Source: a virus. From it: DNA of 62,649 bases. The translations under genes were made by a program, and so were the position numbers. The stretch is from positions 1 to 62,649 of IMG/VR virus record IMGVR_UViG_3300017708_000776. One strand, given 5' to 3'. Shown here piece after piece: positions 1 to 62,649 of the stretch. A model generated the notes under the pieces. It saw only the letters and a list, made by a program, of their open reading frames with translations, was not told the DNA's origin and searched no databases. How positions within the stretch are numbered: the stretch's first letter is position 1; each line of letters begins with the position of its first letter.

Positions 1-1101
1 CGTATCTTCCAACCCAACATCCGAGTTAGAATAACCAGAACGAGTCGTTTGTGTTGCAGAGAAGATCGGTACGTCAAACTCGACTGCAAGGCCGCGTAAC
101 TCTTCAGCAATTGCTTTAATGTAGTTATATGAATTGATTGCACCACCCATTCCTTTCATTCTACTTGACGCACAAATATTTAAATAATCTATAAAAATGA
201 TATCTGGTTCAAACTGTCGCTTTAATTTTAATTCATTTAAAAGTCCACGAAAATGTCCTGCGTGTGCAGATCCAGTAGGATACTCTTTGATGATTAGTTT
301 ACCACTTGTTTTAGAAGATAATTGTTTCACCTTTTCAGTAAACATAGTCTTAGGCATTGTCTCTAATTGATCGATAGGAACATTGAGTAAGTTTGCGTCA
401 ATGCGTTCTGCGATACGTTCTTCTGCCATTTCCATAGTAATATACAATACATTCTTACCATCAGTCAATCCACTAGACGCAACATGACACATGAACAAAC
501 TCTTACCAACACCAGTACCTGCTAGTGCAATGTTCAGAGTTTTCTTCGGTACACCACCTTTGGTGATTGTGTTGAAATGTTCTAGATCAAATGGTATACG
601 TTCTTCTTTTTTGTTATAAAAGTCCCAACGATCCTCGACATTGTCAATATAGTCGTGACCAACGTTTGTGTCAAATGCAACACCCAGAGCCTTAGACAAC
701 AGATCTGGTAATGCACCCTTAGTCATAGTCTCATGTTTACCATCAATGATAGAGATAGACTCCATCACTGCATTGTATATCGCACGATCTTGACACCACT
801 TCTCTGTGTTCTGTATCAACCAATCAGAGTCAGTCTTTTCTTTTACAAACAACTGTGGTAGAAGATCCATTGCCACTGTATAGTTCTCACCGTTGAGTCT
901 GTCAGACTGATCAAGTTCAATCTTGAATGCCTCTGCAGTCGGTAACTTGTTATACTTGGTTACAAACTTTGCAGTCTCTCTGAATAGTATTCTGTAGATA
1001 CCTTCGAAATATTCTGGTTTGATAAACGGTAAAACTTTTCTTGTATACTCATCATCAGTCAGAATGTTTCTTAGGATCACTTGCTCTAAGTTAGTGTTCA
1101 T
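1..1101 (-). CDS. gp41: DnaB-like replicative helicase (T4 gp41 type), 3' end outside window
   Basis: Hexameric 5'-3' DNA helicase that unwinds the replication fork and works with primase. Read from the ATG at 1101, about 366 residues are visible and the frame is still open at base 1. A Walker A motif AGTGVGKS lies near residues 194-201 and a Walker B IIFIDYLN near 301-308, the RecA-fold core of the DnaB family; the part before it is the helical N-terminal domain. The ATG overlaps the stop of the preceding small gene (ATGA), so it is translationally coupled in the uvsX operon. The C-terminus is cut by the window edge, not by mutation. The family call is firm. Confidence 0.93.
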   Translation of the reverse strand, partial: MNTNLEQVILRNILTDDEYTRKVLPFIKPEYFEGIYRILFRETAKFVTKYNKLPTAEAFKIELDQSDRLNGENYTVAMDLLPQLFVKEKTDSDWLIQNTEKWCQDRAIYNAVMESISIIDGKHETMTKGALPDLLSKALGVAFDTNVGHDYIDNVEDRWDFYNKKEERIPFDLEHFNTITKGGVPKKTLNIALAGTGVGKSLFMCHVASSGLTDGKNVLYITMEMAEERIAERIDANLLNVPIDQLETMPKTMFTEKVKQLSSKTSGKLIIKEYPTGSAHAGHFRGLLNELKLKRQFEPDIIFIDYLNICASSRMKGMGGAINSYNYIKAIAEELRGLAVEFDVPIFSATQTTRSGYSNSDVGLEDT

Positions 1102-1430
1102 GTTTCTGCAGTTACCTCTTCCCATTCATCGTCTTCTGGTTTCTTACCTACGACACCTTCATCATTGTCCAGTGCGTTTGCAATAATCTTTTGTAGTATG
1201 TCACCTGCAACTTCTTGAAGCACTTCATTCTCTTCAGTAATAGTAGAGTCTGGTGAAGACTCAACAACAAAGTTAAATGACATAACACCTTCTGCAACTT
1301 CATTGAATGCAATGTTACCATAACGAATCACCGTTTCATTAAACATACCCTTGAGGATTCTGACAGACCAGAACTCCTCATTAACTTCATTGGGTACTAA
1401 TACATAGGTGTCGTTTTCTTCATGCTTCAC
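1098..1430 (-). CDS. Small conserved hypothetical protein between uvsX and gp41
   Basis: A 110-residue acidic protein that I cannot assign to a family. The reading frame stays open further upstream, inside uvsX, but the best start is the GTG at 1430, preceded by a GGTGG ribosome-binding-like stretch and overlapping the end of uvsX by 11 bases. Its stop overlaps the gp41 ATG (ATGA). The protein reads VPNEVNEEFWSVRILKG near the N-terminus and ends in an acidic tail (KKPEDDEWEEVTAET). Position between recombinase and helicase suggests a replication or recombination accessory role; this is inferred from context only. Confidence 0.72.
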   Translation of the reverse strand: MKHEENDTYVLVPNEVNEEFWSVRILKGMFNETVIRYGNIAFNEVAEGVMSFNFVVESSPDSTITEENEVLQEVAGDILQKIIANALDNDEGVVGKKPEDDEWEEVTAET

Positions 1431-2466
1431 TTTCGCCACCAGCTTCGTTACTAAGAGACCCACCAATAGAGTATTTCTGTTTGACAAACTCTTTGAAGTC
1501 AGTCTCTTGTAATATTTGCACCCAGAATTCGGGATGTAAGGTATCTTTTGCTCTAACTTTGGATGGTAGGAGTTCTCCACTATCTCTGTCAACAATGCTA
1601 TACCACCCAGTACTAGGAGACTTGATATAACCACCTGCGATAGCGACATTGAGGAGTCCACTATGAGAAAGCAGACCACCATCCCAAGTAACAGTAATAG
1701 GGATTTTAGACTTTTCTTTGACATATCTTGATTTCTCTACATTAATTATAAAATGATATCCTTCGATCTCAGTGCCTTTCTTTTCCTGTTGGCGACCAAT
1801 GATCCAGATATTATCTGCAGAATAGTACAGACCTGTACCACCACCGACTATATCTTTAGGAAACAATCCAATTTCTTTGTACGTGTGGTTTACTGCAATC
1901 ATAGGAATATTCTTCATCGCAAGGTATGGTGTACACATGCGGAACAAACCTTTCAAGGATTTTGCACGAGACATATCTGCAACTGACTTCTCATTGATAG
2001 CATCTTCTAATTCTTTCTTGGATGCAAGGTTACCAATAGAGTCGATTACAACACATACACGTTCATCACGATCAAGAGAGTCTAGTTGATTTACTAGATC
2101 AAACTTGAGTTCTTCTACATTTGTGATGGGTGTGTGTAGTACACGTGAAGGATCGATATCATACTGTTCAAAGTATGATTGCGGTGATCCAAACTCAGAG
2201 TCATAAAATAAGATAACCGACTCTGGATATTTTTTGAGATAAGCACTTGCCATGATTAAGGCAAATGATGTCTTGAAATGTTTTGATTGACCTGCAAGTA
2301 TTGTAAGTCCAGGCGCAAGACCACCATCGATTGAACCAGACAAGGCAACGTTCATCATTGGAACGTGGGTTGGAACCATATCTTTTTCGTTAAAAAATTT
2401 AGACTCAGAAAGAACAGATGTGTGATCCAACTTACTATTCTTTTTGAGTTTATCCATTATTGACAT
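1420..2466 (-). CDS. uvsX: UvsX RecA-like recombinase
   Basis: Strand-exchange protein that, loaded by UvsY, drives recombination-dependent replication and repair. The 348-residue length is close to T4 UvsX (about 390). A Walker A-like P-loop, LAGQSKHFKTS, sits near residues 57-67 and has the T4-type form (T4 has GPSKSFKS) rather than the bacterial RecA form. A Walker B-like VCVVIDSIGNL and a VNHTYKE segment follow in RecA order. The start at 2466 is preceded by GGAG at good spacing, and a strong early promoter sits just upstream. It heads an operon with a small protein and gp41. Confidence 0.93.
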   Translation of the reverse strand: MSIMDKLKKNSKLDHTSVLSESKFFNEKDMVPTHVPMMNVALSGSIDGGLAPGLTILAGQSKHFKTSFALIMASAYLKKYPESVILFYDSEFGSPQSYFEQYDIDPSRVLHTPITNVEELKFDLVNQLDSLDRDERVCVVIDSIGNLASKKELEDAINEKSVADMSRAKSLKGLFRMCTPYLAMKNIPMIAVNHTYKEIGLFPKDIVGGGTGLYYSADNIWIIGRQQEKKGTEIEGYHFIINVEKSRYVKEKSKIPITVTWDGGLLSHSGLLNVAIAGGYIKSPSTGWYSIVDRDSGELLPSKVRAKDTLHPEFWVQILQETDFKEFVKQKYSIGGSLSNEAGGESEA

Positions 2467-2486
2467 TAATTACTCCTTTAAACACA

Positions 2487-2515
2487 ATTATAACACATAA
2501 TAAAACGGATGTAAA
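2487..2515 (-). promoter_or_regulatory. Early sigma-70-like promoter for uvsX
   Basis: On the minus strand: -35 TTTACA at 2510-2515, 17-bp spacer, -10 TATAAT at 2487-2492, with an extended TGT before the -10. It lies 20 bases upstream of the uvsX ATG, which has an AAAGGAG site. The same architecture recurs at seven other minus-strand positions in the window. Confidence 0.85.
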
Positions 2516-2533
2516 GTCTATTCTTTGGATTCC

Positions 2534-3025
2534 TCAGCCTTCTGGTCTTCCTTCTTGTTCGCCTCCCGATTCATCCTCAGTATACTCTCGTAATACCTTT
2601 CTTGCTGCATCAGTATCCTCCTTTAGTTTTACTCTTCTTCTTAGATCAGATGATGAGAACCTGTGTTCTCTATTATTAAAATAAAGTTGAATGCCTAATC
2701 TACGACACTCATCCTTACCAGTAAAATCCTTGTCACGATATTCTGATCCAAGGATTCTAAGGTTTATTGGATACATCTGTATGATGTCCAACAAGTCTTC
2801 TTCGTATTGGTACACCAGTATTTCGTCCACATACTTTACTGCAGACAACTGTGCATATCGTTCTACGATGGATTGTACTGGTGAGTTTTTATCTGGTCTA
2901 TCAATAGACGGATCTATTTGCAATGCACAGATAAGATAGTCACACTGTGACTTTGCCTCTCTTAACATTGCGATATGACCTGCGTGTAGCAAGTCAAATG
3001 TAGACGCGGTTAGTCCAGTCTTCAT
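2534..3025 (-). CDS. Cytidylyltransferase-like nucleotidyltransferase
   Basis: A 163-residue protein of the nucleotidyltransferase superfamily of glycerol-3-phosphate cytidylyltransferase and the RfaE adenylyl domain. The N-terminus carries the HxGH nucleotide-binding motif (HAGH, residues 14-17) after TASTFDLL, and further down ILGSEYRDKDFTGKDEC and HRFSSSDLRRR match the ISSTxxR-like region. It would transfer a nucleotide to a sugar phosphate or polyol phosphate. Its start overlaps the stop of the 44-residue gene upstream (TAATG), placing it last in an operon with an epimerase and next to a sugar dehydrogenase. Substrate unknown. The acidic, Glu/Gly-rich tail is not needed for the fold. Confidence 0.82.
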   Translation of the reverse strand: MKTGLTASTFDLLHAGHIAMLREAKSQCDYLICALQIDPSIDRPDKNSPVQSIVERYAQLSAVKYVDEILVYQYEEDLLDIIQMYPINLRILGSEYRDKDFTGKDECRRLGIQLYFNNREHRFSSSDLRRRVKLKEDTDAARKVLREYTEDESGGEQEGRPEG

Positions 3026-3159
3026 TAGAAACCTATACCGTCTCGCATGTAGTATTGATGAAACAATGCTTCACCACCCTTGACTGTTCGTTGATACAAC
3101 TCTTCAAGACTTATGTTGTGAAACTCTGCTACTTTTTTTTCCAATTCTTCAGTTGACAT
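3025..3159 (-). CDS. 44-residue hypothetical protein
   Basis: A short frame beginning MSTEELEKKVAEFHNISLEE and ending MRDGIGF. Its ATG overlaps the end of the epimerase gene by 11 bases and its TAA overlaps the next ATG as TAATG. This end-to-end coupling is the main support for a real gene. The protein is charged and probably helical, with no membrane segment and no recognised domain. It may be an accessory subunit for the nucleotide-sugar enzymes around it, but that is only positional. Confidence 0.65.
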   Translation of the reverse strand: MSTEELEKKVAEFHNISLEELYQRTVKGGEALFHQYYMRDGIGF

Positions 3160-4105
3160 TATAATACCTCTTATACCATTCTATAAATTTTTCTACACCA
3201 ACTTCAATAGGTGTTTCTGATTTGTATCCCAATGCTTGTAACTTACTTGTATCTGACCAAGTCGCCTGCGTATCTGCAGGATGCTTCGGGACAAATTTCT
3301 TTATTGCTTTTCGTTGCAATTGAAACTCTATGTTCTCAACAAACTCCATGAGAGGAACTTGTCTACCATTACCAATATTGTATATGTCTTTCACAATCAT
3401 GGATCTCTGTATGTAATCTACAATAATGTTGATACCTTTTACAATATCATCGACATATGTGAAATCACGAATCATGTCTCCATTATTAAACAAATCAATG
3501 GACTCACCTTTTATTATTTTATTTGTAAAGTCAAATAACGCCATGTCTGGTCTACCCCAAGGCCCATATACAGTGAAGAACCGTAGACCAATCGCCGCAG
3601 GTATGTCACTTGCCATAAACTGAGATTCGTTACACAGTTTACTATAACCATATGGGTTGAGTGGATATCCGACTTTCTCATCTTCCTTCCATGGTAACTG
3701 ATTACCTGCCATGACACATGAGGTAGATGCGTATATAACTTTTTCTACTTCGTGTTCATTACATGCTTCTATCAGATTGTGAGTACCAACAATATTATTT
3801 TGAATATAATCATCTGGGAAGTCAAGTGAGTTACGCACACCTGCATACGCGGCAAGGTGTATAACTATCTCTGGTTTTTTCTCACCAAACCATTCGATCA
3901 ACTTATCTTTGTTCTTTAAGTCTAATTGATCAACTTCGATACCGTCAGTCATGTTGAGTTCTTCTGCACGTGCCTGTTTTAGTTTAGGATCGTAGTAGTC
4001 ATTGAACGAGTCAAACCCCATAACATCGTGACCCTCATCAACAAGTTTGTTTGTTAGGTGATACCCAATAAAACCTGCAATACCTGTAATAGCAATACGA
4101 GACAT
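3149..4105 (-). CDS. NAD-dependent nucleotide-sugar epimerase/dehydratase (UDP-glucuronate 4-epimerase-like)
   Basis: A 318-residue extended short-chain dehydrogenase. The dinucleotide-binding GIAGFIG lies near residues 8-14, the catalytic serine region YASTSC near 125-130 and the catalytic Y152-x3-K156 in NPYGYSKL. The FDSFNDYYDPxLK segment after the second strand is typical of UDP-glucuronate 4-epimerases, which convert UDP-glucuronate to UDP-galacturonate. This fits the dehydrogenase encoded just upstream, which could supply UDP-glucuronate. An early promoter directly precedes the gene. The exact sugar cannot be fixed from sequence; a GDP- or dTDP-sugar epimerase/dehydratase is the alternative. 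Confidence 0.87.
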   Translation of the reverse strand: MSRIAITGIAGFIGYHLTNKLVDEGHDVMGFDSFNDYYDPKLKQARAEELNMTDGIEVDQLDLKNKDKLIEWFGEKKPEIVIHLAAYAGVRNSLDFPDDYIQNNIVGTHNLIEACNEHEVEKVIYASTSCVMAGNQLPWKEDEKVGYPLNPYGYSKLCNESQFMASDIPAAIGLRFFTVYGPWGRPDMALFDFTNKIIKGESIDLFNNGDMIRDFTYVDDIVKGINIIVDYIQRSMIVKDIYNIGNGRQVPLMEFVENIEFQLQRKAIKKFVPKHPADTQATWSDTSKLQALGYKSETPIEVGVEKFIEWYKRYYNVN

Positions 4106-4123
4106 AATCTTTCCTTCTAATAT

Positions 4124-4152
4124 ATTATATCATAATTTGTTTCTAATGTAAA
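4124..4152 (-). promoter_or_regulatory. Early sigma-70-like promoter for the epimerase operon
   Basis: Minus strand: -35 TTTACA at 4147-4152, 17-bp spacer, -10 TATAAT at 4124-4129 with TGA just before it (extended -10). It overlaps the 3' end of the upstream dehydrogenase gene, so the epimerase, the 44-residue protein and the nucleotidyltransferase can be made separately from it. Confidence 0.83.
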
Positions 4153-4972
4153 CAACATTCTGTTCTTTTTCTCTATCATCTAAAACATATTCAGAACGAT
4201 ACTTATTGTTTTCTTCGATAACTAAATCAAGAAGTGAGAAGTCTCCTTCGGCAAATCTAGAGAATGCATTTGTATCCTTTGGGAAACATGCACCACCGTA
4301 ACCCTTCCTACCATCAGGGCCTGGCACTGTCATATGACTATTACCAATACGTTTATCTGTAATCAATGCATTCATCACAGCGTTATACTTGACGTTGTGT
4401 TTATCACAAAGATCTGAGAATTGGTTAAACCATAATACCTTCGATGCGAGGAAAGAGTTTATCCCATACTTGACAAACGATGCCTCTGCAGGTGTCAGGT
4501 AGTATGACCTTGTTGTTGTGTCTTTACATCTACTGTGATCTAGGTAGAATTGGTACAAGTAATGACAATGCGTTTTATCACCACCAAACACATGCATGGG
4601 TGGATTGACAAAATCTTCTAGTGCATTCTGTTCTGTGAGAAACTCTGGATTGTAAACAACCATGTTATTCTCTTCGTGTAGTTTAGTAACTATGTCTGGT
4701 GTTACTGTAGACTTAATAGCAATGACACAGTTCTTAGACTTTAATTGACCAACGACTTCTTCTACAATAGATGAGTCGATCTTACCGTCAGATCCAAAAG
4801 GTGTGGGGACACAAACAAACGCAAGATCTATCTTTACGTCTTTGATTGTCTCCATACCTTTATTGTATATCGGATCTAAAATGTATTGATTTACGCTTGA
4901 TGTATTGAATCCATACTCTACTGCCTTACCAACATAACCATGACCAACAATGGCAACATTCACTTTATCCAT
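4130..4972 (-). CDS. Short UDP-glucose/GDP-mannose dehydrogenase family protein
   Basis: NAD-dependent oxidation of a nucleotide sugar to its uronate. Visible in order: Rossmann motif VGHGYVG (about 9-15), VCVPTPFG (53-60), KSTVTP (87-92), YNPEFLTEQNALED (107-120) and the catalytic-cysteine motif GYGGACFPKDT with C229. I chose the ATG at 4972 because GGAGAGG lies 6 bases before it; the longer frame starting at 4990 has no such site. The protein is only 280 residues against roughly 390-430 for usual UDP-glucose dehydrogenases, ending about 50 residues after the catalytic cysteine, so most of the C-terminal UDP-binding domain is absent. Its product could feed the adjacent epimerase. Confidence 0.86.
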   Translation of the reverse strand: MDKVNVAIVGHGYVGKAVEYGFNTSSVNQYILDPIYNKGMETIKDVKIDLAFVCVPTPFGSDGKIDSSIVEEVVGQLKSKNCVIAIKSTVTPDIVTKLHEENNMVVYNPEFLTEQNALEDFVNPPMHVFGGDKTHCHYLYQFYLDHSRCKDTTTRSYYLTPAEASFVKYGINSFLASKVLWFNQFSDLCDKHNVKYNAVMNALITDKRIGNSHMTVPGPDGRKGYGGACFPKDTNAFSRFAEGDFSLLDLVIEENNKYRSEYVLDDREKEQNVVYIRNKL

Positions 4973-5141
4973 CAGCATCCTCTCCAACATAAAAACAACT
5001 TAGTGCTTGATTGTTATTCGTTATCAGTACCACTGCTTCTTTCAAAGATACTTGACACTCTTTGTCAGTATTGTACGTACCGATGTGATAGTAGTCTACT
5101 TTTTGGTTTGCCTCAAGTGCTAACCATACTAGAACCCACAT
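4965..5141 (-). CDS. Small MKWL-family protein 1 (58 aa)
   Basis: A short frame starting MWVLVWLALEANQKVDYYHI, with Cys in NTDKECQVSL and again in ALSCFYVGE. It resembles the two genes that follow at 5113-5352 and 5315-5566: hydrophobic Trp-containing start, a polar stretch, an F/Y-x-T/H-x-E-x-C segment, and a second cysteine near the end. Its ATG lies inside the previous gene (29-base overlap) and its stop overlaps the dehydrogenase start by 8 bases, with that gene's ribosome site inside it. No known function; possibly an exported, disulphide-bonded small protein. Confidence 0.66.
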   Translation of the reverse strand: MWVLVWLALEANQKVDYYHIGTYNTDKECQVSLKEAVVLITNNNQALSCFYVGEDADG

Positions 5142-5352
5142 TTAAATATTCCTTTACTCTGTTCTCTGGTGTGCATATTATATTTACTACAGGATCATTG
5201 AACCCTGCGATTGCAATGACTTCTACTGCGATTGTAGGATAATTTTCTTTGGTAGTTACATACTCAAAGCAAGCATCTTCGTGTTCAAACTCTTGCATTG
5301 GTATTGTGAAAGGTTCACCCTTCGTTAGTAAAACTAATATCAACCACTTCAT
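5113..5352 (-). CDS. Small MKWL-family protein 2 (79 aa)
   Basis: Starts MKWLILVLLTKGEPFTIPM, followed by FEHEDACFEYV and a later IICTPEN. The hydrophobic first ten residues and two cysteines place it with its neighbours on both sides as a small tandem paralogue family. It starts inside the 3' end of the 83-residue gene (38-base overlap), showing tight coupling. The N-terminus could be a short membrane-inserting or export segment, although it lacks a strong positively charged n-region beyond Lys2. Function unknown. Confidence 0.72.
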   Translation of the reverse strand: MKWLILVLLTKGEPFTIPMQEFEHEDACFEYVTTKENYPTIAVEVIAIAGFNDPVVNIICTPENRVKEYLNVGSSMVST

Positions 5353-5566
5353 TTTTTAATACTTTCTCAATTACATCTTCGCGTACACAATTCACTGCTT
5401 CTATAGGCAAAGGTTCTCCATACTCAAGTAAGAGTTTTTGTAAGACCGCATCCCTAGATTGGATTAGAGTAATCATACACTCTTCTCTTGTGTCAAATGA
5501 GGGTTCTTGAAACACAAAAATATCACCTGCCAGTGTATTAAAGATTATTACTATCAACCATTTCAT
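5315..5566 (-). CDS. Small MKWL-family protein 3 (83 aa)
   Basis: Begins MKWLIVIIFNTLAGDIFVF, then FDTREECMITL and VNCVREDV: the same N-terminal hydrophobic run, an E-E-C motif and a second cysteine as in the two downstream paralogues. Its ATG overlaps the stop of a 28-residue membrane peptide gene (ATGA). The acidic C-terminus differs from the other two copies. No recognised domain; the family arrangement suggests duplication followed by divergence. Confidence 0.72.
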   Translation of the reverse strand: MKWLIVIIFNTLAGDIFVFQEPSFDTREECMITLIQSRDAVLQKLLLEYGEPLPIEAVNCVREDVIEKVLKNEVVDISFTNEG

Positions 5567-5649
5567 TTGAATCTCTTATGCATTATGACTGCCATCGCAA
5601 TCATCATAATTGGATAACCATATACAACTATGAAGTATATCCATGTCAC
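5563..5649 (-). CDS. 28-residue single-span membrane peptide
   Basis: A tiny frame, GTG start at 5649, reading MTWIYFIVVYGYPIMMIAMA and ending VIMHKRFK. Almost the entire peptide is one hydrophobic helix with a basic tail, implying an N-out, C-in or free C-tail membrane peptide. The support is double coupling: GTGA overlap with the upstream gene's stop and ATGA overlap with the next start. Without conservation data this remains a prediction. Confidence 0.58.
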   Translation of the reverse strand: MTWIYFIVVYGYPIMMIAMAVIMHKRFK

Positions 5650-5972
5650 TCGTGTTCGCCACCGTTACCACGTAAATTATAGTTTTGTGGTGCACTATAT
5701 TTTTCTGCACTGTCATATACTATAGCAGTAATAAAAATACCAAATACTACTAACAAGTGTCCACCTGCAGATACTCCGAATGCATATGGATTATTTATTA
5801 TAGCTGCAAAGATACCACTCCACATGATAGACAGTATTGAAAAAACCATCAATCCCAACTGAGGTGGTAGATTACGAAGTGGAGAGTTCTTTATAGTCAT
5901 TATACTTTTCCACGCATCTTTTGCACCTAGAAGAGTTCTCGCCCATCCTATGGGTTCTACTTTATTACTCAT
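5646..5972 (-). CDS. Small membrane protein with two predicted helices (108 aa)
   Basis: The first 35 residues are soluble (IGWARTLLGAKDAWKSIMT), then two hydrophobic stretches around residues 38-61 (LGLMVFSILSIMWSGIFAAI) and 68-86 (GVSAGGHLLVVFGIFITAIV), then a polar tail. This is a holin-like size and topology, but no family signature is recognisable. It overlaps both neighbours by 4 bases. Alternatives are a superinfection-exclusion or membrane-remodelling protein. Confidence 0.7.
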   Translation of the reverse strand: MSNKVEPIGWARTLLGAKDAWKSIMTIKNSPLRNLPPQLGLMVFSILSIMWSGIFAAIINNPYAFGVSAGGHLLVVFGIFITAIVYDSAEKYSAPQNYNLRGNGGEHE

Positions 5973-6187
5973 TTGTTTTCCTTTGTGTTAAGATTAGTAG
6001 GATCGTATTGCTCACCATTATATTTAGAACCTGTTGCATTAGGCCCTTTCTCTACACCATTGTTGCATCCTACGACAACTACTACTAAGAAGAATATGAT
6101 TATATATACAACTTTCTTTGTCCAATCCATAAACATTTCAAAAGTTTTTTCTGCTTCCAACTGTGCGGATTCTCTGGGATCTGTCAT
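5969..6187 (-). CDS. Small membrane protein or lipoprotein-like protein (72 aa)
   Basis: About 24 polar residues (MTDPRESAQLEAEKTFEMFM...) precede one strong hydrophobic segment (VVYIIIFFLVVVVVG) that ends directly at Cys41 in a V-V-G-C-N sequence, followed by a short Asn/Thr/Pro-rich tail. The V-V-G-C matches a lipobox, but the leader is longer and more acidic than usual, so an ordinary single-pass protein is equally possible. The length and tail would also fit a small outer-membrane spanin; that is speculative. Confidence 0.68.
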   Translation of the reverse strand: MTDPRESAQLEAEKTFEMFMDWTKKVVYIIIFFLVVVVVGCNNGVEKGPNATGSKYNGEQYDPTNLNTKENK

Positions 6188-6462
6188 TATCCTAATACCG
6201 ATTTTAAAAAGTTAATTGTATTTGTGAAACACGGCATGATATTTAAATTACAATATCTTGCATACTCATCTAGTCCTACCATAATCATAAGCATTATTAT
6301 AGGTACACCCAACATAAACAATGCAATGATAAGGAATGCCCAACCAAGACCTTTTGTTGTACAGTATTCGTGTTTTTCTTTCTCTTGCATTCCCATGAAG
6401 TCACCTGCAGAGGTGAATATAAGATCTTGCATTTCGTCATTGTAATCTTGTTTTTTACTCAT
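6187..6462 (-). CDS. Small membrane protein (91 aa)
   Basis: A charged N-terminal third (MSKKQDYNDEMQDLIF) precedes a long hydrophobic segment near residues 39-64 (GWAFLIIALFMLGVPIIMLM) and a C-terminal part with two cysteines (RYCNLNIMPCF). The start shares a TAATG junction with the primase-like gene. It belongs to the run of small membrane proteins from 5563 to 6462. No family recognised. Confidence 0.7.
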   Translation of the reverse strand: MSKKQDYNDEMQDLIFTSAGDFMGMQEKEKHEYCTTKGLGWAFLIIALFMLGVPIIMLMIMVGLDEYARYCNLNIMPCFTNTINFLKSVLG

Positions 6463-7379
6463 TAACCATTCCTATAAACATATTCAAGTGCACGATCAGC
6501 CTCCTTGTCCAGAGGACGGTTCTCGTACCAATTACCAGTTTCCATATCTAGTTCCCTACACAGTTTAGATATTTCTTGTGCAGTGATCGGATATTGTTTC
6601 TTTATCGCATTACCTGCAATTGCGACCATGATCTGATACATCTTGTGATACCAACCAGTGTTAGTAATTAGTCTGTATTCAGATCCTAGTTTCTTCGGAA
6701 AGAACGGACAGTCTTTATAAGATGTCCAGTGAATATTAGTATTGTCTAGTCTTTGTTTCTTATGCTTTAGATATTCTTGTTTTATATCTTCGGGTAGTCT
6801 ATCAAAAAAATTATTTAAATTAGATTTCTCTGCATACGGATGTTTGAACATAAGTTCATCTGGATCTATATCCACACCAGTATTATCAAAAATAAAGTTG
6901 AAAGCCCCAGAGTACGTACTAGGGATATAATACATTCGTGAATAATCCTTAGTTTGTTTATCTCCAATCGAATTGAGTTCGGTGTTGAGTGCGTACCAGA
7001 AATGTTTAATAGAATCCGATTCAACTCTTTTTGTAAGTGGAAACACCAAGCGAAACTTTGGAAAATCTTCTCGACTGCTAGCAGTACTGTAACAGATATA
7101 AGTGTACCTACTATCCAACTCATTCTTTAGGTCTCCTTCGAAGTTGTGTTCATCTACGTCTACTGCACACCAACCACCCCAATCTACTACGTTTACATTC
7201 TTACGAGTTGTATTGGGTTGGTAGGTTGCAGGAGAAATCAGGTTTGCATCTTCTTTAGACGCTAGTGGTTGTTTAGACAATTGATAGAATAAACTTTTGA
7301 ACTCCGACCAGTTGTCAAAGTCCATTCTACGATGCGTCTTATTATCGTATCTATTCTTAAATATAGTTAGCGAATACAT
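6462..7379 (-). CDS. Primase-polymerase-like protein (archaeo-eukaryotic primase type, tentative)
   Basis: A 305-residue soluble protein. The features that suggest an AEP/prim-pol fold are GGWCAVDVDEHNF with the candidate metal pair D74/D76, then CYSTASSREDFPKFRLVFPL (97-115) and KDYSRMYYIPS (about 144-154), the order seen in N-terminal domains of bifunctional primase/polymerases. In many relatives the middle motif reads T-x-S-H; here the histidine position is serine, so catalysis may be altered. The C-terminal 130 residues include a helical region with WHKMYQIMVAIAGNAI. The call rests on motif resemblance and is not certain. Confidence 0.48.
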   Translation of the reverse strand: MYSLTIFKNRYDNKTHRRMDFDNWSEFKSLFYQLSKQPLASKEDANLISPATYQPNTTRKNVNVVDWGGWCAVDVDEHNFEGDLKNELDSRYTYICYSTASSREDFPKFRLVFPLTKRVESDSIKHFWYALNTELNSIGDKQTKDYSRMYYIPSTYSGAFNFIFDNTGVDIDPDELMFKHPYAEKSNLNNFFDRLPEDIKQEYLKHKKQRLDNTNIHWTSYKDCPFFPKKLGSEYRLITNTGWYHKMYQIMVAIAGNAIKKQYPITAQEISKLCRELDMETGNWYENRPLDKEADRALEYVYRNG

Positions 7380-7382
7380 ACA

Positions 7383-8486
7383 TCACCTTATGATATCGAT
7401 TTGACTATCTTCAGACCATACTTCAAGATTACTTCTTAATCTGTTTTCTTCTTTTAATTTATTATATCTTTTAGTGGCAATTTTCTTCCACCACTCTATA
7501 AGTCCATCTTGATTGAATCTGTCAAAGTTTGGGGCCTCAACTATCTTATCAGTTTTACCATTTACAATGTCAATATAGTTTTCAATACCATAGTTAGACA
7601 CATAATATCTTTTCTGTTCTGTCAACTGTTTTGCATTATTAATTGTTAGTTTAAACTCTGCGAGGTCTTCACCCTTTAAAGATCTTTTTAATAGTCCAAT
7701 AATCGCATTAGTCATTTTTAATTTTCTACTTGATGCACCTTCTGGTACAAGTTCGCCTCTACCTACAATATCCTCAACATACTTAACAAGATTAAGATAT
7801 GGTTCACCGTTAAGCATAGGGATAAAATCAGAGATTGTCAAGCCCCTATTTCTAAGAAATGGTTTCATACCATCATACTGACTCGATGATTTAGAATTAC
7901 CGTACAGACTTGTAGTTTCAAACATACACAAGTTCATGTCATATTTTTTGTTTAGTTTTTCTCTTACCTCATGAGAACAACACAAGGCTGCAAGAAGTTT
8001 ACCACCAAGATAATTATATCCGAAAGGTTGACAAGGAACTATGGCAAATCCCATAATAGTTGTTTTGTTGAACATAGTAAGTTCTGGAACCTGTCCTAGT
8101 AAATCATTACGAGGTTTACAGTTTATCACTGGAGAAGCAAGTCTAACGAACCCAACATACTTATTTGTGTTCATTTCTTTTATTGCGAATTTTACATTTT
8201 TGCCAGGAATACTCACCATATTACTATGACTTGATATTAGGCTTAAGGAAGTATCCCATATAAAATTATTTGGTTCTACTATTTTCAGATCCATGTCTTC
8301 TGGTGACATAGAAAAATCGTCAAACATATCATCTTCCAGACCCATGCCTGGCAATGCAGTTGGAACATTTTTTATTTGTGCAAGTTTTTGATCACGCATG
8401 TATTGATCAATTCTATCAAATTGACCAAAGTAATCATTAAAGACACCTGCACAATACTGTGCTTGTTCTGTATTCAATGTATTCAT
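7383..8486 (-). CDS. DruA-like (DUF4338-type) protein, tentative
   Basis: A 367-residue protein whose central part resembles the DUF4338 domain of DruA: VGFVRLASPVINCKPRND, then MGFAIVPCQPFGYNYLGGKL, and MCMFETTS-like NLCMFETTSLYGNSKSSSQY, parallel to DruA's run of a GF/LG strand, an RFLILPWV-like strand with LAS helix, and an LLETFVD strand. About 75 N-terminal residues are acidic and probably linker. It has its own early promoter and precedes the primase-like gene by 3 bases. In bacteria DruA belongs to the Druantia defence system; a phage copy could be a DNA-related enzyme or an exclusion factor. Remote similarity only. Confidence 0.5.
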   Translation of the reverse strand: MNTLNTEQAQYCAGVFNDYFGQFDRIDQYMRDQKLAQIKNVPTALPGMGLEDDMFDDFSMSPEDMDLKIVEPNNFIWDTSLSLISSHSNMVSIPGKNVKFAIKEMNTNKYVGFVRLASPVINCKPRNDLLGQVPELTMFNKTTIMGFAIVPCQPFGYNYLGGKLLAALCCSHEVREKLNKKYDMNLCMFETTSLYGNSKSSSQYDGMKPFLRNRGLTISDFIPMLNGEPYLNLVKYVEDIVGRGELVPEGASSRKLKMTNAIIGLLKRSLKGEDLAEFKLTINNAKQLTEQKRYYVSNYGIENYIDIVNGKTDKIVEAPNFDRFNQDGLIEWWKKIATKRYNKLKEENRLRSNLEVWSEDSQIDIIR

Positions 8487-8492
8487 AATGTT

Positions 8493-8521
8493 ATTATACC
8501 AGAAAACTTTACAGTTGTAAA
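8493..8521 (-). promoter_or_regulatory. Early sigma-70-like promoter for the DruA-like gene
   Basis: Minus strand: -35 TTTACA at 8516-8521, 17-bp spacer, -10 TATAAT at 8493-8498 preceded by TGG (extended -10). The -10 lies 7 bases upstream of the ATG at 8486, so the leader would be very short or absent. It overlaps the last codons of the MazG-like gene. Confidence 0.82.
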
Positions 8522-8892
8522 GTCTTTTTTAGATCTGGTTCAGAATAATTTGGCCCTTTGAGAACCTTACCGTCCTCACGATAGATGGGTTTACCATCCT
8601 CTCCCAACTTAGACATATTAGATCTTTGAACTTCTCTAAAGCATGAATCAAGATCAAGTCCAAAAGCATGACCTGCACCATAGGTTACATATAATATATC
8701 GGTTAGTGCGTCTGCGATTTCAACGAGATCTTTATTTGCAATTGCTTCCTCTAATTCACCAAGTTCTTCTGCGATAAGTTCTAATCTAAGTTTAGAAGTT
8801 TCATCATCTGGTAACTCTGGTTCCCTCTTCACCTCTTGACCAAACGTCTCCATGAAAATTCTTACCTTATCAAAGTTCGTCTCGCGTATCAT
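8509..8892 (-). CDS. mazG: MazG-like nucleotide pyrophosphohydrolase
   Basis: An all-alpha NTP pyrophosphatase of 127 residues. The diagnostic EELGELEEA (about 36-44) and EIADALTDILYVTYGAG (about 57-73) are the metal-binding ExxE and ExxD helices of the MazG/HisE fold. It would hydrolyse (d)NTPs or related nucleotides to monophosphates, for pool cleaning or, as proposed for marine phages, for altering ppGpp signalling. The C-terminal YREDGKVLKGPNYSEPDL is typical of the phage form. ATGA overlap with the cupin gene places it in the polymerase operon. Confidence 0.86.
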   Translation of the reverse strand: MIRETNFDKVRIFMETFGQEVKREPELPDDETSKLRLELIAEELGELEEAIANKDLVEIADALTDILYVTYGAGHAFGLDLDSCFREVQRSNMSKLGEDGKPIYREDGKVLKGPNYSEPDLKKTLQL

Positions 8893-9233
8893 TTCATTTC
8901 TCCTACAGATTCTCTAACTATATCGTTGTGATTAAATTCTGCCCAGTACAATTCGTATGCAATACCACTTTCCAAACATTCAAATTGGTGGTAGAGTCCA
9001 GGCTTCACTTTGTGGTAATCACCTGCATTTAGGATTGTAATATCACAAAGGTCATAGTCTCTCTGCCAAGTTCGGATTAACATCTTACCAGATTCTACAT
9101 AGAACCCATTCCATTTATATCTGTGTAGGTGTTTAGAACAAACCCCACCCTTTTCCATTTCAATACGATGAAACTCTAGTGCACCATTTGCTTCTATAAG
9201 TTCTGTCGTACCCCATACTTTACCAGCCTTCAT
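8889..9233 (-). CDS. Single-domain cupin protein
   Basis: A 114-residue beta-barrel protein. The first cupin motif is seen as [19 protein letters not shown] (two His and a Gly) and the second as [16 protein letters not shown]. These residues would bind a metal ion. I use the ATG at 9233, which overlaps the gp43 stop (ATGA), in place of a longer frame extending into gp43. Cupins near sugar-nucleotide genes often act as isomerases, but this one sits between DNA polymerase and mazG and its substrate cannot be deduced. Confidence 0.82.
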
Positions 9234-11746
9234 GCGAAAAAATCCTCTAGTGTTTGTTGTTCTTCTACTGACCAATTGACCGCGTCTAGTATCATTTTCA
9301 ATGGTTCAATAAAAGTCTTTTCAAATTGTTTGTCATAATCTATAAATCTTCCCAGACCAAACTCTTGTGGAACTACATCTGGAAATGAGATTATGTTTTC
9401 TTTGATTGTGTTAGGCATCTTCAAGTAACAGAACTTGATACGACTACCATTCTCAATCGGTTCGTACTTGTTGGTGAGTTTATACTCCTTCAAGTACTTA
9501 TTATATAGTAGAGACCCACGAACATGTATGGGTGTCCCCTTCTTGTATATTTGTTTACGATCACTCCAGTCTGTTATATTAGACACACCACGTGGAAATG
9601 CAATAGACTCTGGTGGTAACTGTTTAAACTCTGATTTGAATTGTTGAATGAAGTCCTGCGTTTCTTTCTCAGTAGACGATATAATAATCTTAAACGCCTC
9701 CTTGAATTTGTCACGGACAGCTTGTGGTGTGGAAGATTTGATTGCTTCGATACCCATCATCTTTAGTTTGGGTTCATCGTATTGCACACCTTCAGAGTTA
9801 TGCACGTTGAGAATGTATCTCTTCTTTGCAGTCCATATACCACGATCTGCAATAACCTCACGTGCCATTTCCATTCTAGGTTTGTGACAGTTCATCTTGT
9901 GGAACAAATCATCAAATGATTTTGCAAGTTTAGGTTCGAAGTGTTCTCTACAAATCTTGTCTAAGAACTTAACAGGATCGTTTGGATTAAGTTTCCGTAC
10001 AAGAGCAGACATATTAATATAAACAGAATCGGTATCGATAGCCAGTACATAATCTTCCTCGGTTTTTAATAGTTTATTCATTTCGTTGTTGATTGTTTTC
10101 TCTGCCCATTGGATAACCATCTGACCAGTGAGAGTCACACCCTCTGCAATGCGTAGATCATAATACTTGAAGTATCTATTACCCATCGCACCATACAAAG
10201 AGTTCATCAAGATCTTAATCGCCATCTGTTGATTGTGGAGAGTGTTGATCTCTTTTTCTAATTCAAATGTTTTTTCTTTCTGATATGCTTGTTCTGCAGA
10301 TAACATTTGTTTCTTGACAGAACTACGTTCATCATAGTAGTCAATAATAATATTTGGAATCACACCATCGATCTTCTTACTATAGATAGATCCGTTTGAT
10401 GCAACTGCATTGTTTCTTTCTCTCTGTGCAGGATGTATAGGGTCTACACCATCAAAGGCCTTGAGATAATGATCAACACCACTAGGTAGATTATCTGGTG
10501 GACTCTTCAGTAGAGTTTCTGGTGACATGTTCCATTGCACAATAATGTTTGGATACAGTGAGTTCAAGTCAAAAGACACAACCCAGTCATGTGCACCTGT
10601 CTGTGGGTTCTTCACGTAACCACCTGCAAACTCACTCTTCTCGTGCTCTATCTTAAATGCAGATGGAACAACTTTCATGTTGTTGAGTTTACGATGAATG
10701 ATAGATTCCCAGATACCTGTAGTACCAAATGCATCCTGATAGTTCACACCACCTTTATATGCAATAGTCATACCCAGTGTAATGAGTCCCATTTTTTCTT
10801 CAAGACGATCAACTAACTGCACATCTTTCATGTTATAGTCGATGTACTTTTGGAAATCATCTTTGTACAAGTTCTTCAATGAACCAGATTCTTCGTAAGA
10901 CAGTTTCTTCTCACCGAGCACAACATGACCAATATGATCAAGTTTGTATGACTCTTGTTTACCATACGAGTAACCAAACTTTTGGAACAACTCAAGGTAA
11001 TCCATAGTTTGGATACCTTTGATGTCGTAGGTCATTTCTTCTTTGTTGAGTCTTCGTATCTTGCGTTGATCTATCAGACCCCATGGTGAAAACTGTCTGA
11101 CCATATCAACACCACAAACGCGATTGATACGATTTACCAGATAAGGGATATCGAAGAAACGAACATTCCAACCAGTAATAACATCTGGTAGGTTCTCTTC
11201 CTGTCTCCAGTGATTTACAAACCGAGCAAGTAGTTCTGGTTCTGACTCACACTTGACATAGTTGACTGGTTTGATCAGAGCCTTCTCTGTGTCGTAATCT
11301 TGTAGACCCCACACATGATAGATCCCATCAATATTATTCTTGATAGTTATTGCAAGTACTCTTTGGTCTGCAACTGCTACTTTAGGAAATCCACCTTCAT
11401 ACTCAGTCTCAATGTCGATAGTGGTAACGTTGATCTTATCACGATCAAACCGAATATCTTTTGGGAACTTGCGTGTGACATACTGGTGTAAGTAGTTGTT
11501 CGTTCCATAGACTTGGAAACCAGTGACATGTTGGTATTGTTCCAACCAATCACGTGCTTCTCTCATAGAGTCGAAATCTACTTCACCTATATGATTACCA
11601 TCCAAACCACGCCATCCAGTTTCAGTCTTGGATGGTACAAAGAATTTTGGTTTGAACTTTTCTTTCTTAAAAACTTTTTTACCGAGATCGTCATAACCTC
11701 GGTAAAGAATGTAGTTTGAATATCTTGCAACATTGGTATAAAACAT
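9230..11746 (-). CDS. gp43: Family B DNA polymerase (T4 gp43)
   Basis: Replicative polymerase with proofreading, 838 residues against 898 in T4. Exonuclease motifs: [11 protein letters not shown] with D111/E113, [12 protein letters not shown] with D199, and [10 protein letters not shown] with D308. Polymerase motifs: [12 protein letters not shown] with D393; [14 protein letters not shown] (511-523); [12 protein letters not shown] with D571/D573. The C-terminal TLEDFFA is a good candidate for the clamp-binding peptide that tethers gp43 to gp45. A strong early promoter directly precedes it, and cupin and mazG follow with 4-base overlaps. Confidence 0.97.
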
Positions 11747-11752
11747 ATATGT

Positions 11753-11781
11753 ATTATATCACAGTTTCAAAATGTTGTCAA
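11753..11781 (-). promoter_or_regulatory. Early sigma-70-like promoter for gp43
   Basis: Minus strand: -35 TTGACA at 11776-11781, 17-bp spacer, -10 TATAAT at 11753-11758 preceded by TGA. The -10 ends only 6 bases before the gp43 ATG, so the transcript may be nearly leaderless. Confidence 0.85.
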
Positions 11782-12206
11782 GATAGATTCTTACTATTAT
11801 TATGTGTGGGTGGAGGCGGTGTTGGGTGACCGTCACCTTCGAATGTTTTACCTAAGTTCCGTAAAGAATGATCCTGCATGATGTTCATTCTAGCAACAGT
11901 ATTATCTGTGGTAAATGCATCGTTTTGTTCTGCACGATCTAGTCTTTCCATTGTGTATGAAATAATTACCTGATCATGTTCTGTTTTCCCAAAGTATGTT
12001 GCCTGTGGTTTACTGTGTAATGCCGCTAGACATGCGAGTGCTTCTTCAGATCCTGCAACCATGGCATTATCAAATACCACCATGTCGATACCTTGTGGTA
12101 AGTTATCTCCATCTATTGCAGTCCACATTGCATCTGCATTGTTACCCGAATTCCATTCATGTTCATCTACAGTTTTTACACAATGTGCTTTATTTACTGA
12201 TGTCAT
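11778..12206 (-). CDS. Hypothetical protein with a GH108-like fragment, next to endolysin
   Basis: A 142-residue protein. Residues about 13-65 (WTAIDGDNLPQGIDMVVFDN, AMVAGSEEALACLAALH) recall the middle of glycosyl hydrolase family 108 muramidases, where an LPxGVDxxVFDxAVNSG segment follows the catalytic EGGY region. Here the catalytic N-terminal part is missing, so muramidase activity is unlikely. The C-terminal third contains a five-residue proline/threonine run (HPTPPPPTHN). It begins directly after the endolysin stop, and could be a virion or lysis accessory protein. Family resemblance is weak. Confidence 0.55.
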   Translation of the reverse strand: MTSVNKAHCVKTVDEHEWNSGNNADAMWTAIDGDNLPQGIDMVVFDNAMVAGSEEALACLAALHSKPQATYFGKTEHDQVIISYTMERLDRAEQNDAFTTDNTVARMNIMQDHSLRNLGKTFEGDGHPTPPPPTHNNSKNLS

Positions 12207-13088
12207 TTAACCCTCCAGTAGTTTTTCAAATGTCATTGGCCCTGCAACTCCGTCTGGTGTGAGACCATTGTCCGTTTGCCAAAGTTTTAGTGCACGTTCA
12301 GTACCTCTACCGAATACACCGTCTGCGTCTAGTCCAAGTGCTTCCTGCATCATAGCAACACCGTCACCACGTGAACCTCTTCGTAATACACCGATATCAT
12401 CTAAGATATCATCATCATCGTCTTCATCTTCTTGTAAGACTTCAAATGACATACCCAGAACTTTCATCGCATTGATGTATCTTTTCTGTCTATCTTCTAG
12501 ACCAATAGATCCACCATTGATCTTCTTAGTCATTAGTTTTACATTGTCACCGTCTGCAATATCGTTTAGATTATTCGTATCCCAGAACCAACATGCACTT
12601 TGTATTGAACCGTTAAAAGACTGGACATACTCTGCCGCTTCTTCTGCAGTCATGCCAATTGAGTCTCCAAACTTAGTGTAGTTGTCCCTGCCTGTCAATT
12701 GCTTCAGTCCACGGCCTCGGAACAACCATCCATCACCTTCATAAATATTTCCCATTTTATACTTACGGAACTCATCCATGTAAACGTAGTTCGCAATCAT
12801 TTCTGGTTGACGATGATATTCATCTGCGTCACGTTTAGGTGCATCACCAAAATATCTTCCGAATACTGCACGTAGAGCCTTTGCACTATAGTTTAGATTC
12901 TCTTCTAAACGCTTGAAATTTGCGCTCTCATGTGCACATTGAGATAAAAAGTGTGCTACCCTACGTTCTGTAGTAATACCGTACATGGGTAGTATTTCGT
13001 GTAATGCAGCGTACCATTCACCAACTTGTTTGTTGCCATGGATTATCTCTGCAAGGTGATCTTCCGTAAAATCAAAATCAAAACTCAT
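12207..13088 (-). CDS. Endolysin: GH19 chitinase-like domain plus peptidoglycan-binding domain
   Basis: Cell-wall hydrolase of 293 residues. The N-terminal two-thirds match glycoside hydrolase 19 lysozymes: FLSQCAHESANFKRLEENLN holds the likely catalytic Glu54 with a second acid at Glu62/63, followed by FRGRGLKQLTGRDNY and SACWFWDTNNLN. An acidic linker (DEDDDDDILDD) separates a C-terminal repeat domain (about 232-293: VLRRGSRGDGVAMMQEALG, then DGVFGRGTERALKLWQ) typical of PG_binding_1. No signal peptide is visible, so release would depend on a holin. Expected to cleave the beta-1,4 glycan backbone of host peptidoglycan. Confidence 0.92.
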   Translation of the reverse strand: MSFDFDFTEDHLAEIIHGNKQVGEWYAALHEILPMYGITTERRVAHFLSQCAHESANFKRLEENLNYSAKALRAVFGRYFGDAPKRDADEYHRQPEMIANYVYMDEFRKYKMGNIYEGDGWLFRGRGLKQLTGRDNYTKFGDSIGMTAEEAAEYVQSFNGSIQSACWFWDTNNLNDIADGDNVKLMTKKINGGSIGLEDRQKRYINAMKVLGMSFEVLQEDEDDDDDILDDIGVLRRGSRGDGVAMMQEALGLDADGVFGRGTERALKLWQTDNGLTPDGVAGPMTFEKLLEG

Positions 13089-13091
13089 AAA

Positions 13092-13313
13092 CTATCCTTC
13101 TTCTTTAAAGTATTTATCCAACATTTCTAACCGTTCATTGGCATGACCCATCGTGGATAGTTCTTTTTGTATTGCTTCAACTACGTCACTATGTTCACCT
13201 ATACCTGCGGCATTTCTCATGTAGACCATTATATTAGTCTTTGCTCTTTCTAATTCACCTTCGGCGTGCATTCTACACGCCTTAACTAATTGTTGACTAA
13301 ACTTAGTGGTCAT
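13092..13313 (-). CDS. Small helical hypothetical protein (73 aa)
   Basis: Reads as helices: FSQQLVKACRMHAEGELERA, then VVEAIQKELSTM and a basic/acidic end. No membrane segment or motif is recognisable. It overlaps the DoxX-like gene's stop by 4 bases and ends 3 bases before the endolysin start, so it is part of the same transcript. An endolysin regulator or structural helper are both possible. Confidence 0.68.
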   Translation of the reverse strand: MTTKFSQQLVKACRMHAEGELERAKTNIMVYMRNAAGIGEHSDVVEAIQKELSTMGHANERLEMLDKYFKEEG

Positions 13314-13744
13314 GTTCTACTTCCTCTTAATGCGAAAAATAAACCACCTACCCATAAAAATACATGTAGGTTATCATATAATATTACGTCCCATAAACTA
13401 GTAGGTTGACCTATCCATATGACTCCAGTCATAATACAACAGATCACAATACCAGAAAATCTTGTTAATGCGTCTCCAAGATCTTGTAACCAAAAGTCCC
13501 AGATATAATCACCTGCAATTTTAGTAACCAAGAGACCACTAAGTAACAATCCTATACCTGCTCCTATTTCACCATACACTACGAACCACCACACCAAGTA
13601 AGGTAGTCCCCAAGAATCTGCATCTTCTATACTGTATGGTAATTTACTCATACCTTGTTGTATAAACACAATGGCTAATGGGATGCGTAATAACCAATGG
13701 CTTAGACAAAACTCTGGAATTTTATTTAAAATAGATTTTATCAT
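13310..13744 (-). CDS. DoxX-like inner-membrane protein
   Basis: A 144-residue polytopic protein with about four hydrophobic helices. The opening RIPLAIVFIQQGMSKLPYS and the second-helix EIGAGIGLLLSGLLV fit the DoxX/DoxD-type family pattern (an R near the start of helix 1, QGxxKL, and a conserved G-E-xx-GG in helix 2). The biochemical role of DoxX proteins is mostly unclear, with links to redox and membrane stress. Start at 13744 is preceded by AAGGAAAGAG. A strong hairpin lies just upstream. Confidence 0.62.
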   Translation of the reverse strand: MIKSILNKIPEFCLSHWLLRIPLAIVFIQQGMSKLPYSIEDADSWGLPYLVWWFVVYGEIGAGIGLLLSGLLVTKIAGDYIWDFWLQDLGDALTRFSGIVICCIMTGVIWIGQPTSLWDVILYDNLHVFLWVGGLFFALRGSRT

Positions 13745-13761
13745 ACTCTTTCCTTAAATTA

Positions 13762-13783
13762 GTGGGGCGGGTTACCGCCCCAT
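13762..13783 (-). terminator. GC-rich hairpin between DUF1127-like and DoxX-like genes
   Basis: GGGGCGG at 13764-13770 and CCGCCCC at 13775-13781 form a seven-pair stem (extendable by one or two pairs) with a 4-base loop. On the minus strand the following bases are ACTAATTTAAGG, a poor U-tract, so it may attenuate transcription or stabilise mRNA ends instead of fully terminating. Confidence 0.6.
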
Positions 13784-13790
13784 CACTGTA

Positions 13791-13976
13791 TCATTTTTCT
13801 CCAGTTTGTCTCAACTGAGCAACTTGTAACATACAACGTTTTGCTTGTTCATGATAACCATGACGTGTAAGTTCAACGGCTGCCCGTGAATATCCGACAA
13901 TCTCTGCAGTTCTGGTAAGGGAACTCCATATGCCAGAAAACGGTGAAAAGACGTAACTCATTACTGCTGTAGTCAT
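13791..13976 (-). CDS. DUF1127-like small protein (61 aa)
   Basis: Starting at the ATG at 13976, which overlaps the previous stop (TAATG), it reads MTTAVMSYVFSPFSGIW, then VGYSRAAVELTRHGYHEQAK and RCMLQVAQLR. The R-A-A-x-E-L-x-R-x-G-Y-x-E-x-A-K-R segment resembles the C-terminal helical motif of DUF1127-type proteins in alphaproteobacteria, many of which are small RNA-binding regulators. It lies directly after another DUF1127 protein, suggesting a functional pair. Confidence 0.62.
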   Translation of the reverse strand: MTTAVMSYVFSPFSGIWSSLTRTAEIVGYSRAAVELTRHGYHEQAKRCMLQVAQLRQTGEK

Positions 13977-14236
13977 TACACCCACCCCTTTAGGTTAGTG
14001 TTTGTATCCACTGCAGAGCGTTTCAGTGTTTCATCACCTCGTGCTACTGAGTATATATCTCCTCGACCCAAACCGATATCATTTAATTCTGCATCGGTCA
14101 GTCTATTCAATTCCCTGATTGTTTGTCTTCTCATTTGATTTTTACGATAATCTTTCAACCAGTTTCTTGAAAATTGTAGAAGTCCTTCAATCGGACTCCG
14201 TAAGTAATTGTTTATCGCTAGTATGTGCTGTGTCAT
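13976..14236 (-). CDS. DUF1127 family small protein (86 aa)
   Basis: The C-terminal part RRQTIRELNRLTDAELNDIG followed by LGRGDIYSVARG is the DUF1127 signature (R-x-L-x-x-L-x-D-x-x-L-x-D-I-G-L-x-R). DUF1127 proteins are small arginine-rich proteins linked in alphaproteobacteria to RNA binding and RNA turnover. I use the ATG at 14236, with GAGGG 7 bases upstream; it overlaps the hsp20 end by 50 bases. The N-terminal 40 residues have no match that I recognise. Confidence 0.78.
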   Translation of the reverse strand: MTQHILAINNYLRSPIEGLLQFSRNWLKDYRKNQMRRQTIRELNRLTDAELNDIGLGRGDIYSVARGDETLKRSAVDTNTNLKGWV

Positions 14237-14663
14237 TTTCTTTACCCTCGTAAGTTTTACCAATATTAATTTTACGAGGACGCATTTCTTCTGGAATAAC
14301 ATACTTCAGTTCAATTGCAAGTATACCATCCTGAATATCTGCTCCATGCACGTTTACGTGCTCCGACAGTCTGAATGTCCTTTTAAATTTTTTGGTGGAG
14401 ATACCACGATGGATAAACTCTCTACCTTTGGACACGTGATCCCCTGTCACCGTCAGTGTACGATCTTTGACTTCTACTGATATCTCATCTTGTGAGAACC
14501 CTGCAATAGCAAGTTCGATCAGGTAATCGCTTTCACCTGTCTTAATAATGTTATGTGGGGGGTAGTGATCGTTTGCATGTTTCGCAGTCCATTCGAGTTC
14601 ATTAAATAAATGATCGAATCCAACAAAAGATGAACGTGGGAATAAATTTGAAAAGCCTGTCAT
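14187..14663 (-). CDS. hsp20: Small heat-shock protein, Hsp20/alpha-crystallin family
   Basis: ATP-independent holdase chaperone, 158 residues. The alpha-crystallin domain spans about residues 36-135: PHNIIKTGESDYLIELAIAG, the strand VEVKDRTLTVTGDH, RTFRLSEHVNV, and GADIQDGILAIEL, the A-x-x-x-n-G-v-L-x-I signature. A C-terminal RKINIG corresponds to the I-x-I/V tail motif. Its GAAGGAGATATAC ribosome site is the strongest in the region. Hsp20 genes recur in T4-like marine phages, where a capsid assembly role has been suggested. Confidence 0.92.
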   Translation of the reverse strand: MTGFSNLFPRSSFVGFDHLFNELEWTAKHANDHYPPHNIIKTGESDYLIELAIAGFSQDEISVEVKDRTLTVTGDHVSKGREFIHRGISTKKFKRTFRLSEHVNVHGADIQDGILAIELKYVIPEEMRPRKINIGKTYEGKENDTAHTSDKQLLTESD

Positions 14664-14728
14664 TTGTATATCTCCTTCTGATCAAGCAAGATTGTAACGG
14701 AACCAGATCATTCTGCATTCCTGTATTA

Positions 14729-14757
14729 TATATAAGATCTCTTCCCCTAAATGTCAA
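14729..14757 (-). promoter_or_regulatory. Sigma-70-like promoter for hsp20
   Basis: Minus strand: -35 TTGACA at 14752-14757, 17-bp spacer, -10 TATATA at 14729-14734, inside a longer TATATATAATA run that also contains TATAAT at a less favourable 21-bp spacing. It lies in the 104-base gap upstream of hsp20 and is the only clear signal there. Confidence 0.7.
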
Positions 14758-14767
14758 GGGGTAGAAA

Positions 14768-15439
14768 TCACTTTTTTCCGCCTCGTTGTGACGAAATCCA
14801 TTTTTTGGCAACAGGACTACTTGGTTTCTTTGACGCCCATGACTTCATTTTCTTATAAGCAGTCATGGCTGCACCTTCGTAGTTCGCACCATCTGAGTTA
14901 TCTACAATCACCATCATGTTACCAAATAGGTTCTGGAACTTACCGATATTCTTCTGAACATCTTTCCACATACCAGTAACCTGTTTTGCGCCGAGTGTTC
15001 TCGCACGCTTCTGGTCTCTGTTGATTGCAGTCTCTAAATCTGTATTGACAAATATCATTGCAACTTCGTAACCCAACTGTTTGAGTTTACCGACTTGACC
15101 TGATATCTTGTCAAAGTTTTTACCTGTACCATCGATAACTAAACCAAGTCTACCGTTCACTGCAAGTTCCATCTGTTTTAAAGTAAGTGCGGTTGCACGT
15201 GAACGTGCGGCCTGACCTTTGTCTGTAAAGATATCGTCTGGTGTTGTTTTTAATCCTGCTTTCGCTAATTGTTTTTCGAAAGCAGGATCACTGTTGATTA
15301 GTTTCATACCAAATGAAGTCAATGCAGTTTTACCCACCATAAATGACTTACCACTGCCTGGCCCACCTGCAAGAAAGACTGCCTTAAAGATCGATGGATC
15401 GTTGACACCTTCTTCCAGAAAATTAGTAAACCTTAACAT
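14768..15439 (-). CDS. P-loop kinase, zeta-toxin-like
   Basis: A 223-residue protein with FLAGGPGSGKSFMVGK (Walker A, about 22-37), a DGTGKNFDKISGQV segment and a later FVNTDLETAINRDQKRAR lid-like arginine-rich stretch, the layout of zeta-toxin/polynucleotide-kinase type P-loop kinases. It would phosphorylate a small molecule or nucleic-acid end. No partner antitoxin is seen, so a toxin-antitoxin role is unlikely. The C-terminus is strongly basic (KKWISSQRGGKK). It follows regA after 8 bases. Confidence 0.8.
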   Translation of the reverse strand: MLRFTNFLEEGVNDPSIFKAVFLAGGPGSGKSFMVGKTALTSFGMKLINSDPAFEKQLAKAGLKTTPDDIFTDKGQAARSRATALTLKQMELAVNGRLGLVIDGTGKNFDKISGQVGKLKQLGYEVAMIFVNTDLETAINRDQKRARTLGAKQVTGMWKDVQKNIGKFQNLFGNMMVIVDNSDGANYEGAAMTAYKKMKSWASKKPSSPVAKKWISSQRGGKK

Positions 15440-15447
15440 TGTTCTTC

Positions 15448-15855
15448 CTATTGTTTAGATCCGATATTATATTTCGGACATAGTTCCCAATCGTTCTTTT
15501 CTTTAAATGGTATAATCTTAATCTGTCTCATTGGAGCAAGTGGTTCTGCATTAGCATCCATGCCAATCAATCCCCAATCACTCATTAACTGTGCTATAGT
15601 ATTCCTTCTAGCAATATCGTTCTCTTCTAAATTAGATTTCTTTCCATCTAGAAGAAATAATTCTTTGAAATGTACTATGAAGTACCTTCCCTGTTTGTGT
15701 AGGATATGACAAGACTGAAATAATTTCTTGTCCTTGCGTGATGCTACCCCAATTCTTGTGAGTGTTTCTCTAACCTTCAAAAAATCATCTGGTTCGTTTA
15801 ACGTAACCTCTAACATAGAGGCAGGTGTCCACTCTACTATATTATTTTCTTCCAC
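15448..15855 (-). CDS. regA: RegA translational repressor
   Basis: RNA-binding repressor of early phage mRNAs that competes with ribosomes at start sites. The match to T4 RegA is close: FLKVRETLTRIGVASRKDKK, LFQSCHILHKQGRYFIVHFK, then ARRNTIAQLMSDWGLI and a C-terminal WELCPKYNIG. At 135 residues it is slightly longer than T4 RegA (122), with about 13 extra N-terminal residues (MEENNIVEWTPAS). It overlaps gp62 by 14 bases in the T4 gene order 45-44-62-regA-43, although gp43 lies elsewhere here. Confidence 0.95.
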   Translation of the reverse strand: MEENNIVEWTPASMLEVTLNEPDDFLKVRETLTRIGVASRKDKKLFQSCHILHKQGRYFIVHFKELFLLDGKKSNLEENDIARRNTIAQLMSDWGLIGMDANAEPLAPMRQIKIIPFKEKNDWELCPKYNIGSKQ

Positions 15856-16219
15856 CTTTATAAACCTTCTGTTTCAATTCATTTATCTGTTCTCTTGTGA
15901 GAAGGGACAAGGCGGTTCTGGCTTTCTCATTATTATAACCATAATATTCCTTGACAACTTCCACGTCACTTTCGGATACAACCTTTTCCCACTTGGAGAA
16001 TCGCTTGCGTTTCCTAACCATATTTATAAGAAAATCGAATTGTAGACGGTTATCTATGTTGTGGTTTATATTCATTTCATTTGCATACAATACTGTATCT
16101 TTAAAGTATGACAAGGATCTATTTACCATGAAAGAGTTGTACCCTCTCTCGGCAAGATCATCTATCATGATATCTTTCTTAGTATTGTTTATTGCATTGA
16201 CATACTCAAATGGATTCAC
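15842..16219 (-). CDS. gp62: Clamp-loader small subunit (gp62)
   Basis: Forms the 4:1 clamp loader with gp44 that opens the gp45 ring. The best start is GTG at 16219, overlapping the glutaredoxin stop (GTGA) with GAGG 7 bases upstream, giving 125 residues beginning NPFEYVNAINNTKKDIM. YNSFMVNRSLSYFKDTVLYA and RKRKRFSKWEKVV correspond to the conserved parts of T4-type gp62, which is 187 residues in T4; marine forms are shorter. Position between gp44 and regA confirms it. Confidence 0.9.
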   Translation of the reverse strand: MNPFEYVNAINNTKKDIMIDDLAERGYNSFMVNRSLSYFKDTVLYANEMNINHNIDNRLQFDFLINMVRKRKRFSKWEKVVSESDVEVVKEYYGYNNEKARTALSLLTREQINELKQKVYKGGRK

Positions 16220-16503
16220 GACATATCCTCTACACCAGAATCTTGACCAGACCATGTTCCTTGCATAGCACTAATAAGATCTGAGTGAGTGAAATCTTTG
16301 GTATTGACATGATCAATGTGATAATCTCCAAAGTAAAGTTGTGGGACTGTTCTGTGTCCATTTTCTTTTAAAAAGTATTTTGATTCTATATCCTCACTAA
16401 CGTTTATAGTATCAAAGTTTACACCCCATTTGGTCAACTTGCTTTTCATAGCATCACAATAGGGACAATCATCTTTAGTAAATAATCTAAGTGAATTCGA
16501 CAT
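16216..16503 (-). CDS. Glutaredoxin
   Basis: Thiol-disulphide oxidoreductase of 95 residues with LFTKDDCPYCDAMKSKL (CPYC at 13-16), the cis-proline loop RTVPQLYFGDYHI and a final helix. It probably reduces ribonucleotide reductase or other phage enzymes, supplying electrons for dNTP synthesis. I use the ATG at 16503 (AGAGG 9 bases upstream), which overlaps gp44 by 17 bases; a longer frame starting at 16530 would lie deeper inside gp44. A glutaredoxin inserted between gp44 and gp62 is a departure from the T4 order. Confidence 0.9.
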   Translation of the reverse strand: MSNSLRLFTKDDCPYCDAMKSKLTKWGVNFDTINVSEDIESKYFLKENGHRTVPQLYFGDYHIDHVNTKDFTHSDLISAMQGTWSGQDSGVEDMS

Positions 16504-17416
16504 TTGCCATAACCTCTGTAAGACATGCAACTACGTTGAGTTCGTGATCAGCAACGAATGCATTTTTATACTGATAGTCTGCTAGTATTAGAACCAACTG
16601 TGGGATCGATGCAGGCGATACTTTTTGCGTGACACGATCATAGATAGATCTAAAAATAGAAGACGCATCTGTATCTATATTGTTTGCAACCCATGACCGC
16701 ATCTTTTTAAAGTCTTTTGTTTTAAGAAAAGTAAAAAGATCGTCATAGTTTTTATCTGATATGTTTGCCAACACTCCTGCGTCTATACGACCTGAGAGTG
16801 AATACCTTTGCAGTTCGTTTATCACACGTCTCCAGTCTGGATAGTGTTTAATAATAAGATCCGCAAGTGGTGTCTTATCGTAACCTATACCTTCCTCGTC
16901 TAGAATGTGTTGTGCTCTCTTCATGAACTGACCACAAAGTTTACCTTTGTCACCGCTGTTGAATTCATACACACCACACCGAGAATGCAGAGGTTCGATA
17001 ATTCTGTTCTTAAAGTTACAAGTAAGTATAAACCGACAGTTGTTGGCAAACTCTTCAATGAATCCACGAAGAGCAGGTTGGGTTGACTGTGGGTTTAGAT
17101 AATCTGCCTCATCAAGTATTACAACCTTGTACCCACCTTGAAGTGAGACAGTACTTGCAAACTGCTTGATCTTACCACGGAGTGTGTCTATATTACCCTC
17201 TTCGGAACCGTTGATGACAATATAGTCAAGGTCAAGCATATTGCATAAGGCCTTGGCGACTGTAGTCTTACCAAGACCTGCAGTGCCAGTGAACAACATA
17301 TTAGGAAGTTCACTAGACTCTACAATTTTAGTAAAAGTATTCTTTAAATCATCAGACAGAATACAGTCTGATATTGTTTGAGGGCGATACTTCTCTACCC
17401 ATAAGAATTGATCCAT
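16487..17416 (-). CDS. gp44: Clamp-loader large subunit, AAA+ ATPase (gp44)
   Basis: ATPase that loads the gp45 clamp. 309 residues (T4: 319). Conserved opening LWVEKYRPQTISDCIL, Walker A FTGTAGLGKTT (43-53), Walker B VVILDEADYL, sensor 1 FILTCNF, and the arginine-finger segment EPLHSRC. The GGAG site lies 7 bases before the ATG. It has its own early promoter and heads the gp44, glutaredoxin, gp62, regA, kinase series. Confidence 0.96.
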   Translation of the reverse strand: MDQFLWVEKYRPQTISDCILSDDLKNTFTKIVESSELPNMLFTGTAGLGKTTVAKALCNMLDLDYIVINGSEEGNIDTLRGKIKQFASTVSLQGGYKVVILDEADYLNPQSTQPALRGFIEEFANNCRFILTCNFKNRIIEPLHSRCGVYEFNSGDKGKLCGQFMKRAQHILDEEGIGYDKTPLADLIIKHYPDWRRVINELQRYSLSGRIDAGVLANISDKNYDDLFTFLKTKDFKKMRSWVANNIDTDASSIFRSIYDRVTQKVSPASIPQLVLILADYQYKNAFVADHELNVVACLTEVMANVEFT

Positions 17417-17439
17417 TCAAAATCTCCATCACAAAAAAC

Positions 17440-17468
17440 ATTATATCACATTTGAGTTTGAATGTAAA
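17440..17468 (-). promoter_or_regulatory. Early sigma-70-like promoter for gp44
   Basis: Minus strand: -35 TTTACA at 17463-17468, 17-bp spacer, -10 TATAAT at 17440-17445 preceded by TGA. It occupies the gap between gp44 and the 67-residue gene. Confidence 0.85.
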
Positions 17469-17470
17469 TC

Positions 17471-17674
17471 TTATTCTTCTGTCTCCATAGCTGCATCTTG
17501 TTGTAAGTTCTCTACAACTGATATTACTTGGATTGCTTGATCACGTAACTGACCAATAGTAGAGAGTTCTTCTCCCTTGAATCCACCACGTTGTGTTACC
17601 GCATCAACTACTGCAACCGTAGAACGTGATACTTGATTTGCGAGTTTCATCAACTCATCATATTTTTCTGCCAT
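17471..17674 (-). CDS. Small helical hypothetical protein after the clamp gene
   Basis: A 67-residue protein, MAEKYDELMKLANQVSRST then VAVVDAVTQRGGFKGEELST and an acidic end AAMETEE. It is predicted to be two helices joined by a glycine turn. Its ATG is one base after the gp45 stop, so the two are co-translated; the role may be linked to the sliding clamp. No family recognised. Confidence 0.72.
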   Translation of the reverse strand: MAEKYDELMKLANQVSRSTVAVVDAVTQRGGFKGEELSTIGQLRDQAIQVISVVENLQQDAAMETEE

Positions 17675-17675
17675 C

Positions 17676-18353
17676 TTATGCTCCGAATGTAGATGTTTTC
17701 TCTAGTGCAATCCAATACTTGACATTCACTTCTTTGTTCCTAAACTCACTGATCAACTTAGATGAAATACTCACCTGATAGTCGCCTTGTATGATTTTAA
17801 GATTGGATATATTTAGTACGAATTTAAAGTCCTGATCCGTTTTGTTAGAGTATGGTACATCAATAGAATATGCATTAGATGTAGCATTCTCATTGTCAAC
17901 CACAGAAAGAATTAACACACCATCGCCTGGAGTGACTGACACTTCATTATGTCCAAGAGTAGATGCAGCACTTCGCAGTTTACTAAGAGTGTTTGCGTCC
18001 AGATCAAACTGAACCTCGCACTCAGGCATGTTAATATCTTTCTGGGGTGACGTAAGGGTTTCTTCTGGAGAGAAGAAGTACCGAACCTTTGACCGACCAG
18101 TCTGATCTGATATAGTTACAGACTCATCTGTAAAATTCAGATTAGGTTGATCAACCAAAGACAAGACACCAATGAACTCTTTGAGATCATAGATGCCAAA
18201 CTTCTGGGCAAACTTATTATCGACTGTTGCAGTTGCAAGAACATTCTTTGCTTCACTGATAGTCTTAATAGTATTCCCTTCGTTTATTAGGATATTGGGA
18301 TTAATATCCGAAAAGTTTTTAAGAACGTTTAAGGTTTGTTCCTGTAATTCCAT
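17676..18353 (-). CDS. gp45: Sliding clamp (gp45)
   Basis: Trimeric DNA-encircling processivity factor that also recruits late transcription proteins. 225 residues (T4: 228). Characteristic parts are LKNFSDINPNILINEGNTIK, the KFGIYDLKEFIGVLSL strand-helix, FFSPEETL and the C-terminal ISSKLISEFRNKEVNVKYWI. Possible partners with short clamp-binding tails in this window are gp43 (TLEDFFA) and gp55 (DLSDFLK). Confidence 0.94.
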   Translation of the reverse strand: MELQEQTLNVLKNFSDINPNILINEGNTIKTISEAKNVLATATVDNKFAQKFGIYDLKEFIGVLSLVDQPNLNFTDESVTISDQTGRSKVRYFFSPEETLTSPQKDINMPECEVQFDLDANTLSKLRSAASTLGHNEVSVTPGDGVLILSVVDNENATSNAYSIDVPYSNKTDQDFKFVLNISNLKIIQGDYQVSISSKLISEFRNKEVNVKYWIALEKTSTFGA

Positions 18354-18381
18354 AATATACTCCGTGGGTTAAACTTAGATA

Positions 18382-18410
18382 ATTATACCACACTCTGACC
18401 TGAGTGTCAA
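18382..18410 (-). promoter_or_regulatory. Early sigma-70-like promoter for gp45
   Basis: Minus strand: consensus -35 TTGACA at 18405-18410, 17-bp spacer, -10 TATAAT at 18382-18387 preceded by TGG. It allows clamp production separately from gp46/gp47 upstream. Confidence 0.86.
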
Positions 18411-20116
18411 TACATTTTACTAAAGTTTCTTTCTTTTTTGAACTCGATTTTGTTTTCAAACTTGCCATCCAATATATCACCTTTGTGAGAAATTACAAAT
18501 ACATTTGTGTCCTCACCTAGTGTATACAATATCTTTAGTAGGTTTTCCACACCTTCGTGATCAAGTGACGAATCAAATGTCTCGTCAAGTATCAGTAAGT
18601 TAGTTGCTACTGAATTCTTCATCTTTGCAATCTGTCTCCAAGTAAACAACAAGGCCAAGTCGATACGTTGTTTCTCACCTTCACTGAATGAGTCGTAGGT
18701 AAATGCGTCTCTGTGTCTTGAACGTATTGTCTCTGCGAATGACTCATCTAAGTTAAAGTGTACAAAGAAGTCTAGGGTTTGCAAGTATTGGTTTGTAAGT
18801 TGATTGATTGCAGGTAGATACTGTTTTATGATCTTGGTTTTGATCCCAGTATCTTTCAACATTTCCATCATCACAGCATTGTAGTTGTGTTGTTCTGATG
18901 TTTCGAACTTACTCTCCATCATAGATTGCTTATCTTGTTTCATAGTCTCGCAATCTTCTTGTGCGGCAGATAGATCTGCAGTCACCTCTTTATCTAAGAA
19001 CTTCTGATACTCACCAATAGTTTTCTGTAAGGATGAGATCTCCTTGTTGTTAGATGTAATTTGTGTAAACTTGTCTCTGAGAGATTTAAGAGTTTTGTTT
19101 GTCTCAGATATCTGTGTCTCTACCCACACTCCCTGATCACCTATAGACTTCTTCATAGATGTTAGAGACTTTGCTTCGTGTTTACATTCTTCTAAATTAC
19201 TTTTACGCAAATCATCTGCAAGTTCTTGTTTACATTCTGGGCATGTGTCGTTCTCATCATAGAACTTTGCACGTTTACCTACACCAGACATCTTTGTTTT
19301 AATGTCTTGACTCTTGAGTAACAAGTCTTGTTTTCTATCTGACAAACTATTTAACGAATCTTCGGTAGACTTGATATCCTCATCAAGACCATCACTCAGT
19401 TCATTGTTTTGAATTTGGATACTATCTATTTCTGACTGAGAGGATTCTATTCTCTGTTCATATTCTTTCTTATTATCCTCTGTTAGTGATTTGATGTCAC
19501 GTATATACTTCTCTTGCGTCTCTATCTTATTGTTGTAGATGTCAATCTTGTAGTTTAGATCCTGCAGTTTATCCTTGACAATGTTCTGCTTTTCCTTTAA
19601 GATAGTATTCATCTTAGAGAACACATTGATGTCCAGAAGATCCTCTATTACATCCCTGCGATGTCCACTCTGAAGTTGCATAAAGGGAATAAAAGAGGAG
19701 GAACCCAATACTACGACCTGATGAAAGGACTTGTGATTCAGTTTGAGAATGTTTTGTTCAAGGATCTTCTGGTACTCTTTGGCATGTGATGATTGATTTA
19801 TCATCAGGCCATTCTTGTGTATCTCAAATACATTTGGTTTTATACCTCGTGTAACCACGAAGTCATTGTCGCCTATAGAAAACTTAACAATAACCAACGT
19901 GCCTTTACCGTTGATCGAATTGACCAACTGAGACTTAGTAATATTTCTGTGAGGTTTACCGAATAGTGCAAAGGATATAGCATCGAGCATAGTGGACTTA
20001 CCTGCACCATTATGTCCGACAACCAAAGTACTCTTTGACTTATCTAAATCAACTGTTGTCCACTTATCACCTGTAGACAGAAAGTTCTTCCAGTTTACCT
20101 CTTTAAATCTTATCAT
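18407..20116 (-). CDS. gp46: SbcC/Rad50-like recombination nuclease subunit (gp46)
   Basis: ATPase subunit of the end-resection nuclease that feeds UvsX. 569 residues (T4: 560). N-terminal Walker A VVGHNGAGKSTMLDAISFAL (33-52), long coiled coils on both sides of a CxxC zinc hook (DTCPECKQEL, near residue 290), and a C-terminal signature plus Walker B (SFSEGEKQRIDLA, then LLILDETFDSSLD). It overlaps the gp47 stop by 4 bases, so the two subunits are co-translated. Confidence 0.96.
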   Translation of the reverse strand: MIRFKEVNWKNFLSTGDKWTTVDLDKSKSTLVVGHNGAGKSTMLDAISFALFGKPHRNITKSQLVNSINGKGTLVIVKFSIGDNDFVVTRGIKPNVFEIHKNGLMINQSSHAKEYQKILEQNILKLNHKSFHQVVVLGSSSFIPFMQLQSGHRRDVIEDLLDINVFSKMNTILKEKQNIVKDKLQDLNYKIDIYNNKIETQEKYIRDIKSLTEDNKKEYEQRIESSQSEIDSIQIQNNELSDGLDEDIKSTEDSLNSLSDRKQDLLLKSQDIKTKMSGVGKRAKFYDENDTCPECKQELADDLRKSNLEECKHEAKSLTSMKKSIGDQGVWVETQISETNKTLKSLRDKFTQITSNNKEISSLQKTIGEYQKFLDKEVTADLSAAQEDCETMKQDKQSMMESKFETSEQHNYNAVMMEMLKDTGIKTKIIKQYLPAINQLTNQYLQTLDFFVHFNLDESFAETIRSRHRDAFTYDSFSEGEKQRIDLALLFTWRQIAKMKNSVATNLLILDETFDSSLDHEGVENLLKILYTLGEDTNVFVISHKGDILDGKFENKIEFKKERNFSKMY

Positions 20117-21174
20117 GCAATTTCCAGTGCCTGTGCTTCAGTCATGAGTTCTCGCATCTGAATCTTAATCTTATCTTTGTCCAGATCCGTATCTACACCA
20201 TCAACGTATGAATCTACGATCTTTGGTGTATCATCAAACTCCATGTTATCATCATGTACATTTTCACCTGTGAACTCTTGAAAGTTCTCTGCAATCTTTA
20301 GTTCGTGTATATTCTCGTTTTGAATACGGTCAATAAACCGATCAAATAAAAATGTGTCTTTCTTATTGACAACCACAACCTTCACAAACTTCTGTGCACA
20401 CTGTGATACGTCATAGTTATTATAGTCTATTTTGTCGTCATTGTAAAGCACTTTATGAAATAAAGTATGTGGATTTAGAATCTTTTCCACTTCTCTAGTT
20501 TCTGTATCTATCACATGGAAATACTTTTTGTCATGTGCGTCAGACCAGAAGAACTCCATCTGTGATCCAAGATACCATATGTTATCCTGTTGTGATCCTA
20601 CATGGAAGTGACCAGTCAGTACCTTCTCAAACTTAGAAAAGATCTTACGATCCATACCATGTATGTTCTTGATACCACGCATCATTTCGAAACCATCTAG
20701 TTCAAGATGTGCACCACACCAATCAGCCTTACAGTTCTTAATGAACTTCATAGTATCGTCATAGTTCTCTTGGTTGATCCAAGGGATCATTGCCATCTTG
20801 AGAGATCCATACTCCATGACTGTGGGTTCCATAATGATATGGATCTCGTTCATGTAGTAACCAAGTAGTTCTTTCAGAGAATTTAAATCATTTGTATTTT
20901 TGTAATACGTGTCATGGTTGCCTGGGATAATATCCATTCGCATACCAAGTTCACGCATAGGATCTAGAAATGATTTACGACTATGGTTCTGTGCCTTAAA
21001 GTTCATGAACTTACGATTATCATAATAATCGCCAAGGTGAACAATTTGTTTGATATCATTGTCTTTACAATAAGGGAAAAAAACTTTAGAGTAAAAATCA
21101 GCAGCATTATTAAGAAAAATATCAGAACTATTTCTAGTACCACAGTGAGTGTCATTTAATACCGCAACCTTCAT
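20113..21174 (-). CDS. gp47: SbcD/Mre11-like nuclease subunit (gp47)
   Basis: Calcineurin-like phosphoesterase that forms the Mre11-Rad50-type complex with gp46. 353 residues (T4: 339). Metal-binding motifs in order: LNDTHCG (D-x-H), HLGDYYDNR, PGNHDTYYKN and GHFHVGSQ. It overlaps gp55 by 4 bases upstream. It provides resected 3' ends for recombination-dependent replication. Confidence 0.96.
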   Translation of the reverse strand: MKVAVLNDTHCGTRNSSDIFLNNAADFYSKVFFPYCKDNDIKQIVHLGDYYDNRKFMNFKAQNHSRKSFLDPMRELGMRMDIIPGNHDTYYKNTNDLNSLKELLGYYMNEIHIIMEPTVMEYGSLKMAMIPWINQENYDDTMKFIKNCKADWCGAHLELDGFEMMRGIKNIHGMDRKIFSKFEKVLTGHFHVGSQQDNIWYLGSQMEFFWSDAHDKKYFHVIDTETREVEKILNPHTLFHKVLYNDDKIDYNNYDVSQCAQKFVKVVVVNKKDTFLFDRFIDRIQNENIHELKIAENFQEFTGENVHDDNMEFDDTPKIVDSYVDGVDTDLDKDKIKIQMRELMTEAQALEIA

Positions 21175-21767
21175 TTAAGAAAGTCCGACAAGTCTGAGTC
21201 AGCATGTACTGCACGTTTCTTTCTTTGTTTTTCTTCTTTAGCAAATGCTTTCACTTCTGTATCCTGTGTTCTTACTTTGTCTATACGATCTCTGAGTGTG
21301 TCAACAAAAGATCCAACCACATTCATTGCGTAGTCATCACTCATGTCACCATCAACAAAACTTTCTATTCCAGATCTTGTTAAGTATTTTAATTTAATGT
21401 CTTGTTGTTTTTTCTCTTTGGCAATCCTGCGTAGAAACGCATACCATGTTATTTGTGTAAAGTATGCAAACGCATTTGGTTTACCAGTTCGGGTTGCGGC
21501 CTCTATGTCGTAGTTCTCTACTGCTTTCAAACAATTTTCAACTGCATCCATGACCATTTCTTCGCGGTATGTGTAGCGAATAAAATTAGATTTGTGAGAC
21601 AAACCTTCAGCGATACTAAGAAAACACTGAGCTATATAATTTGGTACTACTGGAAGAGTTTTACTTGCTTGCTTTGCTTCGTTAACTGTTTTGACATAAC
21701 TGACAACTGCCTGAGAAAAATCAGCGTTATTAACGTAGTGTTCGCTTTTTCTATTTTTTCGTGGCAT
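21171..21767 (-). CDS. gp55: Late-transcription sigma factor (gp55)
   Basis: Sigma-70-family factor that directs host RNA polymerase to TATAAATA late promoters. 198 residues (T4: 185). The conserved core reads MVMDAVENCLKAVENYD, then NAFAYFTQITWYAFLRRIAK, corresponding to sigma region 2 (core binding and -10 recognition). The final DSDLSDFLK is a candidate clamp-binding tail for gp45-dependent activation. At least six intergenic TATAAATA elements in the window fit its expected target. It has its own early promoter. Confidence 0.93.
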   Translation of the reverse strand: MPRKNRKSEHYVNNADFSQAVVSYVKTVNEAKQASKTLPVVPNYIAQCFLSIAEGLSHKSNFIRYTYREEMVMDAVENCLKAVENYDIEAATRTGKPNAFAYFTQITWYAFLRRIAKEKKQQDIKLKYLTRSGIESFVDGDMSDDYAMNVVGSFVDTLRDRIDKVRTQDTEVKAFAKEEKQRKKRAVHADSDLSDFLK

Positions 21768-21789
21768 TTCAATTTCCTTTCATAACTAT

Positions 21790-21818
21790 ATTATACCAAA
21801 AATATAAGGTAATGTAAA
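21790..21818 (-). promoter_or_regulatory. Early sigma-70-like promoter for gp55
   Basis: Minus strand: -35 TTTACA at 21813-21818, 17-bp spacer, -10 TATAAT at 21790-21795 preceded by TGG. It stands back to back with the plus-strand promoter at 21854-21882. Confidence 0.85.
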
Positions 21819-21853
21819 ATGTTATTTTTTTATTTCAAACATAAAAATAATGC

Positions 21854-21882
21854 TTGACAGAATCGTAAAATAGGTGTATAAT
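21854..21882 (+). promoter_or_regulatory. Plus-strand consensus promoter, antisense to the gene cluster
   Basis: Plus strand: perfect -35 TTGACA at 21854-21859, 17-bp spacer, perfect -10 TATAAT at 21877-21882. It is as good as any minus-strand early promoter here but faces the other way. Transcription would start near 21889, pass the G-run at about 21903-21908 and run antisense into the 21913-22404 gene and uvsW. No plus-strand gene is evident downstream. The 145-base gap it lies in is otherwise AT-rich and non-coding. Confidence 0.72.
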
Positions 21883-21912
21883 TAATATGCGCCTTTAGGA
21901 TAGGGGGGAATA

Positions 21913-22404
21913 CTAGTGTATCTTATCTGAGGGCGGGAAGAGATGTATGATGTTTGTGTCTCCCGAATCAAGATCCATTTGGGTTTCTAACAACCTATCC
22001 TCATAAAACTTTTCTTGTAAGTACTCTGCAATCTCATCTCTCGACATATCTGTTGTGTCCATCATGACTTCGTCTATGTTAAGACTTCGTTTCCCCTTCA
22101 TATCCTGAGATTCTAGAATGATGTCGAGGGCGTTTTTGAAATGTAACTTGAGTATGGAAGAGGGTGTCGCCTCACCGAGAATGTGATCTGGATTGATTGC
22201 ACTTAATTCATTTATATCCTCTTGGAATGAAACCCAAGGTTTGAATGAATAATACCTGACATTCTGATCGAAGTCTTCCGCATGAAATACTTTTAAGATC
22301 TTACGAGCAATGATATCTCCATTATGGTTATCAGTCTCATCGACATCCATAACCTCACAAACAATCTCATCGTTGTTAGTTAATTTAAATTGTCTTAGTT
22401 TCAT
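21913..22404 (-). CDS. Conserved-type hypothetical protein after uvsW
   Basis: A 163-residue protein starting MKLRQFKLTNNDEIVCEVMD, which looks like a small beta-barrel (Sm-like) N-terminal half, followed by WVSFQEDINELSAINPDHIL and an acidic helical C-terminus. It overlaps uvsW by 4 bases, so it is made with the helicase. I recognise no named family. A role in recombination, repair or RNA handling is suggested only by place. Confidence 0.75.
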   Translation of the reverse strand: MKLRQFKLTNNDEIVCEVMDVDETDNHNGDIIARKILKVFHAEDFDQNVRYYSFKPWVSFQEDINELSAINPDHILGEATPSSILKLHFKNALDIILESQDMKGKRSLNIDEVMMDTTDMSRDEIAEYLQEKFYEDRLLETQMDLDSGDTNIIHLFPPSDKIH

Positions 22405-23891
22405 AGATCTATCACTACCGTTTTACAATTGAACTGTTCTTTTTTATATATTTTTTCTCGTTCTTCAGAATGTAATAGAGAATAATTCCTTCTCTTCATC
22501 CAACTAATATCATCACTAATATCATACAATGTGGTTTCCCTTCCATCATCACTTTTTCTTAGGCCTCTACCAATAGATTGCAACACTCTAATTTGTGATT
22601 TGCTAGGTGATGCAAAGATTATATTGTGTAGGTTTCTTATATTTATACCTGTGGAAAACGTACCGAGTGATGCAACCACAATTGCATTATCCATTCCTTC
22701 TACGATACCTCGTATTGCTTCCCTGTCAGATGTATTAGTTTCACCAGATACAAAGTATACTTTTCTGTCTTCTGCTTTGTCTCTTATTAAGTTATGTATA
22801 GGTTTACCATGTTTGTCAACATAATTGAATAATACTAGTGTGTTACCTTCTAAGTCTAGTGCTAGGTTCCTGATAAATTTATTCCGTTTTTCGTGGCCAA
22901 CGATAAAGTCAATTTCTTCTTGGTAGGTTTTTTTCCCGAAAGTTTTACGTAACTCTCGTCCATATGAAAGAATGAGTCTCCTGATAGTGAGCGGGGCAAG
23001 AGTATCGTTGTCCTGTAATTGCTTCGTAGTGACGACTTTATATATCTTCCCGAATAGTCCTTGTAAAACCAACTCATGCGTTTGTGATCCATCTAGTGTT
23101 CCTGTTGTTCCAAATCTATATTCTGCTTCTGTACATTTGTTCATTATGTTCATCAATGACTTTGACTTGAACCCATGCACCTCATCACCAAAGACACACC
23201 CAAATTGTTCGAACCATACTTTAGGCATTTTGTAGATAGATTGCCATGTAGATATCACGATTGCGGAGTCAACTGCTTTGTCTTTACCAGAGTATATCTT
23301 ATGCATCCCACCTTCAGACATACCATAGTTTATAAAGTCACTGTGCATCTGTTCTACCAATGAAGTAGTAGGAACAATGACCAATACTCTACCACCTTTA
23401 GGATATGACCGACCATCAGTCAACATTGCCAACCAGAACCTTGCAAGTGCATAGATCATATATGACTTACCAGAACCTGTCGGTGATAATAGAATTGCAC
23501 GTTTACGAACCAACGCCTCTCCCACTGACTGAAACTGATAGTCTCTCAATGGGAATGGTAAATCTAAATCATTTAAAAATTCAGTAAGAACTCTGGGTTT
23601 GATGTGAGTTCTATCATCTGGTTTACCGTATTGACTTTCCTCTGCTAATAGGTTATACTGTCTCTTGTCAGAGAACTCCAAAAGATGATAGTACAACCCA
23701 GCGGGTAGTGTACGTTCTCTTAGTGTGAAGAGACGTATCTTTCCATCCCACAATTTATTGCGGAATGCAGGCATGAACTTGTAGCCAGGCACAAAGAACG
23801 AAAAGTATTCGTTTAGTTCTTGCGCTGTACCACTGTCACATTCAATTTGTAAATCGGAATGGTTTAGTTTCCTGACTCGAATTGCTTCCAC
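22401..23891 (-). CDS. uvsW: UvsW DNA/RNA helicase
   Basis: Superfamily 2 helicase that unwinds branched DNA and R-loops and shuts down origin-dependent replication. 496 residues (T4: 502). Motif I LLSPTGSGKSYMIYALA (near 137), motif II GDEVH (near 234), motif III TTGTLDGS, and motif VI QSIGRGLRKSDDGR. The N-terminal 100 residues form the substrate-recognition domain of UvsW. It overlaps uvsY by 28 bases. Confidence 0.95.
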   Translation of the reverse strand: MEAIRVRKLNHSDLQIECDSGTAQELNEYFSFFVPGYKFMPAFRNKLWDGKIRLFTLRERTLPAGLYYHLLEFSDKRQYNLLAEESQYGKPDDRTHIKPRVLTEFLNDLDLPFPLRDYQFQSVGEALVRKRAILLSPTGSGKSYMIYALARFWLAMLTDGRSYPKGGRVLVIVPTTSLVEQMHSDFINYGMSEGGMHKIYSGKDKAVDSAIVISTWQSIYKMPKVWFEQFGCVFGDEVHGFKSKSLMNIMNKCTEAEYRFGTTGTLDGSQTHELVLQGLFGKIYKVVTTKQLQDNDTLAPLTIRRLILSYGRELRKTFGKKTYQEEIDFIVGHEKRNKFIRNLALDLEGNTLVLFNYVDKHGKPIHNLIRDKAEDRKVYFVSGETNTSDREAIRGIVEGMDNAIVVASLGTFSTGINIRNLHNIIFASPSKSQIRVLQSIGRGLRKSDDGRETTLYDISDDISWMKRRNYSLLHSEEREKIYKKEQFNCKTVVIDL

Positions 23892-24310
23892 TTAATTATA
23901 TTACCTATTGTCTGATGTCGCCAGTTAAGATTATTTATAATCTCACTTAACGTCTCAATCACAGTCTTGTAATACTCTATCTTCTCTTCAGACTTCTGTA
24001 TCTCTGGATCTGAATTGTAGTAGTGTTCCATTTCACCTTTGAGTATCTTTAGACCGTTAAAAGGATCTGGTTCCCAACCTTTCTCTTCTAACTCTTCTTG
24101 AGACATCTTTCCATTGTAATATAACCACTTGTCTTTCAATAAAGACTTCTGTGCAAACTCTGCACGTTTCAACATGAGTTTTGTTTGGGATAAAATTTCT
24201 AGATACTTGGCATGTAACGTAGGAGTCACACGTGATGATTCATCAAGTCGTATCTGATTTATTTCGCAGTCCTTAGACCACATTTCATGTATTTGTTTCA
24301 AGTCAATCAT
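23864..24310 (-). CDS. uvsY: UvsY recombination mediator
   Basis: Loads UvsX on gp32-coated single-stranded DNA. 148 residues (T4: 137). The pattern LKQIHEMWSKDCEINQIRLD, TPTLHAKYLEILSQTKLML and NWRHQTIGNIIKWKQFESG matches T4 UvsY along its length; the protein is all-helical. Its overlap with uvsW and a dedicated early promoter mirror the T4 uvsY-uvsW region. Confidence 0.92.
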   Translation of the reverse strand: MIDLKQIHEMWSKDCEINQIRLDESSRVTPTLHAKYLEILSQTKLMLKRAEFAQKSLLKDKWLYYNGKMSQEELEEKGWEPDPFNGLKILKGEMEHYYNSDPEIQKSEEKIEYYKTVIETLSEIINNLNWRHQTIGNIIKWKQFESGN

Positions 24311-24316
24311 AAAGTT

Positions 24317-24345
24317 ATTATATCACAATATTTGTATAATGTAAA
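24317..24345 (-). promoter_or_regulatory. Early sigma-70-like promoter for uvsY-uvsW
   Basis: Minus strand: -35 TTTACA at 24340-24345, 17-bp spacer, -10 TATAAT at 24317-24322 preceded by TGA. Lies in the 40-base gap after the propeller fibre gene, restarting early transcription after a late gene. Confidence 0.85.
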
Positions 24346-24350
24346 GTTAT

Positions 24351-25829
24351 TTATGCCGCCGCACCTGAAGCACCACAAGTATATGTTGACCTATATTCTA
24401 GATCTCCAAAATCTTGACCATTACTTAGAGTATCCATAGTGATGTACTGAATTTCATTACTTCCACCATTTGTTATGCCACCAAATTTTGTACCTCTTGT
24501 TGCATTATTTGCTGACCCTGAAAAGTATTCACCATATCCATTGTTGTTTAACTGGTTTGTTAATAAATTACCAAATGCAGTTGCGTTGCTTGGAGTCTGA
24601 ATTGAAATATATTCAATTGCAGTATAGTCATTTTCTGTACGACCCCAGAATATTCCTCTATCTCCAGCTCCTACTGCAGTACCAGCTATACCAGTTCCTC
24701 CATTCCAATCACCAAAATCTTGAGCAGTTGTCATAGAAACATTAGACCAATATTGTATTTGATAATCTGATGCACCTGTGTTTCCACCACGAACAACTCT
24801 ACTATTATCTGTCACATTACCATTTTGTGCACAAGTGGTCTGCAAAGTACCAAAACTTGTGGCATCGCCTGGAGTATCTATTACAATTGTTTGAATAGTA
24901 TCGACATATCCACTGTTAGCATTTCCTCCAGAGTGGAATCCATATGCTCCTGAGTGTATTCCATCTGCTACAGAGTTTTCGGTAAGCAGATCACCACCAA
25001 AATCAGTAGCAGTAGCTGGAGTTGCTATTGTTATTATTTCTATTTCAGCATTTCTATATGTTGCTGACCTAGGCCCGCCCATGAATACTGCTTTAGTACC
25101 ATTACTTAATGCAGTATGACCACCATCTTCATGAGTTGATATCAAACCACCAAAACCTGTTGCATTACCTAGTGTTGCAATATCAAATTGACCAATGTCA
25201 GAACCAGTGCCAGACTTAATGTTACCAGCATAAACAGCCCTATCACCATACCACACACCACCACCTCCACCTGCAGGATTATATTCAATAGTTACTGCTT
25301 TGGTAAGAAAATTTACACCATCAGACCATTTAAATGTGTAGATAAAGTCTCCGTTAGAGTCTGTTAGATTACCTGCAGCGACTGCAGTTCCAATTTGAAC
25401 TTTCGTTTTTGGAGTGAATGTCCATACTGAAGAATCATTAGATATAGTTGCCATGTATTGAGCTGAGTCAGATGCAAAACTCATATTTATTATGGATGCA
25501 TCGTCCGAGTCTAAGGCCTTAGCAGTTACTACGAGAGGAGTTGCAGAATCTACAATACTATATGATGCATCTGGTTCAGTGTCCCAATACGGAGCAAAAG
25601 AACTTTGTACCATATCTATATTGTACCAACCATTACCCTCACTAAAATATAATTTTTGTCCGACTAACGCCTTAATTCCTACGGAAAGACCTGTCATAGG
25701 TAGAGAGTCTAATGTGTCATAAACAGCGACAGGAGTAGGAGTGGTTATTGCACTTATCGCCGCAGAATCTAATCCAGCAGTACCTTGTTGTTCTTGTTTA
25801 TTCTGTCTCTGATTGCTTAGTCTTGTCAT
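24351..25829 (-). CDS. Modular tail-tip protein with six-repeat kelch-like domain (paralogue 1)
   Basis: A 492-residue likely receptor-binding or fibre-tip protein. Residues 1-45 are a short anchor; about 50-185 is the module shared by six genes here (TLDSLPMTGLS, EGNGWYN, a cadherin/Ig-like SVWTFTPK...GNLTDSNGDFIYTFKWSDG). Residues about 195-492 hold six repeats of roughly 45-55 residues marked by a DFG-L-like turn and a G-G strand end (e.g. NGTKAVFMGG), closing with a C-terminal SGAAA strand. This predicts a six-bladed beta-propeller. It starts inside the previous gene by 32 bases. Confidence 0.82.
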   Translation of the reverse strand: MTRLSNQRQNKQEQQGTAGLDSAAISAITTPTPVAVYDTLDSLPMTGLSVGIKALVGQKLYFSEGNGWYNIDMVQSSFAPYWDTEPDASYSIVDSATPLVVTAKALDSDDASIINMSFASDSAQYMATISNDSSVWTFTPKTKVQIGTAVAAGNLTDSNGDFIYTFKWSDGVNFLTKAVTIEYNPAGGGGGVWYGDRAVYAGNIKSGTGSDIGQFDIATLGNATGFGGLISTHEDGGHTALSNGTKAVFMGGPRSATYRNAEIEIITIATPATATDFGGDLLTENSVADGIHSGAYGFHSGGNANSGYVDTIQTIVIDTPGDATSFGTLQTTCAQNGNVTDNSRVVRGGNTGASDYQIQYWSNVSMTTAQDFGDWNGGTGIAGTAVGAGDRGIFWGRTENDYTAIEYISIQTPSNATAFGNLLTNQLNNNGYGEYFSGSANNATRGTKFGGITNGGSNEIQYITMDTLSNGQDFGDLEYRSTYTCGASGAAA

Positions 25830-26676
25830 CTTTTCTCTCTATCAGACTCACAATATCTGTATTAGTGATGTCTGTTTTACCAAAAATACGTTCAGTTGTT
25901 TTGTCTGCCTCTTTATAGTATTTATCTGCCATTGCATCTAAAAACTCTTCAAGATGATTTGAATGTGGAATTTGTTGTTTTGAAATTAATTCGTTTACAA
26001 CTGCTATATATCCTTGTACTTCTACAAATCCCACCTGTGGATGGACACCATATTGTTGCATGTACTCAATAGTAGAAGTGCTTGCACGACCACCGTCCAT
26101 TAAATTACGATACATTAGTTCGAACGCACGTCTTACGTGGTGTTTCTTTTCTGATTCCTCAAACTCTTCTTCTGTCCAGTCTTCAACTCCAAAATTTTCT
26201 TTTAAATTATTATATGCAGTAATCAATGTTGCAATGTCTTTGAAAGAACCGTTTATCTTACTTTCCATTGACTCTATACCAACAAATGCTGCACGTAGTT
26301 TTGCCTGTGCAATTTTGTTGTCTGGTTCCAAGAATACCTTTTCTTGTAACTTGTCAATATTCTTTAATGCTTTCGCATGACTTACTTGCGCCTCTGCAAG
26401 TGCCATTTTACGTTTCTCAGTTTCCGCAAGAACTTGTCGTAACATTCTGTGAGGTGAGTGACCATTCAACATGGTCAATGACATCATTGATAATGTAGAC
26501 TGAGAGTTATTCCTATCAAAGAACTTTGTTTTCTCATCAAGTTCTGGTAGGAACTCGTTTACTAATGCAACAGCCTGTGGATTGATCTTACTCTTAGATA
26601 CTGGAGTAATTCCAAATGTTATTGGATCTGTCGCTTTTAATTCTGTACTTGTTTCTTTTTTTACTATATCACTCAT
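25798..26676 (-). CDS. Helical hypothetical protein in fibre cluster
   Basis: A 292-residue largely helical protein. Notable parts: PQAVALVNEFLPELDEKTKF, HRMLRQVLAETEKRKMALAE, and FELMYRNLMDGGRASTSTIE. Long heptad-like helices run in the middle. It is encoded between two fibre genes, is preceded by a late promoter, and overlaps the next fibre gene by 32 bases; coupling to a fibre gene suggests a fibre-assembly chaperone or attachment protein, similar in logic to T4 gp38/gp57. No family recognised. Confidence 0.68.
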   Translation of the reverse strand: MSDIVKKETSTELKATDPITFGITPVSKSKINPQAVALVNEFLPELDEKTKFFDRNNSQSTLSMMSLTMLNGHSPHRMLRQVLAETEKRKMALAEAQVSHAKALKNIDKLQEKVFLEPDNKIAQAKLRAAFVGIESMESKINGSFKDIATLITAYNNLKENFGVEDWTEEEFEESEKKHHVRRAFELMYRNLMDGGRASTSTIEYMQQYGVHPQVGFVEVQGYIAVVNELISKQQIPHSNHLEEFLDAMADKYYKEADKTTERIFGKTDITNTDIVSLIERKDDKTKQSETE

Positions 26677-26703
26677 AATATATCCTAATGTAAATTGTCT
26701 ATC

Positions 26704-26711
26704 TATTTATA
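26704..26711 (-). promoter_or_regulatory. T4-type late promoter TATAAATA
   Basis: Exact TATAAATA on the minus strand, 27 bases upstream of the ATG at 26676. It would be read by gp55-bearing RNA polymerase and drive the helical protein and paralogue-1 fibre genes. Confidence 0.75.
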
Positions 26712-26721
26712 TCATTCCTTA

Positions 26722-28539
26722 TTACACTTGCCACAATACAAATTGACCTGAATTTCTATCATTTGATTGATTTTCACCTCTACCATGCTGTGTAGATAAT
26801 TGAATAGAAGATGCGTTTATATTAGCATTTGTAAAATCAGTCGCACCACTAGCAGCTGCAACATATGCCATAAATTTAGTTGTGTCCCATGTACCATCGT
26901 AGTCGTTTTCATAATCATATGAATTACCTCTACGATTTAAATTCTGCGTCCCATTTCCGATATCTCCTTGCACGATTGTGGCATAGGTTAAATCTGCATA
27001 ACCAGATCCACCACCACCTGTACCACCGTCAAATCCGCCGCCGCCTCCGCCGCCGCCTCCACCGTAGTAACCACCGCCACCACCGCCACCAGCGTCATAT
27101 TGCGAATCAGATCCTTGACCACCGTTATATAACGTACCTTGATCACCAGTTCCATGATACGAATTACTTCTAGTCGCAGCTCTACCACCTGCAGTAGTAG
27201 TTGCTCTTTCACCCAAACCGTTATTCGTGGGATTTGAATAGTTAGCACCTATACCTGCACCATCATTCCACTGCATGTATTGACCATTACTTCGTCCTCT
27301 CGCCCCATCTTGATTAAATCCACCACCACTACCACCAAAATCATTGTTTGCGGCGCCACATCCGCCACCACCACCAACAATAGCAATTGGAGTGCCAGGC
27401 GCAAAGTTTGGTGCGGTATAAGGTAATGAGAAGGAAGAATTATAAAATAATCCTGTTAGACCACCACCTGAACTAGAGAATGAGTAAGTGGCACTACTTG
27501 TATTAGTATGTGATTCTCCTCCTTGACCACCACCAAACGTTCCGCCAGGCGCAGTTCCCCCTTGGGCTGAAGGAGCAGTACCCACACCACCACCACCTGC
27601 GAATATTGTCATTGATGTGACTCCAGACGGTACTGTAACTTGTACAACCCCAGTTCCACCATTACCACCAAAAGCACTTCTATAACCAGTGCCACCGCCT
27701 CCACCTATCATTGCAATATAGAATGTTCCGCCAGGGTTAGTAGTTAAGTCCACCTTTGATCCATAATTTACACCTGATCCCACAACGTCTGTTAAACCAC
27801 CACTCCAATAAAAAGTCGTACCAGTAACAGATGATGTAAATGAACGCAAGGCCTGACCAGTAACAGAGGCACTTGACTGACCAAATGCCATTAGATCTTC
27901 AGTCAGACCGCCACCCACAGTAAACCCTACTGGAGCAGCTGCTGGACTATATGATATGGTTGCTGCTTTGGTAACAAAGTTTATACCATCTGACCACTTG
28001 AATGTGTAAACAAAATCACCATTAGAGTCAGTTAGGTTACCTGCGGCAACTTCTTGACCAATGCTATCTGCACTCTTTGGAGTAAAAGTAAATACAGATG
28101 AGTCTGACGTAATGTTTACCATATACTGCGCTGAGTCAGTTCCAATACTTTCATTTAATAAATTTATGTCTGAATTATCGGAGTCTTGTGCTTTCGCGGT
28201 AACAATCAGAGGAGTTGCAGAATCTGCAATAGAATATGTCGCATCTGGTTCTGTATACCAAGTTGGTGTCCTGTTGACAAAGGTTAAGTTATACCAACCT
28301 GTGCCGTTTGAGATATATAATCGATTGTTTTCATTTACAAACGCTTGTTGACCTGCATTCAAACTACTAGTAGGAAGACTGTCTAGTGTATCAAACACTT
28401 GAGTACCAGACGAAGTGTTGTTTCCAATACTAACAATATCTGCAGAATCTAACAAATTTACATTTGTAAGGGCAGAGTTATCAATTTCACCAGTAGGGGT
28501 GACTAACTCTGCCATTCTTCGGTTGATACTTTTTGTCAT
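26722..28539 (-). CDS. Modular tail-fibre protein with glycine-rich tip
   Basis: A 605-residue fibre protein. The N-terminal 210 residues carry the shared module (TLDSLPTSSLNAGQQAFVNE, SNGTGWYNLTFVN, then DSSVFTFTPKSADSIG). From about 215 to 550 the protein is dominated by glycine: a Gly-rich fold (FYIAMIGGGGGTGYRSAFGG, VPSGVTSMTIFAGGGG) and runs of up to ten Gly. These resemble the polyglycine sandwich tips of T-even gp38-like adhesins and Gly-rich phage tail-fibre domains. It is the odd one of the six paralogues, keeping the base but replacing the propeller. Confidence 0.83.
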   Translation of the reverse strand: MTKSINRRMAELVTPTGEIDNSALTNVNLLDSADIVSIGNNTSSGTQVFDTLDSLPTSSLNAGQQAFVNENNRLYISNGTGWYNLTFVNRTPTWYTEPDATYSIADSATPLIVTAKAQDSDNSDINLLNESIGTDSAQYMVNITSDSSVFTFTPKSADSIGQEVAAGNLTDSNGDFVYTFKWSDGINFVTKAATISYSPAAAPVGFTVGGGLTEDLMAFGQSSASVTGQALRSFTSSVTGTTFYWSGGLTDVVGSGVNYGSKVDLTTNPGGTFYIAMIGGGGGTGYRSAFGGNGGTGVVQVTVPSGVTSMTIFAGGGGVGTAPSAQGGTAPGGTFGGGQGGESHTNTSSATYSFSSSGGGLTGLFYNSSFSLPYTAPNFAPGTPIAIVGGGGGCGAANNDFGGSGGGFNQDGARGRSNGQYMQWNDGAGIGANYSNPTNNGLGERATTTAGGRAATRSNSYHGTGDQGTLYNGGQGSDSQYDAGGGGGGGYYGGGGGGGGGGFDGGTGGGGSGYADLTYATIVQGDIGNGTQNLNRRGNSYDYENDYDGTWDTTKFMAYVAAASGATDFTNANINASSIQLSTQHGRGENQSNDRNSGQFVLWQV

Positions 28540-28542
28540 ATC

Positions 28543-31500
28543 TTACGCCTGTGATTCACCCCATGTAATCCTTGATGATGCAGTGAACGGTTGGTTAGCA
28601 GTAATATTTGAGGTATCAACAACTTGAACCGCAACCGTTAGAATATCAGGCCCGTTCGGGAAGATACCGTTACCACCTAAGATTGAGTTACCCATGTCAA
28701 CCAAGTCTCCTAGTGAGAAGTTTGAGGTCGCAGATGAACCATCCTGACCACCAGAGGATCGGAATGAGAACACTTCGTTACCACCAGTAATCTGATCTCC
28801 AGACTCGTGTTTGATCAACTGTGACAATGATGGGGATCTAACATTTTCCCAAGCAACTGTACTAATATCTCCATTCAAGATAAGTTTTACTTCACAGTCA
28901 TGTGTCAAGATCATACCAACTTCTGCCAACTTCAACTGCATTCGGTTAATAATATCACGTTCACCAAGATCACCTGTCAAGTTGTTATCAACCGAAGGTG
29001 CAAGTCTTAGAGACACCAGAGGAACAATATCAGTACCAAGGTTAACAGTTGCATCACCAGAACCAGATGAACCAATGTTGACTGTAGTACCACTATTAAC
29101 CACTGGATACGTACCTGCAGAAGGAAAACTATAACCAGAAGAAATATAAATGTGAACCCTAACTGTAGATCCACTATAGTCTGTATAAGCAACCTCTTGA
29201 CCGTTCAAACTATTGTCTGAAGTAAAAAGTTTTGTACCAGTAGAGAACTTAGATGCATCACTTGAACTAAATGGTAATCTTACATAGAAGTCATACTGTC
29301 TCGTACCTCTATTATATCTGTAAGACAGAGACGAATTATTATTCGTGTTAGCAGTATTTGACTGACCGTTAGTAAATGTCAAGTTCTTAGAAGGAGCAGT
29401 AAATAGATACGCATTATCGTCATCGAATGTACCATCCATGATGATTGAAGTACCCCAGTGGAATAGTGAGGGTGCGTATGTTGGGTTTTCATTGTTTTCG
29501 ATTTCATACTTAGCAGGTAAGTTACCAGATCTCATATATGCTTCGTCTAGTCTGTTGTTGTGAATAAACTCGTGCACATATCTCACGTGACCTTTACGAT
29601 CTTTAAATCCAAATCTAATTTTACCTGCACCATACCATGAGTAGTCCATGTATCCCATCTGGATCTTAGATGTGTCTAGAAGGAAACCTTGTTTACCACT
29701 TCCATCAGCCTTGTCTATATTCCAATCATCTTGAGGGACTCTAACATCAATAGTTTTTGTCAGAATAATACCATCAGAAGATACACCTCTATACTGAGGT
29801 TGAACAAACATTTCAGTTCTGCTTTCTATTTTAACAATCTTATATGTTTGTCCACGGATAACAACTTTGTCACCTTTTACTAACTGTCCAGTAAAGTTTG
29901 TATTTACACCAGTGATGAGACCACTGTTTTTATTTGCAGCGACTGTACCAGACAACTGAGTAGTAGATGAACGTCTTACACAGTTTAGAACTGTACCATC
30001 CCATTCAAAAAAGAAACCATTCTGATTGTCAAACATACCTGATCTAACAGCAGACCCAGAGTAACCGTTAACAACATATTGAACTATACCAGAAGGAATA
30101 GATTGGTTAGGTGCAGCTGATGCAGTATATGTGAAATTATAATCATCTACTACACTTGCAACAATTTGCACACCATTGAAATCTCCATCTGAAGCACCAG
30201 TGATTGTTAACTGCATTCCAACAGATAATCTGTGAGGATATTTTGTTCTACATCTTACAGTTGTTCCATTTGAAGTAATTGTTTCTAAAATTACAGGTGG
30301 GTTAAAGTTAATCGCAAGTGATGTCTGGATACCTTTACCTGACTGATAACGGAAGTACTTACGTGTTTGTCTGGTAATCTGTGAAAGTGGAGCAAGACCT
30401 GCACCGATTTCGACACCACCATCAAACGGTCTGTGTACTGAGTAACCATCTGGTTTAGCATAAATGTTTGTTTTCACAAAGTGTGGTGCATCAGATTTAC
30501 TGAATGAAACTGGTTCTGTGAGTTCCATGTTTTCATCATCTGAGATAACAGCAATCTGGTGTTCATCCAAACGGCCAGGATCTGACGAATCGTTCTTAAT
30601 GAAGATTGTATCACCTGCTTTGAAGAAACGTTTAAACAGTGTTTGGTTACCGACAATCTTTTTAGAATTTTCTGTAGCAATAATTGTACCGTTTGCCAAA
30701 CTTCTACCTGCGATAGATGTTGTTGAAATTGTATGATTAGAGTTTGCAGAGTCAGTACTTGTAACTATAGGATCGTTTCCAGCGATAGCATCTAAACTAC
30801 TACTATGCAACGAGAAGTATACATCGTCAATAGCATTCACGAAGAATTCACCACCATCTGTAAGACCAGTCAGTGAACTATCTTCAGTTGTATTGTATAC
30901 AACCTTTGTACCAGACAAGAAGTTATGACCACCTACAATTTGCATAACACCACTGTCAGCACTATCTGCTTTTATAACCTCAGTATTACCCTCGATTAAG
31001 AATGGAGTATCTAGTTTGATAAATCTTTCTCCAACAGATTCTGCAGTGAATGAACCATCAGCCGCACCTTGAACATCATCAATACTAAATTTGATAAAGT
31101 TTGCAGAGTCAAAGTTTCCACCACTATCTGTTAAGTCAATCAATGCACCGTTATTAGATACACTAAATCTATCATTACTGATAACGTTAGCAGTTACGGT
31201 ATCATTCAGATTGAATGTTGGGTTTATGAAAGAAGCATCTAAATCAGTAATCATTCTTTCCACAAGTCTTACAATATCTGAAGACTGAATATTAAGTGAA
31301 GATGTTCCTGCGAAGAACAATCTAATATTTACTTCATCTTGTTTATAACTAAAGTCTGCGAGGTATGAATAGGAACTACGTGAGTTGTATCGATAAGAAT
31401 AATTATACAAACCACTACCATTTACATTATATCCAGACCAACCAGCATTAGGTTGTGCTTTACCAAGTGTTAATGATACCTGAGTAAAACTGTCACTATA

Positions 31501-34242
31501 GTCAACATAGGTGTAAGCAAAAGAATATCGCCATAGATCACCAGTTGTTGGCCCTGTAAAACTACCATCGTAATCACTTGAGTAGTAATCAGTATAAACA
31601 TAGTTATATCTGTGACCCATATACGTATAGTTGTAATGTCTCCAGTATGCATTAGAATTATATTGACCATCTTGTCCACCATGTGCCGCATCAGAACCAA
31701 ATGTAAAATCAATATAGTATGGAATTGATGTGTACTGTTGCCATGGAGTCGCAAGTCTAAAAATACCGAACCCTTTTGCACCACTAACCGTATCGAATAT
31801 GTTTTTAGGTGTAGTAAGATCAAACCTACCTAAGTAAACATCCGAATAGTTGTAATTACTGTTACTATAAACACTTGTTCCACCTTTTACAACTTGCAAG
31901 TAATTTGAATTTGAGTACTGTAGGTTGATATAACTTAAACCGTTACTACTAGTACCAGCTCCCTCTGTCAATCTACTTGATTGACCATTGTGATTAGATG
32001 TTATAAAGTTTTTGTGTGCACTAAAATCCGAGTGGTTTTGAATATGATCACTAACTGCATCATTAACAACGTTTGCAAAAAATGGCGCATTACCTTGTGA
32101 ACTTAATTTCCACTTGGGTGATACTGCACCAGTGGGAACTGAAGGTAATGTTGGACTTCCAACTTTACCAACTCTCATAGATTTACCATCAATCAAACCA
32201 TGTTGTGATACAAAGAATGAGTTTGCATTCGGGTTCGCAACATTACCAACTATTTCATAACCACCGTTTGAGTCTGTGACAGCAGTAGCAAGTCTTTGAC
32301 CACTGAGTTTAAATCTATCTTGAGAAACAACATCAACAGAGTAATCTCCATCACTCAATGTACTATTGTTGACAGTGTCACCCATATATGTACCACTGTT
32401 CACAGTCGGTGCATTGCCGGATTTTGTTGTAAATGTTATAGCATCACCTGCACTTAATCCATGATTCTCGGCAAATAAGGTATCTGCTTCTTCATCATAG
32501 ATAAATGGGAATACAAATACTCTACGACTTGACCAATAGTAACTATAACTACCAGAATAATAGTATGTTTGAAATCTAAAATAAGCACTACTGTAAGTGT
32601 AGGTGTAACTATTCCATGAGTAGTTTCTCCATCTACCAAAGTCTTCGATTGGATTCCAACGTGATGGATGATTAGTAGGTACAGTATTATCATACTCTGG
32701 AAAATCTTGGTATTGATAATGATTACTACCATAGACGTTATAGTAGTTTTGATACTCTGGTCTATAATAATCTAACCATCTTGCACTATAGCCAGGATAT
32801 GAATAGTTACGAGTCATAATCATAAGACCGTCTTCTTTCTTAGAACCTAGTCCATAGAAAGTTTGTCCAGTCGCTGGATCTGACTGTGAGTATTGACGCA
32901 TATCATAACCAGAATAATTAGCACTATTGTACCAGTTACCCCAAGTATAGTGATATGTGTATGAGTTTCTGTAACTCTTGGATGAATATCTTAATTCGTA
33001 AATGAGGTGTAGTGAGTGTTGACCCATACTTGTGTCACCTGCACTACTTAAATTAATTGCAGAACCATTCTGAGAAGTAGTAAGTTGGAAATTGTCATTG
33101 TCAAGTTTTCTAACATAATATATTTCAAATCTATCTAATCCACCAATTCCAACTGCACCTGCAGGTGGTACGTAAAGAAGACAATAGTTTGTATTAAGAT
33201 TGTGACTAGGCCAGTAAATACTGTTAGCACCAGTGTCTACATCAGATGAAGTAAAATATCTACTATATCTACCACGTGTTGCGTTTGTTTTTGTTTTAGA
33301 TAAATCTAAAGAAAGTGATCTCTGAAATGTATCTCGTTTATCAATAAAAGGATCTCCGTCTGGAGCAGTTTTGTTATCTTCAACTTTTAGTGATTTGGAC
33401 GCAATAGTGTTAACAAGATAGAACTGTGATCCATCGACAAAACCATGAACATCAGGAGTGTTAATTGTAATCGTGGAAGGGTCTAACTCATCTGTCTCTA
33501 GACCTGAGTCTTGAGAATAAGGAATCTGAGAACCTGCATAGAAAGAACCAGGCGTGATAGCAGAATAAAGAGAACCAATTTCACCAGTAACAGTTTGTGG
33601 TGCGTTTGCACGATAAAAGAAATTGTTTGAATCTGCTTCAAGAATTAGGAATTTACCTTCTGCAGTTCTAAAGTCTAAACCTGCAACATCAATTGGTGTA
33701 CCCACAACTAAGTTGTGTGCATCTGTACATGCAACTTTAATAACATCAGAACCAACGATTGAAGTAATAGTATCAACAATACTGAGAGCAGTATCACCGT
33801 CTGCAACAAAGAATGAAGGAACGTTATTCGATAGTTCTAGTGTTTCCCACTTAGTAGGTTGAAGACCATATTCAAAGTCAGTATCAATTAGGTTTTCTGG
33901 TGTTGAAACTCGGATCTTGTGTACAGGATCTAATAGTGAGTCTGAAACTTCCATTTCCATTTCTGGATGGTCTACAATAATCTGCACTTGTGATGTTGAA
34001 TCGATGCTGTATGCACCCATATCAAATTCTAAGAAGATCGTAGTCTCTTCAGTAAATGTGTCAAAATTTACACCCTTATGTCCCTTTGTCGTATCCGCAA
34101 AGTTGTACATAATTGTGCCACCAGTTTCTGGTGTGACATCTGTAATTAACTGAATTTGTTCCGCACGATAAAACCCTTTAATAGTGATCTTGTCACTATC
34201 GGAGTTAATTCTGTAATCGGTTGCTAAAAGTTTCTTCGCCAT
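28543..34242 (-). CDS. Very large virion structural protein (1899 aa), tail/baseplate type
   Basis: The largest gene. It has many beta-rich repeats such as DSxHNLxxGTxxxV (e.g. DAHNLVVGTPIDV, ADTLFAENHGLSAGDAITFT, QIVGGHNFLSGTKVVY), which alternate coordinate-type domains. A stretch near residues 1530-1610 (GKIRFGFKD, RYVHEFIHNN, SLFHWGTSIIMDG) is of the kind found in large structural proteins of T4-like marine phages. Two Tyr-rich regions (about 415-580 and 868-970) are unusual. Candidate roles are baseplate wedge or long tail-fibre subunit; size and place fit a virion protein, but the exact T4 counterpart is not clear. Confidence 0.75.
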   Translation of the reverse strand: MAKKLLATDYRINSDSDKITIKGFYRAEQIQLITDVTPETGGTIMYNFADTTKGHKGVNFDTFTEETTIFLEFDMGAYSIDSTSQVQIIVDHPEMEMEVSDSLLDPVHKIRVSTPENLIDTDFEYGLQPTKWETLELSNNVPSFFVADGDTALSIVDTITSIVGSDVIKVACTDAHNLVVGTPIDVAGLDFRTAEGKFLILEADSNNFFYRANAPQTVTGEIGSLYSAITPGSFYAGSQIPYSQDSGLETDELDPSTITINTPDVHGFVDGSQFYLVNTIASKSLKVEDNKTAPDGDPFIDKRDTFQRSLSLDLSKTKTNATRGRYSRYFTSSDVDTGANSIYWPSHNLNTNYCLLYVPPAGAVGIGGLDRFEIYYVRKLDNDNFQLTTSQNGSAINLSSAGDTSMGQHSLHLIYELRYSSKSYRNSYTYHYTWGNWYNSANYSGYDMRQYSQSDPATGQTFYGLGSKKEDGLMIMTRNYSYPGYSARWLDYYRPEYQNYYNVYGSNHYQYQDFPEYDNTVPTNHPSRWNPIEDFGRWRNYSWNSYTYTYSSAYFRFQTYYYSGSYSYYWSSRRVFVFPFIYDEEADTLFAENHGLSAGDAITFTTKSGNAPTVNSGTYMGDTVNNSTLSDGDYSVDVVSQDRFKLSGQRLATAVTDSNGGYEIVGNVANPNANSFFVSQHGLIDGKSMRVGKVGSPTLPSVPTGAVSPKWKLSSQGNAPFFANVVNDAVSDHIQNHSDFSAHKNFITSNHNGQSSRLTEGAGTSSNGLSYINLQYSNSNYLQVVKGGTSVYSNSNYNYSDVYLGRFDLTTPKNIFDTVSGAKGFGIFRLATPWQQYTSIPYYIDFTFGSDAAHGGQDGQYNSNAYWRHYNYTYMGHRYNYVYTDYYSSDYDGSFTGPTTGDLWRYSFAYTYVDYSDSFTQVSLTLGKAQPNAGWSGYNVNGSGLYNYSYRYNSRSSYSYLADFSYKQDEVNIRLFFAGTSSLNIQSSDIVRLVERMITDLDASFINPTFNLNDTVTANVISNDRFSVSNNGALIDLTDSGGNFDSANFIKFSIDDVQGAADGSFTAESVGERFIKLDTPFLIEGNTEVIKADSADSGVMQIVGGHNFLSGTKVVYNTTEDSSLTGLTDGGEFFVNAIDDVYFSLHSSSLDAIAGNDPIVTSTDSANSNHTISTTSIAGRSLANGTIIATENSKKIVGNQTLFKRFFKAGDTIFIKNDSSDPGRLDEHQIAVISDDENMELTEPVSFSKSDAPHFVKTNIYAKPDGYSVHRPFDGGVEIGAGLAPLSQITRQTRKYFRYQSGKGIQTSLAINFNPPVILETITSNGTTVRCRTKYPHRLSVGMQLTITGASDGDFNGVQIVASVVDDYNFTYTASAAPNQSIPSGIVQYVVNGYSGSAVRSGMFDNQNGFFFEWDGTVLNCVRRSSTTQLSGTVAANKNSGLITGVNTNFTGQLVKGDKVVIRGQTYKIVKIESRTEMFVQPQYRGVSSDGIILTKTIDVRVPQDDWNIDKADGSGKQGFLLDTSKIQMGYMDYSWYGAGKIRFGFKDRKGHVRYVHEFIHNNRLDEAYMRSGNLPAKYEIENNENPTYAPSLFHWGTSIIMDGTFDDDNAYLFTAPSKNLTFTNGQSNTANTNNNSSLSYRYNRGTRQYDFYVRLPFSSSDASKFSTGTKLFTSDNSLNGQEVAYTDYSGSTVRVHIYISSGYSFPSAGTYPVVNSGTTVNIGSSGSGDATVNLGTDIVPLVSLRLAPSVDNNLTGDLGERDIINRMQLKLAEVGMILTHDCEVKLILNGDISTVAWENVRSPSLSQLIKHESGDQITGGNEVFSFRSSGGQDGSSATSNFSLGDLVDMGNSILGGNGIFPNGPDILTVAVQVVDTSNITANQPFTASSRITWGESQA

Positions 34243-34245
34243 GTT

Positions 34246-34572
34246 TTATCCTAACGCCACTGCAAGTGCTATGACAGTGGACTGTGATACGCCGCCACCG
34301 CCACCACCTCCTCCTCCAGAAAAATTCGGAAGGTCAATCGTACCGCCTGTTGCAACTAAATTATTTAAAGAGGTATTTCCATCAACATCAAGATTCCTAG
34401 TGACGTTTACGTCTCTAGTAACATTCACATCTCTACCTGCATTTACATCCACACCAACAGTCGCAGTTCCAGAGATATAACTATGTCTAAACTGTACTGA
34501 AGAATGACCTAGATCATTATCTGTGTGGCCTGGTATTATTCCATCTTCTACTCTAAATGCCGCTTTTGCCAT
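34246..34572 (-). CDS. Small fibre-like structural protein with VNVTRDVNVTR repeat
   Basis: A 108-residue protein with a short collagen- or beta-helix-like region DVNAGRDVNVTRDVNVTRNL followed by DVDGNTSLNNLV and a nine-residue glycine run. The repeat of about six residues (DVNVTR) is typical of trimeric phage fibre shafts. The gene ends 3 bases before the 1899-residue gene. It probably links or attaches to that protein. Confidence 0.7.
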   Translation of the reverse strand: MAKAAFRVEDGIIPGHTDNDLGHSSVQFRHSYISGTATVGVDVNAGRDVNVTRDVNVTRNLDVDGNTSLNNLVATGGTIDLPNFSGGGGGGGGGVSQSTVIALAVALG

Positions 34573-34593
34573 GAGAACCTCTTATTTTGTATC

Positions 34594-34601
34594 TATTTAT
34601 A
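34594..34601 (-). promoter_or_regulatory. T4-type late promoter TATAAATA
   Basis: Exact TATAAATA on the minus strand, 21 bases upstream of the ATG at 34572. It should drive the small fibre gene, the 1899-residue protein and the glycine-rich fibre. Confidence 0.77.
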
Positions 34602-34605
34602 CACC

Positions 34606-35040
34606 TTATGTTGGTTTAGGTGTGTCTATTCTTTTAAATGAAAAGTTTAAACCTTGACTGATTTGTGGATCTGCCTTGATTGAAACCGTATCACTTGAAT
34701 CAATTGATGCATCATACATGACTATCGTACTTGCACCATGTAGTAATGTTCCATATGTTGTTAATGTTGCGGTGTCTCCATCATGGGACACATAAATTTG
34801 TTGTGCTTGGTGTTCACTATCGCCATCAGTATTACAACTGATTGTATAGAATGCAGAACGAATAGCAGTACCATCAAAAGTATTGATAGTTCCTTCATTT
34901 GAGTCTGCAAGAGTTGCAGTACCTACAACGACCTCTACTGTCTCTGTAAATGATGCGTCTCTTTCACTTCTTAATTTTACTGCCCCAGAACTCTGGGTTT
35001 CGAACGAAGATGCTATTTGTCTATTCTTTGTACCCATCAT
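34606..35040 (-). CDS. Hypothetical structural protein (about 144 aa)
   Basis: Two adjacent ATG codons (35040 and 35037) compete; the first overlaps the previous stop as ATGA, the second has better spacing from GGAG. It reads KNRQIASSFETQSSGAVKLR, then a beta-rich body with IYVSHDGDTATLTTYGTLL and a short Lys/Pro tail. No known family. Context between fibre-cluster genes suggests a virion component. Confidence 0.68.
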   Translation of the reverse strand: MMGTKNRQIASSFETQSSGAVKLRSERDASFTETVEVVVGTATLADSNEGTINTFDGTAIRSAFYTISCNTDGDSEHQAQQIYVSHDGDTATLTTYGTLLHGASTIVMYDASIDSSDTVSIKADPQISQGLNFSFKRIDTPKPT

Positions 35041-35429
35041 GAACTCCAAGTCTGTATTGCAGGGTTTCCACCACTTTCGGCATTGGCAAGTTGTACCCTT
35101 AGTGTGCTTACTAAATTGTTTGCAGAATCTGCAGTATTTTGTGCCACTGCAACTTCATTAATCGGACTGTTTAAAACGTGTGTGTCTACAAGAGTATAGT
35201 TTTTAAAATAATCCGAATCTATTGGATTACCCGAATCAATCAAAGTATGACTTTGCAAAGCAGTGTAGTTAGAATCACCAACATTGTAAAGAGATACAAT
35301 CACTTCATTATTTTTAATTAAAATATAACTTGAATCTCCATAGATATAATCATTCTGATTACTATCATCCTGACTCCATGGAGTATCCATGTGATATGTT
35401 GAATCCGTATAACCTGTTCTTGTAGGCAT
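35037..35429 (-). CDS. Hypothetical structural protein (130 aa)
   Basis: Polar protein rich in Asp, Ser, Asn and Tyr: RTGYTDSTYHMDTPWSQDD, VIVSLYNVGDSNYTALQSHT, then helical VAVAQNTADSANNLVSTLRV. It ends at the start of the next gene (ATGA). It is preceded by 3 bases after the Tyr/Asn-rich 406-residue protein. Probably virion-associated by context; no recognised domain. Confidence 0.66.
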   Translation of the reverse strand: MPTRTGYTDSTYHMDTPWSQDDSNQNDYIYGDSSYILIKNNEVIVSLYNVGDSNYTALQSHTLIDSGNPIDSDYFKNYTLVDTHVLNSPINEVAVAQNTADSANNLVSTLRVQLANAESGGNPAIQTWSS

Positions 35430-35432
35430 TTA

Positions 35433-36653
35433 TTAGGTTCCGCCCTCTGGGAATAAGTAAACTGCACTGTTAGAGTGTGCGTGATCAGGCCCCCATTCGT
35501 AAGTATAACCAGTACTTGAGGTATCTAACCCTCCGACTTTATATACTCTGAATGCTCTATATGCATTACCATCACCATCGACTACACGTTCACCACTATA
35601 AAAAGAATCATCAGCAGTTCTCCACATACCTATTAATCTTGCCCATTCTTTATAATCTATATGATCGTTTCCTAATCTTACGTTTCCGATATGAGGACAA
35701 AACAATAAAGGTTGCATTACAAATCCTTTATCACCATTTGATAATGGGGTTCTTCCGTACATTGCATACCAAGAGGGTGGCATAACAGAGGCATAAGAAT
35801 CGTATGCAGTAGTGGAAGAGTATTGACCCATCTGATAAGATGAGGTCATACTGTCATAGTGGTTACTACCATTCATAGAGTTCTTTCCATACATCTGAAC
35901 TTTACCAAAAAGATTTCCCGACTGTGTACCAGAAGTATTAGTTTTTCCAATCGTATTATTAAACTCTAGGTTATATTCTGCGTGATAAATTGCCACTGTA
36001 GGACAGTGATATGGAAAATTTGATCTAGTATAATTATCATAATTTGATTGATACTCTTGGTCAACCATTGCAAAAAACATGTCTGGAGCACTTGTGTCAT
36101 ATGGACTTATATTAAGTTTAAGCACAAAAACCTTATCGTTGACAATTCCTTCTATTGAATGCCAATAATATGGAGTGTTATAACTAATTGATGGATCGCT
36201 TGAAGACCCACCATCCAACCACCCAGACGTAGAGTTAGGAAATCTATTACTCATTCCATTTTTACTATTCGACATATTTGTGCCCATTCTTGGAACCATG
36301 TTATATGTACCATTTGTGTCGAGGGAAAATCCTCTCTGCATATCGGCATTTGTATTGTCTTGAAGATATCCATGATGTCTTTTATAAAACTGAAAAAAGT
36401 ACTCATCACTTGCATCACTCGAACCGACATTATTATAAGCATTAGTCGTGTGGTATATACCAGTGCTTGGTCTAGCACCAGTTATAATAGATGCACTTTG
36501 ATTAAAGTAAGACGAATCAAGACCAGCTGTGGTAGTGATGGAACCCAGAATAACATTCATGAGATCTGACAATACATATCTTTTGTGGGATGCGTAGTTC
36601 ATATTTGTTGAACCACCAAACGCTGTACTGTTTGTTACTAATTTAAAATACAT
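35433..36653 (-). CDS. Tyr/Asn/Ser-rich structural protein (406 aa)
   Basis: The ATG at 36653, sharing TAATG with the previous stop, gives a protein starting MYFKLVTNSTAFGGSTN. It is rich in Tyr, Asn, Ser and Met, as in SNRFPNSTSGWLDGGSSSDP and SNYDNYTRSNFPYHCPT, and ends in a more ordered segment with FRVYKVGGLDTSSTGYTYEW. Its composition resembles the Tyr-rich parts of the 1899-residue protein. I recognise no family; it is likely a surface-exposed tail or head protein. Confidence 0.7.
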   Translation of the reverse strand: MYFKLVTNSTAFGGSTNMNYASHKRYVLSDLMNVILGSITTTAGLDSSYFNQSASIITGARPSTGIYHTTNAYNNVGSSDASDEYFFQFYKRHHGYLQDNTNADMQRGFSLDTNGTYNMVPRMGTNMSNSKNGMSNRFPNSTSGWLDGGSSSDPSISYNTPYYWHSIEGIVNDKVFVLKLNISPYDTSAPDMFFAMVDQEYQSNYDNYTRSNFPYHCPTVAIYHAEYNLEFNNTIGKTNTSGTQSGNLFGKVQMYGKNSMNGSNHYDSMTSSYQMGQYSSTTAYDSYASVMPPSWYAMYGRTPLSNGDKGFVMQPLLFCPHIGNVRLGNDHIDYKEWARLIGMWRTADDSFYSGERVVDGDGNAYRAFRVYKVGGLDTSSTGYTYEWGPDHAHSNSAVYLFPEGGT

Positions 36654-36904
36654 TACTCTGTTACCTCTACACAATCTGAGGAGAGTTGGATCTCTCCAGC
36701 TGAATCTTCCCATGTTGCAATACCTGTATAAACGGTTCCTGCCCATGTACCAAAAGATTTCGGGTGACTTAAACTTGAATTAGTGAATCTGTTTAATATT
36801 TTTTCTTCAGTGGCGTCTTCAATTTTGTACAGAACGATATTCTCGCTACTGTCATACCCATACTGTTTCGCCAATGCTGACTTATGTTCTGCGCTTAACG
36901 CCAT
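36653..36904 (-). CDS. Small hypothetical protein (83 aa)
   Basis: Begins MALSAEHKSALAKQYGYDSS and continues with a basic/acidic helix (EDATEEKILNRFTNSS) and a beta-rich end. The start has AGGAGA upstream. Located in the fibre gene run, 10 bases after the cupredoxin-bearing fibre gene. No family recognised. Confidence 0.7.
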   Translation of the reverse strand: MALSAEHKSALAKQYGYDSSENIVLYKIEDATEEKILNRFTNSSLSHPKSFGTWAGTVYTGIATWEDSAGEIQLSSDCVEVTE

Positions 36905-36914
36905 TGGTATTCTC

Positions 36915-38594
36915 CTATTTGTATACTATAACCAAACTTAAATTCTGACCTTCTGTTCCAGTAGATCCTACTTGAGTGATATCAACTGTTAGATAATCAC
37001 CTGCATTCATTGTTGTTGTTAATCCTGTTAAAGATCCGTTAGTAGCACCTGCAGCGATTGAAGGTGTTGCTATTGATGATCCATTCTTATTTACTCTAAG
37101 GTTTAAACTAGCACCTGCAGGTGCAGTTTGTACGTATGCACTCATACTTTGTATTGTAAGTGCTCTTGGCGCATACCATCTTGCAGTTCCATTCAATACA
37201 TATAATGTCTGGTTCTGAGTAAGAGTTGTGTGTTGTTCTGTACTACCAACTCTTGCAGTCACATAATCCGAGTCTACTACTGCAGAAATATTTGCTCTTG
37301 CACTAATATAATCTGAATCAATTACTTCAGAAACATTTGTTGATGACAATCTGGAACTTACATAGTTTGAGTCTACAATCGCAGAGACAGAACCAGAGTC
37401 CACTCCACTAACTCTTGCATTCACATAGTTTGAGTCTACAATCGCAGAGACAGAACCAGAATCTACACCACTGACTCTCGCGTTTATATAACTTGAATCA
37501 ATTAAACTTAGAGCAACTGACGAGTCTATTGCTCTCTCATCAATCTCTTCTCTTACTCTAGTAACAAAAGATGGCGTTTTATCCATGTAATGACCTAAGT
37601 CTTGAGGTTCATACTTACCTTTTGTTGGATTCCAAGCTAAACACATTTGACCAACAATCTTTGGTGACTCTTTTAATCTTATACGAGTCTTGTGTTGTTC
37701 TTGTGCGTGTTGAAAATATATGTAAGTTTCTCCGTCACCACTAGAGTCAACTTTTAAATCTTTTATTGTAAGTGTACCATTCATCGCTTGGTGATTACCA
37801 CATTGATATCCCAATGTGTCTGGTGCGTCTGCAGGAACTACGAATGTCAAGGTTGCATCTGTACCAGAACTACCCTGTGCTCTAGAGTTGGTTACACCAC
37901 TTGTATATTCTCCACCGTAGGTAGTCGCTGCAAATTCACCATTGCTATCCGTTGTAAGATAAAATGGATGTCCACTTGTGGTAGAATCTAGAACAAAGTT
38001 ATATGTATTACCTCTGTACAGAGGCCCAAGTTCTGGATTACTTCCAGTAGCAATACCAGAGAAAGTATATGCACCTGTCTCTGCACCAATGTTATATGTT
38101 TGCGTAGAACTGTTTAGTGTTAGCATCGCTGGGGTTATGGTTGCAGGAACTTGCCATGTAAGTCTTTGTACTTTTTGTGGTGTATCTGTAATACCTTCAA
38201 ACGCAACTGTAAAACTACTATCGTATGTTACCCAGTCTACTAGGTTTGCATCGCCTGGTTCTTCAATCCATTTCATTTTTATAGAGTGCGTCTGCGTAGA
38301 GTTTCCGTTTGTGTTGTACGCGGCAAAGTTATCAAGTTGGTATGTACCTCGTTTATAGAGAGGTATTTCATTTTCCATAGACAAACTAATTGGTTCTCTT
38401 GCATATGGTAATGTTGTTGGATTCCAACTCCATAACCAATGAGCATTCTGACCTGCACCTCGAACATCAGTCGCAAAGTTTAATGTCTCTGGGTCGATAG
38501 TATTGTCTATCATTCCTGAGAGTCTATCTGATGATATGTTACCTGCAGAATCTTTAACTAAACTTGCGAGTCTTCTATTTCTTGATATTGCCAT
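36915..38594 (-). CDS. Fibre protein with cupredoxin-like domain and IDS-x-YV repeats
   Basis: A 559-residue modular protein. N-terminal AISRNRRLASLVKDSAGNIS is the same type of anchor as in the tail-tip paralogues. Residues about 190-280 look like a cupredoxin: YRGNTYNFVLD, SGHPFYL (H209) and YQCGNHQAMNG (C265, H268, M271). That is a full type 1 copper ligand set with the C-x2-H-x2-M spacing of amicyanin. Residues about 360-450 hold IDSxYVNARVSG repeats, two of them a nearly exact 63-base duplication. The end is a beta domain with SLNLRVNKNGSSI. Confidence 0.78.
   Translation of the reverse strand: MAISRNRRLASLVKDSAGNISSDRLSGMIDNTIDPETLNFATDVRGAGQNAHWLWSWNPTTLPYAREPISLSMENEIPLYKRGTYQLDNFAAYNTNGNSTQTHSIKMKWIEEPGDANLVDWVTYDSSFTVAFEGITDTPQKVQRLTWQVPATITPAMLTLNSSTQTYNIGAETGAYTFSGIATGSNPELGPLYRGNTYNFVLDSTTSGHPFYLTTDSNGEFAATTYGGEYTSGVTNSRAQGSSGTDATLTFVVPADAPDTLGYQCGNHQAMNGTLTIKDLKVDSSGDGETYIYFQHAQEQHKTRIRLKESPKIVGQMCLAWNPTKGKYEPQDLGHYMDKTPSFVTRVREEIDERAIDSSVALSLIDSSYINARVSGVDSGSVSAIVDSNYVNARVSGVDSGSVSAIVDSNYVSSRLSSTNVSEVIDSDYISARANISAVVDSDYVTARVGSTEQHTTLTQNQTLYVLNGTARWYAPRALTIQSMSAYVQTAPAGASLNLRVNKNGSSIATPSIAAGATNGSLTGLTTTMNAGDYLTVDITQVGSTGTEGQNLSLVIVYK
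37360..37485 (-). repeat. 63-bp tandem duplication within the fibre gene
   Basis: Two copies, 37360-37422 and 37423-37485, differ at only a few bases and encode 21 residues each (SNYVNARVSGVDSGSVSAIV plus one). The repeat keeps the frame, so it lengthens the fibre shaft by one unit. Confidence 0.88.
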
Positions 38595-38598
38595 TCTT

Positions 38599-39159
38599 CT
38601 ATCCCACAGTTCCAGTTACACTAAACGAATCAGTTATTGCGCCAGTAGGTGATACAGTTTTTAATTCAAAATAACTAAACCTAAAAGATGCGGCGAAGGT
38701 AATAAATTCTGTACCACTTGCAGTTGATAAGAATTGGATATCTCCTAATGATGTAGGCATCGCATCTATATATCTAACTTGCATTGTTGTGTTGTTATGA
38801 CTTGACATGATAGACAATGTGATATCTGCATATGTAGGTGGTTTGTCTGCTTTTTGCATTCTAGTTTGGTTGTCGAGATTAGTTACCTGATTTCTTAGTA
38901 TCCATGAATACATTTCAGAATAACTTTCCATATTTTCATCCAAAAGAATATCACAAGATAATTCGTTTATGGTTAATGACTCGCCAGGAAATGGTATACC
39001 CGCCATCCTTCTTACAGGCATTTCTGCAGAAGGCATTATCAGGCCTGGATGCGTAACCTGTTGACAAAAGAATTCCAAGTTAGGAAAGTTCTTCCTGTCG
39101 ATAACTAGTTTAAAACTAGTAGGTTGTAAGTAATTAAAATTGTCTGTTAGATCTGCCAT
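38599..39159 (-). CDS. Tail-tube-family protein (gp19-like paralogue)
   Basis: A 186-residue protein with FKLVIDRKNFPNLEFFCQQV, then PGESLTINELSCDILLDENM and EMYSWILRNQV, the strand-helix order of tail-tube proteins of the T4 gp19/gp54 type. A second, canonical gp19 is encoded at 44525-45052. This copy lies directly under a late promoter placed after gp23 and lacks a ribosome-binding site. It may be a tail-tube initiator or a specialised tube subunit. Confidence 0.72.
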   Translation of the reverse strand: MADLTDNFNYLQPTSFKLVIDRKNFPNLEFFCQQVTHPGLIMPSAEMPVRRMAGIPFPGESLTINELSCDILLDENMESYSEMYSWILRNQVTNLDNQTRMQKADKPPTYADITLSIMSSHNNTTMQVRYIDAMPTSLGDIQFLSTASGTEFITFAASFRFSYFELKTVSPTGAITDSFSVTGTVG

Positions 39160-39164
39160 AACAC

Positions 39165-39172
39165 TATTTATA
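39165..39172 (-). promoter_or_regulatory. T4-type late promoter TATAAATA, probably giving a leaderless mRNA
   Basis: Exact TATAAATA on the minus strand, only five bases before the ATG at 39159. If transcription starts six bases after the element, as at T4 late promoters, the A of the ATG is the first base of the message. It would feed the whole fibre operon down to 34606. Confidence 0.78.
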
Positions 39173-39184
39173 CAAAAAAAGAGT

Positions 39185-39211
39185 TAAAAAAAAGGTGGGG
39201 AAAACCCCACC
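39185..39211 (-). terminator. Rho-independent terminator after gp23
   Basis: A perfect seven-pair stem, GGTGGGG with CCCCACC at 39194-39211 and a four-base loop, followed on the minus strand by eight T residues (39186-39193). It ends capsid transcription 25 bases after the gp23 stop and separates it from the late promoter at 39165. An A-rich run on the other side means it could also act on plus-strand transcripts. Confidence 0.92.
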
Positions 39212-39235
39212 TCTTTATTTTTTTTTAAGTAGTAC

Positions 39236-40561
39236 TTATGATCCGAGGATGTTATCCACGCGGAAAATACGGTAGTACTGGTTAGTCTTGGATGTTGCAA
39301 GACCATCGTTAGGTGTTGATCCAACGTATGGGTTTGAGACCATGCCGTAGCGAGTCTTAAAACCAATTTTTGGTTGGAATGTTTCTTCACCAACTGCACG
39401 AACCATTGTTAATGGTACGTATGGGCAATAGAATACACCTGCGTCATATGGGTTAGTACCCTTATAACCTACGTTACAGTAATCTACTGTTGCGTATGGA
39501 TCGATATACACTCTCATGCGTCCGTTAAGAACACCTGCGAATGTGTTACCTGTGTCATCAACATTTAAGTTTACGTTCATTGCAGGAGCGTAATCTAACA
39601 TGCCTGATGCTGCAAGTGCGGAAGCAACGTCAGAAGAACACACCATGAAGTTACCTTTACCTCTACGTGTTTCTTTTGCAATTGTGTTTGCTTCACGTTC
39701 GATCTGAATGATCAGACCTTTGATACGTTCAATCGACCAACGACCATCAGCATCATTTGATAAATCAAAGATACCGTTTGTTGTTGTGTTTGATGTTGTC
39801 GCACCAGTTTTCGCCTGAGCGTTAATTGTACGTACAACTTCGCGGTTGATCTCAGCCATGATCTCTGTTGACAAGATGTTTGCCAACTCTGTCTCTGCAT
39901 CAAGACCATGAATTGCTTTCAAGTCCTGTGCGAGTTCTAGTGAGTACTCAGCTTTTAACGCACGTGATTTCGCAGTCACGGTTGCTTTCTCAATGGTAAA
40001 ACCCATTTCAGCGAAAGCAGAGTTAGGTGCGCCTGCACCTGATCCTAGACCTTCAGCATGATCTGTTGCCATACCACCACCGAAGTCTGCGGCAGCACCT
40101 GCAGAGTCAACTGCAGCTAGTGTACCAAGACCTGATGTGTCGTTTGATTGTGTTGATGCTGAGTCACCTGAGAAACCAGATACTGGTTCGTTGATTGCAA
40201 GTGCTTCATCACCTGAAGTTGCGCCAGCACGTGTAGTTTTGTACTGTGACTTCATTGCGAAGATCAGACCAGTTGGGCCTGACATAGGTTGCACACCACA
40301 GATGTCGTATGCCATTAGGTTTGGCATTGCACGTCTTACTAGTGCGATAAGAACTGGATTCCAGTTTGCAACATTCGCATTGTTGTTTGTTGGCACAGCT
40401 TCGTGTAGTTGCTGTGACTGTTCGTTCATTTCACGTTCTTGGTTTTCCAAGATCGCTGCAGTTACTGCTTTACGATGGTTATCAGTGATTGCGCCTGCTG
40501 ACTCTTCGTTCAAGACTGGCGCCCACTTTTCCATCAACTTGTCATATGATGCTGTCATCAT
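39236..40561 (-). CDS. gp23: Major capsid protein (gp23)
   Basis: HK97-fold capsid hexamer subunit. About 441 residues (T4: 521 before cleavage), typical of marine T4-like gp23. Conserved parts are WNPVLIALVRRAMPNLMAYD, VQPMSGPTGLIFAMKSQY, FTIEKATVTAKSRALKAEYS and a C-terminal GFKTRYGMVSNPYV. I place the start at the ATG at 40561 (GGGAG upstream). The N-terminal 60-odd residues before the prohead cleavage site would be removed by gp21. A terminator follows directly. Confidence 0.97.
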   Translation of the reverse strand: MMTASYDKLMEKWAPVLNEESAGAITDNHRKAVTAAILENQEREMNEQSQQLHEAVPTNNNANVANWNPVLIALVRRAMPNLMAYDICGVQPMSGPTGLIFAMKSQYKTTRAGATSGDEALAINEPVSGFSGDSASTQSNDTSGLGTLAAVDSAGAAADFGGGMATDHAEGLGSGAGAPNSAFAEMGFTIEKATVTAKSRALKAEYSLELAQDLKAIHGLDAETELANILSTEIMAEINREVVRTINAQAKTGATTSNTTTNGIFDLSNDADGRWSIERIKGLIIQIEREANTIAKETRRGKGNFMVCSSDVASALAASGMLDYAPAMNVNLNVDDTGNTFAGVLNGRMRVYIDPYATVDYCNVGYKGTNPYDAGVFYCPYVPLTMVRAVGEETFQPKIGFKTRYGMVSNPYVGSTPNDGLATSKTNQYYRIFRVDNILGS

Positions 40562-40576
40562 TTTTTGGACTCCCAA

Positions 40577-41635
40577 TTATTTGTTAGTTTTTTGGATTGC
40601 TGATAGGTACTGAGCCATCATGTCAGATGTTGCTTCTACTACAGCATCACCGTCTTCGACTGCTTCTTCAATATCAGCAGACTCAGTAGTTTTCTTTGTG
40701 AAGTATGATTCTTTGATTGTATTTACTTTTTCTGCGAAAGTTTCTTCGTTATCAAAGTCTACATCTTCGGCGAGTTTTTTAAGTTTTTCAACTTGTGTTG
40801 CTGCAAGACCTTCTGCCGCTTCAGCGATGATTGCATCACGCTTTAACGTTTCTAATTCTTCTTGCATTTCCATTTGCTTAGTAATTGCGTCATTAGAGGC
40901 AGCCTCTAACTCTTCAACTTCCGCAGACAATTGGTCAACTAGATCAACCTTAGACTCTGGTACTTCGATGTAAGATTCTGTAAACAGATCTTTCAGAGAG
41001 TTCATGAACGTCTCTGCAATCTCAGTGCGTAAACCAGTTTGGACGGCAACTTTGTTGTCTTCCATCCACTGCTCAACTACGTAGTTTAGGTAATTGTCAA
41101 CTTTCTCTACGAGATCGGATTTTGTAGAAGCAATTTCTTCTGCGAGTTCTTCATTGTATTTTTCTTCAAGACGATCAATCTCTTCAGACAATTTTGACTT
41201 TATTGCCGCTTCAAAGATTGTTTCTGCTTTACCTCTGAACTCATCGGATAGAGTTGCCTCTGATTCGACAAGTGCATTGAGGTCATCAGAGAAATCAACA
41301 GTCATATCTATTTCTGTTTTCTCTTCTGATTCCGCAACTACTTCGCCTTCAAGATCTTCAAATCCCTCTGCTTTGTACATGGCCATGAGTGATGCTTTAT
41401 TCATTCCACCCATTCTTTTTACCATGCCTGCCATTAATGCTGCTTTAGTTTTAGGCATTGGGTCTTGTTTGGTTTGGTCACCTTTACGCTTTGGGGCGCT
41501 TCCAGTAGCTTCACCTGCCTTATCTGTTGCAGCAATAGACTGTGCTTCTGCGTTTTTAGGATCGTGACCTTGTTGTTCCACAACTTCGTCTGTTACTTCG
41601 TCATGGAGTTCTTGATCCTGAACTTGTTCAGTCAT
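40577..41635 (-). CDS. gp22: Prohead core scaffold protein (gp22)
   Basis: Acidic, coiled-coil internal scaffold degraded during head maturation. The protein is about 352 residues, with long helices such as KSKLSEEIDRLEEKYNEELA and LVDQLSAEVEELEAASNDA and a C-terminal MMAQYLSAIQKTNK. The ATG at 41635 has an AAAAAGGAGTCTAAT site; an upstream ATG overlapping the gp21 stop is less well placed. It lies in T4 order between gp21 and gp23. The N-terminal 90 residues are Ala/Lys/Gln-rich. Confidence 0.92.
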   Translation of the reverse strand: MTEQVQDQELHDEVTDEVVEQQGHDPKNAEAQSIAATDKAGEATGSAPKRKGDQTKQDPMPKTKAALMAGMVKRMGGMNKASLMAMYKAEGFEDLEGEVVAESEEKTEIDMTVDFSDDLNALVESEATLSDEFRGKAETIFEAAIKSKLSEEIDRLEEKYNEELAEEIASTKSDLVEKVDNYLNYVVEQWMEDNKVAVQTGLRTEIAETFMNSLKDLFTESYIEVPESKVDLVDQLSAEVEELEAASNDAITKQMEMQEELETLKRDAIIAEAAEGLAATQVEKLKKLAEDVDFDNEETFAEKVNTIKESYFTKKTTESADIEEAVEDGDAVVEATSDMMAQYLSAIQKTNK

Positions 41636-41649
41636 ATTAGACTCCTTTT

Positions 41650-42309
41650 TCATTTAGTTTTGAGTAACGAGAGGAAATTCTTAAACTCACGAACCTGTGT
41701 CTCATAGAGATCAGTACGTGGAGCTTTCTTAATTTCAGTCTCCATTTGTTCAATTGTTTGTGCCTCGATAATACCGTTGTTCCAAACCCATTCTACACCT
41801 TCCATAACTCCATTAACAAATGCGCTAGGTGCGGATGGATCTTGAACAATATCTACTGCATTCAACATAAAGTCTTCCTGCACTACCATTGCGTCATTAC
41901 CGTTCTTCAAACTTCCCATACCACGAGTCGATACGCCTAGATTGACACCACCATCAAGCAGACCTTGTACGATCTTACCCATAGGAGTTTCCAATATAGT
42001 CGCTTTACCCACAACATCGTTCCCTTTCCATTTAAGAGATTCTATCTTGTGGGAAACCTTATCTAGATTTACAGTCGGCCCTTCTGGATGATTCAATTCA
42101 CCCACTGCCCTACCTTTTGAAACTTGTTCACCGTTATACTTGTCCAGTGCCTTTTCCATTACAGGTTTGGGATAAATCCGACCATTTCTATTCTTTTGTT
42201 CTGCTTGCATGAAGATACCTTCGATCATGTACTTCTTCTTCCCAGACTTCTCATCCTGTTCGGTGAGAACTTCTAGGTTTTGTTCGGTATATTCTGCAAT
42301 CAGTTTCAT
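41650..42309 (-). CDS. gp21: Prohead maturation protease (gp21)
   Basis: Serine protease that cleaves capsid and core proteins during head maturation. 219 residues (T4: 212). The motifs are AEQKNRNGRIYPKPVMEKAL, GRAVGELNHPEGPTV with candidate catalytic His74, and GVSTRGMGSL with candidate nucleophile Ser127, as expected for U9/S80-type phage prohead proteases. The gene overlaps its neighbour by 4 bases on the 5' side. Confidence 0.95.
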   Translation of the reverse strand: MKLIAEYTEQNLEVLTEQDEKSGKKKYMIEGIFMQAEQKNRNGRIYPKPVMEKALDKYNGEQVSKGRAVGELNHPEGPTVNLDKVSHKIESLKWKGNDVVGKATILETPMGKIVQGLLDGGVNLGVSTRGMGSLKNGNDAMVVQEDFMLNAVDIVQDPSAPSAFVNGVMEGVEWVWNNGIIEAQTIEQMETEIKKAPRTDLYETQVREFKNFLSLLKTK

Positions 42310-42518
42310 TTCTTTAATACCTTTATCATTTCAGATGCGGCCTTCTCTGCCTCACCTTTACTTTTGTATACGTCTAATCTGTCACCATCTACATAGGCGG
42401 CAAAACCCTTGGGTTCTTTATACACCATCATTTGGACGCGACCTATCTTCTTGTTAACGACAAGTTGACCTTTCGGTTTACGTCCTAGTGACTCTCTTAT
42501 TTGATCAAAAGTTTTCAT
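42306..42518 (-). CDS. Small protein at gp68 position
   Basis: A 70-residue basic protein, MKTFDQIRESLGRKPKGQLV, then YKEPKGFAAYVDGDRLDVYK. It lies between the gp67-like core protein and gp21, the place of gp68 in T4. No sequence similarity to T4 gp68 (141 aa) can be asserted; the small size and basic character suggest a minor prohead core protein. A late promoter lies just upstream. Confidence 0.68.
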   Translation of the reverse strand: MKTFDQIRESLGRKPKGQLVVNKKIGRVQMMVYKEPKGFAAYVDGDRLDVYKSKGEAEKAASEMIKVLKK

Positions 42519-42529
42519 TTAATTTATAT

Positions 42530-42537
42530 TATTTATA
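42530..42537 (-). promoter_or_regulatory. T4-type late promoter TATAAATA before the gp21-gp22-gp23 block
   Basis: Exact TATAAATA on the minus strand followed by a second similar TATAAATT. It lies 11 bases before the ATG at 42518, giving a very short leader for the head-maturation and capsid operon. Confidence 0.77.
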
Positions 42538-42555
42538 CTTTCTTGTTCTTTGACA

Positions 42556-42909
42556 TCAAGACTCTTCAGGTATCGGATCTTCTGACCCTTCTCCGTCTTC
42601 GTCATCCATTCCGACTTCCACATTATCACTGGGCTCTTGTATTCCCTCTTCGGCATCTTCCAAGGGTAACTCTCCCTCTTGCTCTTCCTCGCCATGTTCG
42701 TCATCCAATTCAAGTTCGAGTTGCTCATCATCTATATCTTCATCCTCAATGTTTTCCGCACCGTTATAGATTTGATCTGCTAGTTTAACTTTTTCCTGAT
42801 CCAAAACATCTTGAAGTTTTACTGACATCATGTCACCAAAAGTTTTATTTGCTTTGTTCCAGTCTTGATCCAATGCGTGTTGAATCATTGTTTGTGTATC
42901 TTCACTCAT
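42556..42909 (-). CDS. gp67: Acidic prohead core protein (gp67-like)
   Basis: 117 residues from the ATG at 42909, which overlaps gp20 by 8 bases; the longer frame starting at 42921 has poorer spacing. The first 55 residues are helical (MIQHALDQDWNKANKTFGDM, MSVKLQDVLDQEKVKLADQI), and the rest is almost entirely Glu/Asp (e.g. DEDIDDEQLELELDDEHGEE). This is the pattern of T4 gp67, an acidic core component cleaved to internal peptides. The length exceeds the 80 residues of T4. Confidence 0.8.
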   Translation of the reverse strand: MSEDTQTMIQHALDQDWNKANKTFGDMMSVKLQDVLDQEKVKLADQIYNGAENIEDEDIDDEQLELELDDEHGEEEQEGELPLEDAEEGIQEPSDNVEVGMDDEDGEGSEDPIPEES

Positions 42910-44467
42910 TTTCTTTTTCATCTCCTTGTACAGGTTTCAATTCAAATTTTTGTCCAGCTGTGGGACTATTATCTGGTGCTTCTTCTTCCTCACCATCATC
43001 TTCCCCATCAATCTGTTTGTTCATACTTTCAATGTCTTCATCTGATAGATGCAGAACGTTCTTCTGTATCCATTCTTTAGAGAAATATTCTCCAACATAA
43101 TTAGAAACCCTATCAAGACTTTCCAATCTGTTTTGAAATACTTCTGCATCACGTAGTTCTGTAAAGTGATTGTCTTTTACATAATCAACTGTGATATCAT
43201 TTTTCCATGAATCCCAATCTTCTTCAGTACAAATGCCTTTCATGACAAGTTGTTTTTTTAGGATTCCATAGAATAAGTGAGAGAACCTCATTCGCAATCT
43301 ATCAATAAACTTTTGAAACTTGAGTTCGTCTCTGTTAATTTCTGTAGATCTGCCAAGAATACCTTGAACAGATTCTGTATCCAAACGAGACATCGGAACG
43401 TTTAGTGAACGATACATTCTCTTTTGAAAATATATAATGTCCTCTATTTGTCCTAGATTCTCACCGCCTGGTAGTGTAGTAATCTCAGTACCGCGACCAC
43501 CTTCACGTCTTGGTAACCAGAAGTCTTCAAGTAGTGATTGGTGTTTACGATCATCACGGATCTCACCAGTCTTAGCATCGTACACAAGTTTGTTTCGGTA
43601 ACGTGCCATGATATCTTTCATGTACTGTTCCGATTTACCTCTTGGTAAGTTACCAACATCAATGTAGAATATTCTACGTTCTGGTGCACGTGCAAGTCTG
43701 TATATGACCAACGCATCTTCCATCATCCTTAACTGGTTGATTGGTTTCAATGCTTTGTGCATATGCGAAACTATTTTCTTACGATCCTCTGTCAATAACC
43801 CAGATGTGACATATGACACGGAGTCATTTGTCATCTTGATGCCACTAGTTGATGACCCAGGCTTCTCTTGATAGATAAAGAACTCTTCAGTTTTTTCTAC
43901 AATCTTTGCACCTGTTACAGGATCTTTTTTGAATTTGACCTTCTTAACTTTACGCATTTTAGAAGAGTCAATAGGTCTTACTTCTTGTATACCTTCTTTA
44001 GGTTGAGCCTCATTCAGTATTAGATGGTGGTATAAACGTCCGTCCACGTACCAACGTCTGAATATGTCATGACCCAATTCTTTGAAGTTCAACATACCAT
44101 AAATGTAATCAAATTCTTCTTTAATTAATTTTTTGATTTTGTCTGGTGCATCTACATCATCCAGATTGATATCAAGTGTTTGTTCTAGTTCACTGCCAGT
44201 AATTGCTTCGTTGACAATATCCTCGATTGCGGCATCCACTTCTGGGTGCATCGCATTTCCACGATATTTCATTATTAATTGATAGTTGTCTTTTGAATCG
44301 TCACCGTCAAGGTTTAAATACTGACCATAATGTGTACCAGAGGCAGTTGCATAACTACCACCCTCATCGTCCCTTGGTGGAACAATGGATGGAAGTTTTT
44401 CTTCATCTTTGTTTTTGGCACGTTTGATTTCGAAACCAAATAACTTTAAACCATTATTTTCTGCCAT
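42902..44467 (-). CDS. gp20: Portal protein (gp20)
   Basis: Dodecameric portal through which DNA is packaged. 521 residues (T4: 524). Signature stretches: HPEVDAAIEDIVNEAITGSE, GRLYHHLILNEAQPKEGIQE, LVIYRLARAPERRIFYIDVG, and DFWLPRREGGRGTEITTLPG. The C-terminal part is acidic. It is encoded after gp19 with a terminator between them and before gp67, as in T4. Confidence 0.97.
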   Translation of the reverse strand: MAENNGLKLFGFEIKRAKNKDEEKLPSIVPPRDDEGGSYATASGTHYGQYLNLDGDDSKDNYQLIMKYRGNAMHPEVDAAIEDIVNEAITGSELEQTLDINLDDVDAPDKIKKLIKEEFDYIYGMLNFKELGHDIFRRWYVDGRLYHHLILNEAQPKEGIQEVRPIDSSKMRKVKKVKFKKDPVTGAKIVEKTEEFFIYQEKPGSSTSGIKMTNDSVSYVTSGLLTEDRKKIVSHMHKALKPINQLRMMEDALVIYRLARAPERRIFYIDVGNLPRGKSEQYMKDIMARYRNKLVYDAKTGEIRDDRKHQSLLEDFWLPRREGGRGTEITTLPGGENLGQIEDIIYFQKRMYRSLNVPMSRLDTESVQGILGRSTEINRDELKFQKFIDRLRMRFSHLFYGILKKQLVMKGICTEEDWDSWKNDITVDYVKDNHFTELRDAEVFQNRLESLDRVSNYVGEYFSKEWIQKNVLHLSDEDIESMNKQIDGEDDGEEEEAPDNSPTAGQKFELKPVQGDEKENE

Positions 44468-44479
44468 TGTAGTCCTCAG

Positions 44480-44512
44480 ATAAAATAATAGGGCGGCAGT
44501 ATTACCGCCCTA
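44480..44512 (-). terminator. Rho-independent terminator after gp19
   Basis: TAGGGCGG at 44489-44496 pairs with CCGCCCTA at 44505-44512 (eight pairs, eight-base loop). On the minus strand it is followed by TTATTTTATC. It lies 12 bases after the gp19 stop, separating tail and portal transcription. Confidence 0.88.
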
Positions 44513-44524
44513 TCTGTTATTTAG

Positions 44525-45052
44525 TTAACTTGTTGTATTGCTTTCCCAGTACTGGTATACCCAAGTACATGTGAATCTTTCGATGTTGTCATTGTCACCG
44601 AATGATAGTGGAATGGGTGCAAGATCCTGTGGATATGACCCACGGAAGTTATATGTCTTAATGACATCCCCTTCACGATCCAACTGTTCAACTTTAAGAT
44701 CTGCTTCGTATGCAACTGGAACCGCAAGACCTGTATTGGCATTGTGTCCGTTGATACCATTCATCCAACGCTCTAGTGCGTCACGGATTGCAAAATCTGT
44801 ATCGTTGATTATAGTTGTTGTCCATTCAGCAAATGTACGATCCCCTGCCATTTTTAACTGGCGACCTCGGAAAGGTACTAATATTTGACCGAATGTTGAT
44901 CCAGGCAGTTCCGCTGCTTCAACTAAGAAAGAGGTAAGCTCTGGGTTACCATCTGCAAATGCAGGATAGTTAATGGTAACTTGGAAGAGATTAGGACGTG
45001 CGCCCCCACCTCGTAGTTTTGCTTTAAAATCGTCTACTCCTAAAATTGCCAT
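44525..45052 (-). CDS. gp19: Tail tube protein (gp19)
   Basis: Subunit of the inner tail tube. 175 residues (T4: 163). RPNLFQVTINYPAFADG, EAAELPGSTFGQILVPFRGR and GDRTFAEWTTTIINDTDFAI are typical of T4-like gp19. An AAGGAGGTAGAC site precedes the ATG, appropriate for a high-copy protein. Located directly after gp18. Confidence 0.95.
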   Translation of the reverse strand: MAILGVDDFKAKLRGGGARPNLFQVTINYPAFADGNPELTSFLVEAAELPGSTFGQILVPFRGRQLKMAGDRTFAEWTTTIINDTDFAIRDALERWMNGINGHNANTGLAVPVAYEADLKVEQLDREGDVIKTYNFRGSYPQDLAPIPLSFGDNDNIERFTCTWVYQYWESNTTS

Positions 45053-45062
45053 GTCTACCTCC

Positions 45063-46817
45063 TTACACCGTTCCTACGACTTCTTCAAAGTCAACGCCTG
45101 TACGAACAGCAACAAAGTTCAGAGTGACGTAGTTGATAGAACGTGCAGGTTTAATGAAAATATTTGCAATAAACTCGTTACGATCAATCACGGCTCCAGT
45201 GTTGTTGGTTTCATCACAGACAACTTTAAAGTCTGTAATACCTCTACGACCTTTCACCTCTCGGAGTACTGGTTCTACTATGTTGACAAACTCTGCGCGA
45301 GTAAACTCATCGTTAAACTCGAACATAACTTGTTCCGCTGCTTTTCCAATCGCACGTTCTAGGACTAAGAATAGTCTTCGGACGTTGATCCTGTCAAATG
45401 CAGATGGGCGACCAAGTTTTGTTTTGTCACCAAACAACAGTACACCTTGGCCTGGGATGTTTGCAATCGGGTTAACCGCTGCTTTGTATAGTGTGTCCCT
45501 TTGTGCCTTTGTAGGTGACCAACTGATTGCAGTAATACCTAGATATCCACCACGTCTTGAACCTGCAGGAGAGAACCATGGTGCACGATTTAAATCGGTT
45601 GCGGCCATGATACCTGCAGTAGATGATGCGGCAGGGATCTGAATAAACTGATCATTGTACTTATCGTACACTTTCAAGAAGTTTCCATCTGCTACCAGAT
45701 ATGATGAACTTGTGAAAGTTTCAGCGGTTGTAGTGATATTGGTTGTTATTGTTGCAGTATTAGTCAAATTAATTACGTCTGACCTTGCAGGTGAAGCGCA
45801 GACTACGCAATCTTTACGTAGACCTGATGCTGTTGAAATTAAATCATTCACAACAGTTGTTTGATCTGCACGACTGTTCATCGATGGAGCGACTAAGAAG
45901 TCAACTTCTACGATGTCCTTATCTTCGAATAGGTCAAAACCTGTCAAGACTTCAGATGTTCCTAGTACACCTGAGTTTGAACCTTTTGTGAATGTGTGAT
46001 CTGTTGCCGCAGTTAAGCCTGGTGCAAAGTTGTCACCAGAATCTGCAGTAGTACCTGCACCTGCAGAAGAATAGTCTGAGTCGAATCCAACCATGTGGAT
46101 GTATTCGGATCTCGCATTAACTATATCTTGTGCGAAGTTAGTAGTACCATCAGCATTTTTAGCATCACTTGCAATTGAAACGAAAGGATATCTTTCTAGT
46201 ACTGTACCTTTTGTTCCTGTTAGTTCTCCACCATTATCTACAACTACAACGTGTATTTCATCGTTAGATGCATTTTTATTTGATGCATGTGATGATGTGC
46301 CAGGCGCGGCATCGAAGTCATCTTTGTACGACCATGCATTAAATGCAGTACTGTTAGGTGGGCAAATTGATACTTGAATTGAGTTACCTAGTTCGCCTGG
46401 GTAACGTGCAATCAAAGTGTGTGAATCTGAATCCAAAGCGCTCTGTTGTGCCGCGAAATCATTATCGTTCTTTACTAGTTCCATAGGTAAGGAACCATCA
46501 TTATCTGTTGCTAGTTGTCCTGTAGTAGAACGAGCATTCTTTGCAGCCGAGGTAACCTCGCGTACAACTTGTAAAGAACCTGAGTAACGTAAAAAGTAGG
46601 ATGCGCTGTGGAAGTCTATGGTATTTGCTGAGTCTGGAGATGCAAAAGTGTTGACAAGAGAAGTCTCGTTGTCTATCAATACTCTTTGTTCTGCAGGCCC
46701 CCAGCGAAAGTTCCCAACGGTTGCGCCAGTAGTTGACTGTACGTTTGGAACGCCACCAGTCAGATCTATTTCTTTGACGACAACGGCTGGCGAAGCAGAC
46801 GGTGTTGAAAGTGCCAT
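45063..46817 (-). CDS. gp18: Contractile tail sheath protein (gp18)
   Basis: Sheath subunit that contracts to drive the tube through the host envelope. 584 residues (T4: 659). It begins SPASPAVVVKEIDLTGGVPN-like (PSASPAVVVKEIDLTGG), with GNFRWGPAEQRVLIDNE and the C-terminal AVRTGVDFEEVVGTV, the beta-strand tail that links subunits. Central variable domain is Ser/Thr/Asp-rich. A late promoter is located 57 bases upstream. Confidence 0.96.
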   Translation of the reverse strand: MALSTPSASPAVVVKEIDLTGGVPNVQSTTGATVGNFRWGPAEQRVLIDNETSLVNTFASPDSANTIDFHSASYFLRYSGSLQVVREVTSAAKNARSTTGQLATDNDGSLPMELVKNDNDFAAQQSALDSDSHTLIARYPGELGNSIQVSICPPNSTAFNAWSYKDDFDAAPGTSSHASNKNASNDEIHVVVVDNGGELTGTKGTVLERYPFVSIASDAKNADGTTNFAQDIVNARSEYIHMVGFDSDYSSAGAGTTADSGDNFAPGLTAATDHTFTKGSNSGVLGTSEVLTGFDLFEDKDIVEVDFLVAPSMNSRADQTTVVNDLISTASGLRKDCVVCASPARSDVINLTNTATITTNITTTAETFTSSSYLVADGNFLKVYDKYNDQFIQIPAASSTAGIMAATDLNRAPWFSPAGSRRGGYLGITAISWSPTKAQRDTLYKAAVNPIANIPGQGVLLFGDKTKLGRPSAFDRINVRRLFLVLERAIGKAAEQVMFEFNDEFTRAEFVNIVEPVLREVKGRRGITDFKVVCDETNNTGAVIDRNEFIANIFIKPARSINYVTLNFVAVRTGVDFEEVVGTV

Positions 46818-46874
46818 GTTATCTTCCTCTGTTAAAAATTATATGTTCCATAATACGATTAGTCAACATACCAT

Positions 46875-46882
46875 TATTTATA
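46875..46882 (-). promoter_or_regulatory. T4-type late promoter TATAAATA for gp18-gp19
   Basis: Exact TATAAATA on the minus strand in the 76-base gap between gp17 and gp18. It would drive tail sheath and tube and stop at the terminator at 44480. Confidence 0.78.
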
Positions 46883-46893
46883 ATATAATTACT

Positions 46894-48522
46894 TTACAGT
46901 GGTATGTCATCGGCATCCCACACAAATCGTTGAGTTTCATCGACTCTTATTCTCCATGGATCATCTTGGTTCTCTATTTGTTGTATCGCTGCAGATCCAT
47001 CATCGATAAACCCGAATGGAACAACATCGTTCTCTATTTCTTGCATTTTTTGTTGAAACATCATTTGTTTTAGATTAATATCTGTCATGTCAGAAAAGTA
47101 TTGAGTAGACACAAAATACCCAAACAAAACAAGATTCATCATCAAATCATCGTGATTTCCATCTGAGGCTTCGTATGATTGCCCTTTCGCCTCAAATGTT
47201 GATATCTCTAATATAGTAGCATCATCGTTAATTGTCAAGCGGTTTGTTTCTAAAATGTCTTTTATTGCAGAACATCCTAGACGTTTAGTTCTACGGTTGA
47301 TTTCAATACCTATTGCATTTGCTTTAACTGAGGACTCTACGTGTACGTTTTCATATTCTAGATCATGATACAACCCATTACATACTACCCCTCCTTGGTC
47401 ATTTGACTCTACAACAACATACGCATCATTGTAGGGTTTTGCATATTTATAAATAATGTTTGGGAAGAGCAATGGCGAGATAGTGTTATTGCGATATACA
47501 GCAACCTGTGCAAACGGGCGAACGCTAATATCGATCAAAGTAAATGTGGAATAGTCCTGACCTCTTCCCTTTGAAACATCTACGGTCATGATGTAATCAT
47601 GATCCTTTTGTGGTTCTTCATATATCTTTAGTAGACCACCTTCCATATATCTCTTCGCAGGTTTTGCACGTAGGTTAAGTAATGTTTCTGCGTTTATGAG
47701 TGTATCCCCAGTTCCGAAGAATGTATTACCAAACTCCTGATCAAACTGTAATTGACTTGTATTGGATATAGTTTGTTCTTTCCACTTTTCGTCACGGTTT
47801 GGTACGTCCCACCAGTCCACCCGAAAACTTTTAAACTCATTTATCTCTTGGACAGATCCTTCCCATATCTTATGGAACTGATTACCAATACCGTTTGCAG
47901 TAGATGTCACAATAACTTTGGTGTCTTTACCTGCAGAGATAACTGGATATGTAGACGTGTAGAATTCTGCGGCACGTTCTACGAAAGCAAACTCATCAAG
48001 ATATAGAAGGTTGACAGACATACCACGAATGGAACTCCCAGAAGTAGCAGCAGCAAGTATACGTGAATTGTTAGAAAATTCGAGACTACCTTTATTGAGT
48101 GCTTTCGATCCAGGCTGAAGAAAGAACGGAATGTTTTCCAACATGAGTGTAATGCGGTTAAGCATTTCACGTGCAGTCGCACCTTTGTTTGCGAGGATGG
48201 CAACTGTTTTTTCTGGGTTGAAAAGAACGTACCAAAGGAGGTAGGCACATGCACTAATGCTTTTACCAGATTGTCTACATGCGAGGACGATACTGAATCT
48301 GTTTTCTTGGAATTGTTCAAACATTCTCCTTTGGTATGGATATAAAACAAAGGGAACCATCCCATCGTCTAGAGAAATAACCTTTACATAAGTTTCTACA
48401 AAGTATATAGGATTGTCCATACACTTCTTATATTCTTGTAATAGGCTTGGAGTCCATTCTTGTAGGACACCGTCTCTCTTTACGTTAGGGTTCCCTAGAT
48501 ATGACTCTTTCTGCTTCAACAT
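46894..48522 (-). CDS. gp17: Large terminase subunit (gp17)
   Basis: DNA-packaging ATPase and headful nuclease. About 542 residues (T4: 610). The motor has VLACRQSGKSISAC (Walker A, near residue 83) and NLLYLDEFAFVE (Walker B with the catalytic Glu, near 176) and a C-motif VTSTANG. The nuclease has TVDVSKGRGQDYST, YVVVESNDQGG and DGNHDDLMMNLVL, carrying the acidic metal triad. I choose the ATG at 48522; it overlaps gp16 by 38 bases, as in T4. Confidence 0.97.
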   Translation of the reverse strand: MLKQKESYLGNPNVKRDGVLQEWTPSLLQEYKKCMDNPIYFVETYVKVISLDDGMVPFVLYPYQRRMFEQFQENRFSIVLACRQSGKSISACAYLLWYVLFNPEKTVAILANKGATAREMLNRITLMLENIPFFLQPGSKALNKGSLEFSNNSRILAAATSGSSIRGMSVNLLYLDEFAFVERAAEFYTSTYPVISAGKDTKVIVTSTANGIGNQFHKIWEGSVQEINEFKSFRVDWWDVPNRDEKWKEQTISNTSQLQFDQEFGNTFFGTGDTLINAETLLNLRAKPAKRYMEGGLLKIYEEPQKDHDYIMTVDVSKGRGQDYSTFTLIDISVRPFAQVAVYRNNTISPLLFPNIIYKYAKPYNDAYVVVESNDQGGVVCNGLYHDLEYENVHVESSVKANAIGIEINRRTKRLGCSAIKDILETNRLTINDDATILEISTFEAKGQSYEASDGNHDDLMMNLVLFGYFVSTQYFSDMTDINLKQMMFQQKMQEIENDVVPFGFIDDGSAAIQQIENQDDPWRIRVDETQRFVWDADDIPL

Positions 48523-48841
48523 CAATCACATTATCTTCTTTTAGCATCTTTTGAATATCTGAGGTAGAACCTAAGTAGTAGTTATTCTGTTGATTTTCTA
48601 CTTGCGGTAGTTTCTCATCATCATTCAATTGTTTTTGTTTCTTATTTAAATCTTGTAGTTTATCGTTGACATCTGCAACATTTTTAATTAAACCAGATAA
48701 TACTTCATATGCACGAGGATGCTCTGATTCACGAGCAACCTCTATCATATTTTCTAGTGCGTCTTTTCCTTTTTCGATCAACTCATATAAAGTGTCACGA
48801 GAATAATCATAGTCATTATTTATTTTTTCATCATCACTCAT
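48485..48841 (-). CDS. gp16: Small terminase subunit (gp16)
   Basis: DNA-recognition subunit of the terminase. 118 residues (T4: 164). Central helical hairpin from DALENMIEVARESEHPRAYE to NDKLQDLNKKQKQLND, typical of T4-like gp16. The acidic N-terminal region (MSDDEKINNDYDYSRDTL) and location before gp17 support the call. Confidence 0.88.
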   Translation of the reverse strand: MSDDEKINNDYDYSRDTLYELIEKGKDALENMIEVARESEHPRAYEVLSGLIKNVADVNDKLQDLNKKQKQLNDDEKLPQVENQQNNYYLGSTSDIQKMLKEDNVIDVEAERVISREP

Positions 48842-48852
48842 TTGTCATCGGA

Positions 48853-49299
48853 TTAGAATCCGCCTCCACCGCCACCAGCTGAGTCTAGTATTGTAGCACC
48901 AAGTACAGATACAACTTTAAAAGATCCACCACTGAATACTGCAAGTGTTGCGTCTCCTGCATTACCATCTGTTACATATATCATTTGACCTTCAGTTCCA
49001 GATGGTGCGGTAGCGACTGTGTATGGAAATAGTTTTACTGTGTCTACACGTGCTTGTACGTAATCACTATCTATAAGAGCAACTGAAACTTCTGCTCTAT
49101 TGTTTACATATGCAGAATCTACTATGCTTTCTATGTAAGTTTGACCTGCAATTCCTTGTACATAGGAAGAGTCAATAAAAGTTTTTACCGTAGAAGAATC
49201 TGTTAAGGTATCTATTTGTGTATTAAGGTGAGTGAAATTGCCGTCTAGTTCTGCAAAGGTAAGTTCACTGCCTTTTGTGTTTCTTAATGTGATGGGCAT
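48853..49299 (-). CDS. Structural protein with DGNF start and IDS-x-YVQ repeats (148 aa)
   Basis: Begins MPITLRNTKGSELTFAELDG-NF, closely related to the start of the 720-residue protein at 50126-52288. Three IDS-x-YV units follow (FIDSSYVQG, IVDSAYVNNRA, LIDSDYVQARV), then a short beta domain and a glycine-rich end. Lies between gp15 and gp16. It is probably a small neck whisker- or fibre-like protein, by resemblance and place. Confidence 0.76.
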   Translation of the reverse strand: MPITLRNTKGSELTFAELDGNFTHLNTQIDTLTDSSTVKTFIDSSYVQGIAGQTYIESIVDSAYVNNRAEVSVALIDSDYVQARVDTVKLFPYTVATAPSGTEGQMIYVTDGNAGDATLAVFSGGSFKVVSVLGATILDSAGGGGGGF

Positions 49300-49309
49300 T
49301 TATTTCTCC

Positions 49310-50125
49310 TTATGCGCTATCATCAAAGGCGAGATCGATATCAGTATCGAATCCATAGTCACTATCGGGCATTCCGATTATTGTGGTTGGGTTAGGTGTT
49401 ACAGTCAACCTTTCTGCACGTATGTCAGAATCACCGTCTGCACCTGCTTCACGAAAGAAAATGTCTGCAACAGATTTTCTGATAACAGTTGAGTTTGCGA
49501 TTGGGCCGAAGAAGGATACTTTCATCTCAAAAGATAACGTATATACGATTGTTCTTCTCTGTGCCATGTCTGCTTCGAAATCATCTGAGAAAGCAACACC
49601 CAACATAACAATTGGAATATCCTCTTTGAAATCTGGAAACTCTTTTGGAAATGATTTTATCGTCACAGTGTATTGAGGATTGAATGTAGGTAGTATTTGT
49701 TCTACAATCTGTAAAGCATCATCTTGACTCTTTGCGTAAATATTTAAATCAAATGAAATTGTGTAAGGAACTGGGGAAAAAAACTTCTGAGCTGTAGGAA
49801 ATGGTGTTTCATCATTAAGTTTCTGACCACGACCTTTAAAGGTGCTAGTTTTAGTCAACTGTCTTGTATTGTCATAAACAAAACTTGTTATCTCGAAAGA
49901 CATACGAGGAAGTTTAATTGCAGTCTTTTCGTCTGTGTATAGATCTGTTTGTTGTCTAATTCTCTCTAAGAATTTCTTTCTAGGTGCATATGCAAGAGGA
50001 ACTTTTAATTGATTTAAAACTCCACCAGAAGCATTCTTGCGGATCACATAGATATTGTTAAACAGTCTCCCAAAGAGGGAAACTGATTTTCTTATCTTCT
50101 CATGGTAAAAGTGTGTTCCAAACAT
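49310..50125 (-). CDS. gp15: Tail sheath stabiliser and completion protein (gp15)
   Basis: Caps the tail and links it to the head. 271 residues (T4: 272). Opening MFGTHFYHEKIRKSVSLFGR-LFNNI is close to T4 MFGYFYNSSFRRYATLMGDLF; then VPLAYAPRKKFLERI, MSFEITSFVYDNTRQLTK, and DALQIVEQILPTFNPQYTVT (T4: QIVEQILPYFQPHFNTT). Encoded next to the gp14 and gp16 homologues. Confidence 0.94.
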   Translation of the reverse strand: MFGTHFYHEKIRKSVSLFGRLFNNIYVIRKNASGGVLNQLKVPLAYAPRKKFLERIRQQTDLYTDEKTAIKLPRMSFEITSFVYDNTRQLTKTSTFKGRGQKLNDETPFPTAQKFFSPVPYTISFDLNIYAKSQDDALQIVEQILPTFNPQYTVTIKSFPKEFPDFKEDIPIVMLGVAFSDDFEADMAQRRTIVYTLSFEMKVSFFGPIANSTVIRKSVADIFFREAGADGDSDIRAERLTVTPNPTTIIGMPDSDYGFDTDIDLAFDDSA

Positions 50126-52288
50126 TTAGTATAACGCATTCCATTGTGTTCCATCCCAGAAAACTGGATATGGTACGCTTCCACCCTTACTTGAAGGATC
50201 CCAGTTAGTACCGTCTGCGACTGCAAACATACCAGGCTTGAGACCTAGTGCACCAATTGTTGTTGCAGTAGGAGCAGATGATTGAGGCACTTGATAAAGC
50301 ACATCATTAAATTGTCTTACAGTACCGATAGGTACAACATTGTCTCCATCATTAAAGAATGTTCTACCAGTTTTATCGTTGTGGTAAATTTTACCTTTTC
50401 TATCAGACAGAGTAGAATTCGTATCTGTATCCCAATTAGAAGTACCGCTGTTATATTGATAAAACGCTGTTGCACCATTTCCTTGGAAATGAATAATTGA
50501 TTCAGGTATATCAGGCGTAAAAGATAGACCAGAGAAAGATGCAGGGCCTTGTGACTGTGCAATATAACCATATGGTACAGAACCTGCAAACCTTTGAGTT
50601 CTCGAATCGGATGATAGATCAAAAGTAATTTCTGTGTCATTATCGAGGTTTGTACTATTGAACTGTGATGTTTTAATTGAGAGACTTGCCCCAATTTTAC
50701 GAACATAAACTTTTGTTCCATTTGGAAACGCATTCCAATCAGATGCATTTCCGTTACCTGCTGTTCCTAGACTTGTACCATTTGATATTAATGCTTGATC
50801 ACGAGTTGCGTCTCCATGACCTGATTGACCCAAGTTAAACACAAGACCCCACATTAATCCAGATGCGACAAAACCACCATGTGTTTGTCTAATAGCACTT
50901 AACGTATAGTGTTTTCCATCTTCTATAACATAACCAACAACAACACCCACAATATCATCATCAGAACCTGTTGATTTTAATGTAGCCTCATGTGTGTAAC
51001 TTTCATGTTTTCTTGGTGAGTAGAATCCTGTCGCTGATGCTGTGTTCAGAGAATTTTCGACTGCACCAGTACCTGAATTATATGACCATGCCGCTAAATC
51101 TGATTGATTTGCAAGAGGTTGACTTGAACCTTGATGGGAAAATCTATTCCAAGTATTAAAAACAACTAGCGGATCAGTTGGTGCTTGTGCGTCCGTAAGT
51201 TCTGCAGAAGTTTCAATAAACTTATCACTGAGTGCGACTAAAGCATTATCTGGAGAATTATAGTCGTACACTGATTTACTATTTACTTTTAACTCACCAT
51301 TATCAGTGGATACTGTATCAGTCCCAAGAAAGATTGTATTACTTGAAAGGTGTAACTGTCTCCATTTATTGGATGCAGTACCTAAGTCACGTGCACTATC
51401 TGTATCTGGAACAAGGTTTGTTGCAAGGTTTAATAAATTATTTGCAAGAGCAGTGTCACTTACATAGTTAGCACCATTGGTCAATTCATTGTTATTTGTT
51501 GGTATAGTTGGAGTACCTGACAGTGAACCATATGCACCATCAAATGCATCTGTGATTCCATAACCTGCTATTGTAGTTGGAGTACCAGTTAAGGAACTGT
51601 ATGCAAAATCCTGTGGTGTTTGTCTTGCCTGTACATATGACGCATCAACTGTAGATGTCACTAACGATGAGTCTTGAAAACGATCTCTTAACTGGATGTA
51701 TGCAGAGTCAACTAAATTTATAGTAAGATCAGAGTCTATACCTTCTTGACCAATAATCCTAATAACATGGTCTGAATCTAATATGTTAGGTTTACCAGTT
51801 AACGAATTGTATGTAAAGTCTTGAGGTGTCTGACGTACCTGTACATATGCACTATCAATCAGTATAGTAGCATCGACACTGTCAAATAAATCTGGAACAT
51901 CTGTTAAAGAAGTATATGAAAAATCCTGTTGTGTTTGTCTCGACTGTATGTGTGAACTGTCAATTAAATTTACGACTAACCCAGAGTCTATATTACTTTG
52001 ATTTGCTTGAATGTATGTTGCATCTATCAATGATTGTGTTGCAACGGAATCTAAGTAATGAGTTTGTCTTGCTTGAACATGCGTTGCATCTATTAGTGAA
52101 ATTGCTTCTGCAGAGTCTAAGAAATCAAACTTCAACTGTCTTGATTGCACGTATGCACTATCTACAATTCCTATGACGTTTGCAGAATCTACTTTTGTGT
52201 TAACAGCATCTGATAAGGATTGAAAGTTACCGTCTATCTCTGAGACAGTTAATCTACTCCCTTTTGTAGCTCTGAATATAATTGGCAT
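50126..52288 (-). CDS. Fibre-like protein with IDS-x-YVQ repeats and a lectin-like domain (720 aa)
   Basis: Starts MPIIFRATKGSRLTVSEIDG-NF. Residues about 30-230 hold some ten IDSxYVQxRQ units, several joined by DFxYxSLTGTP segments (e.g. DSAYVQVRQTPQDFTYNSLT). A phage-fibre connector DTDSARDLGTASNKWRQLHL follows, and then a jelly-roll-like domain with a KHESYTHEATLKSTGSDDD strand and a further C-terminal domain ending PYPVFWDGTQWNALY. It is encoded between gp14 and gp15 and would be a neck or whisker-type fibre. The sequence of IDS repeats suggests a trimeric shaft. Confidence 0.78.
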   Translation of the reverse strand: MPIIFRATKGSRLTVSEIDGNFQSLSDAVNTKVDSANVIGIVDSAYVQSRQLKFDFLDSAEAISLIDATHVQARQTHYLDSVATQSLIDATYIQANQSNIDSGLVVNLIDSSHIQSRQTQQDFSYTSLTDVPDLFDSVDATILIDSAYVQVRQTPQDFTYNSLTGKPNILDSDHVIRIIGQEGIDSDLTINLVDSAYIQLRDRFQDSSLVTSTVDASYVQARQTPQDFAYSSLTGTPTTIAGYGITDAFDGAYGSLSGTPTIPTNNNELTNGANYVSDTALANNLLNLATNLVPDTDSARDLGTASNKWRQLHLSSNTIFLGTDTVSTDNGELKVNSKSVYDYNSPDNALVALSDKFIETSAELTDAQAPTDPLVVFNTWNRFSHQGSSQPLANQSDLAAWSYNSGTGAVENSLNTASATGFYSPRKHESYTHEATLKSTGSDDDIVGVVVGYVIEDGKHYTLSAIRQTHGGFVASGLMWGLVFNLGQSGHGDATRDQALISNGTSLGTAGNGNASDWNAFPNGTKVYVRKIGASLSIKTSQFNSTNLDNDTEITFDLSSDSRTQRFAGSVPYGYIAQSQGPASFSGLSFTPDIPESIIHFQGNGATAFYQYNSGTSNWDTDTNSTLSDRKGKIYHNDKTGRTFFNDGDNVVPIGTVRQFNDVLYQVPQSSAPTATTIGALGLKPGMFAVADGTNWDPSSKGGSVPYPVFWDGTQWNALY

Positions 52289-52315
52289 GTTTTTATCCTA
52301 TTGCGTTAGATATAT

Positions 52316-53509
52316 TTAGTTGTTTTCTGCATCACCGAATGGGTTATCTTCTGTGAAATCTAAGAAATCGTCACTAAAATCTGTAAATGTCTCGTTTTGT
52401 TCTGTTTCTGAAATTTTATTATCTTCACTAACTGTTGTTATAGTAAATCCAGTAAGTGCATTATTTGTTACGTTTAGTAGTGTTCCACCAGTTGTGAAGG
52501 TATGATACTTACCATCGTCTGCACCAACATGTGCAAGATATAAGCAACGATCACTGTCACCTGCAGAATCAAGATCGATGTTTTGAATCTCACCAGTAAT
52601 TGTAACACCATCTGCAATAACTTGTTTGACTGTATCACCGATTGAATAATCACTATCCACTGAACTACCACCATCAAAAGCAATGAGTGGTAATGTTTCG
52701 TATCCTGATCCACCATTTGTAACCACAACAGATGTTACAAGACCTGTCGCGGAATCTATTATCGCTGTTGCTTCTGCACTGTCATCTGGATCTCCACCCA
52801 CAAATCTTATAGTTGGTGGTGTTGTATAATATGTACCACCAGTAAGTATAGACACAGTTGATATTGTTCCTTCAGGCCCGTATGCAGAATCGAATACATT
52901 ATCATCGTACTCAAAATTCATAGTGACTGATGTAGTAGGTTTCTTAGGTGCGGTTAAACAAACTTTGTACTGATAAGAACCTGTCTTCTCAATATCTTGG
53001 ATACCTTCGATACCTGTGTCAAAGTCTTCTCCAGTGTATTCAAATAGAGTTGCCCTCATTTTGTATACTGGTAAGTTCTCTATCTGATAGAACGGTTGTT
53101 CATGTTCTACGTGTTGTATCTCAAACATTTTATTTGTAAGAGGAAGATAAATTAAGTCACCCTCTGTAGGTCTGTCGGTTGCAATGTCATTGTCTGGTCT
53201 GCGAACCTGTGCAGAGAATCTTGTACGTGAAACCACAAAGGTTGCTTCGTCTCTAATCTCTACACCAAACCTAGTAAACAGATCTCCCTCTCCATCAAAC
53301 CCTTCTACATTTTCTATGTACATCTCTATCTTATGAGATGTTGGGAATCGAGATGTAACATCATCTCCTAATAACACATCTTCGTTTACCAAGTCTCTCG
53401 GTAAATAGTACACGTCTTGTCCATAGATCTTTAATGACTCTATGACTAAGTCTGCATAGAGATCCATTTCAGATCTTACTTTTTCCGAGAAGTAGAGGTT
53501 ACGAGCCAT
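52316..53509 (-). CDS. gp14: Neck protein (gp14) with C-terminal beta extension
   Basis: Head-completion neck protein. The N-terminal part follows T4 gp14: ARNLYFSEKVRSEMDLYADL, IESLKIYGQDVYYLPRDLV, IEMYIENVEGFDGEGDLF and ATFVVSRTRF. T4 gp14 is 256 residues; this is 397. The insertion near residues 200-330 contains repeated beta units (TGGTYYTTPPTIRFVGGDPD, and NGGSGYETLPLIAFDGG). The end is acidic (DFTEDNPFGDAENN). It is encoded directly after gp13. Confidence 0.9.
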   Translation of the reverse strand: MARNLYFSEKVRSEMDLYADLVIESLKIYGQDVYYLPRDLVNEDVLLGDDVTSRFPTSHKIEMYIENVEGFDGEGDLFTRFGVEIRDEATFVVSRTRFSAQVRRPDNDIATDRPTEGDLIYLPLTNKMFEIQHVEHEQPFYQIENLPVYKMRATLFEYTGEDFDTGIEGIQDIEKTGSYQYKVCLTAPKKPTTSVTMNFEYDDNVFDSAYGPEGTISTVSILTGGTYYTTPPTIRFVGGDPDDSAEATAIIDSATGLVTSVVVTNGGSGYETLPLIAFDGGSSVDSDYSIGDTVKQVIADGVTITGEIQNIDLDSAGDSDRCLYLAHVGADDGKYHTFTTGGTLLNVTNNALTGFTITTVSEDNKISETEQNETFTDFSDDFLDFTEDNPFGDAENN

Positions 53510-53514
53510 TTATG

Positions 53515-54270
53515 TTATCCTATAAAAAAGTCAACGGGCATTTCATGTTCTAGTCTAATTGTCTCTCTTAACCTTTCTAACTCTGATGTACCATCATCAT
53601 ATAATTGTCTTCCATTAAATGTTACACCGCCTGGTAACTGAACCCCCTCAAACTTGATAAGGTTCATTCCCCATTGTTGTTTAAACAATGAAGTAGTGTA
53701 ATCTTTTAACCACATGTCGTTATAAATCGATGTGTGCACTTCTGGATCTACTATAGTATAGACTTCTGCAACAACATATTCACCAACCTTGACATCCTTA
53801 TCATGGAAGTCTCCGAATATGTGTAATCTATCTTGATGTCTAGACCATTGGACTTGTGGTGTTCCATTTAGTTTCATATCTAATATTGACAAGTATTGTT
53901 GCATCTGCTCGTAGTATCCCAGATCTCCTGCGAAGTTTTGCAAGTCTGCGATATCATTTAACATCATTTGATATTTAATGTCAAAGAAATTAAACGATGA
54001 GTTGAAGGAAGATGCAACTGGAAATAGTTTGGTCACAGTTAAAACATCTGAAGATATCGGAATGTATTCATTATCGACATCAGTCTGAGTAATTAAATGT
54101 TTTAAGTATGTCCTGACCGTTGCGTCTGAGTGGTACTCTTGATAGTACTGTAATGCCTCATCGACACGGTCTTCCATTTGATCTTCATCGATGTTGATCT
54201 CTAAAACTGGATCGCCAAGTCTTCTTTTGGCATAGTCTATGAGATCTTGTCTAGATGCAGGAACCGCCAT
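53515..54270 (-). CDS. gp13: Neck protein (gp13)
   Basis: Partner of gp14 in the head-tail connector. 251 residues from the ATG at 54270, with GGAG 6 bases upstream; T4 gp13 has 309. Typical are LIDYAKRRLGDPVLEINIDE, QMEDRVDEALQYYQEYHSDA, and MLNDIADLQNFAGDLGYYEQ. A late promoter lies 31 bases upstream. Confidence 0.94.
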   Translation of the reverse strand: MAVPASRQDLIDYAKRRLGDPVLEINIDEDQMEDRVDEALQYYQEYHSDATVRTYLKHLITQTDVDNEYIPISSDVLTVTKLFPVASSFNSSFNFFDIKYQMMLNDIADLQNFAGDLGYYEQMQQYLSILDMKLNGTPQVQWSRHQDRLHIFGDFHDKDVKVGEYVVAEVYTIVDPEVHTSIYNDMWLKDYTTSLFKQQWGMNLIKFEGVQLPGGVTFNGRQLYDDGTSELERLRETIRLEHEMPVDFFIG

Positions 54271-54301
54271 AATAGTCTCCAAAAACTAAATTATTTGGTA
54301 C

Positions 54302-54309
54302 TATTTATA
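54302..54309 (-). promoter_or_regulatory. T4-type late promoter TATAAATA for gp13-gp14
   Basis: Exact TATAAATA on the minus strand, in the 56-base gap between the propeller paralogue and gp13. No other signal is seen in that gap. Confidence 0.78.
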
Positions 54310-54326
54310 ATGTTTTCACTTTACAA

Positions 54327-55880
54327 TTATGCGGCATTTCCAGAGGATGCAACCCCACTTGCTGATTTGTAAGGTAATTCACCAAAATCAGTGGCATTAC
54401 CTGTGGTTTGTATTGTCACATATTCAATATCAACATCGTTCTGACCCCCAATACAAAGAGCGTATGTTCCATCTGACGCAGCACCCATTCTCCCATTTCC
54501 TGAAATTAAATTTCCAAAAGAATTTGCATCTGATAGGGTTTGTGTTACATTATATGTTATTATAGTCTTGCTTGAATTACCACCAAAGGTAATACCTCTT
54601 GTAGAATCAGAACACGATGCATGATCACTTTCGTGTGAGTGAGTACCAGTGAATGAGGTTGCATTACCTATTGTCTGAGTTGTAAGATATTTTATAGAAC
54701 CAGAACTACCCCCATGATACATTACACTACGAGTCGCATCATTCCATGCAGAGGCTGAATTTGTCGCAGAAGCATAATATCCAAATATTGCTGCATTTCC
54801 AGTGGTATCTATAACAATATATTCAATATCTGTAGTGTTACCCTGATTTGCGCGATATCCACCCCATTGTAATCCATAAATACTATCGCCTGTTCCAGCT
54901 GCTTGGTAGGTAGTGTAGTATAATGTCCTATTAAAACTATCTTGACCAGTTGCATAATAAAGTGGTAAACCAAAAGTTGAACTATTTCCAAGTGTTGCAG
55001 TTGTCACATATTGAATAGTTCTACTTCCCCACCAAGGCCAGAGATCTCGATTTCCACCCCAGAAAATAGCCCTTGTGCCATTAGATATATTACCAGTAAC
55101 ATCGTCTTTGGCACGATTTAAGTTACCAAAATCTGAGGAGTTGCCTGGAGTAGTGATGTCGTTGTATACTATATCATTAACCACGGCATTATAATTAGAT
55201 CCGTTACCATTATAATCTGATTTGGTATAACCAATGTGATGAACTGATCTAGTACCACCCCAAGCAATTCCTGTAGGCCCTGCAGTACTATATGAAATAG
55301 TTACGTCTTTGGAAACAACGTTGATACCGTCATTCCATCTAAAAGTGTAAATAAATTCACCACTAGAATCTTCTAGGTTACCTGCAGCGACTGCATCTCC
55401 TATTTGATCAGCAGTCTTAGGAGTAAAAGTCCATACAGAAGAATCGTTAGTAATAGTAACCAAGTATTGGGCACTGTCTGTAACGACACTTGTATCCACT
55501 AATACATCTGAGTCAACATCAGTTGCAAGTGCAGTTATAGTTAAGGGTGTCACAGAATCTGAAATGGTGTAAGTTGCATTTGGTTCTGTAACCCATGTTG
55601 GGCCTGCAGTGTTTAGATTTGTGTCTGCATTGTACCAACCAGATCCATCAGAAATGTAAAGTCTACCTATACTATCACTAATTTTTACAAGTGCTTTTTG
55701 ACCTTCAGACAATCCAGTGGTAGGTAAACTATCTAAACTATTAAGATATATCACAGATCCAGATACATTTGAAGTAATAATTGTTTCTACTTCACTCGAA
55801 TCAAAAGAATCAATCTTAGAACTCTTTACTTCTCCTTGAGCATTTATTAGATCTGCTATTCTTCTACCAAAACTTTTCAT
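54327..55880 (-). CDS. Modular tail-tip protein with six-repeat kelch-like domain (paralogue 2)
   Basis: 517 residues. N-terminal anchor SFGRRIADLINAQGEVKSS; the shared module runs about 45-205 (YLNSLDSLPTTGLSEGQKAL, DGSGWYNADTN, then DSSVWTFTPKTADQIG); then six repeats with the turn markers DFGNL, TFGLP, IFGYY, SFTGT, SFGNL and DFGEL, each ending in a G-G or similar strand (e.g. NGTRAIFWGGN). The closing SGNAA C-terminus returns to the first strand. Most likely a receptor-binding tip or adhesin. It overlaps the next paralogue by 4 bases. Confidence 0.82.
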   Translation of the reverse strand: MKSFGRRIADLINAQGEVKSSKIDSFDSSEVETIITSNVSGSVIYLNSLDSLPTTGLSEGQKALVKISDSIGRLYISDGSGWYNADTNLNTAGPTWVTEPNATYTISDSVTPLTITALATDVDSDVLVDTSVVTDSAQYLVTITNDSSVWTFTPKTADQIGDAVAAGNLEDSSGEFIYTFRWNDGINVVSKDVTISYSTAGPTGIAWGGTRSVHHIGYTKSDYNGNGSNYNAVVNDIVYNDITTPGNSSDFGNLNRAKDDVTGNISNGTRAIFWGGNRDLWPWWGSRTIQYVTTATLGNSSTFGLPLYYATGQDSFNRTLYYTTYQAAGTGDSIYGLQWGGYRANQGNTTDIEYIVIDTTGNAAIFGYYASATNSASAWNDATRSVMYHGGSSGSIKYLTTQTIGNATSFTGTHSHESDHASCSDSTRGITFGGNSSKTIITYNVTQTLSDANSFGNLISGNGRMGAASDGTYALCIGGQNDVDIEYVTIQTTGNATDFGELPYKSASGVASSGNAA

Positions 55881-57529
55881 GAGGCATTTCCAGAAGATGC
55901 CTGACCAACTCTGTGACCATATATTAGGTCTGCAAAATCAACAGCGTTGCCTGGAGTTGAGACCGTTATTCTTTCTATATAGTTTGTTATAGTACTCCAT
56001 GAACCTAGAAGAGGATTACTATTGTTTGTTGTGCCTCCTGACATGGTTACATAAGTTCCATCACCTGCACCACATGAGGTTCTTCGATTCCAAACCAAAT
56101 TACCAAAGGTAGTCGCCTCTCCTGTACTAGACATATTCAAACGATCTATTTCATCAGAAATATCTGTAACTATAGTTGAACCACTAATATAATTATAGTG
56201 TCTACCTCCTGCTATTATAAGGTAAGTCGCATCACCACATACAACTGGATCACTCGTATAGCTATGTACCGTATCACCATTTGCATTAGTGTTATTGATT
56301 TCACCAAATGACACACAATCGGATGTAGTATCAAATGTGTAATACCATATTTTTTGTTTGTCTGCACCACTCGCAGTATCGTTTGTCGCAACTATTAATG
56401 CTCTCTCAGAATTATTCCATGCACGTGCACTATACAGTTGTTGACCCATTGGTGCTTGATATGTCGCATCTCCTGTGGTGTCTACCGTTACTTGTTGTAA
56501 ACCTTGAGTAGATCCATATTGCACTCCACCACTATAGGCCCAACCACCACCCATAATTGCTTTAGTCCCATCACATGCTGCGAATACTCCTGCACCCATA
56601 TAACCTGCAGATGGTACGATCATATTACCGAATTGAGCACTGTTACTTGGAACTGCAGTTGTATGATATTTAATATCATCAGTTCCTGTAAATGATGCAC
56701 CCATCTTCTCACCACCACATGTTAAAACTCTAGTACTGTTACTGCATGTACCAAATGAAGTAGTGCCTCTAGAACCAAAAACATTAAGATCTCCAAAATC
56801 TTGAGCGGTGCTAGCTGTACTTATTGAATAGTAAGTTATGTATGTTTCACCGTTATTTCCATTAGGACTCGAACCACTAAGAGCAGCGTTAGAATAATAT
56901 CCACCCATAGTCAAAGCTCTATCACCACCCCATTCAAATGGTAACGCAGATGGACTATATGAAATAGTTACTGCTTTAGAAATAACATTAACACCGTCTG
57001 ACCATTTAAAAGTATAGATAAAGTCACCATTAGAGTCCGTTAAGTTGCCTGCAGCGACTGCATCCCCTATTTGTGTTTTTGTTTTAGGCGTAAAAGTCCA
57101 CACAGATGAATCGTTGGATATGGTTGCCATGTATTGAGCTGAGTCAGATACAAAACTTTGATTAATTAAATTTGGATTATCTGAGTCTAAAGCAAGTGCA
57201 GTTATAACAAGAGGAGTGACAGAGTCTGCAATCGTATAAGTTTCATCTGGTTCACTATTCCAGTAAGGTGAAGAACTAATTACATATCCTGTATTATACC
57301 AACCAGATCCATTCGATATATAATGTTTTTTATTCTCTTCTACAAATGCTTGGAGACCTATGGATAGATTTGTCGTAGGAAGAGAATCCAGTGTTTCAAA
57401 ATATTGCATTGGAATTGATTGGACTGCACTGGAATCTAAACCACCTGCAACAAACTTTAATCTATTGTTACCAGTATTGTCAATCTCCGTAGCACGAAGC
57501 ATTGTGACAATGTCCAATGATCTACTCAT
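55877..57529 (-). CDS. Modular tail-tip protein with six-repeat kelch-like domain (paralogue 3)
   Basis: About 550 residues from the ATG at 57529, which shares TAATG with the previous paralogue's stop; a longer frame starting at 57556 is less likely. Anchor MSRSLDIVTMLRATEIDNTG resembles paralogue 4. Shared module (ETLDSLPTTNLSIGLQAFVE, SNGSGWYNTGYV, then SVWTFTPKTKTQIGDAVA). Six repeats with DFGDL, QFGNM, TYQAP, SFGEI, TFGNL and DFADL, and insertions of different lengths between strands. Ends with ASSGNAS. Confidence 0.82.
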   Translation of the reverse strand: MSRSLDIVTMLRATEIDNTGNNRLKFVAGGLDSSAVQSIPMQYFETLDSLPTTNLSIGLQAFVEENKKHYISNGSGWYNTGYVISSSPYWNSEPDETYTIADSVTPLVITALALDSDNPNLINQSFVSDSAQYMATISNDSSVWTFTPKTKTQIGDAVAAGNLTDSNGDFIYTFKWSDGVNVISKAVTISYSPSALPFEWGGDRALTMGGYYSNAALSGSSPNGNNGETYITYYSISTASTAQDFGDLNVFGSRGTTSFGTCSNSTRVLTCGGEKMGASFTGTDDIKYHTTAVPSNSAQFGNMIVPSAGYMGAGVFAACDGTKAIMGGGWAYSGGVQYGSTQGLQQVTVDTTGDATYQAPMGQQLYSARAWNNSERALIVATNDTASGADKQKIWYYTFDTTSDCVSFGEINNTNANGDTVHSYTSDPVVCGDATYLIIAGGRHYNYISGSTIVTDISDEIDRLNMSSTGEATTFGNLVWNRRTSCGAGDGTYVTMSGGTTNNSNPLLGSWSTITNYIERITVSTPGNAVDFADLIYGHRVGQASSGNAS

Positions 57530-59031
57530 TATGCGGCGTTTCCTGATACAGCACAACCATATCTTCTAGCAAAATCTAAATCACCATGATCAGTAGCATT
57601 ACCTGAACTAGACATACTCCAACGATCTATTACATCATATGTAGTTCCGCTTCCTGCCCACGGGTTCTCACCCCCAACTGCTACACCATAATCTTTATTT
57701 CCTGTCACACCATGACTTTGTCTTTGAACTGTTAAATCTCCATAGTAAGTTGCATTTTGATTTGTATCTAATGTAAATTCTTCTATATGATCTCCATAAC
57801 CTGTATTATTTTCACCACCTGCTGTTGTACACTTAGAAGAAATTCCATGACCACCCAGATATCTACGAGCAAATGTTAAATCTCCAAAATCAGTTGCATT
57901 ACCAGTTGTATCAATTGTGATTCTATCAATATTATTGAGACCAGCTGGTGCTTGACCACCACATATACCCATATACGTACCATCAGAAACACCAGAACCA
58001 TGTTCCCTTGATTGTGCCAAGGTTCCAAAATTTACAGCATGGGCAGCTGGATCAATAGTTACATATTCAATACCATTCCAACCTTGTCCAACATCATTTG
58101 GTGGATTTCCTCCACCTGCAATAATACCTCTAGTATTATTACTTGCGTTTGCAGTACCAAAATTATTTCTTGTCATATCACCAAAATCTGCGGCATTTCC
58201 TAATGTGGCAGATGAAACATAGAATATAACATTTCCACCGCCTGATCCACCAGTAAATAGTTGTTTTTCGCCATTTGAAATATTAGCACTCATATAATAT
58301 AAATTATATGGAAAATCGCCAAAATCTGAAGCGTCACTTGCTGTTGTAATGTCAAAGTAATCTATTTGATTATTCCCTTGGAATGTGGAAAGTCCTCTAT
58401 CACCACCCCAATTAAAAACACCACCTCCACCGCCTGCAGGATTATAAGTAATAGTTACTGCCTTGGTGACAAAATTTATTCCATCAGACCATTTAAACGT
58501 ATAGATAAAATCTCCGTTAGAATCAGTTAGGTTACCTGCCGCAACTTCTATACCTATAGAGTCTGCACTTTTTGGAGTAAATGTCCATACCGAAGAATCA
58601 TTAGATATGTTGACCATGTACTGTGCGGAATCAGTCGCAACACTCTGGTTTAGTAAGTTGATGTCTGAGTTGTCTGAGTCAGTTGCTTTAGCAGTGATTA
58701 ATAAAGGAGTTGCTGAATCTACAATATCATATTCTGCATCTGGTTCTCCACCAGAATCCCAATTAGGTGTCGCATTTATCAACGCAACGTTGAACCATCC
58801 AGATCCATTTGACATATACAATCTGTTTGTTCCAGAAACATATGCTTGTTGACCTGCTTCCAAATTAGTCATAGGTAAAGAATCTAATGTAGAAAAATGT
58901 TCTAAACCAATATTTTGTACTTGTGCAGAATCGACACCTGCAGGAGAACTGGTGTTCAATAGAACTAGGTTTGAAGTGTTATCTACTTCTGTCTTAGATA
59001 GTATTGTTGCTATGTCTCTTGATCTACCCAT
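57529..59031 (-). CDS. Modular tail-tip protein with six-repeat kelch-like domain (paralogue 4)
   Basis: 500 residues. Anchor MGRSRDIATILSKTEVDNTS; shared module STLDSLPMTNLEAGQQAYVS, SNGSGWFNVALIN, DSSVWTFTPKSADSIG. The six repeats are the most regular of the family: DFGDF, DFGDM, NFGTL, DFGDL, YYGDL, DHGDL, three followed by an F/Q-ARR or QRQ stretch. A poly-Gly hinge (PAGGGGGVFNWGGDRG) joins module and propeller. Ends with AVSGNAA and is coupled to both neighbours. Confidence 0.83.
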   Translation of the reverse strand: MGRSRDIATILSKTEVDNTSNLVLLNTSSPAGVDSAQVQNIGLEHFSTLDSLPMTNLEAGQQAYVSGTNRLYMSNGSGWFNVALINATPNWDSGGEPDAEYDIVDSATPLLITAKATDSDNSDINLLNQSVATDSAQYMVNISNDSSVWTFTPKSADSIGIEVAAGNLTDSNGDFIYTFKWSDGINFVTKAVTITYNPAGGGGGVFNWGGDRGLSTFQGNNQIDYFDITTASDASDFGDFPYNLYYMSANISNGEKQLFTGGSGGGNVIFYVSSATLGNAADFGDMTRNNFGTANASNNTRGIIAGGGNPPNDVGQGWNGIEYVTIDPAAHAVNFGTLAQSREHGSGVSDGTYMGICGGQAPAGLNNIDRITIDTTGNATDFGDLTFARRYLGGHGISSKCTTAGGENNTGYGDHIEEFTLDTNQNATYYGDLTVQRQSHGVTGNKDYGVAVGGENPWAGSGTTYDVIDRWSMSSSGNATDHGDLDFARRYGCAVSGNAA

Positions 59032-60656
59032 TATGCACTCCCACCAGATACTGCAGATCCAGCCATTCTGGAAATTGTTAGTTCTCCGAATAAAATTGCA
59101 TTGCCTGGCGTACTCATTGTTACTTCTTGGATTTCATTAGTATCCGCATTACTACCAGTTCTAGTAGTTCTACCGCCAGCAAAGTGTGCTTTTGTTCCAT
59201 TTGCAGTGGCACTTGTAAATGACTCACCGCCTGGTGAACCACCTGCAAAACCACCTCTTAGATCTCCAAAGTCTGAAGCATTGCCTGGTGATGATACTGT
59301 TATATACTCAATTCTTTCAGAAATAGTACCGCCTTGATAATTACTACTACTTATTGGTGTGCCAATATCAGTGCCACCCATGAATAATGCAATATCACCT
59401 CCACCTGTACCTGCAGCTGCAAGAAAGAGTTTAGCACTCATTAGGTTTCCAAAATCATAAGCATTTGTATTATTCGCAACAACGTGATAATCTATTCTGT
59501 CATAATAGTTATACATAAGTCCGCCACCCACCGAACTGTGTTGGAAATAATATCCACCACCGATTACCATCGTAGTGCCATTTGAAGCTGCAGCTGCATA
59601 TGATCTCGCAAGAGAAAGATTTCCTTGAGTGGTACTGTTACCTGTAGTTGCAATAGTCACATATTCCATAGTGGCAAAATCTTTGTTTGTATTTGCCATG
59701 TTAGAGTATGCGAGTGTTCCTCCTCCTGCAGCGACTGCATAAGTACCATCACCTTCAACTGCAGGAGCGCTTGTTCTTCTAGGAAGGGTTCCAAACTGTG
59801 ATGAATTACCTAGAGTTGCACATGTAAAATAGTACGTTTCATCTAAACCACTACCTGCATAAGTGTCACCGTGTGCTGTCGCATCGCCATTTCCACCCAT
59901 TATAACTGCTCTAGTGTTGTTAGATGCCGCACCACCATAAGTTATTTTACCAGGCGAGATATCACCAAATTTGGATGCATTGCCCGATGTAACCATATCC
60001 CAATAATCTACATCTGTATAATCTGATCCGTTGGTTCCAGATATATAAAGTGCACGATTTCCATAGAATGTACCTTCTGGAGGCGCAACTGCACCGCCGG
60101 GACTATATCCAATAGTTACTGCTTTAGAAACAAAACTAATACCATCTGACCACTTGAATGTATAAACAAAGTCACCATTGGAGTCTGTTAGATTACCTGC
60201 CGCAACAAATGCACCTATTTGACTTGCGGTCTTTGGCGTAAATGTCCATACGGATGAATCAACTGTAATATCGACCATGTATTGCGCTGAGTCACTTACA
60301 ATACTTTGGTTCAGTAAACCCTTATCAGGATTATCAGAGTCTGTTGCAAGTGCAGTAATTACTAGTGGAGTTGCTGAATCCGCAATGTCATATGTAGCAT
60401 CTGGTTCTGTTGCCCATGTAGGTGATCTATTGACTAATGTTGTATTATACCAACCAGAACCATCTGAAATATAAAGTCTGTTAGTATTTTTAATAAACGC
60501 CTCATCACCTTCAGATAAACCTGTCATGGGTAATGAGTCAAGTGCATCGAAAACCTGAAGTGCGGTTCCTGTAATGTTTAGTATATCTGCAGAGTCTAAA
60601 CCAGCTGTACCTTGCTGTTCTTCGACTGCGAATCTTATAGTACTAAGTTTTACCAT
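59031..60656 (-). CDS. Modular tail-tip protein with six-repeat kelch-like domain (paralogue 5)
   Basis: 541 residues. Its N-terminus STIRFAVEEQQGTAGLDSAD is close to that of paralogue 1 (EQQGTAGLDSAAI), 35 kb away. Shared module with DALDSLPMTGLSEGDEAFIK, DGSGWYNTTLVN and DSSVWTFTPKTASQIG. Repeats marked by KFGDI, QFGTL, TQGNL, DFGNL, DFGDL and LFGEL; ends SAVSGGSA. Encoded one base from the VYLNG-repeat gene. Same predicted fold and role as the other paralogues. Confidence 0.82.
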   Translation of the reverse strand: MVKLSTIRFAVEEQQGTAGLDSADILNITGTALQVFDALDSLPMTGLSEGDEAFIKNTNRLYISDGSGWYNTTLVNRSPTWATEPDATYDIADSATPLVITALATDSDNPDKGLLNQSIVSDSAQYMVDITVDSSVWTFTPKTASQIGAFVAAGNLTDSNGDFVYTFKWSDGISFVSKAVTIGYSPGGAVAPPEGTFYGNRALYISGTNGSDYTDVDYWDMVTSGNASKFGDISPGKITYGGAASNNTRAVIMGGNGDATAHGDTYAGSGLDETYYFTCATLGNSSQFGTLPRRTSAPAVEGDGTYAVAAGGGTLAYSNMANTNKDFATMEYVTIATTGNSTTQGNLSLARSYAAAASNGTTMVIGGGYYFQHSSVGGGLMYNYYDRIDYHVVANNTNAYDFGNLMSAKLFLAAAGTGGGDIALFMGGTDIGTPISSSNYQGGTISERIEYITVSSPGNASDFGDLRGGFAGGSPGGESFTSATANGTKAHFAGGRTTRTGSNADTNEIQEVTMSTPGNAILFGELTISRMAGSAVSGGSA

Positions 60657-60657
60657 A

Positions 60658-62649
60658 TTAGTTCTCTATTAGTATCCAACCATTTGTGGCGTTATAGTAC
60701 ACAAGACCTATACCTGCACGATCAATGTCTATTACCAGATCGGTTTCACTACCTTGTATCTTATGTCCGTTTCTATTTATTGTTATGTTGTTAGTCGATG
60801 CATTACCAGTTCCATCTAAAATTCTTACCTCATCACCAAAATTTGCATTTAAAGGTAATGTTAGAGTTTGGGAAACACTAGAAGTATCAACAATGTTTCT
60901 AGAACCAGATGTTATTGGTGTAGCTGTAGTTCTTTCTACCCAAGTTCTAGGATTTGTTGCAAGTCTTGTTGTTATAATACCTTGTGCTTCTGCGGCATCA
61001 ATACCAATATTGTTACCAGTCAACTTGGTAATTGTCAAGTTGTCTCCTACATCGGCAGCATCATTCAAGGTTAATACAGAACCTGAACTATCTTTGAAAT
61101 CCTCAGTTCTTAGTAATAAACCATTTAAATATACATTGACTAATCCAGTAGAATATGATAATGTTTGACCATTTATATCCGTACCACTAAAGTGTGATTG
61201 ACCAGCAGTAGCAGTATATTCAAATGTATCGAATGTAAGAGGTGTCGCAACAGAACTTAGATCTGCAGGCATGAATGTAGAAATTTTTACTTCATCCGAA
61301 GCAGACACTGGTGTATTAAAGGTTACTCTATTTCCATCTGTGGCAACATAATCCACAGAGTCTACAAGAGCGATACCATTTAAATATACAACCAACCCTG
61401 ATTGTTGATATAGAAGTGCTTCACCATACCTATCATCACCACTGAATATTGTTTGACCGTGGTCTGCAACGAAATCAAATGTCTTACCAGAGAACTCTTG
61501 TGCATTGAATGTTTGTATTATAATTTCATCTGTAACAATTGCTGAGTCTGTTAAGATTATTTTATTTCCAAGTGTAGTAATATAATCTGTACGTTCATCT
61601 AACAACACATCATTTTTGAATACCTGAACACCACCACTAAAACCTAATCCATTACCAGTCAGAGTTTTTCCTGCGTGACCTGCAAAATGAAATTGTTTTG
61701 TGTTTAGACTTGATGCAACGTTTGCGGATGTAACCACAACACTCATAAAGTCTGCAGAGTCTGCGGCCTCTAATAAGGTTACGGTTGAATTTGTTTTTGT
61801 GTAGTCGTTTGTCTCCGATAGTAAGATACCGTTTAAGTAAACCTGTATAGCACCAGTAGTCAGATCTAATGTTCTACCGTTGTTATCTGTACCTGAGAAT
61901 ACTGTATCTCCAGAGTCTGCAGTAAATTCAAATGATGTTTCATTTAAAGTCTGTCTAGAATTGACACGACCAATTGTTTCTATTATAGTAACTGAATAAC
62001 CACTATCCAAAGCATCAGAAAATGTTATTCTGTCTGTGAGTAGAGCGTAATCTGTTGTTTCTTCTTGAAGGACACCGTTTAGATAAACTTCTGCATTTGA
62101 AGGATCTATTGAAAGTGTAGAACCAAACTTGTCATCACCTTGGAATAAAACTTGACCTGCAGTTGCGTCAAAGAAGAACTTATTAACTTCTAGTGTACCA
62201 CGAGCATTTACAGAAGTTCTTGCTTGTACATAGTCACTATCTATTATACTAACGATGTTTGCAGAATCTACTGTACCAGATCCACCACCGCTACCACCAC
62301 TTGGAGGTGTGTACTTGATGATTTGTACTACGTCATTTAATGTAGCTGCGGCAGTCAATGTGACTGTAGAAGAATCCGTCAATGTGAAATCGTCTGAGTC
62401 TACTAAGAGGATACCATTCAAATAGACGTTTATCTGTGTGTCTGAATCGTCATACGACAGTATATTACCATTCGCATCAGAGTCTGTAAATGCTAACTGA
62501 CCTGAGTCTGCAGTGTATACGAACTTAGTAAGAGTGATACCGTCTGCAGTAGAATGACTACCACCTCCTCCAGATCCACCTGTATTGGTTGATGGATTGA
62601 ATGTTAAGACACCAGTACTATTGTCATATGCAAGAGCACCACCACCAGA
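60658..62649 (-). CDS. VYLNG-repeat tail-fibre protein, 5' end outside window
   Basis: The frame is open to base 62649, so the start lies beyond the window; 663 residues are visible. It contains at least six copies of a unit of roughly 70-85 residues built as F-x-F-TA-x-xGQ-x-x-FSG-D-x-x-G, then VYLNGILL-x-E-x-x-DY, then a strand pair (e.g. GAIQVYLNGILLSETNDYT and NAEVYLNGVLQEETTDYALL). An IDSDYVQAR element and Gly/Ser linkers (PPSGGSGGGSGTVDS) occur near the visible N-terminal part. The end folds as FNGH-like GNASTNNITINRNGHKIQGS, a common phage-fibre C-terminal motif. Likely a long fibre shaft. Confidence 0.8.
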   Translation of the reverse strand, partial: SGGGALAYDNSTGVLTFNPSTNTGGSGGGGSHSTADGITLTKFVYTADSGQLAFTDSDANGNILSYDDSDTQINVYLNGILLVDSDDFTLTDSSTVTLTAAATLNDVVQIIKYTPPSGGSGGGSGTVDSANIVSIIDSDYVQARTSVNARGTLEVNKFFFDATAGQVLFQGDDKFGSTLSIDPSNAEVYLNGVLQEETTDYALLTDRITFSDALDSGYSVTIIETIGRVNSRQTLNETSFEFTADSGDTVFSGTDNNGRTLDLTTGAIQVYLNGILLSETNDYTKTNSTVTLLEAADSADFMSVVVTSANVASSLNTKQFHFAGHAGKTLTGNGLGFSGGVQVFKNDVLLDERTDYITTLGNKIILTDSAIVTDEIIIQTFNAQEFSGKTFDFVADHGQTIFSGDDRYGEALLYQQSGLVVYLNGIALVDSVDYVATDGNRVTFNTPVSASDEVKISTFMPADLSSVATPLTFDTFEYTATAGQSHFSGTDINGQTLSYSTGLVNVYLNGLLLRTEDFKDSSGSVLTLNDAADVGDNLTITKLTGNNIGIDAAEAQGIITTRLATNPRTWVERTTATPITSGSRNIVDTSSVSQTLTLPLNANFGDEVRILDGTGNASTNNITINRNGHKIQGSETDLVIDIDRAGIGLVYYNATNGWILIEN

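Follow-up and report, generated by a model that had tools for sequence, protein, structure and literature searches.

The intergenic region between the uvsW operon and gene 55 of a marine T4-like phage carries a promoter that faces against all the genes around it, which raises the question of what this promoter is for. The window, that is the whole stretch of DNA analysed, is a 62.6-kb virus record (62,649 nucleotides; IMG/VR IMGVR_UViG_3300017708_000776) assigned to marine T4-like phages by its gene neighbourhood and its relatives. The minus strand carries all its genes. Read from high to low coordinates, uvsY (23864–24310; phrog_231, E 6.9e-38) is followed by the uvsW helicase gene (22401–23891; phrog_16, E 1.2e-107), by a phrog_471 (“methylamine utilization”) gene that is the last of the operon (21913–22404), by a gap of 145 bases (21768–21912), and by the genes coding the late sigma factor gp55 (21171–21767; phrog_234, E 1.1e-52), gp47 and gp46. 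An earlier note on this DNA had singled out the gap as AT-rich and proposed that a plus-strand promoter within it could make an antisense or regulatory RNA against the operon, or an origin primer that UvsW would later unwind. The gap has the length described, and its left part (21768–21853) has a GC content of 17%, against 38% for the window.

The gap contains two back-to-back sigma-70 promoters, one per strand. The promoter that faces the operon has the −35 hexamer TTGACA at 21854–21859 and the −10 hexamer TATAAT at 21877–21882, on the plus strand and spaced by 17 bp, exactly as had been read before. The gp55 promoter (TTTACA-17-TATAAT; 21790–21818, minus strand) points the other way, and an AT-rich stretch (21819–21853) separates the two −35 elements. 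The window has three perfect sigma-70 pairs where shuffles lead one to expect 0.18, and of the three only the pair at 21854–21882 belongs to the plus strand. Note that the other two, at 11753–11781 and 18382–18410, are on the minus strand in the sense of the genes, the second lying ahead of the gp45 gene and overlapping the end of the gp46 gene. The host sigma-70 form of the antisense promoter supports its description as early-type. To our knowledge, these marine T4-like phages have neither MotA nor AsiA.

Conservation was assessed in the best 80 gp55 relatives found in IMG/VR, a sample chosen by gp55 similarity rather than at random, to which the named phages C48C1, P-SSM4, S-SSM7, S-ShM2, Syn33, Syn9 and Mosig were added. 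The gap upstream of gp55 was read on the antisense strand in each, and 66 gaps were left after removal of near-duplicates. An antisense promoter is present in 66/66 of these non-redundant intact gaps, which come from SAR11-phage and cyanophage relatives. Its −10 is exactly TATAAT in 59 of the 66, its spacing is 17 bp in 44 and 16 bp in 22, and its −35 varies across the family (TTTACA, TGTACA, TTGACA). The site thus has the conserved −35 and −10 hexamers, 16–18 bp apart, that define a sigma-70 promoter. Both hexamers are unchanged in the alignment of 13 close loci, TTGACA being identical in 13/13; the earlier note had named a missing −35/−10 pair in close relatives as one of the observations that would refute its reading, and a search for such a loss showed that the pair is kept. 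The exact 18-mer GCGCCTTTAGGATAGGGG, which begins at the predicted transcription start, is common to 12 IMG/VR contigs. HTVC008M also has an antisense promoter in its uvsW/gp55 gap (at 80295, minus strand). The one clear exception is Melnitz-2, whose gp55 gap has no clear antisense promoter. The annotation of this methylophage (L110) places a small minus-strand ORF over the gp55 start. In the T4-type phage Shfl2 the genes around gene 55 are arranged in another order. Comparison of the gap with the named phages by blastn gave only matches that are unrelated or AT-rich, and of two exact-motif scans for further copies one returned just two contigs already known as carriers and the other returned none. 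Literature searches of partial coverage found no description of an element at the uvsW/gp55 gap.

Could such a promoter arise by chance in AT-rich DNA, or reflect spurious divergent transcription devoid of function? Sigma-70-like sites are frequent in AT-rich gaps, and bidirectional promoters are reported to be common in bacteria (PMC10268837). As a control, all same-strand gaps of the window, and those of relatives that are complete or large, were scored for their best antisense-strand promoter. The uvsW/gp55 gap ranks first in six of the eight genomes scored (the window, Mosig, Syn33, Syn9, G001 and HTVC008M), shares the first place in C48C1 and is only 16th in Melnitz-2; the gap of a further relative, G002, is missing from the ranking as the simple ORF caller missed it. 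A chance promoter was rejected on the excess of perfect pairs, the conservation in 13 loci and this ranking, and it is also contradicted by the conservation in 66 gaps and by the constrained leader described below. Moreover, the predicted starts of the two divergent promoters are ~105 bp apart in the window, instead of nearly overlapping as in one symmetric promoter. Divergent transcription out of one intergenic region is a feature shared with bidirectional bacterial promoters, but the present element differs from them in having two full promoters, the non-coding one followed by a constrained leader, and in that it can exist without its partner. Chance or functionless transcription is therefore a very improbable explanation, and the site is almost certainly a conserved functional promoter.

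The position of the element is conserved with respect to the operon. Wherever the upstream sequence is long enough, the antisense promoter has uvsW 0.5–2 kb in front of it. Most loci have phrog_471 as the final gene of the operon, and in the others this place is taken by one of a small number of different genes; the gene that the predicted antisense transcript overlaps first differs among phages. Genes intervene between the element and gp55 in five loci (L057, L085, L087, L092 and L095), where the element stays at the end of the operon, and it is also kept where the uvsW side has received genes (L028 type). Since insertions are tolerated on either flank, the element forms an independent unit located between the uvsW operon and gp55. 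Its presence without a divergent sense promoter in L095, L085 and L092 rules out that it is a by-product of the gp55 divergent promoter. Within the 66 gaps the antisense and gp55 promoters are back-to-back in every case. Their −35 elements are 35 bp apart in the window and overlap in a palindrome in P-SSM4, Syn33 and Syn9; the palindrome is TTGACAAACTTGTCAA in P-SSM4 and Syn9.

What the promoter makes is very probably non-coding. Each plus-strand ORF of at least 110 aa is contained in, or overlaps, a longer ORF of the minus strand, so no plus-strand gene follows the promoter; the ORF check thereby confirmed the earlier reading of the gene cluster as entirely minus-strand. A protein-coding leader after the SD-like GGAGG was rejected: a start codon is lacking in 18/66 leaders and the ORF lengths of the others are unrelated, the window having an ORF of 4 codons only. 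Rfam gave no match above the family gathering score, and no tRNA was found. A long structured RNA was rejected as well, the 112-nt fold having a z of −0.69 and conservation dropping past +33. Intrinsic terminators were scored neither in or near the gap on either strand nor on the plus strand from 21889 to 25005. Because the promoter and the first ~30 transcribed bases are preserved with no protein to make, the antisense promoter probably yields a working non-coding RNA. Conservation thus lends strong support to the earlier proposal of a real promoter with a predicted antisense or regulatory RNA product, and we read the element as a predicted dedicated early non-coding cis-acting transcription unit.

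Transcription is predicted to start near 21889. The bases that follow the −10 (21883–21915, plus strand; GCGCCTTTAGGATAGGGGGGAATACTA) form a conserved initially transcribed region that is G-rich and R-loop-prone. Pairwise identity among representative rows of the alignment is 0.990 in 21883–21915, against 0.580 in 21936–22010, which is the coding end of the phrog_471 gene; by geometry, the predicted transcript overlaps the 3′ end of this gene from 21913 on. Constraint on the transcribed stretch ends at about +33, selection bearing on the first ~30 bases rather than on RNA length. The motif GGGG is found in 30/66 antisense leaders and in 0/66 leaders before gp55. R-loop favourability was estimated from nearest-neighbour energies (RNA-DNA minus DNA-DNA), a measure that any G-rich stretch passes: by this estimate the leaders of the relatives have a median at the 0.6th percentile of their own locus, and the window leader is at the 0.03 percentile of the plus strand of the window. 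By the same measure the leaders of P-SSM4 and Mosig, a cyanophage and a SAR11 phage, are unremarkable and not R-loop-prone. A TATACT-like hexamer is present 22–36 nt past the −10 in 42/66 relatives, against 2.4 (maximum 8) in shuffles. Its window form is AATACT (21909–21914, plus strand), about 26 nt past the −10. Sigma-70-dependent promoter-proximal pause sites of the lambda pR′ type also feature a −10-like hexamer in the initially transcribed region; the hexamer described here differs from them by its position farther downstream (about +20) and by not being followed by a late operon.

In relatives, an inverted repeat lies directly after the −10, its centre 6.5–9 nt downstream, at the expected transcription start. 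A perfect stem of at least 5 bp is found at this place in 25/66 gaps, against 3.3 (maximum 9) in dinucleotide shuffles; none of these gaps has such a stem at its gp55 promoter (0/66). The arms of the dyad, often AT-only, vary among phages yet stay complementary (AAACTATAGTTT, AGACTGTAGTCT, TAACTGTAGTTA, AAAGCATGCTTT, AGGCATGTGCCT, AAGGCAGCTGCCTT, CATATAGCGATATG). Compensatory changes occur at 5/5 pairs in the 12-nt dyad class and at 4/5 in the 14-nt class, and the covariation score of these classes was reached by 0/500 shuffles. Note that the rows were picked for having a dyad, which makes the percentage paired a circular measure but does not affect the variety of pair types. After its −10, the window copy lacks any dyad of at least 4 bp. 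Some further occurrences are worth recording. The dyad sequence of the Syn9 and Syn33 elements recurs at one other promoter of the same genome, ~70 kb away (Syn9 52767 and Syn33 46935, both on the plus strand), at sites within or between small ORFs; the sequence is hence phage-specific, yet common to two loci per genome. Besides its uvsW/gp55 element, G001 has another strong hit to the element profile (L154:1234–1295, i.e. G001 61234–61295, plus strand; 29.3 bits, E 8e-7), which is located inside a minus-strand ORF (L154 981–1826), hence also antisense, and has its own dyad and GGAGGG...GTATACC.

A dyad at this position could be an operator, the element being a regulatory DNA site whose promoters serve mainly gp55 and whose antisense RNA is a by-product. 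The back-to-back arrangement in all gaps, the overlap of the cyanophage −35 elements in a palindrome and the single recurrence of the Syn9 and Syn33 dyad sequences are in line with this view. It is improbable nonetheless: the element stands apart from gp55 without a divergent partner promoter in L095, L085 and L092, no excess of dyads is seen at the start of gp55 itself, and dyad sequences that vary with compensatory changes suit a hairpin better than the site of one protein. Also unlikely, if somewhat less so, is a short trans-acting RNA of about 30–50 nt that would end near the TATAC hexamer and act via its G-rich stretch. The end of constraint near +33, the constant position of the TATACT-like hexamer, about +19 to +25 relative to the predicted start, and the independence of the unit from both neighbours would fit such an RNA. 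Against it, no terminator is found at the boundary, there is neither a shared fold nor an Rfam match, and the RNA would contain only half of the dyad because the dyad straddles the predicted start.

A more serious possibility, which nevertheless falls short of being probable, is a cis-antisense brake on the uvsY-uvsW-phrog_471 operon that would act by collision or by pairing with the mRNA and keep UvsW low until late transcription. The constant place of uvsW in the path of the transcript, the attachment of the element to the operon end when genes are inserted before gp55, and the plus strand free of scored terminators up to 25005 all agree with a brake. The window also has a separate sigma-70 promoter for uvsY (TTTACA-17-TATAAT, 11/12 match; 24317–24345, minus strand), which is convergent with the antisense promoter. 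As a side observation, a late-type motif, TATAAATA, is present at most 120 nt upstream of uvsW. UvsW of T4 appears late and removes origin R-loops (PMC3016281). A precedent for antisense RNA in T4-like cyanophages is CfrI, the one confirmed case according to a review (PMC2984593). CfrI of cyanophage S-PM2 and the present element both occur in T4-like marine phages and are directed into a gene from its 3′ end (PMC2984593, PMC9602691); CfrI differs in that it belongs to a psbA/homing endonuclease locus, has about 225 nt and was seen experimentally, whereas the element at the end of the uvsW operon is far more widespread and is known from sequence alone. A brake, however, needs the promoter alone and leaves the conserved 33-nt leader, the covarying dyad and the TATAC hexamer unexplained. 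In addition, the first gene overlapped varies among phages, and a sigma-70 promoter before uvsY is not seen in many relatives, as scanned upstream of uvsY and uvsW in loci where neither gene is cut by a contig end.

The best explanation, which is held tentatively, is a dedicated early promoter for a cis-acting non-coding RNA that forms an R-loop and serves as an entry point for replication. Host RNA polymerase would start the RNA near 21889, early in infection and against the phrog_471-uvsW-uvsY operon, and the element would act in cis through the first ~30 transcribed bases. The G-rich nascent RNA would remain hybridised to the template, the small hairpin-forming dyad found at the start in most relatives may keep the displaced strand open, and the TATAC hexamer may be a site of RNA polymerase pausing. 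An early R-loop formed in this way would then be the entry point for the replisome, as in origins of the T4 oriF type, and UvsW, encoded alongside, could remove it later. The R-loop-prone leader, the end of constraint at ~+33 and the independence of the element from both neighbours favour this origin primer. Weighing against it are the unremarkable P-SSM4 and Mosig leaders, the window copy without a dyad, and two results on the surrounding DNA. GC skew, which gives no support to an origin, does not turn at the element in any of the complete relatives, where coding-strand bias may mask such a turn. No AT-rich unwinding element is found downstream, the GC content of 21936–22100 being 39% against 38% for the window; the AT-rich part of the gap lies upstream of the antisense promoter. 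An R-loop that primes replication is placed slightly ahead of an antisense brake, with low confidence in either.

In T4, oriF and oriG consist of a promoter plus an R-loop that is removed late by UvsW (PMC3016281). The element shares with them a promoter with a predicted non-coding transcript and the uvsY/uvsW neighbourhood, its R-loop being only predicted. The T4 origins use MotA middle promoters and a downstream AT-rich unwinding element, need no specific sequence and have no shared motif; the present element, unlike them, is of the sigma-70 type, has a conserved G-rich leader and has no unwinding element that could be found, on which ground it is not assigned to the T4 origin class. For Syn9, a review reports the prediction of a single theta origin (PMC2984593). 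A broader and more doubtful proposition is that marine T4-like phages use the element throughout the family as an RNA-primed replication origin, or as a replication switch, which would be composed of the promoter, a hairpin at the start site, the G-rich R-loop leader and the hexamer for pausing.

For the T4-like phages of SAR11 bacteria and marine picocyanobacteria, hardly any origins or cases of antisense control have been mapped, and the conserved non-coding promoter element offers a single 100-bp target for mapping and mutation. It links early transcription, R-loops and UvsW in these marine phages, the link through R-loops being a predicted one. If the family-wide reading is true, these phages would have a compact origin defined by its sequence, placed beside the gene of the helicase that dismantles it, where the origins of T4 have no shared motif.

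Follow-up and report, generated by a model that had tools for sequence, protein, structure and literature searches.

A tandem array of predicted six-bladed kelch-type proteins in a T4-like marine phage, a probable receptor-binding repertoire

Four adjacent genes of a T4-like marine phage, together with a fifth copy about 29 kb away, encode proteins in which a conserved N-terminal module is followed by a C-terminal domain predicted to form a closed six-bladed propeller of the kelch type. We consider it likely that this array is a modular receptor-binding repertoire, with six-bladed tips carried on slot-specific anchors and attended by a helical partner protein. The combination of a conserved stem with a replaceable propeller tip suggests an interchangeable kit for host-cell recognition.

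Organisation of the array

The window, by which we mean the whole stretch of DNA analysed, corresponds to a 62,649-base virus record in IMG/VR and carries T4-like genes for the head, the tail and replication (portal, protease, major head protein, sheath, tube, terminase, gp3, gp13, gp14, uvsY, uvsW and DNA polymerase). Along the minus strand the order at the array is G, D, C, B, A, gp14, gp13. The features discussed here are the following:

Gene A, 54327..55880, minus strand: N-terminal module (residues 1-204) and predicted six-repeat kelch-type propeller (205-517)
Gene B, 55877..57529, minus strand: N-terminal module and predicted six-repeat propeller
Gene C, 57529..59031, minus strand: N-terminal module (1-205) and predicted six-repeat propeller (206-500); the domain that was modelled
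Gene D, 59031..60656, minus strand: N-terminal module and predicted six-repeat propeller with long loops
Gene E, 24351..25829, minus strand: fifth, distant kelch-type paralogue, adjoining uvsY
Gene F, 26722..28539, minus strand: same N-terminal module, glycine-rich tip, no kelch repeats
g25798, 25798..26676, minus strand: all-helical protein of 292 amino acids linked to kelch-type genes; probable helper
Gene G, 60658..62649, minus strand: tail-fibre protein upstream of the array, cut by the window edge
gp14 (neck), 53515..54282, minus strand: conserved flank of the array, 98% identical in L064, L093 and L112
TATAAATA, 54302..54309, minus strand: putative T4 late-promoter-like site upstream of gp14

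The initial annotation of this DNA had described five reading frames with a common N-terminal module and C-terminal domain (genes A to E), the adjacent ones separated by junctions of four bases or less. All five are present on the minus strand as listed, and neighbouring copies overlap by 1-4 bases (TAATG at D/C and at C/B, ATGA at B/A), stop/start overlaps along D-C-B-A that make translational coupling likely. Genes G and D lie 1 base apart, and the true start of gene B is probably the ATG at 57529 and not the TTG at 57556. Genes E and F are situated 26-36 kb from the array, between a virion structural protein of 1899 residues and uvsY. The N-terminal module of about 200 residues is common to six proteins, A to F (50-70% identity to the module of F), and the C-terminal repeat domain is found in five of the six, the tip of gene F, which the initial annotation had overlooked as a member, being glycine-rich instead. 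Over their full length, the five kelch-type proteins are about 38-41% identical in pairwise comparison. As side observations, the glycine-rich tip of gene F gives a weak match to the ALK/LTK glycine-rich domain, and in L064 the homologue of gene G spans at least 1483 residues.

Six-fold repeats, predicted fold and variable face

Repeats were counted with a hidden Markov model (HMM) rebuilt from distant contigs only, free of any window sequence. With it, genes A to E gave exactly six repeats apiece, bearing out the six-fold count made from the sequence at first, and genes F and G gave none; one qualifying match was obtained among 500 shuffled domains, and a first version of the model had returned identical counts. 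In a set of 125 complete and mutually non-identical proteins, drawn from the window and from 54 related viral contigs, 118 have 6, 12 or 18 repeats (66, 50 and 2 proteins, respectively; seven exceptions), and the same holds for 6 or 12 repeats in 120 of 133 proteins from other loci (6 in 116, 12 in 4, and 3-5 in the remaining 13). The spacing of repeats in the 12- and 18-repeat proteins is about 48 residues; it rises to 60-77 behind the sixth repeat and to 60 behind the twelfth. Counts in sixes, and the wider gap that follows the sixth repeat, point to a unit that is closed at six, which an open solenoid would not explain.

Several of the odd counts (1, 3-5, 7, 9 and 11) belong to split or truncated reading frames or to weak repeats that escaped detection. 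At L012:3050-4289 a kelch-type gene is split over two overlapping reading frames, which could stem from a frameshift or an assembly error or mean that the gene is broken. At the other extreme, a protein of 923 residues with 18 kelch-type repeats (L029:4825-7593 and L031:2440-5208) apparently comprises three six-bladed rings in one chain.

The initial annotation had proposed a six-bladed propeller closed by its last strand, to be examined by structure prediction. AlphaFold2 was run on the C-terminal domain of gene C, one of the five domains, with an alignment of 104 sequences, and the resulting model agrees with that proposal: a closed six-bladed ring of 24 strands (pLDDT 92.1, pTM 0.90). The N-terminal strands of the domain form strands b-c-d of blade one in this model, while strand a comes from the C-terminal strand (CAVS), so that the ring would be closed by pairing of the last strand of the chain with the first three. 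The best structural matches in the PDB are kelch domains, namely those of KLHL12, Keap1 and Plasmodium kelch and the designed six-fold SAKe proteins, mostly with TM scores of 0.80-0.90 at 11-15% identity. Viral matches comprise the 'kelch-motif' protein of Burkholderia phage BcepSaruman, S-SKS1, and 'virion structural' proteins of phiPA3, Noxifer and Phabio; poxvirus kelch proteins are also among them.

Like the kelch propellers of Keap1, KLHL12 and KLHL3, the phage domains are predicted to have six four-stranded blades, with Gly-Gly after strand b (present in the consensus of each repeat) and BC/DA loops on one face (TM 0.80-0.90). They differ from these proteins in that identity is 11-14%, the Tyr-x6-Trp pair that follows Gly-Gly in kelch repeats is absent (consensus I-x-Y-x-T-I-x-x-x-G-N-A-x-D-F-G-D-L, without Trp), and Pfam kelch models hardly match. 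Pfam searches with the five proteins gave no match, the curated kelch profiles matched 3 of the 104 domains weakly (Kelch_1, best E 0.0025) and none of the five, and a PDB sequence search with the alignment returned no kelch protein. The fold assignment thus rests on structure prediction rather than on sequence, and we place the domains with the kelch-type fold but outside the kelch motif family. With this qualification, the tips of five of the six proteins are predicted to be closed six-bladed kelch-type propellers.

The BC and DA loops of a four-stranded propeller share one face, which is the ligand face in Keap1. Across the 104 domains, the length of AB loops (at 2-3 residues) and of CD loops (at 7-8 residues) is nearly constant and that of BC loops varies between 2 and 22 residues; sequence entropy peaks in the DA loops. 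Variation is therefore concentrated on one face, the kelch ligand face. We infer that this BC/DA face, being the most variable in length and sequence, binds a ligand on the host surface.

Conserved putative anchors and exchanged tips

Close relatives of the N-terminal modules are found in the corresponding slots of other phages, at 95% identity for A (L093, L064), 78% for B (L087), 83% for C (L064), 68% for D (L087), 81% for E (L075) and 90% for F (L071). The modules of A, B, C, E and F are clearly closer to these relatives than to their window neighbours (53-70%); that of D is not clearly closer, at 68% to its orthologues against 70% to gene F of the window. The tip domains are only about 28-36% identical to one another within the window, and those of A and C reach 53-61% with proteins of other phages (53-57% for the A tip with L093 and L064). 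These values bear on whether the four neighbouring copies are products of a recent tandem duplication that diverged in situ, as the initial annotation had supposed. Although the copies are adjacent, translationally coupled and of the same architecture, the tips of A and C are closer to those of other phages than to each other, the modules of A, B, C and E are 78-95% identical to the same slot elsewhere against 53-67% to window neighbours, and DNA identity between copies (60-82%) is confined to the N-terminal modules. Recent duplication has consequently been rejected on these three grounds, and we give it almost no credence.

What is seen instead is replacement of tips on standing anchors. N-terminal modules up to 99% identical carry tips that are 49% identical or unrelated, and among 70 module pairs of at least 75% identity, which are not independent of one another, the tips are unrelated in 20 and below 50% identity in 32. 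Identity falls steeply at about residue 200, from about 95-100% to 30-85% for gene A, and from 50-100% to mostly below 35% for the other genes. L064 keeps the order G-D-C-B-A-gp14-gp13, with gp14 and gp13 98.4% and 98.9% identical to those of the window, yet three slots have different tips: D is glycine-rich, C of an unknown type and B an FG-GAP domain, and A is kelch-type. Slot B is also non-kelch in L087 and L093. Slot E is conserved in L075, L095, L104 and L126, and slot F bears a kelch-type tip in L071/L072, beside a 97.6% identical copy of the 1899-residue protein. Other tips found on this anchor are LamG lectin, FG-GAP and glycine-rich domains.

The glycine-rich tip of gene F shares 85% identity with the tip of L087|2588-4351, a protein whose N-terminal module is in turn 84% identical to the one in slot D of L064; judged from this F-like tip on a D-slot-like module, tips appear to move between slots. 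A conserved N-terminal module with an exchanged C-terminal domain, as seen here, is a feature of phage receptor-binding proteins. Each module would fix its protein to a particular place in the virion and stay there while the tip is replaced near residue 200 between phages, whereby specificity could change with the mount unchanged.

The position of the array points in the same direction. In pelagimyophages, the host recognition cluster lies between VrlC and gp14, and is likewise a hypervariable island that stops at gp14 and contains tail-fibre and carbohydrate-binding proteins (PMC7029224). The array abuts gp14 and has variable tips between flanks that are 97-99% identical, as expected of a hypervariable island; its flank opposite gp14 is the tail-fibre gene G, open at the window edge. 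The receptor-binding reading is favoured because anchors are kept, tips change and the site, adjoining gp14, matches that of the published cluster. Kelch or propeller domains are not mentioned in that paper (PMC7029224). The multicopy tip repertoire suggested earlier is thus supported, and it sits in a host-recognition region.

Two other roles have to be weighed against receptor binding. The proteins might decorate the head or tail-sheath surface, where propellers would bind surfaces or glycans weakly or merely stabilise the particle; phage CBB has a kelch-type virion protein and also unexplained tail whiskers (PMC5259590). We regard this as unlikely, since the array lies downstream of a tail-fibre gene and adjoins gp14 within the host recognition cluster, and since the tips are exchanged and vary on the ligand face. 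Less probable still are intracellular kelch-type adaptors, at work within the host cell like the poxvirus kelch proteins: this fold widely serves as a platform for protein-protein interaction and the poxvirus proteins match structurally, but the phage genes are coupled to structural genes and exchanged like adhesins, and their N-terminal module is shared with LamG and glycine-rich proteins.

The probable helical partner, phage distribution and known systems

A further gene, g25798, came to notice because its relatives, at about 20-25% identity, are repeatedly found next to kelch-type genes in another group of phages, where a neighbouring gene resembles a gene of the podoviruses HTVC023P and HTVC027P. 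In loci chosen by the N-terminal module only, the helper and kelch-type genes occur together in 12 (all of the helper loci), kelch-type genes alone in 19 and neither in 47 (Fisher p about 3e-6). New loci chosen by the helper only contain kelch-type genes in 62 of 78 cases; the remaining 16 mostly begin no more than a few hundred bases from the helper or represent distant homologues. Of 80 loci selected by the portal gene, 1 has kelch-type genes and 0 have the helper, a base rate rather than a matched control since the portal is farther from the arrays. In site-ii relatives, L111 among them, the kelch-type genes have no helper nearby. By gene neighbourhood, then, g25798 nearly always flanks kelch-type genes, also in podovirus-like contigs. 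Its model is all-helical (pLDDT 81), with no significant structural match in Foldseek and a PHROG match to a family of no known function. It is probably a dedicated partner that assembles or mounts the kelch-type proteins, as a chaperone, mount or linker.

Searches of isolated phages by tblastn gave no match with genes C and D; with a podovirus-type relative they gave S-SKS1 alone, the closest isolate obtained. 2OG-Fe(II) oxygenase genes lie near the kelch-like gene of S-SKS1 (L063, NC_020851) and in the tail region of HTVC023P (L141). A single scan of bacterial genome contigs with one relative gave three matches (L300, L301 and L302, in Epulopiscium, Porticoccaceae and Nomurabacteria assemblies), possibly phage contigs within those assemblies; a wide presence in bacteria is unlikely given this count from one relative. 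Unrelated marine phages, T4-like myoviruses and HTVC023P-related podovirus-like phages, may share a transferable cassette of six-unit propellers and the helical partner needed to fold or mount them, and in the T4-like phages the propellers would be one type among several exchangeable tips borne by slot-specific anchors; we hold the arguments for and against this wider proposal to be evenly balanced.

Phage receptor-binding propellers are not new, nor is the presence of several kelch proteins in a single phage. Beta-propellers occur in the known or putative receptor-binding proteins phi11 Gp45, PRD1 P2 and phiKZ gp131C (PMC4901313), which have five, distorted five and seven blades, respectively, and are encoded by single genes, not tandem arrays. 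Phage CBB likewise has three kelch-type propeller proteins (CBB_550, 552 and 554), one of them found in virions; they are recognised by kelch database models, unlike the window family, and neither anchor-plus-tip exchange nor a helper is described in the portion of that report drawn on here (PMC5259590). Kelch repeats are also reported to be enriched in long-read marine viral data (PMC9238414). The earlier suggestion that multicopy kelch-like phage propellers are an undescribed system was accordingly overstated. A search of the open-access literature gave no report of the present motif-divergent family, its six-fold rule, its exchangeable tips on slot-specific anchors or its helper.

The receptors of most marine phages are unknown, and a fold and probable ligand face can now be proposed for an extensive phage family. 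PHROG families 19111 and 26444, neither with an assigned function, are matched by 66 and 73 of the 104 domains, respectively, and both a fold and a role are proposed for them here. With the anchor separated from the tip by a visible exchange boundary, and a probable partner protein named, host-specificity exchange in uncultured phages becomes open to anchor/tip bookkeeping across metagenomes.

A minor observation concerns transcription. The motif TATAAATA occurs 11 times in the window against about 5 expected, 10 of the 11 copies being on the minus strand, and its sites include 26704, 34594, 39165, 46875 and 54302. Several lie just 5′ of structural genes, and the motif itself suggests a T4 late-promoter-like element.
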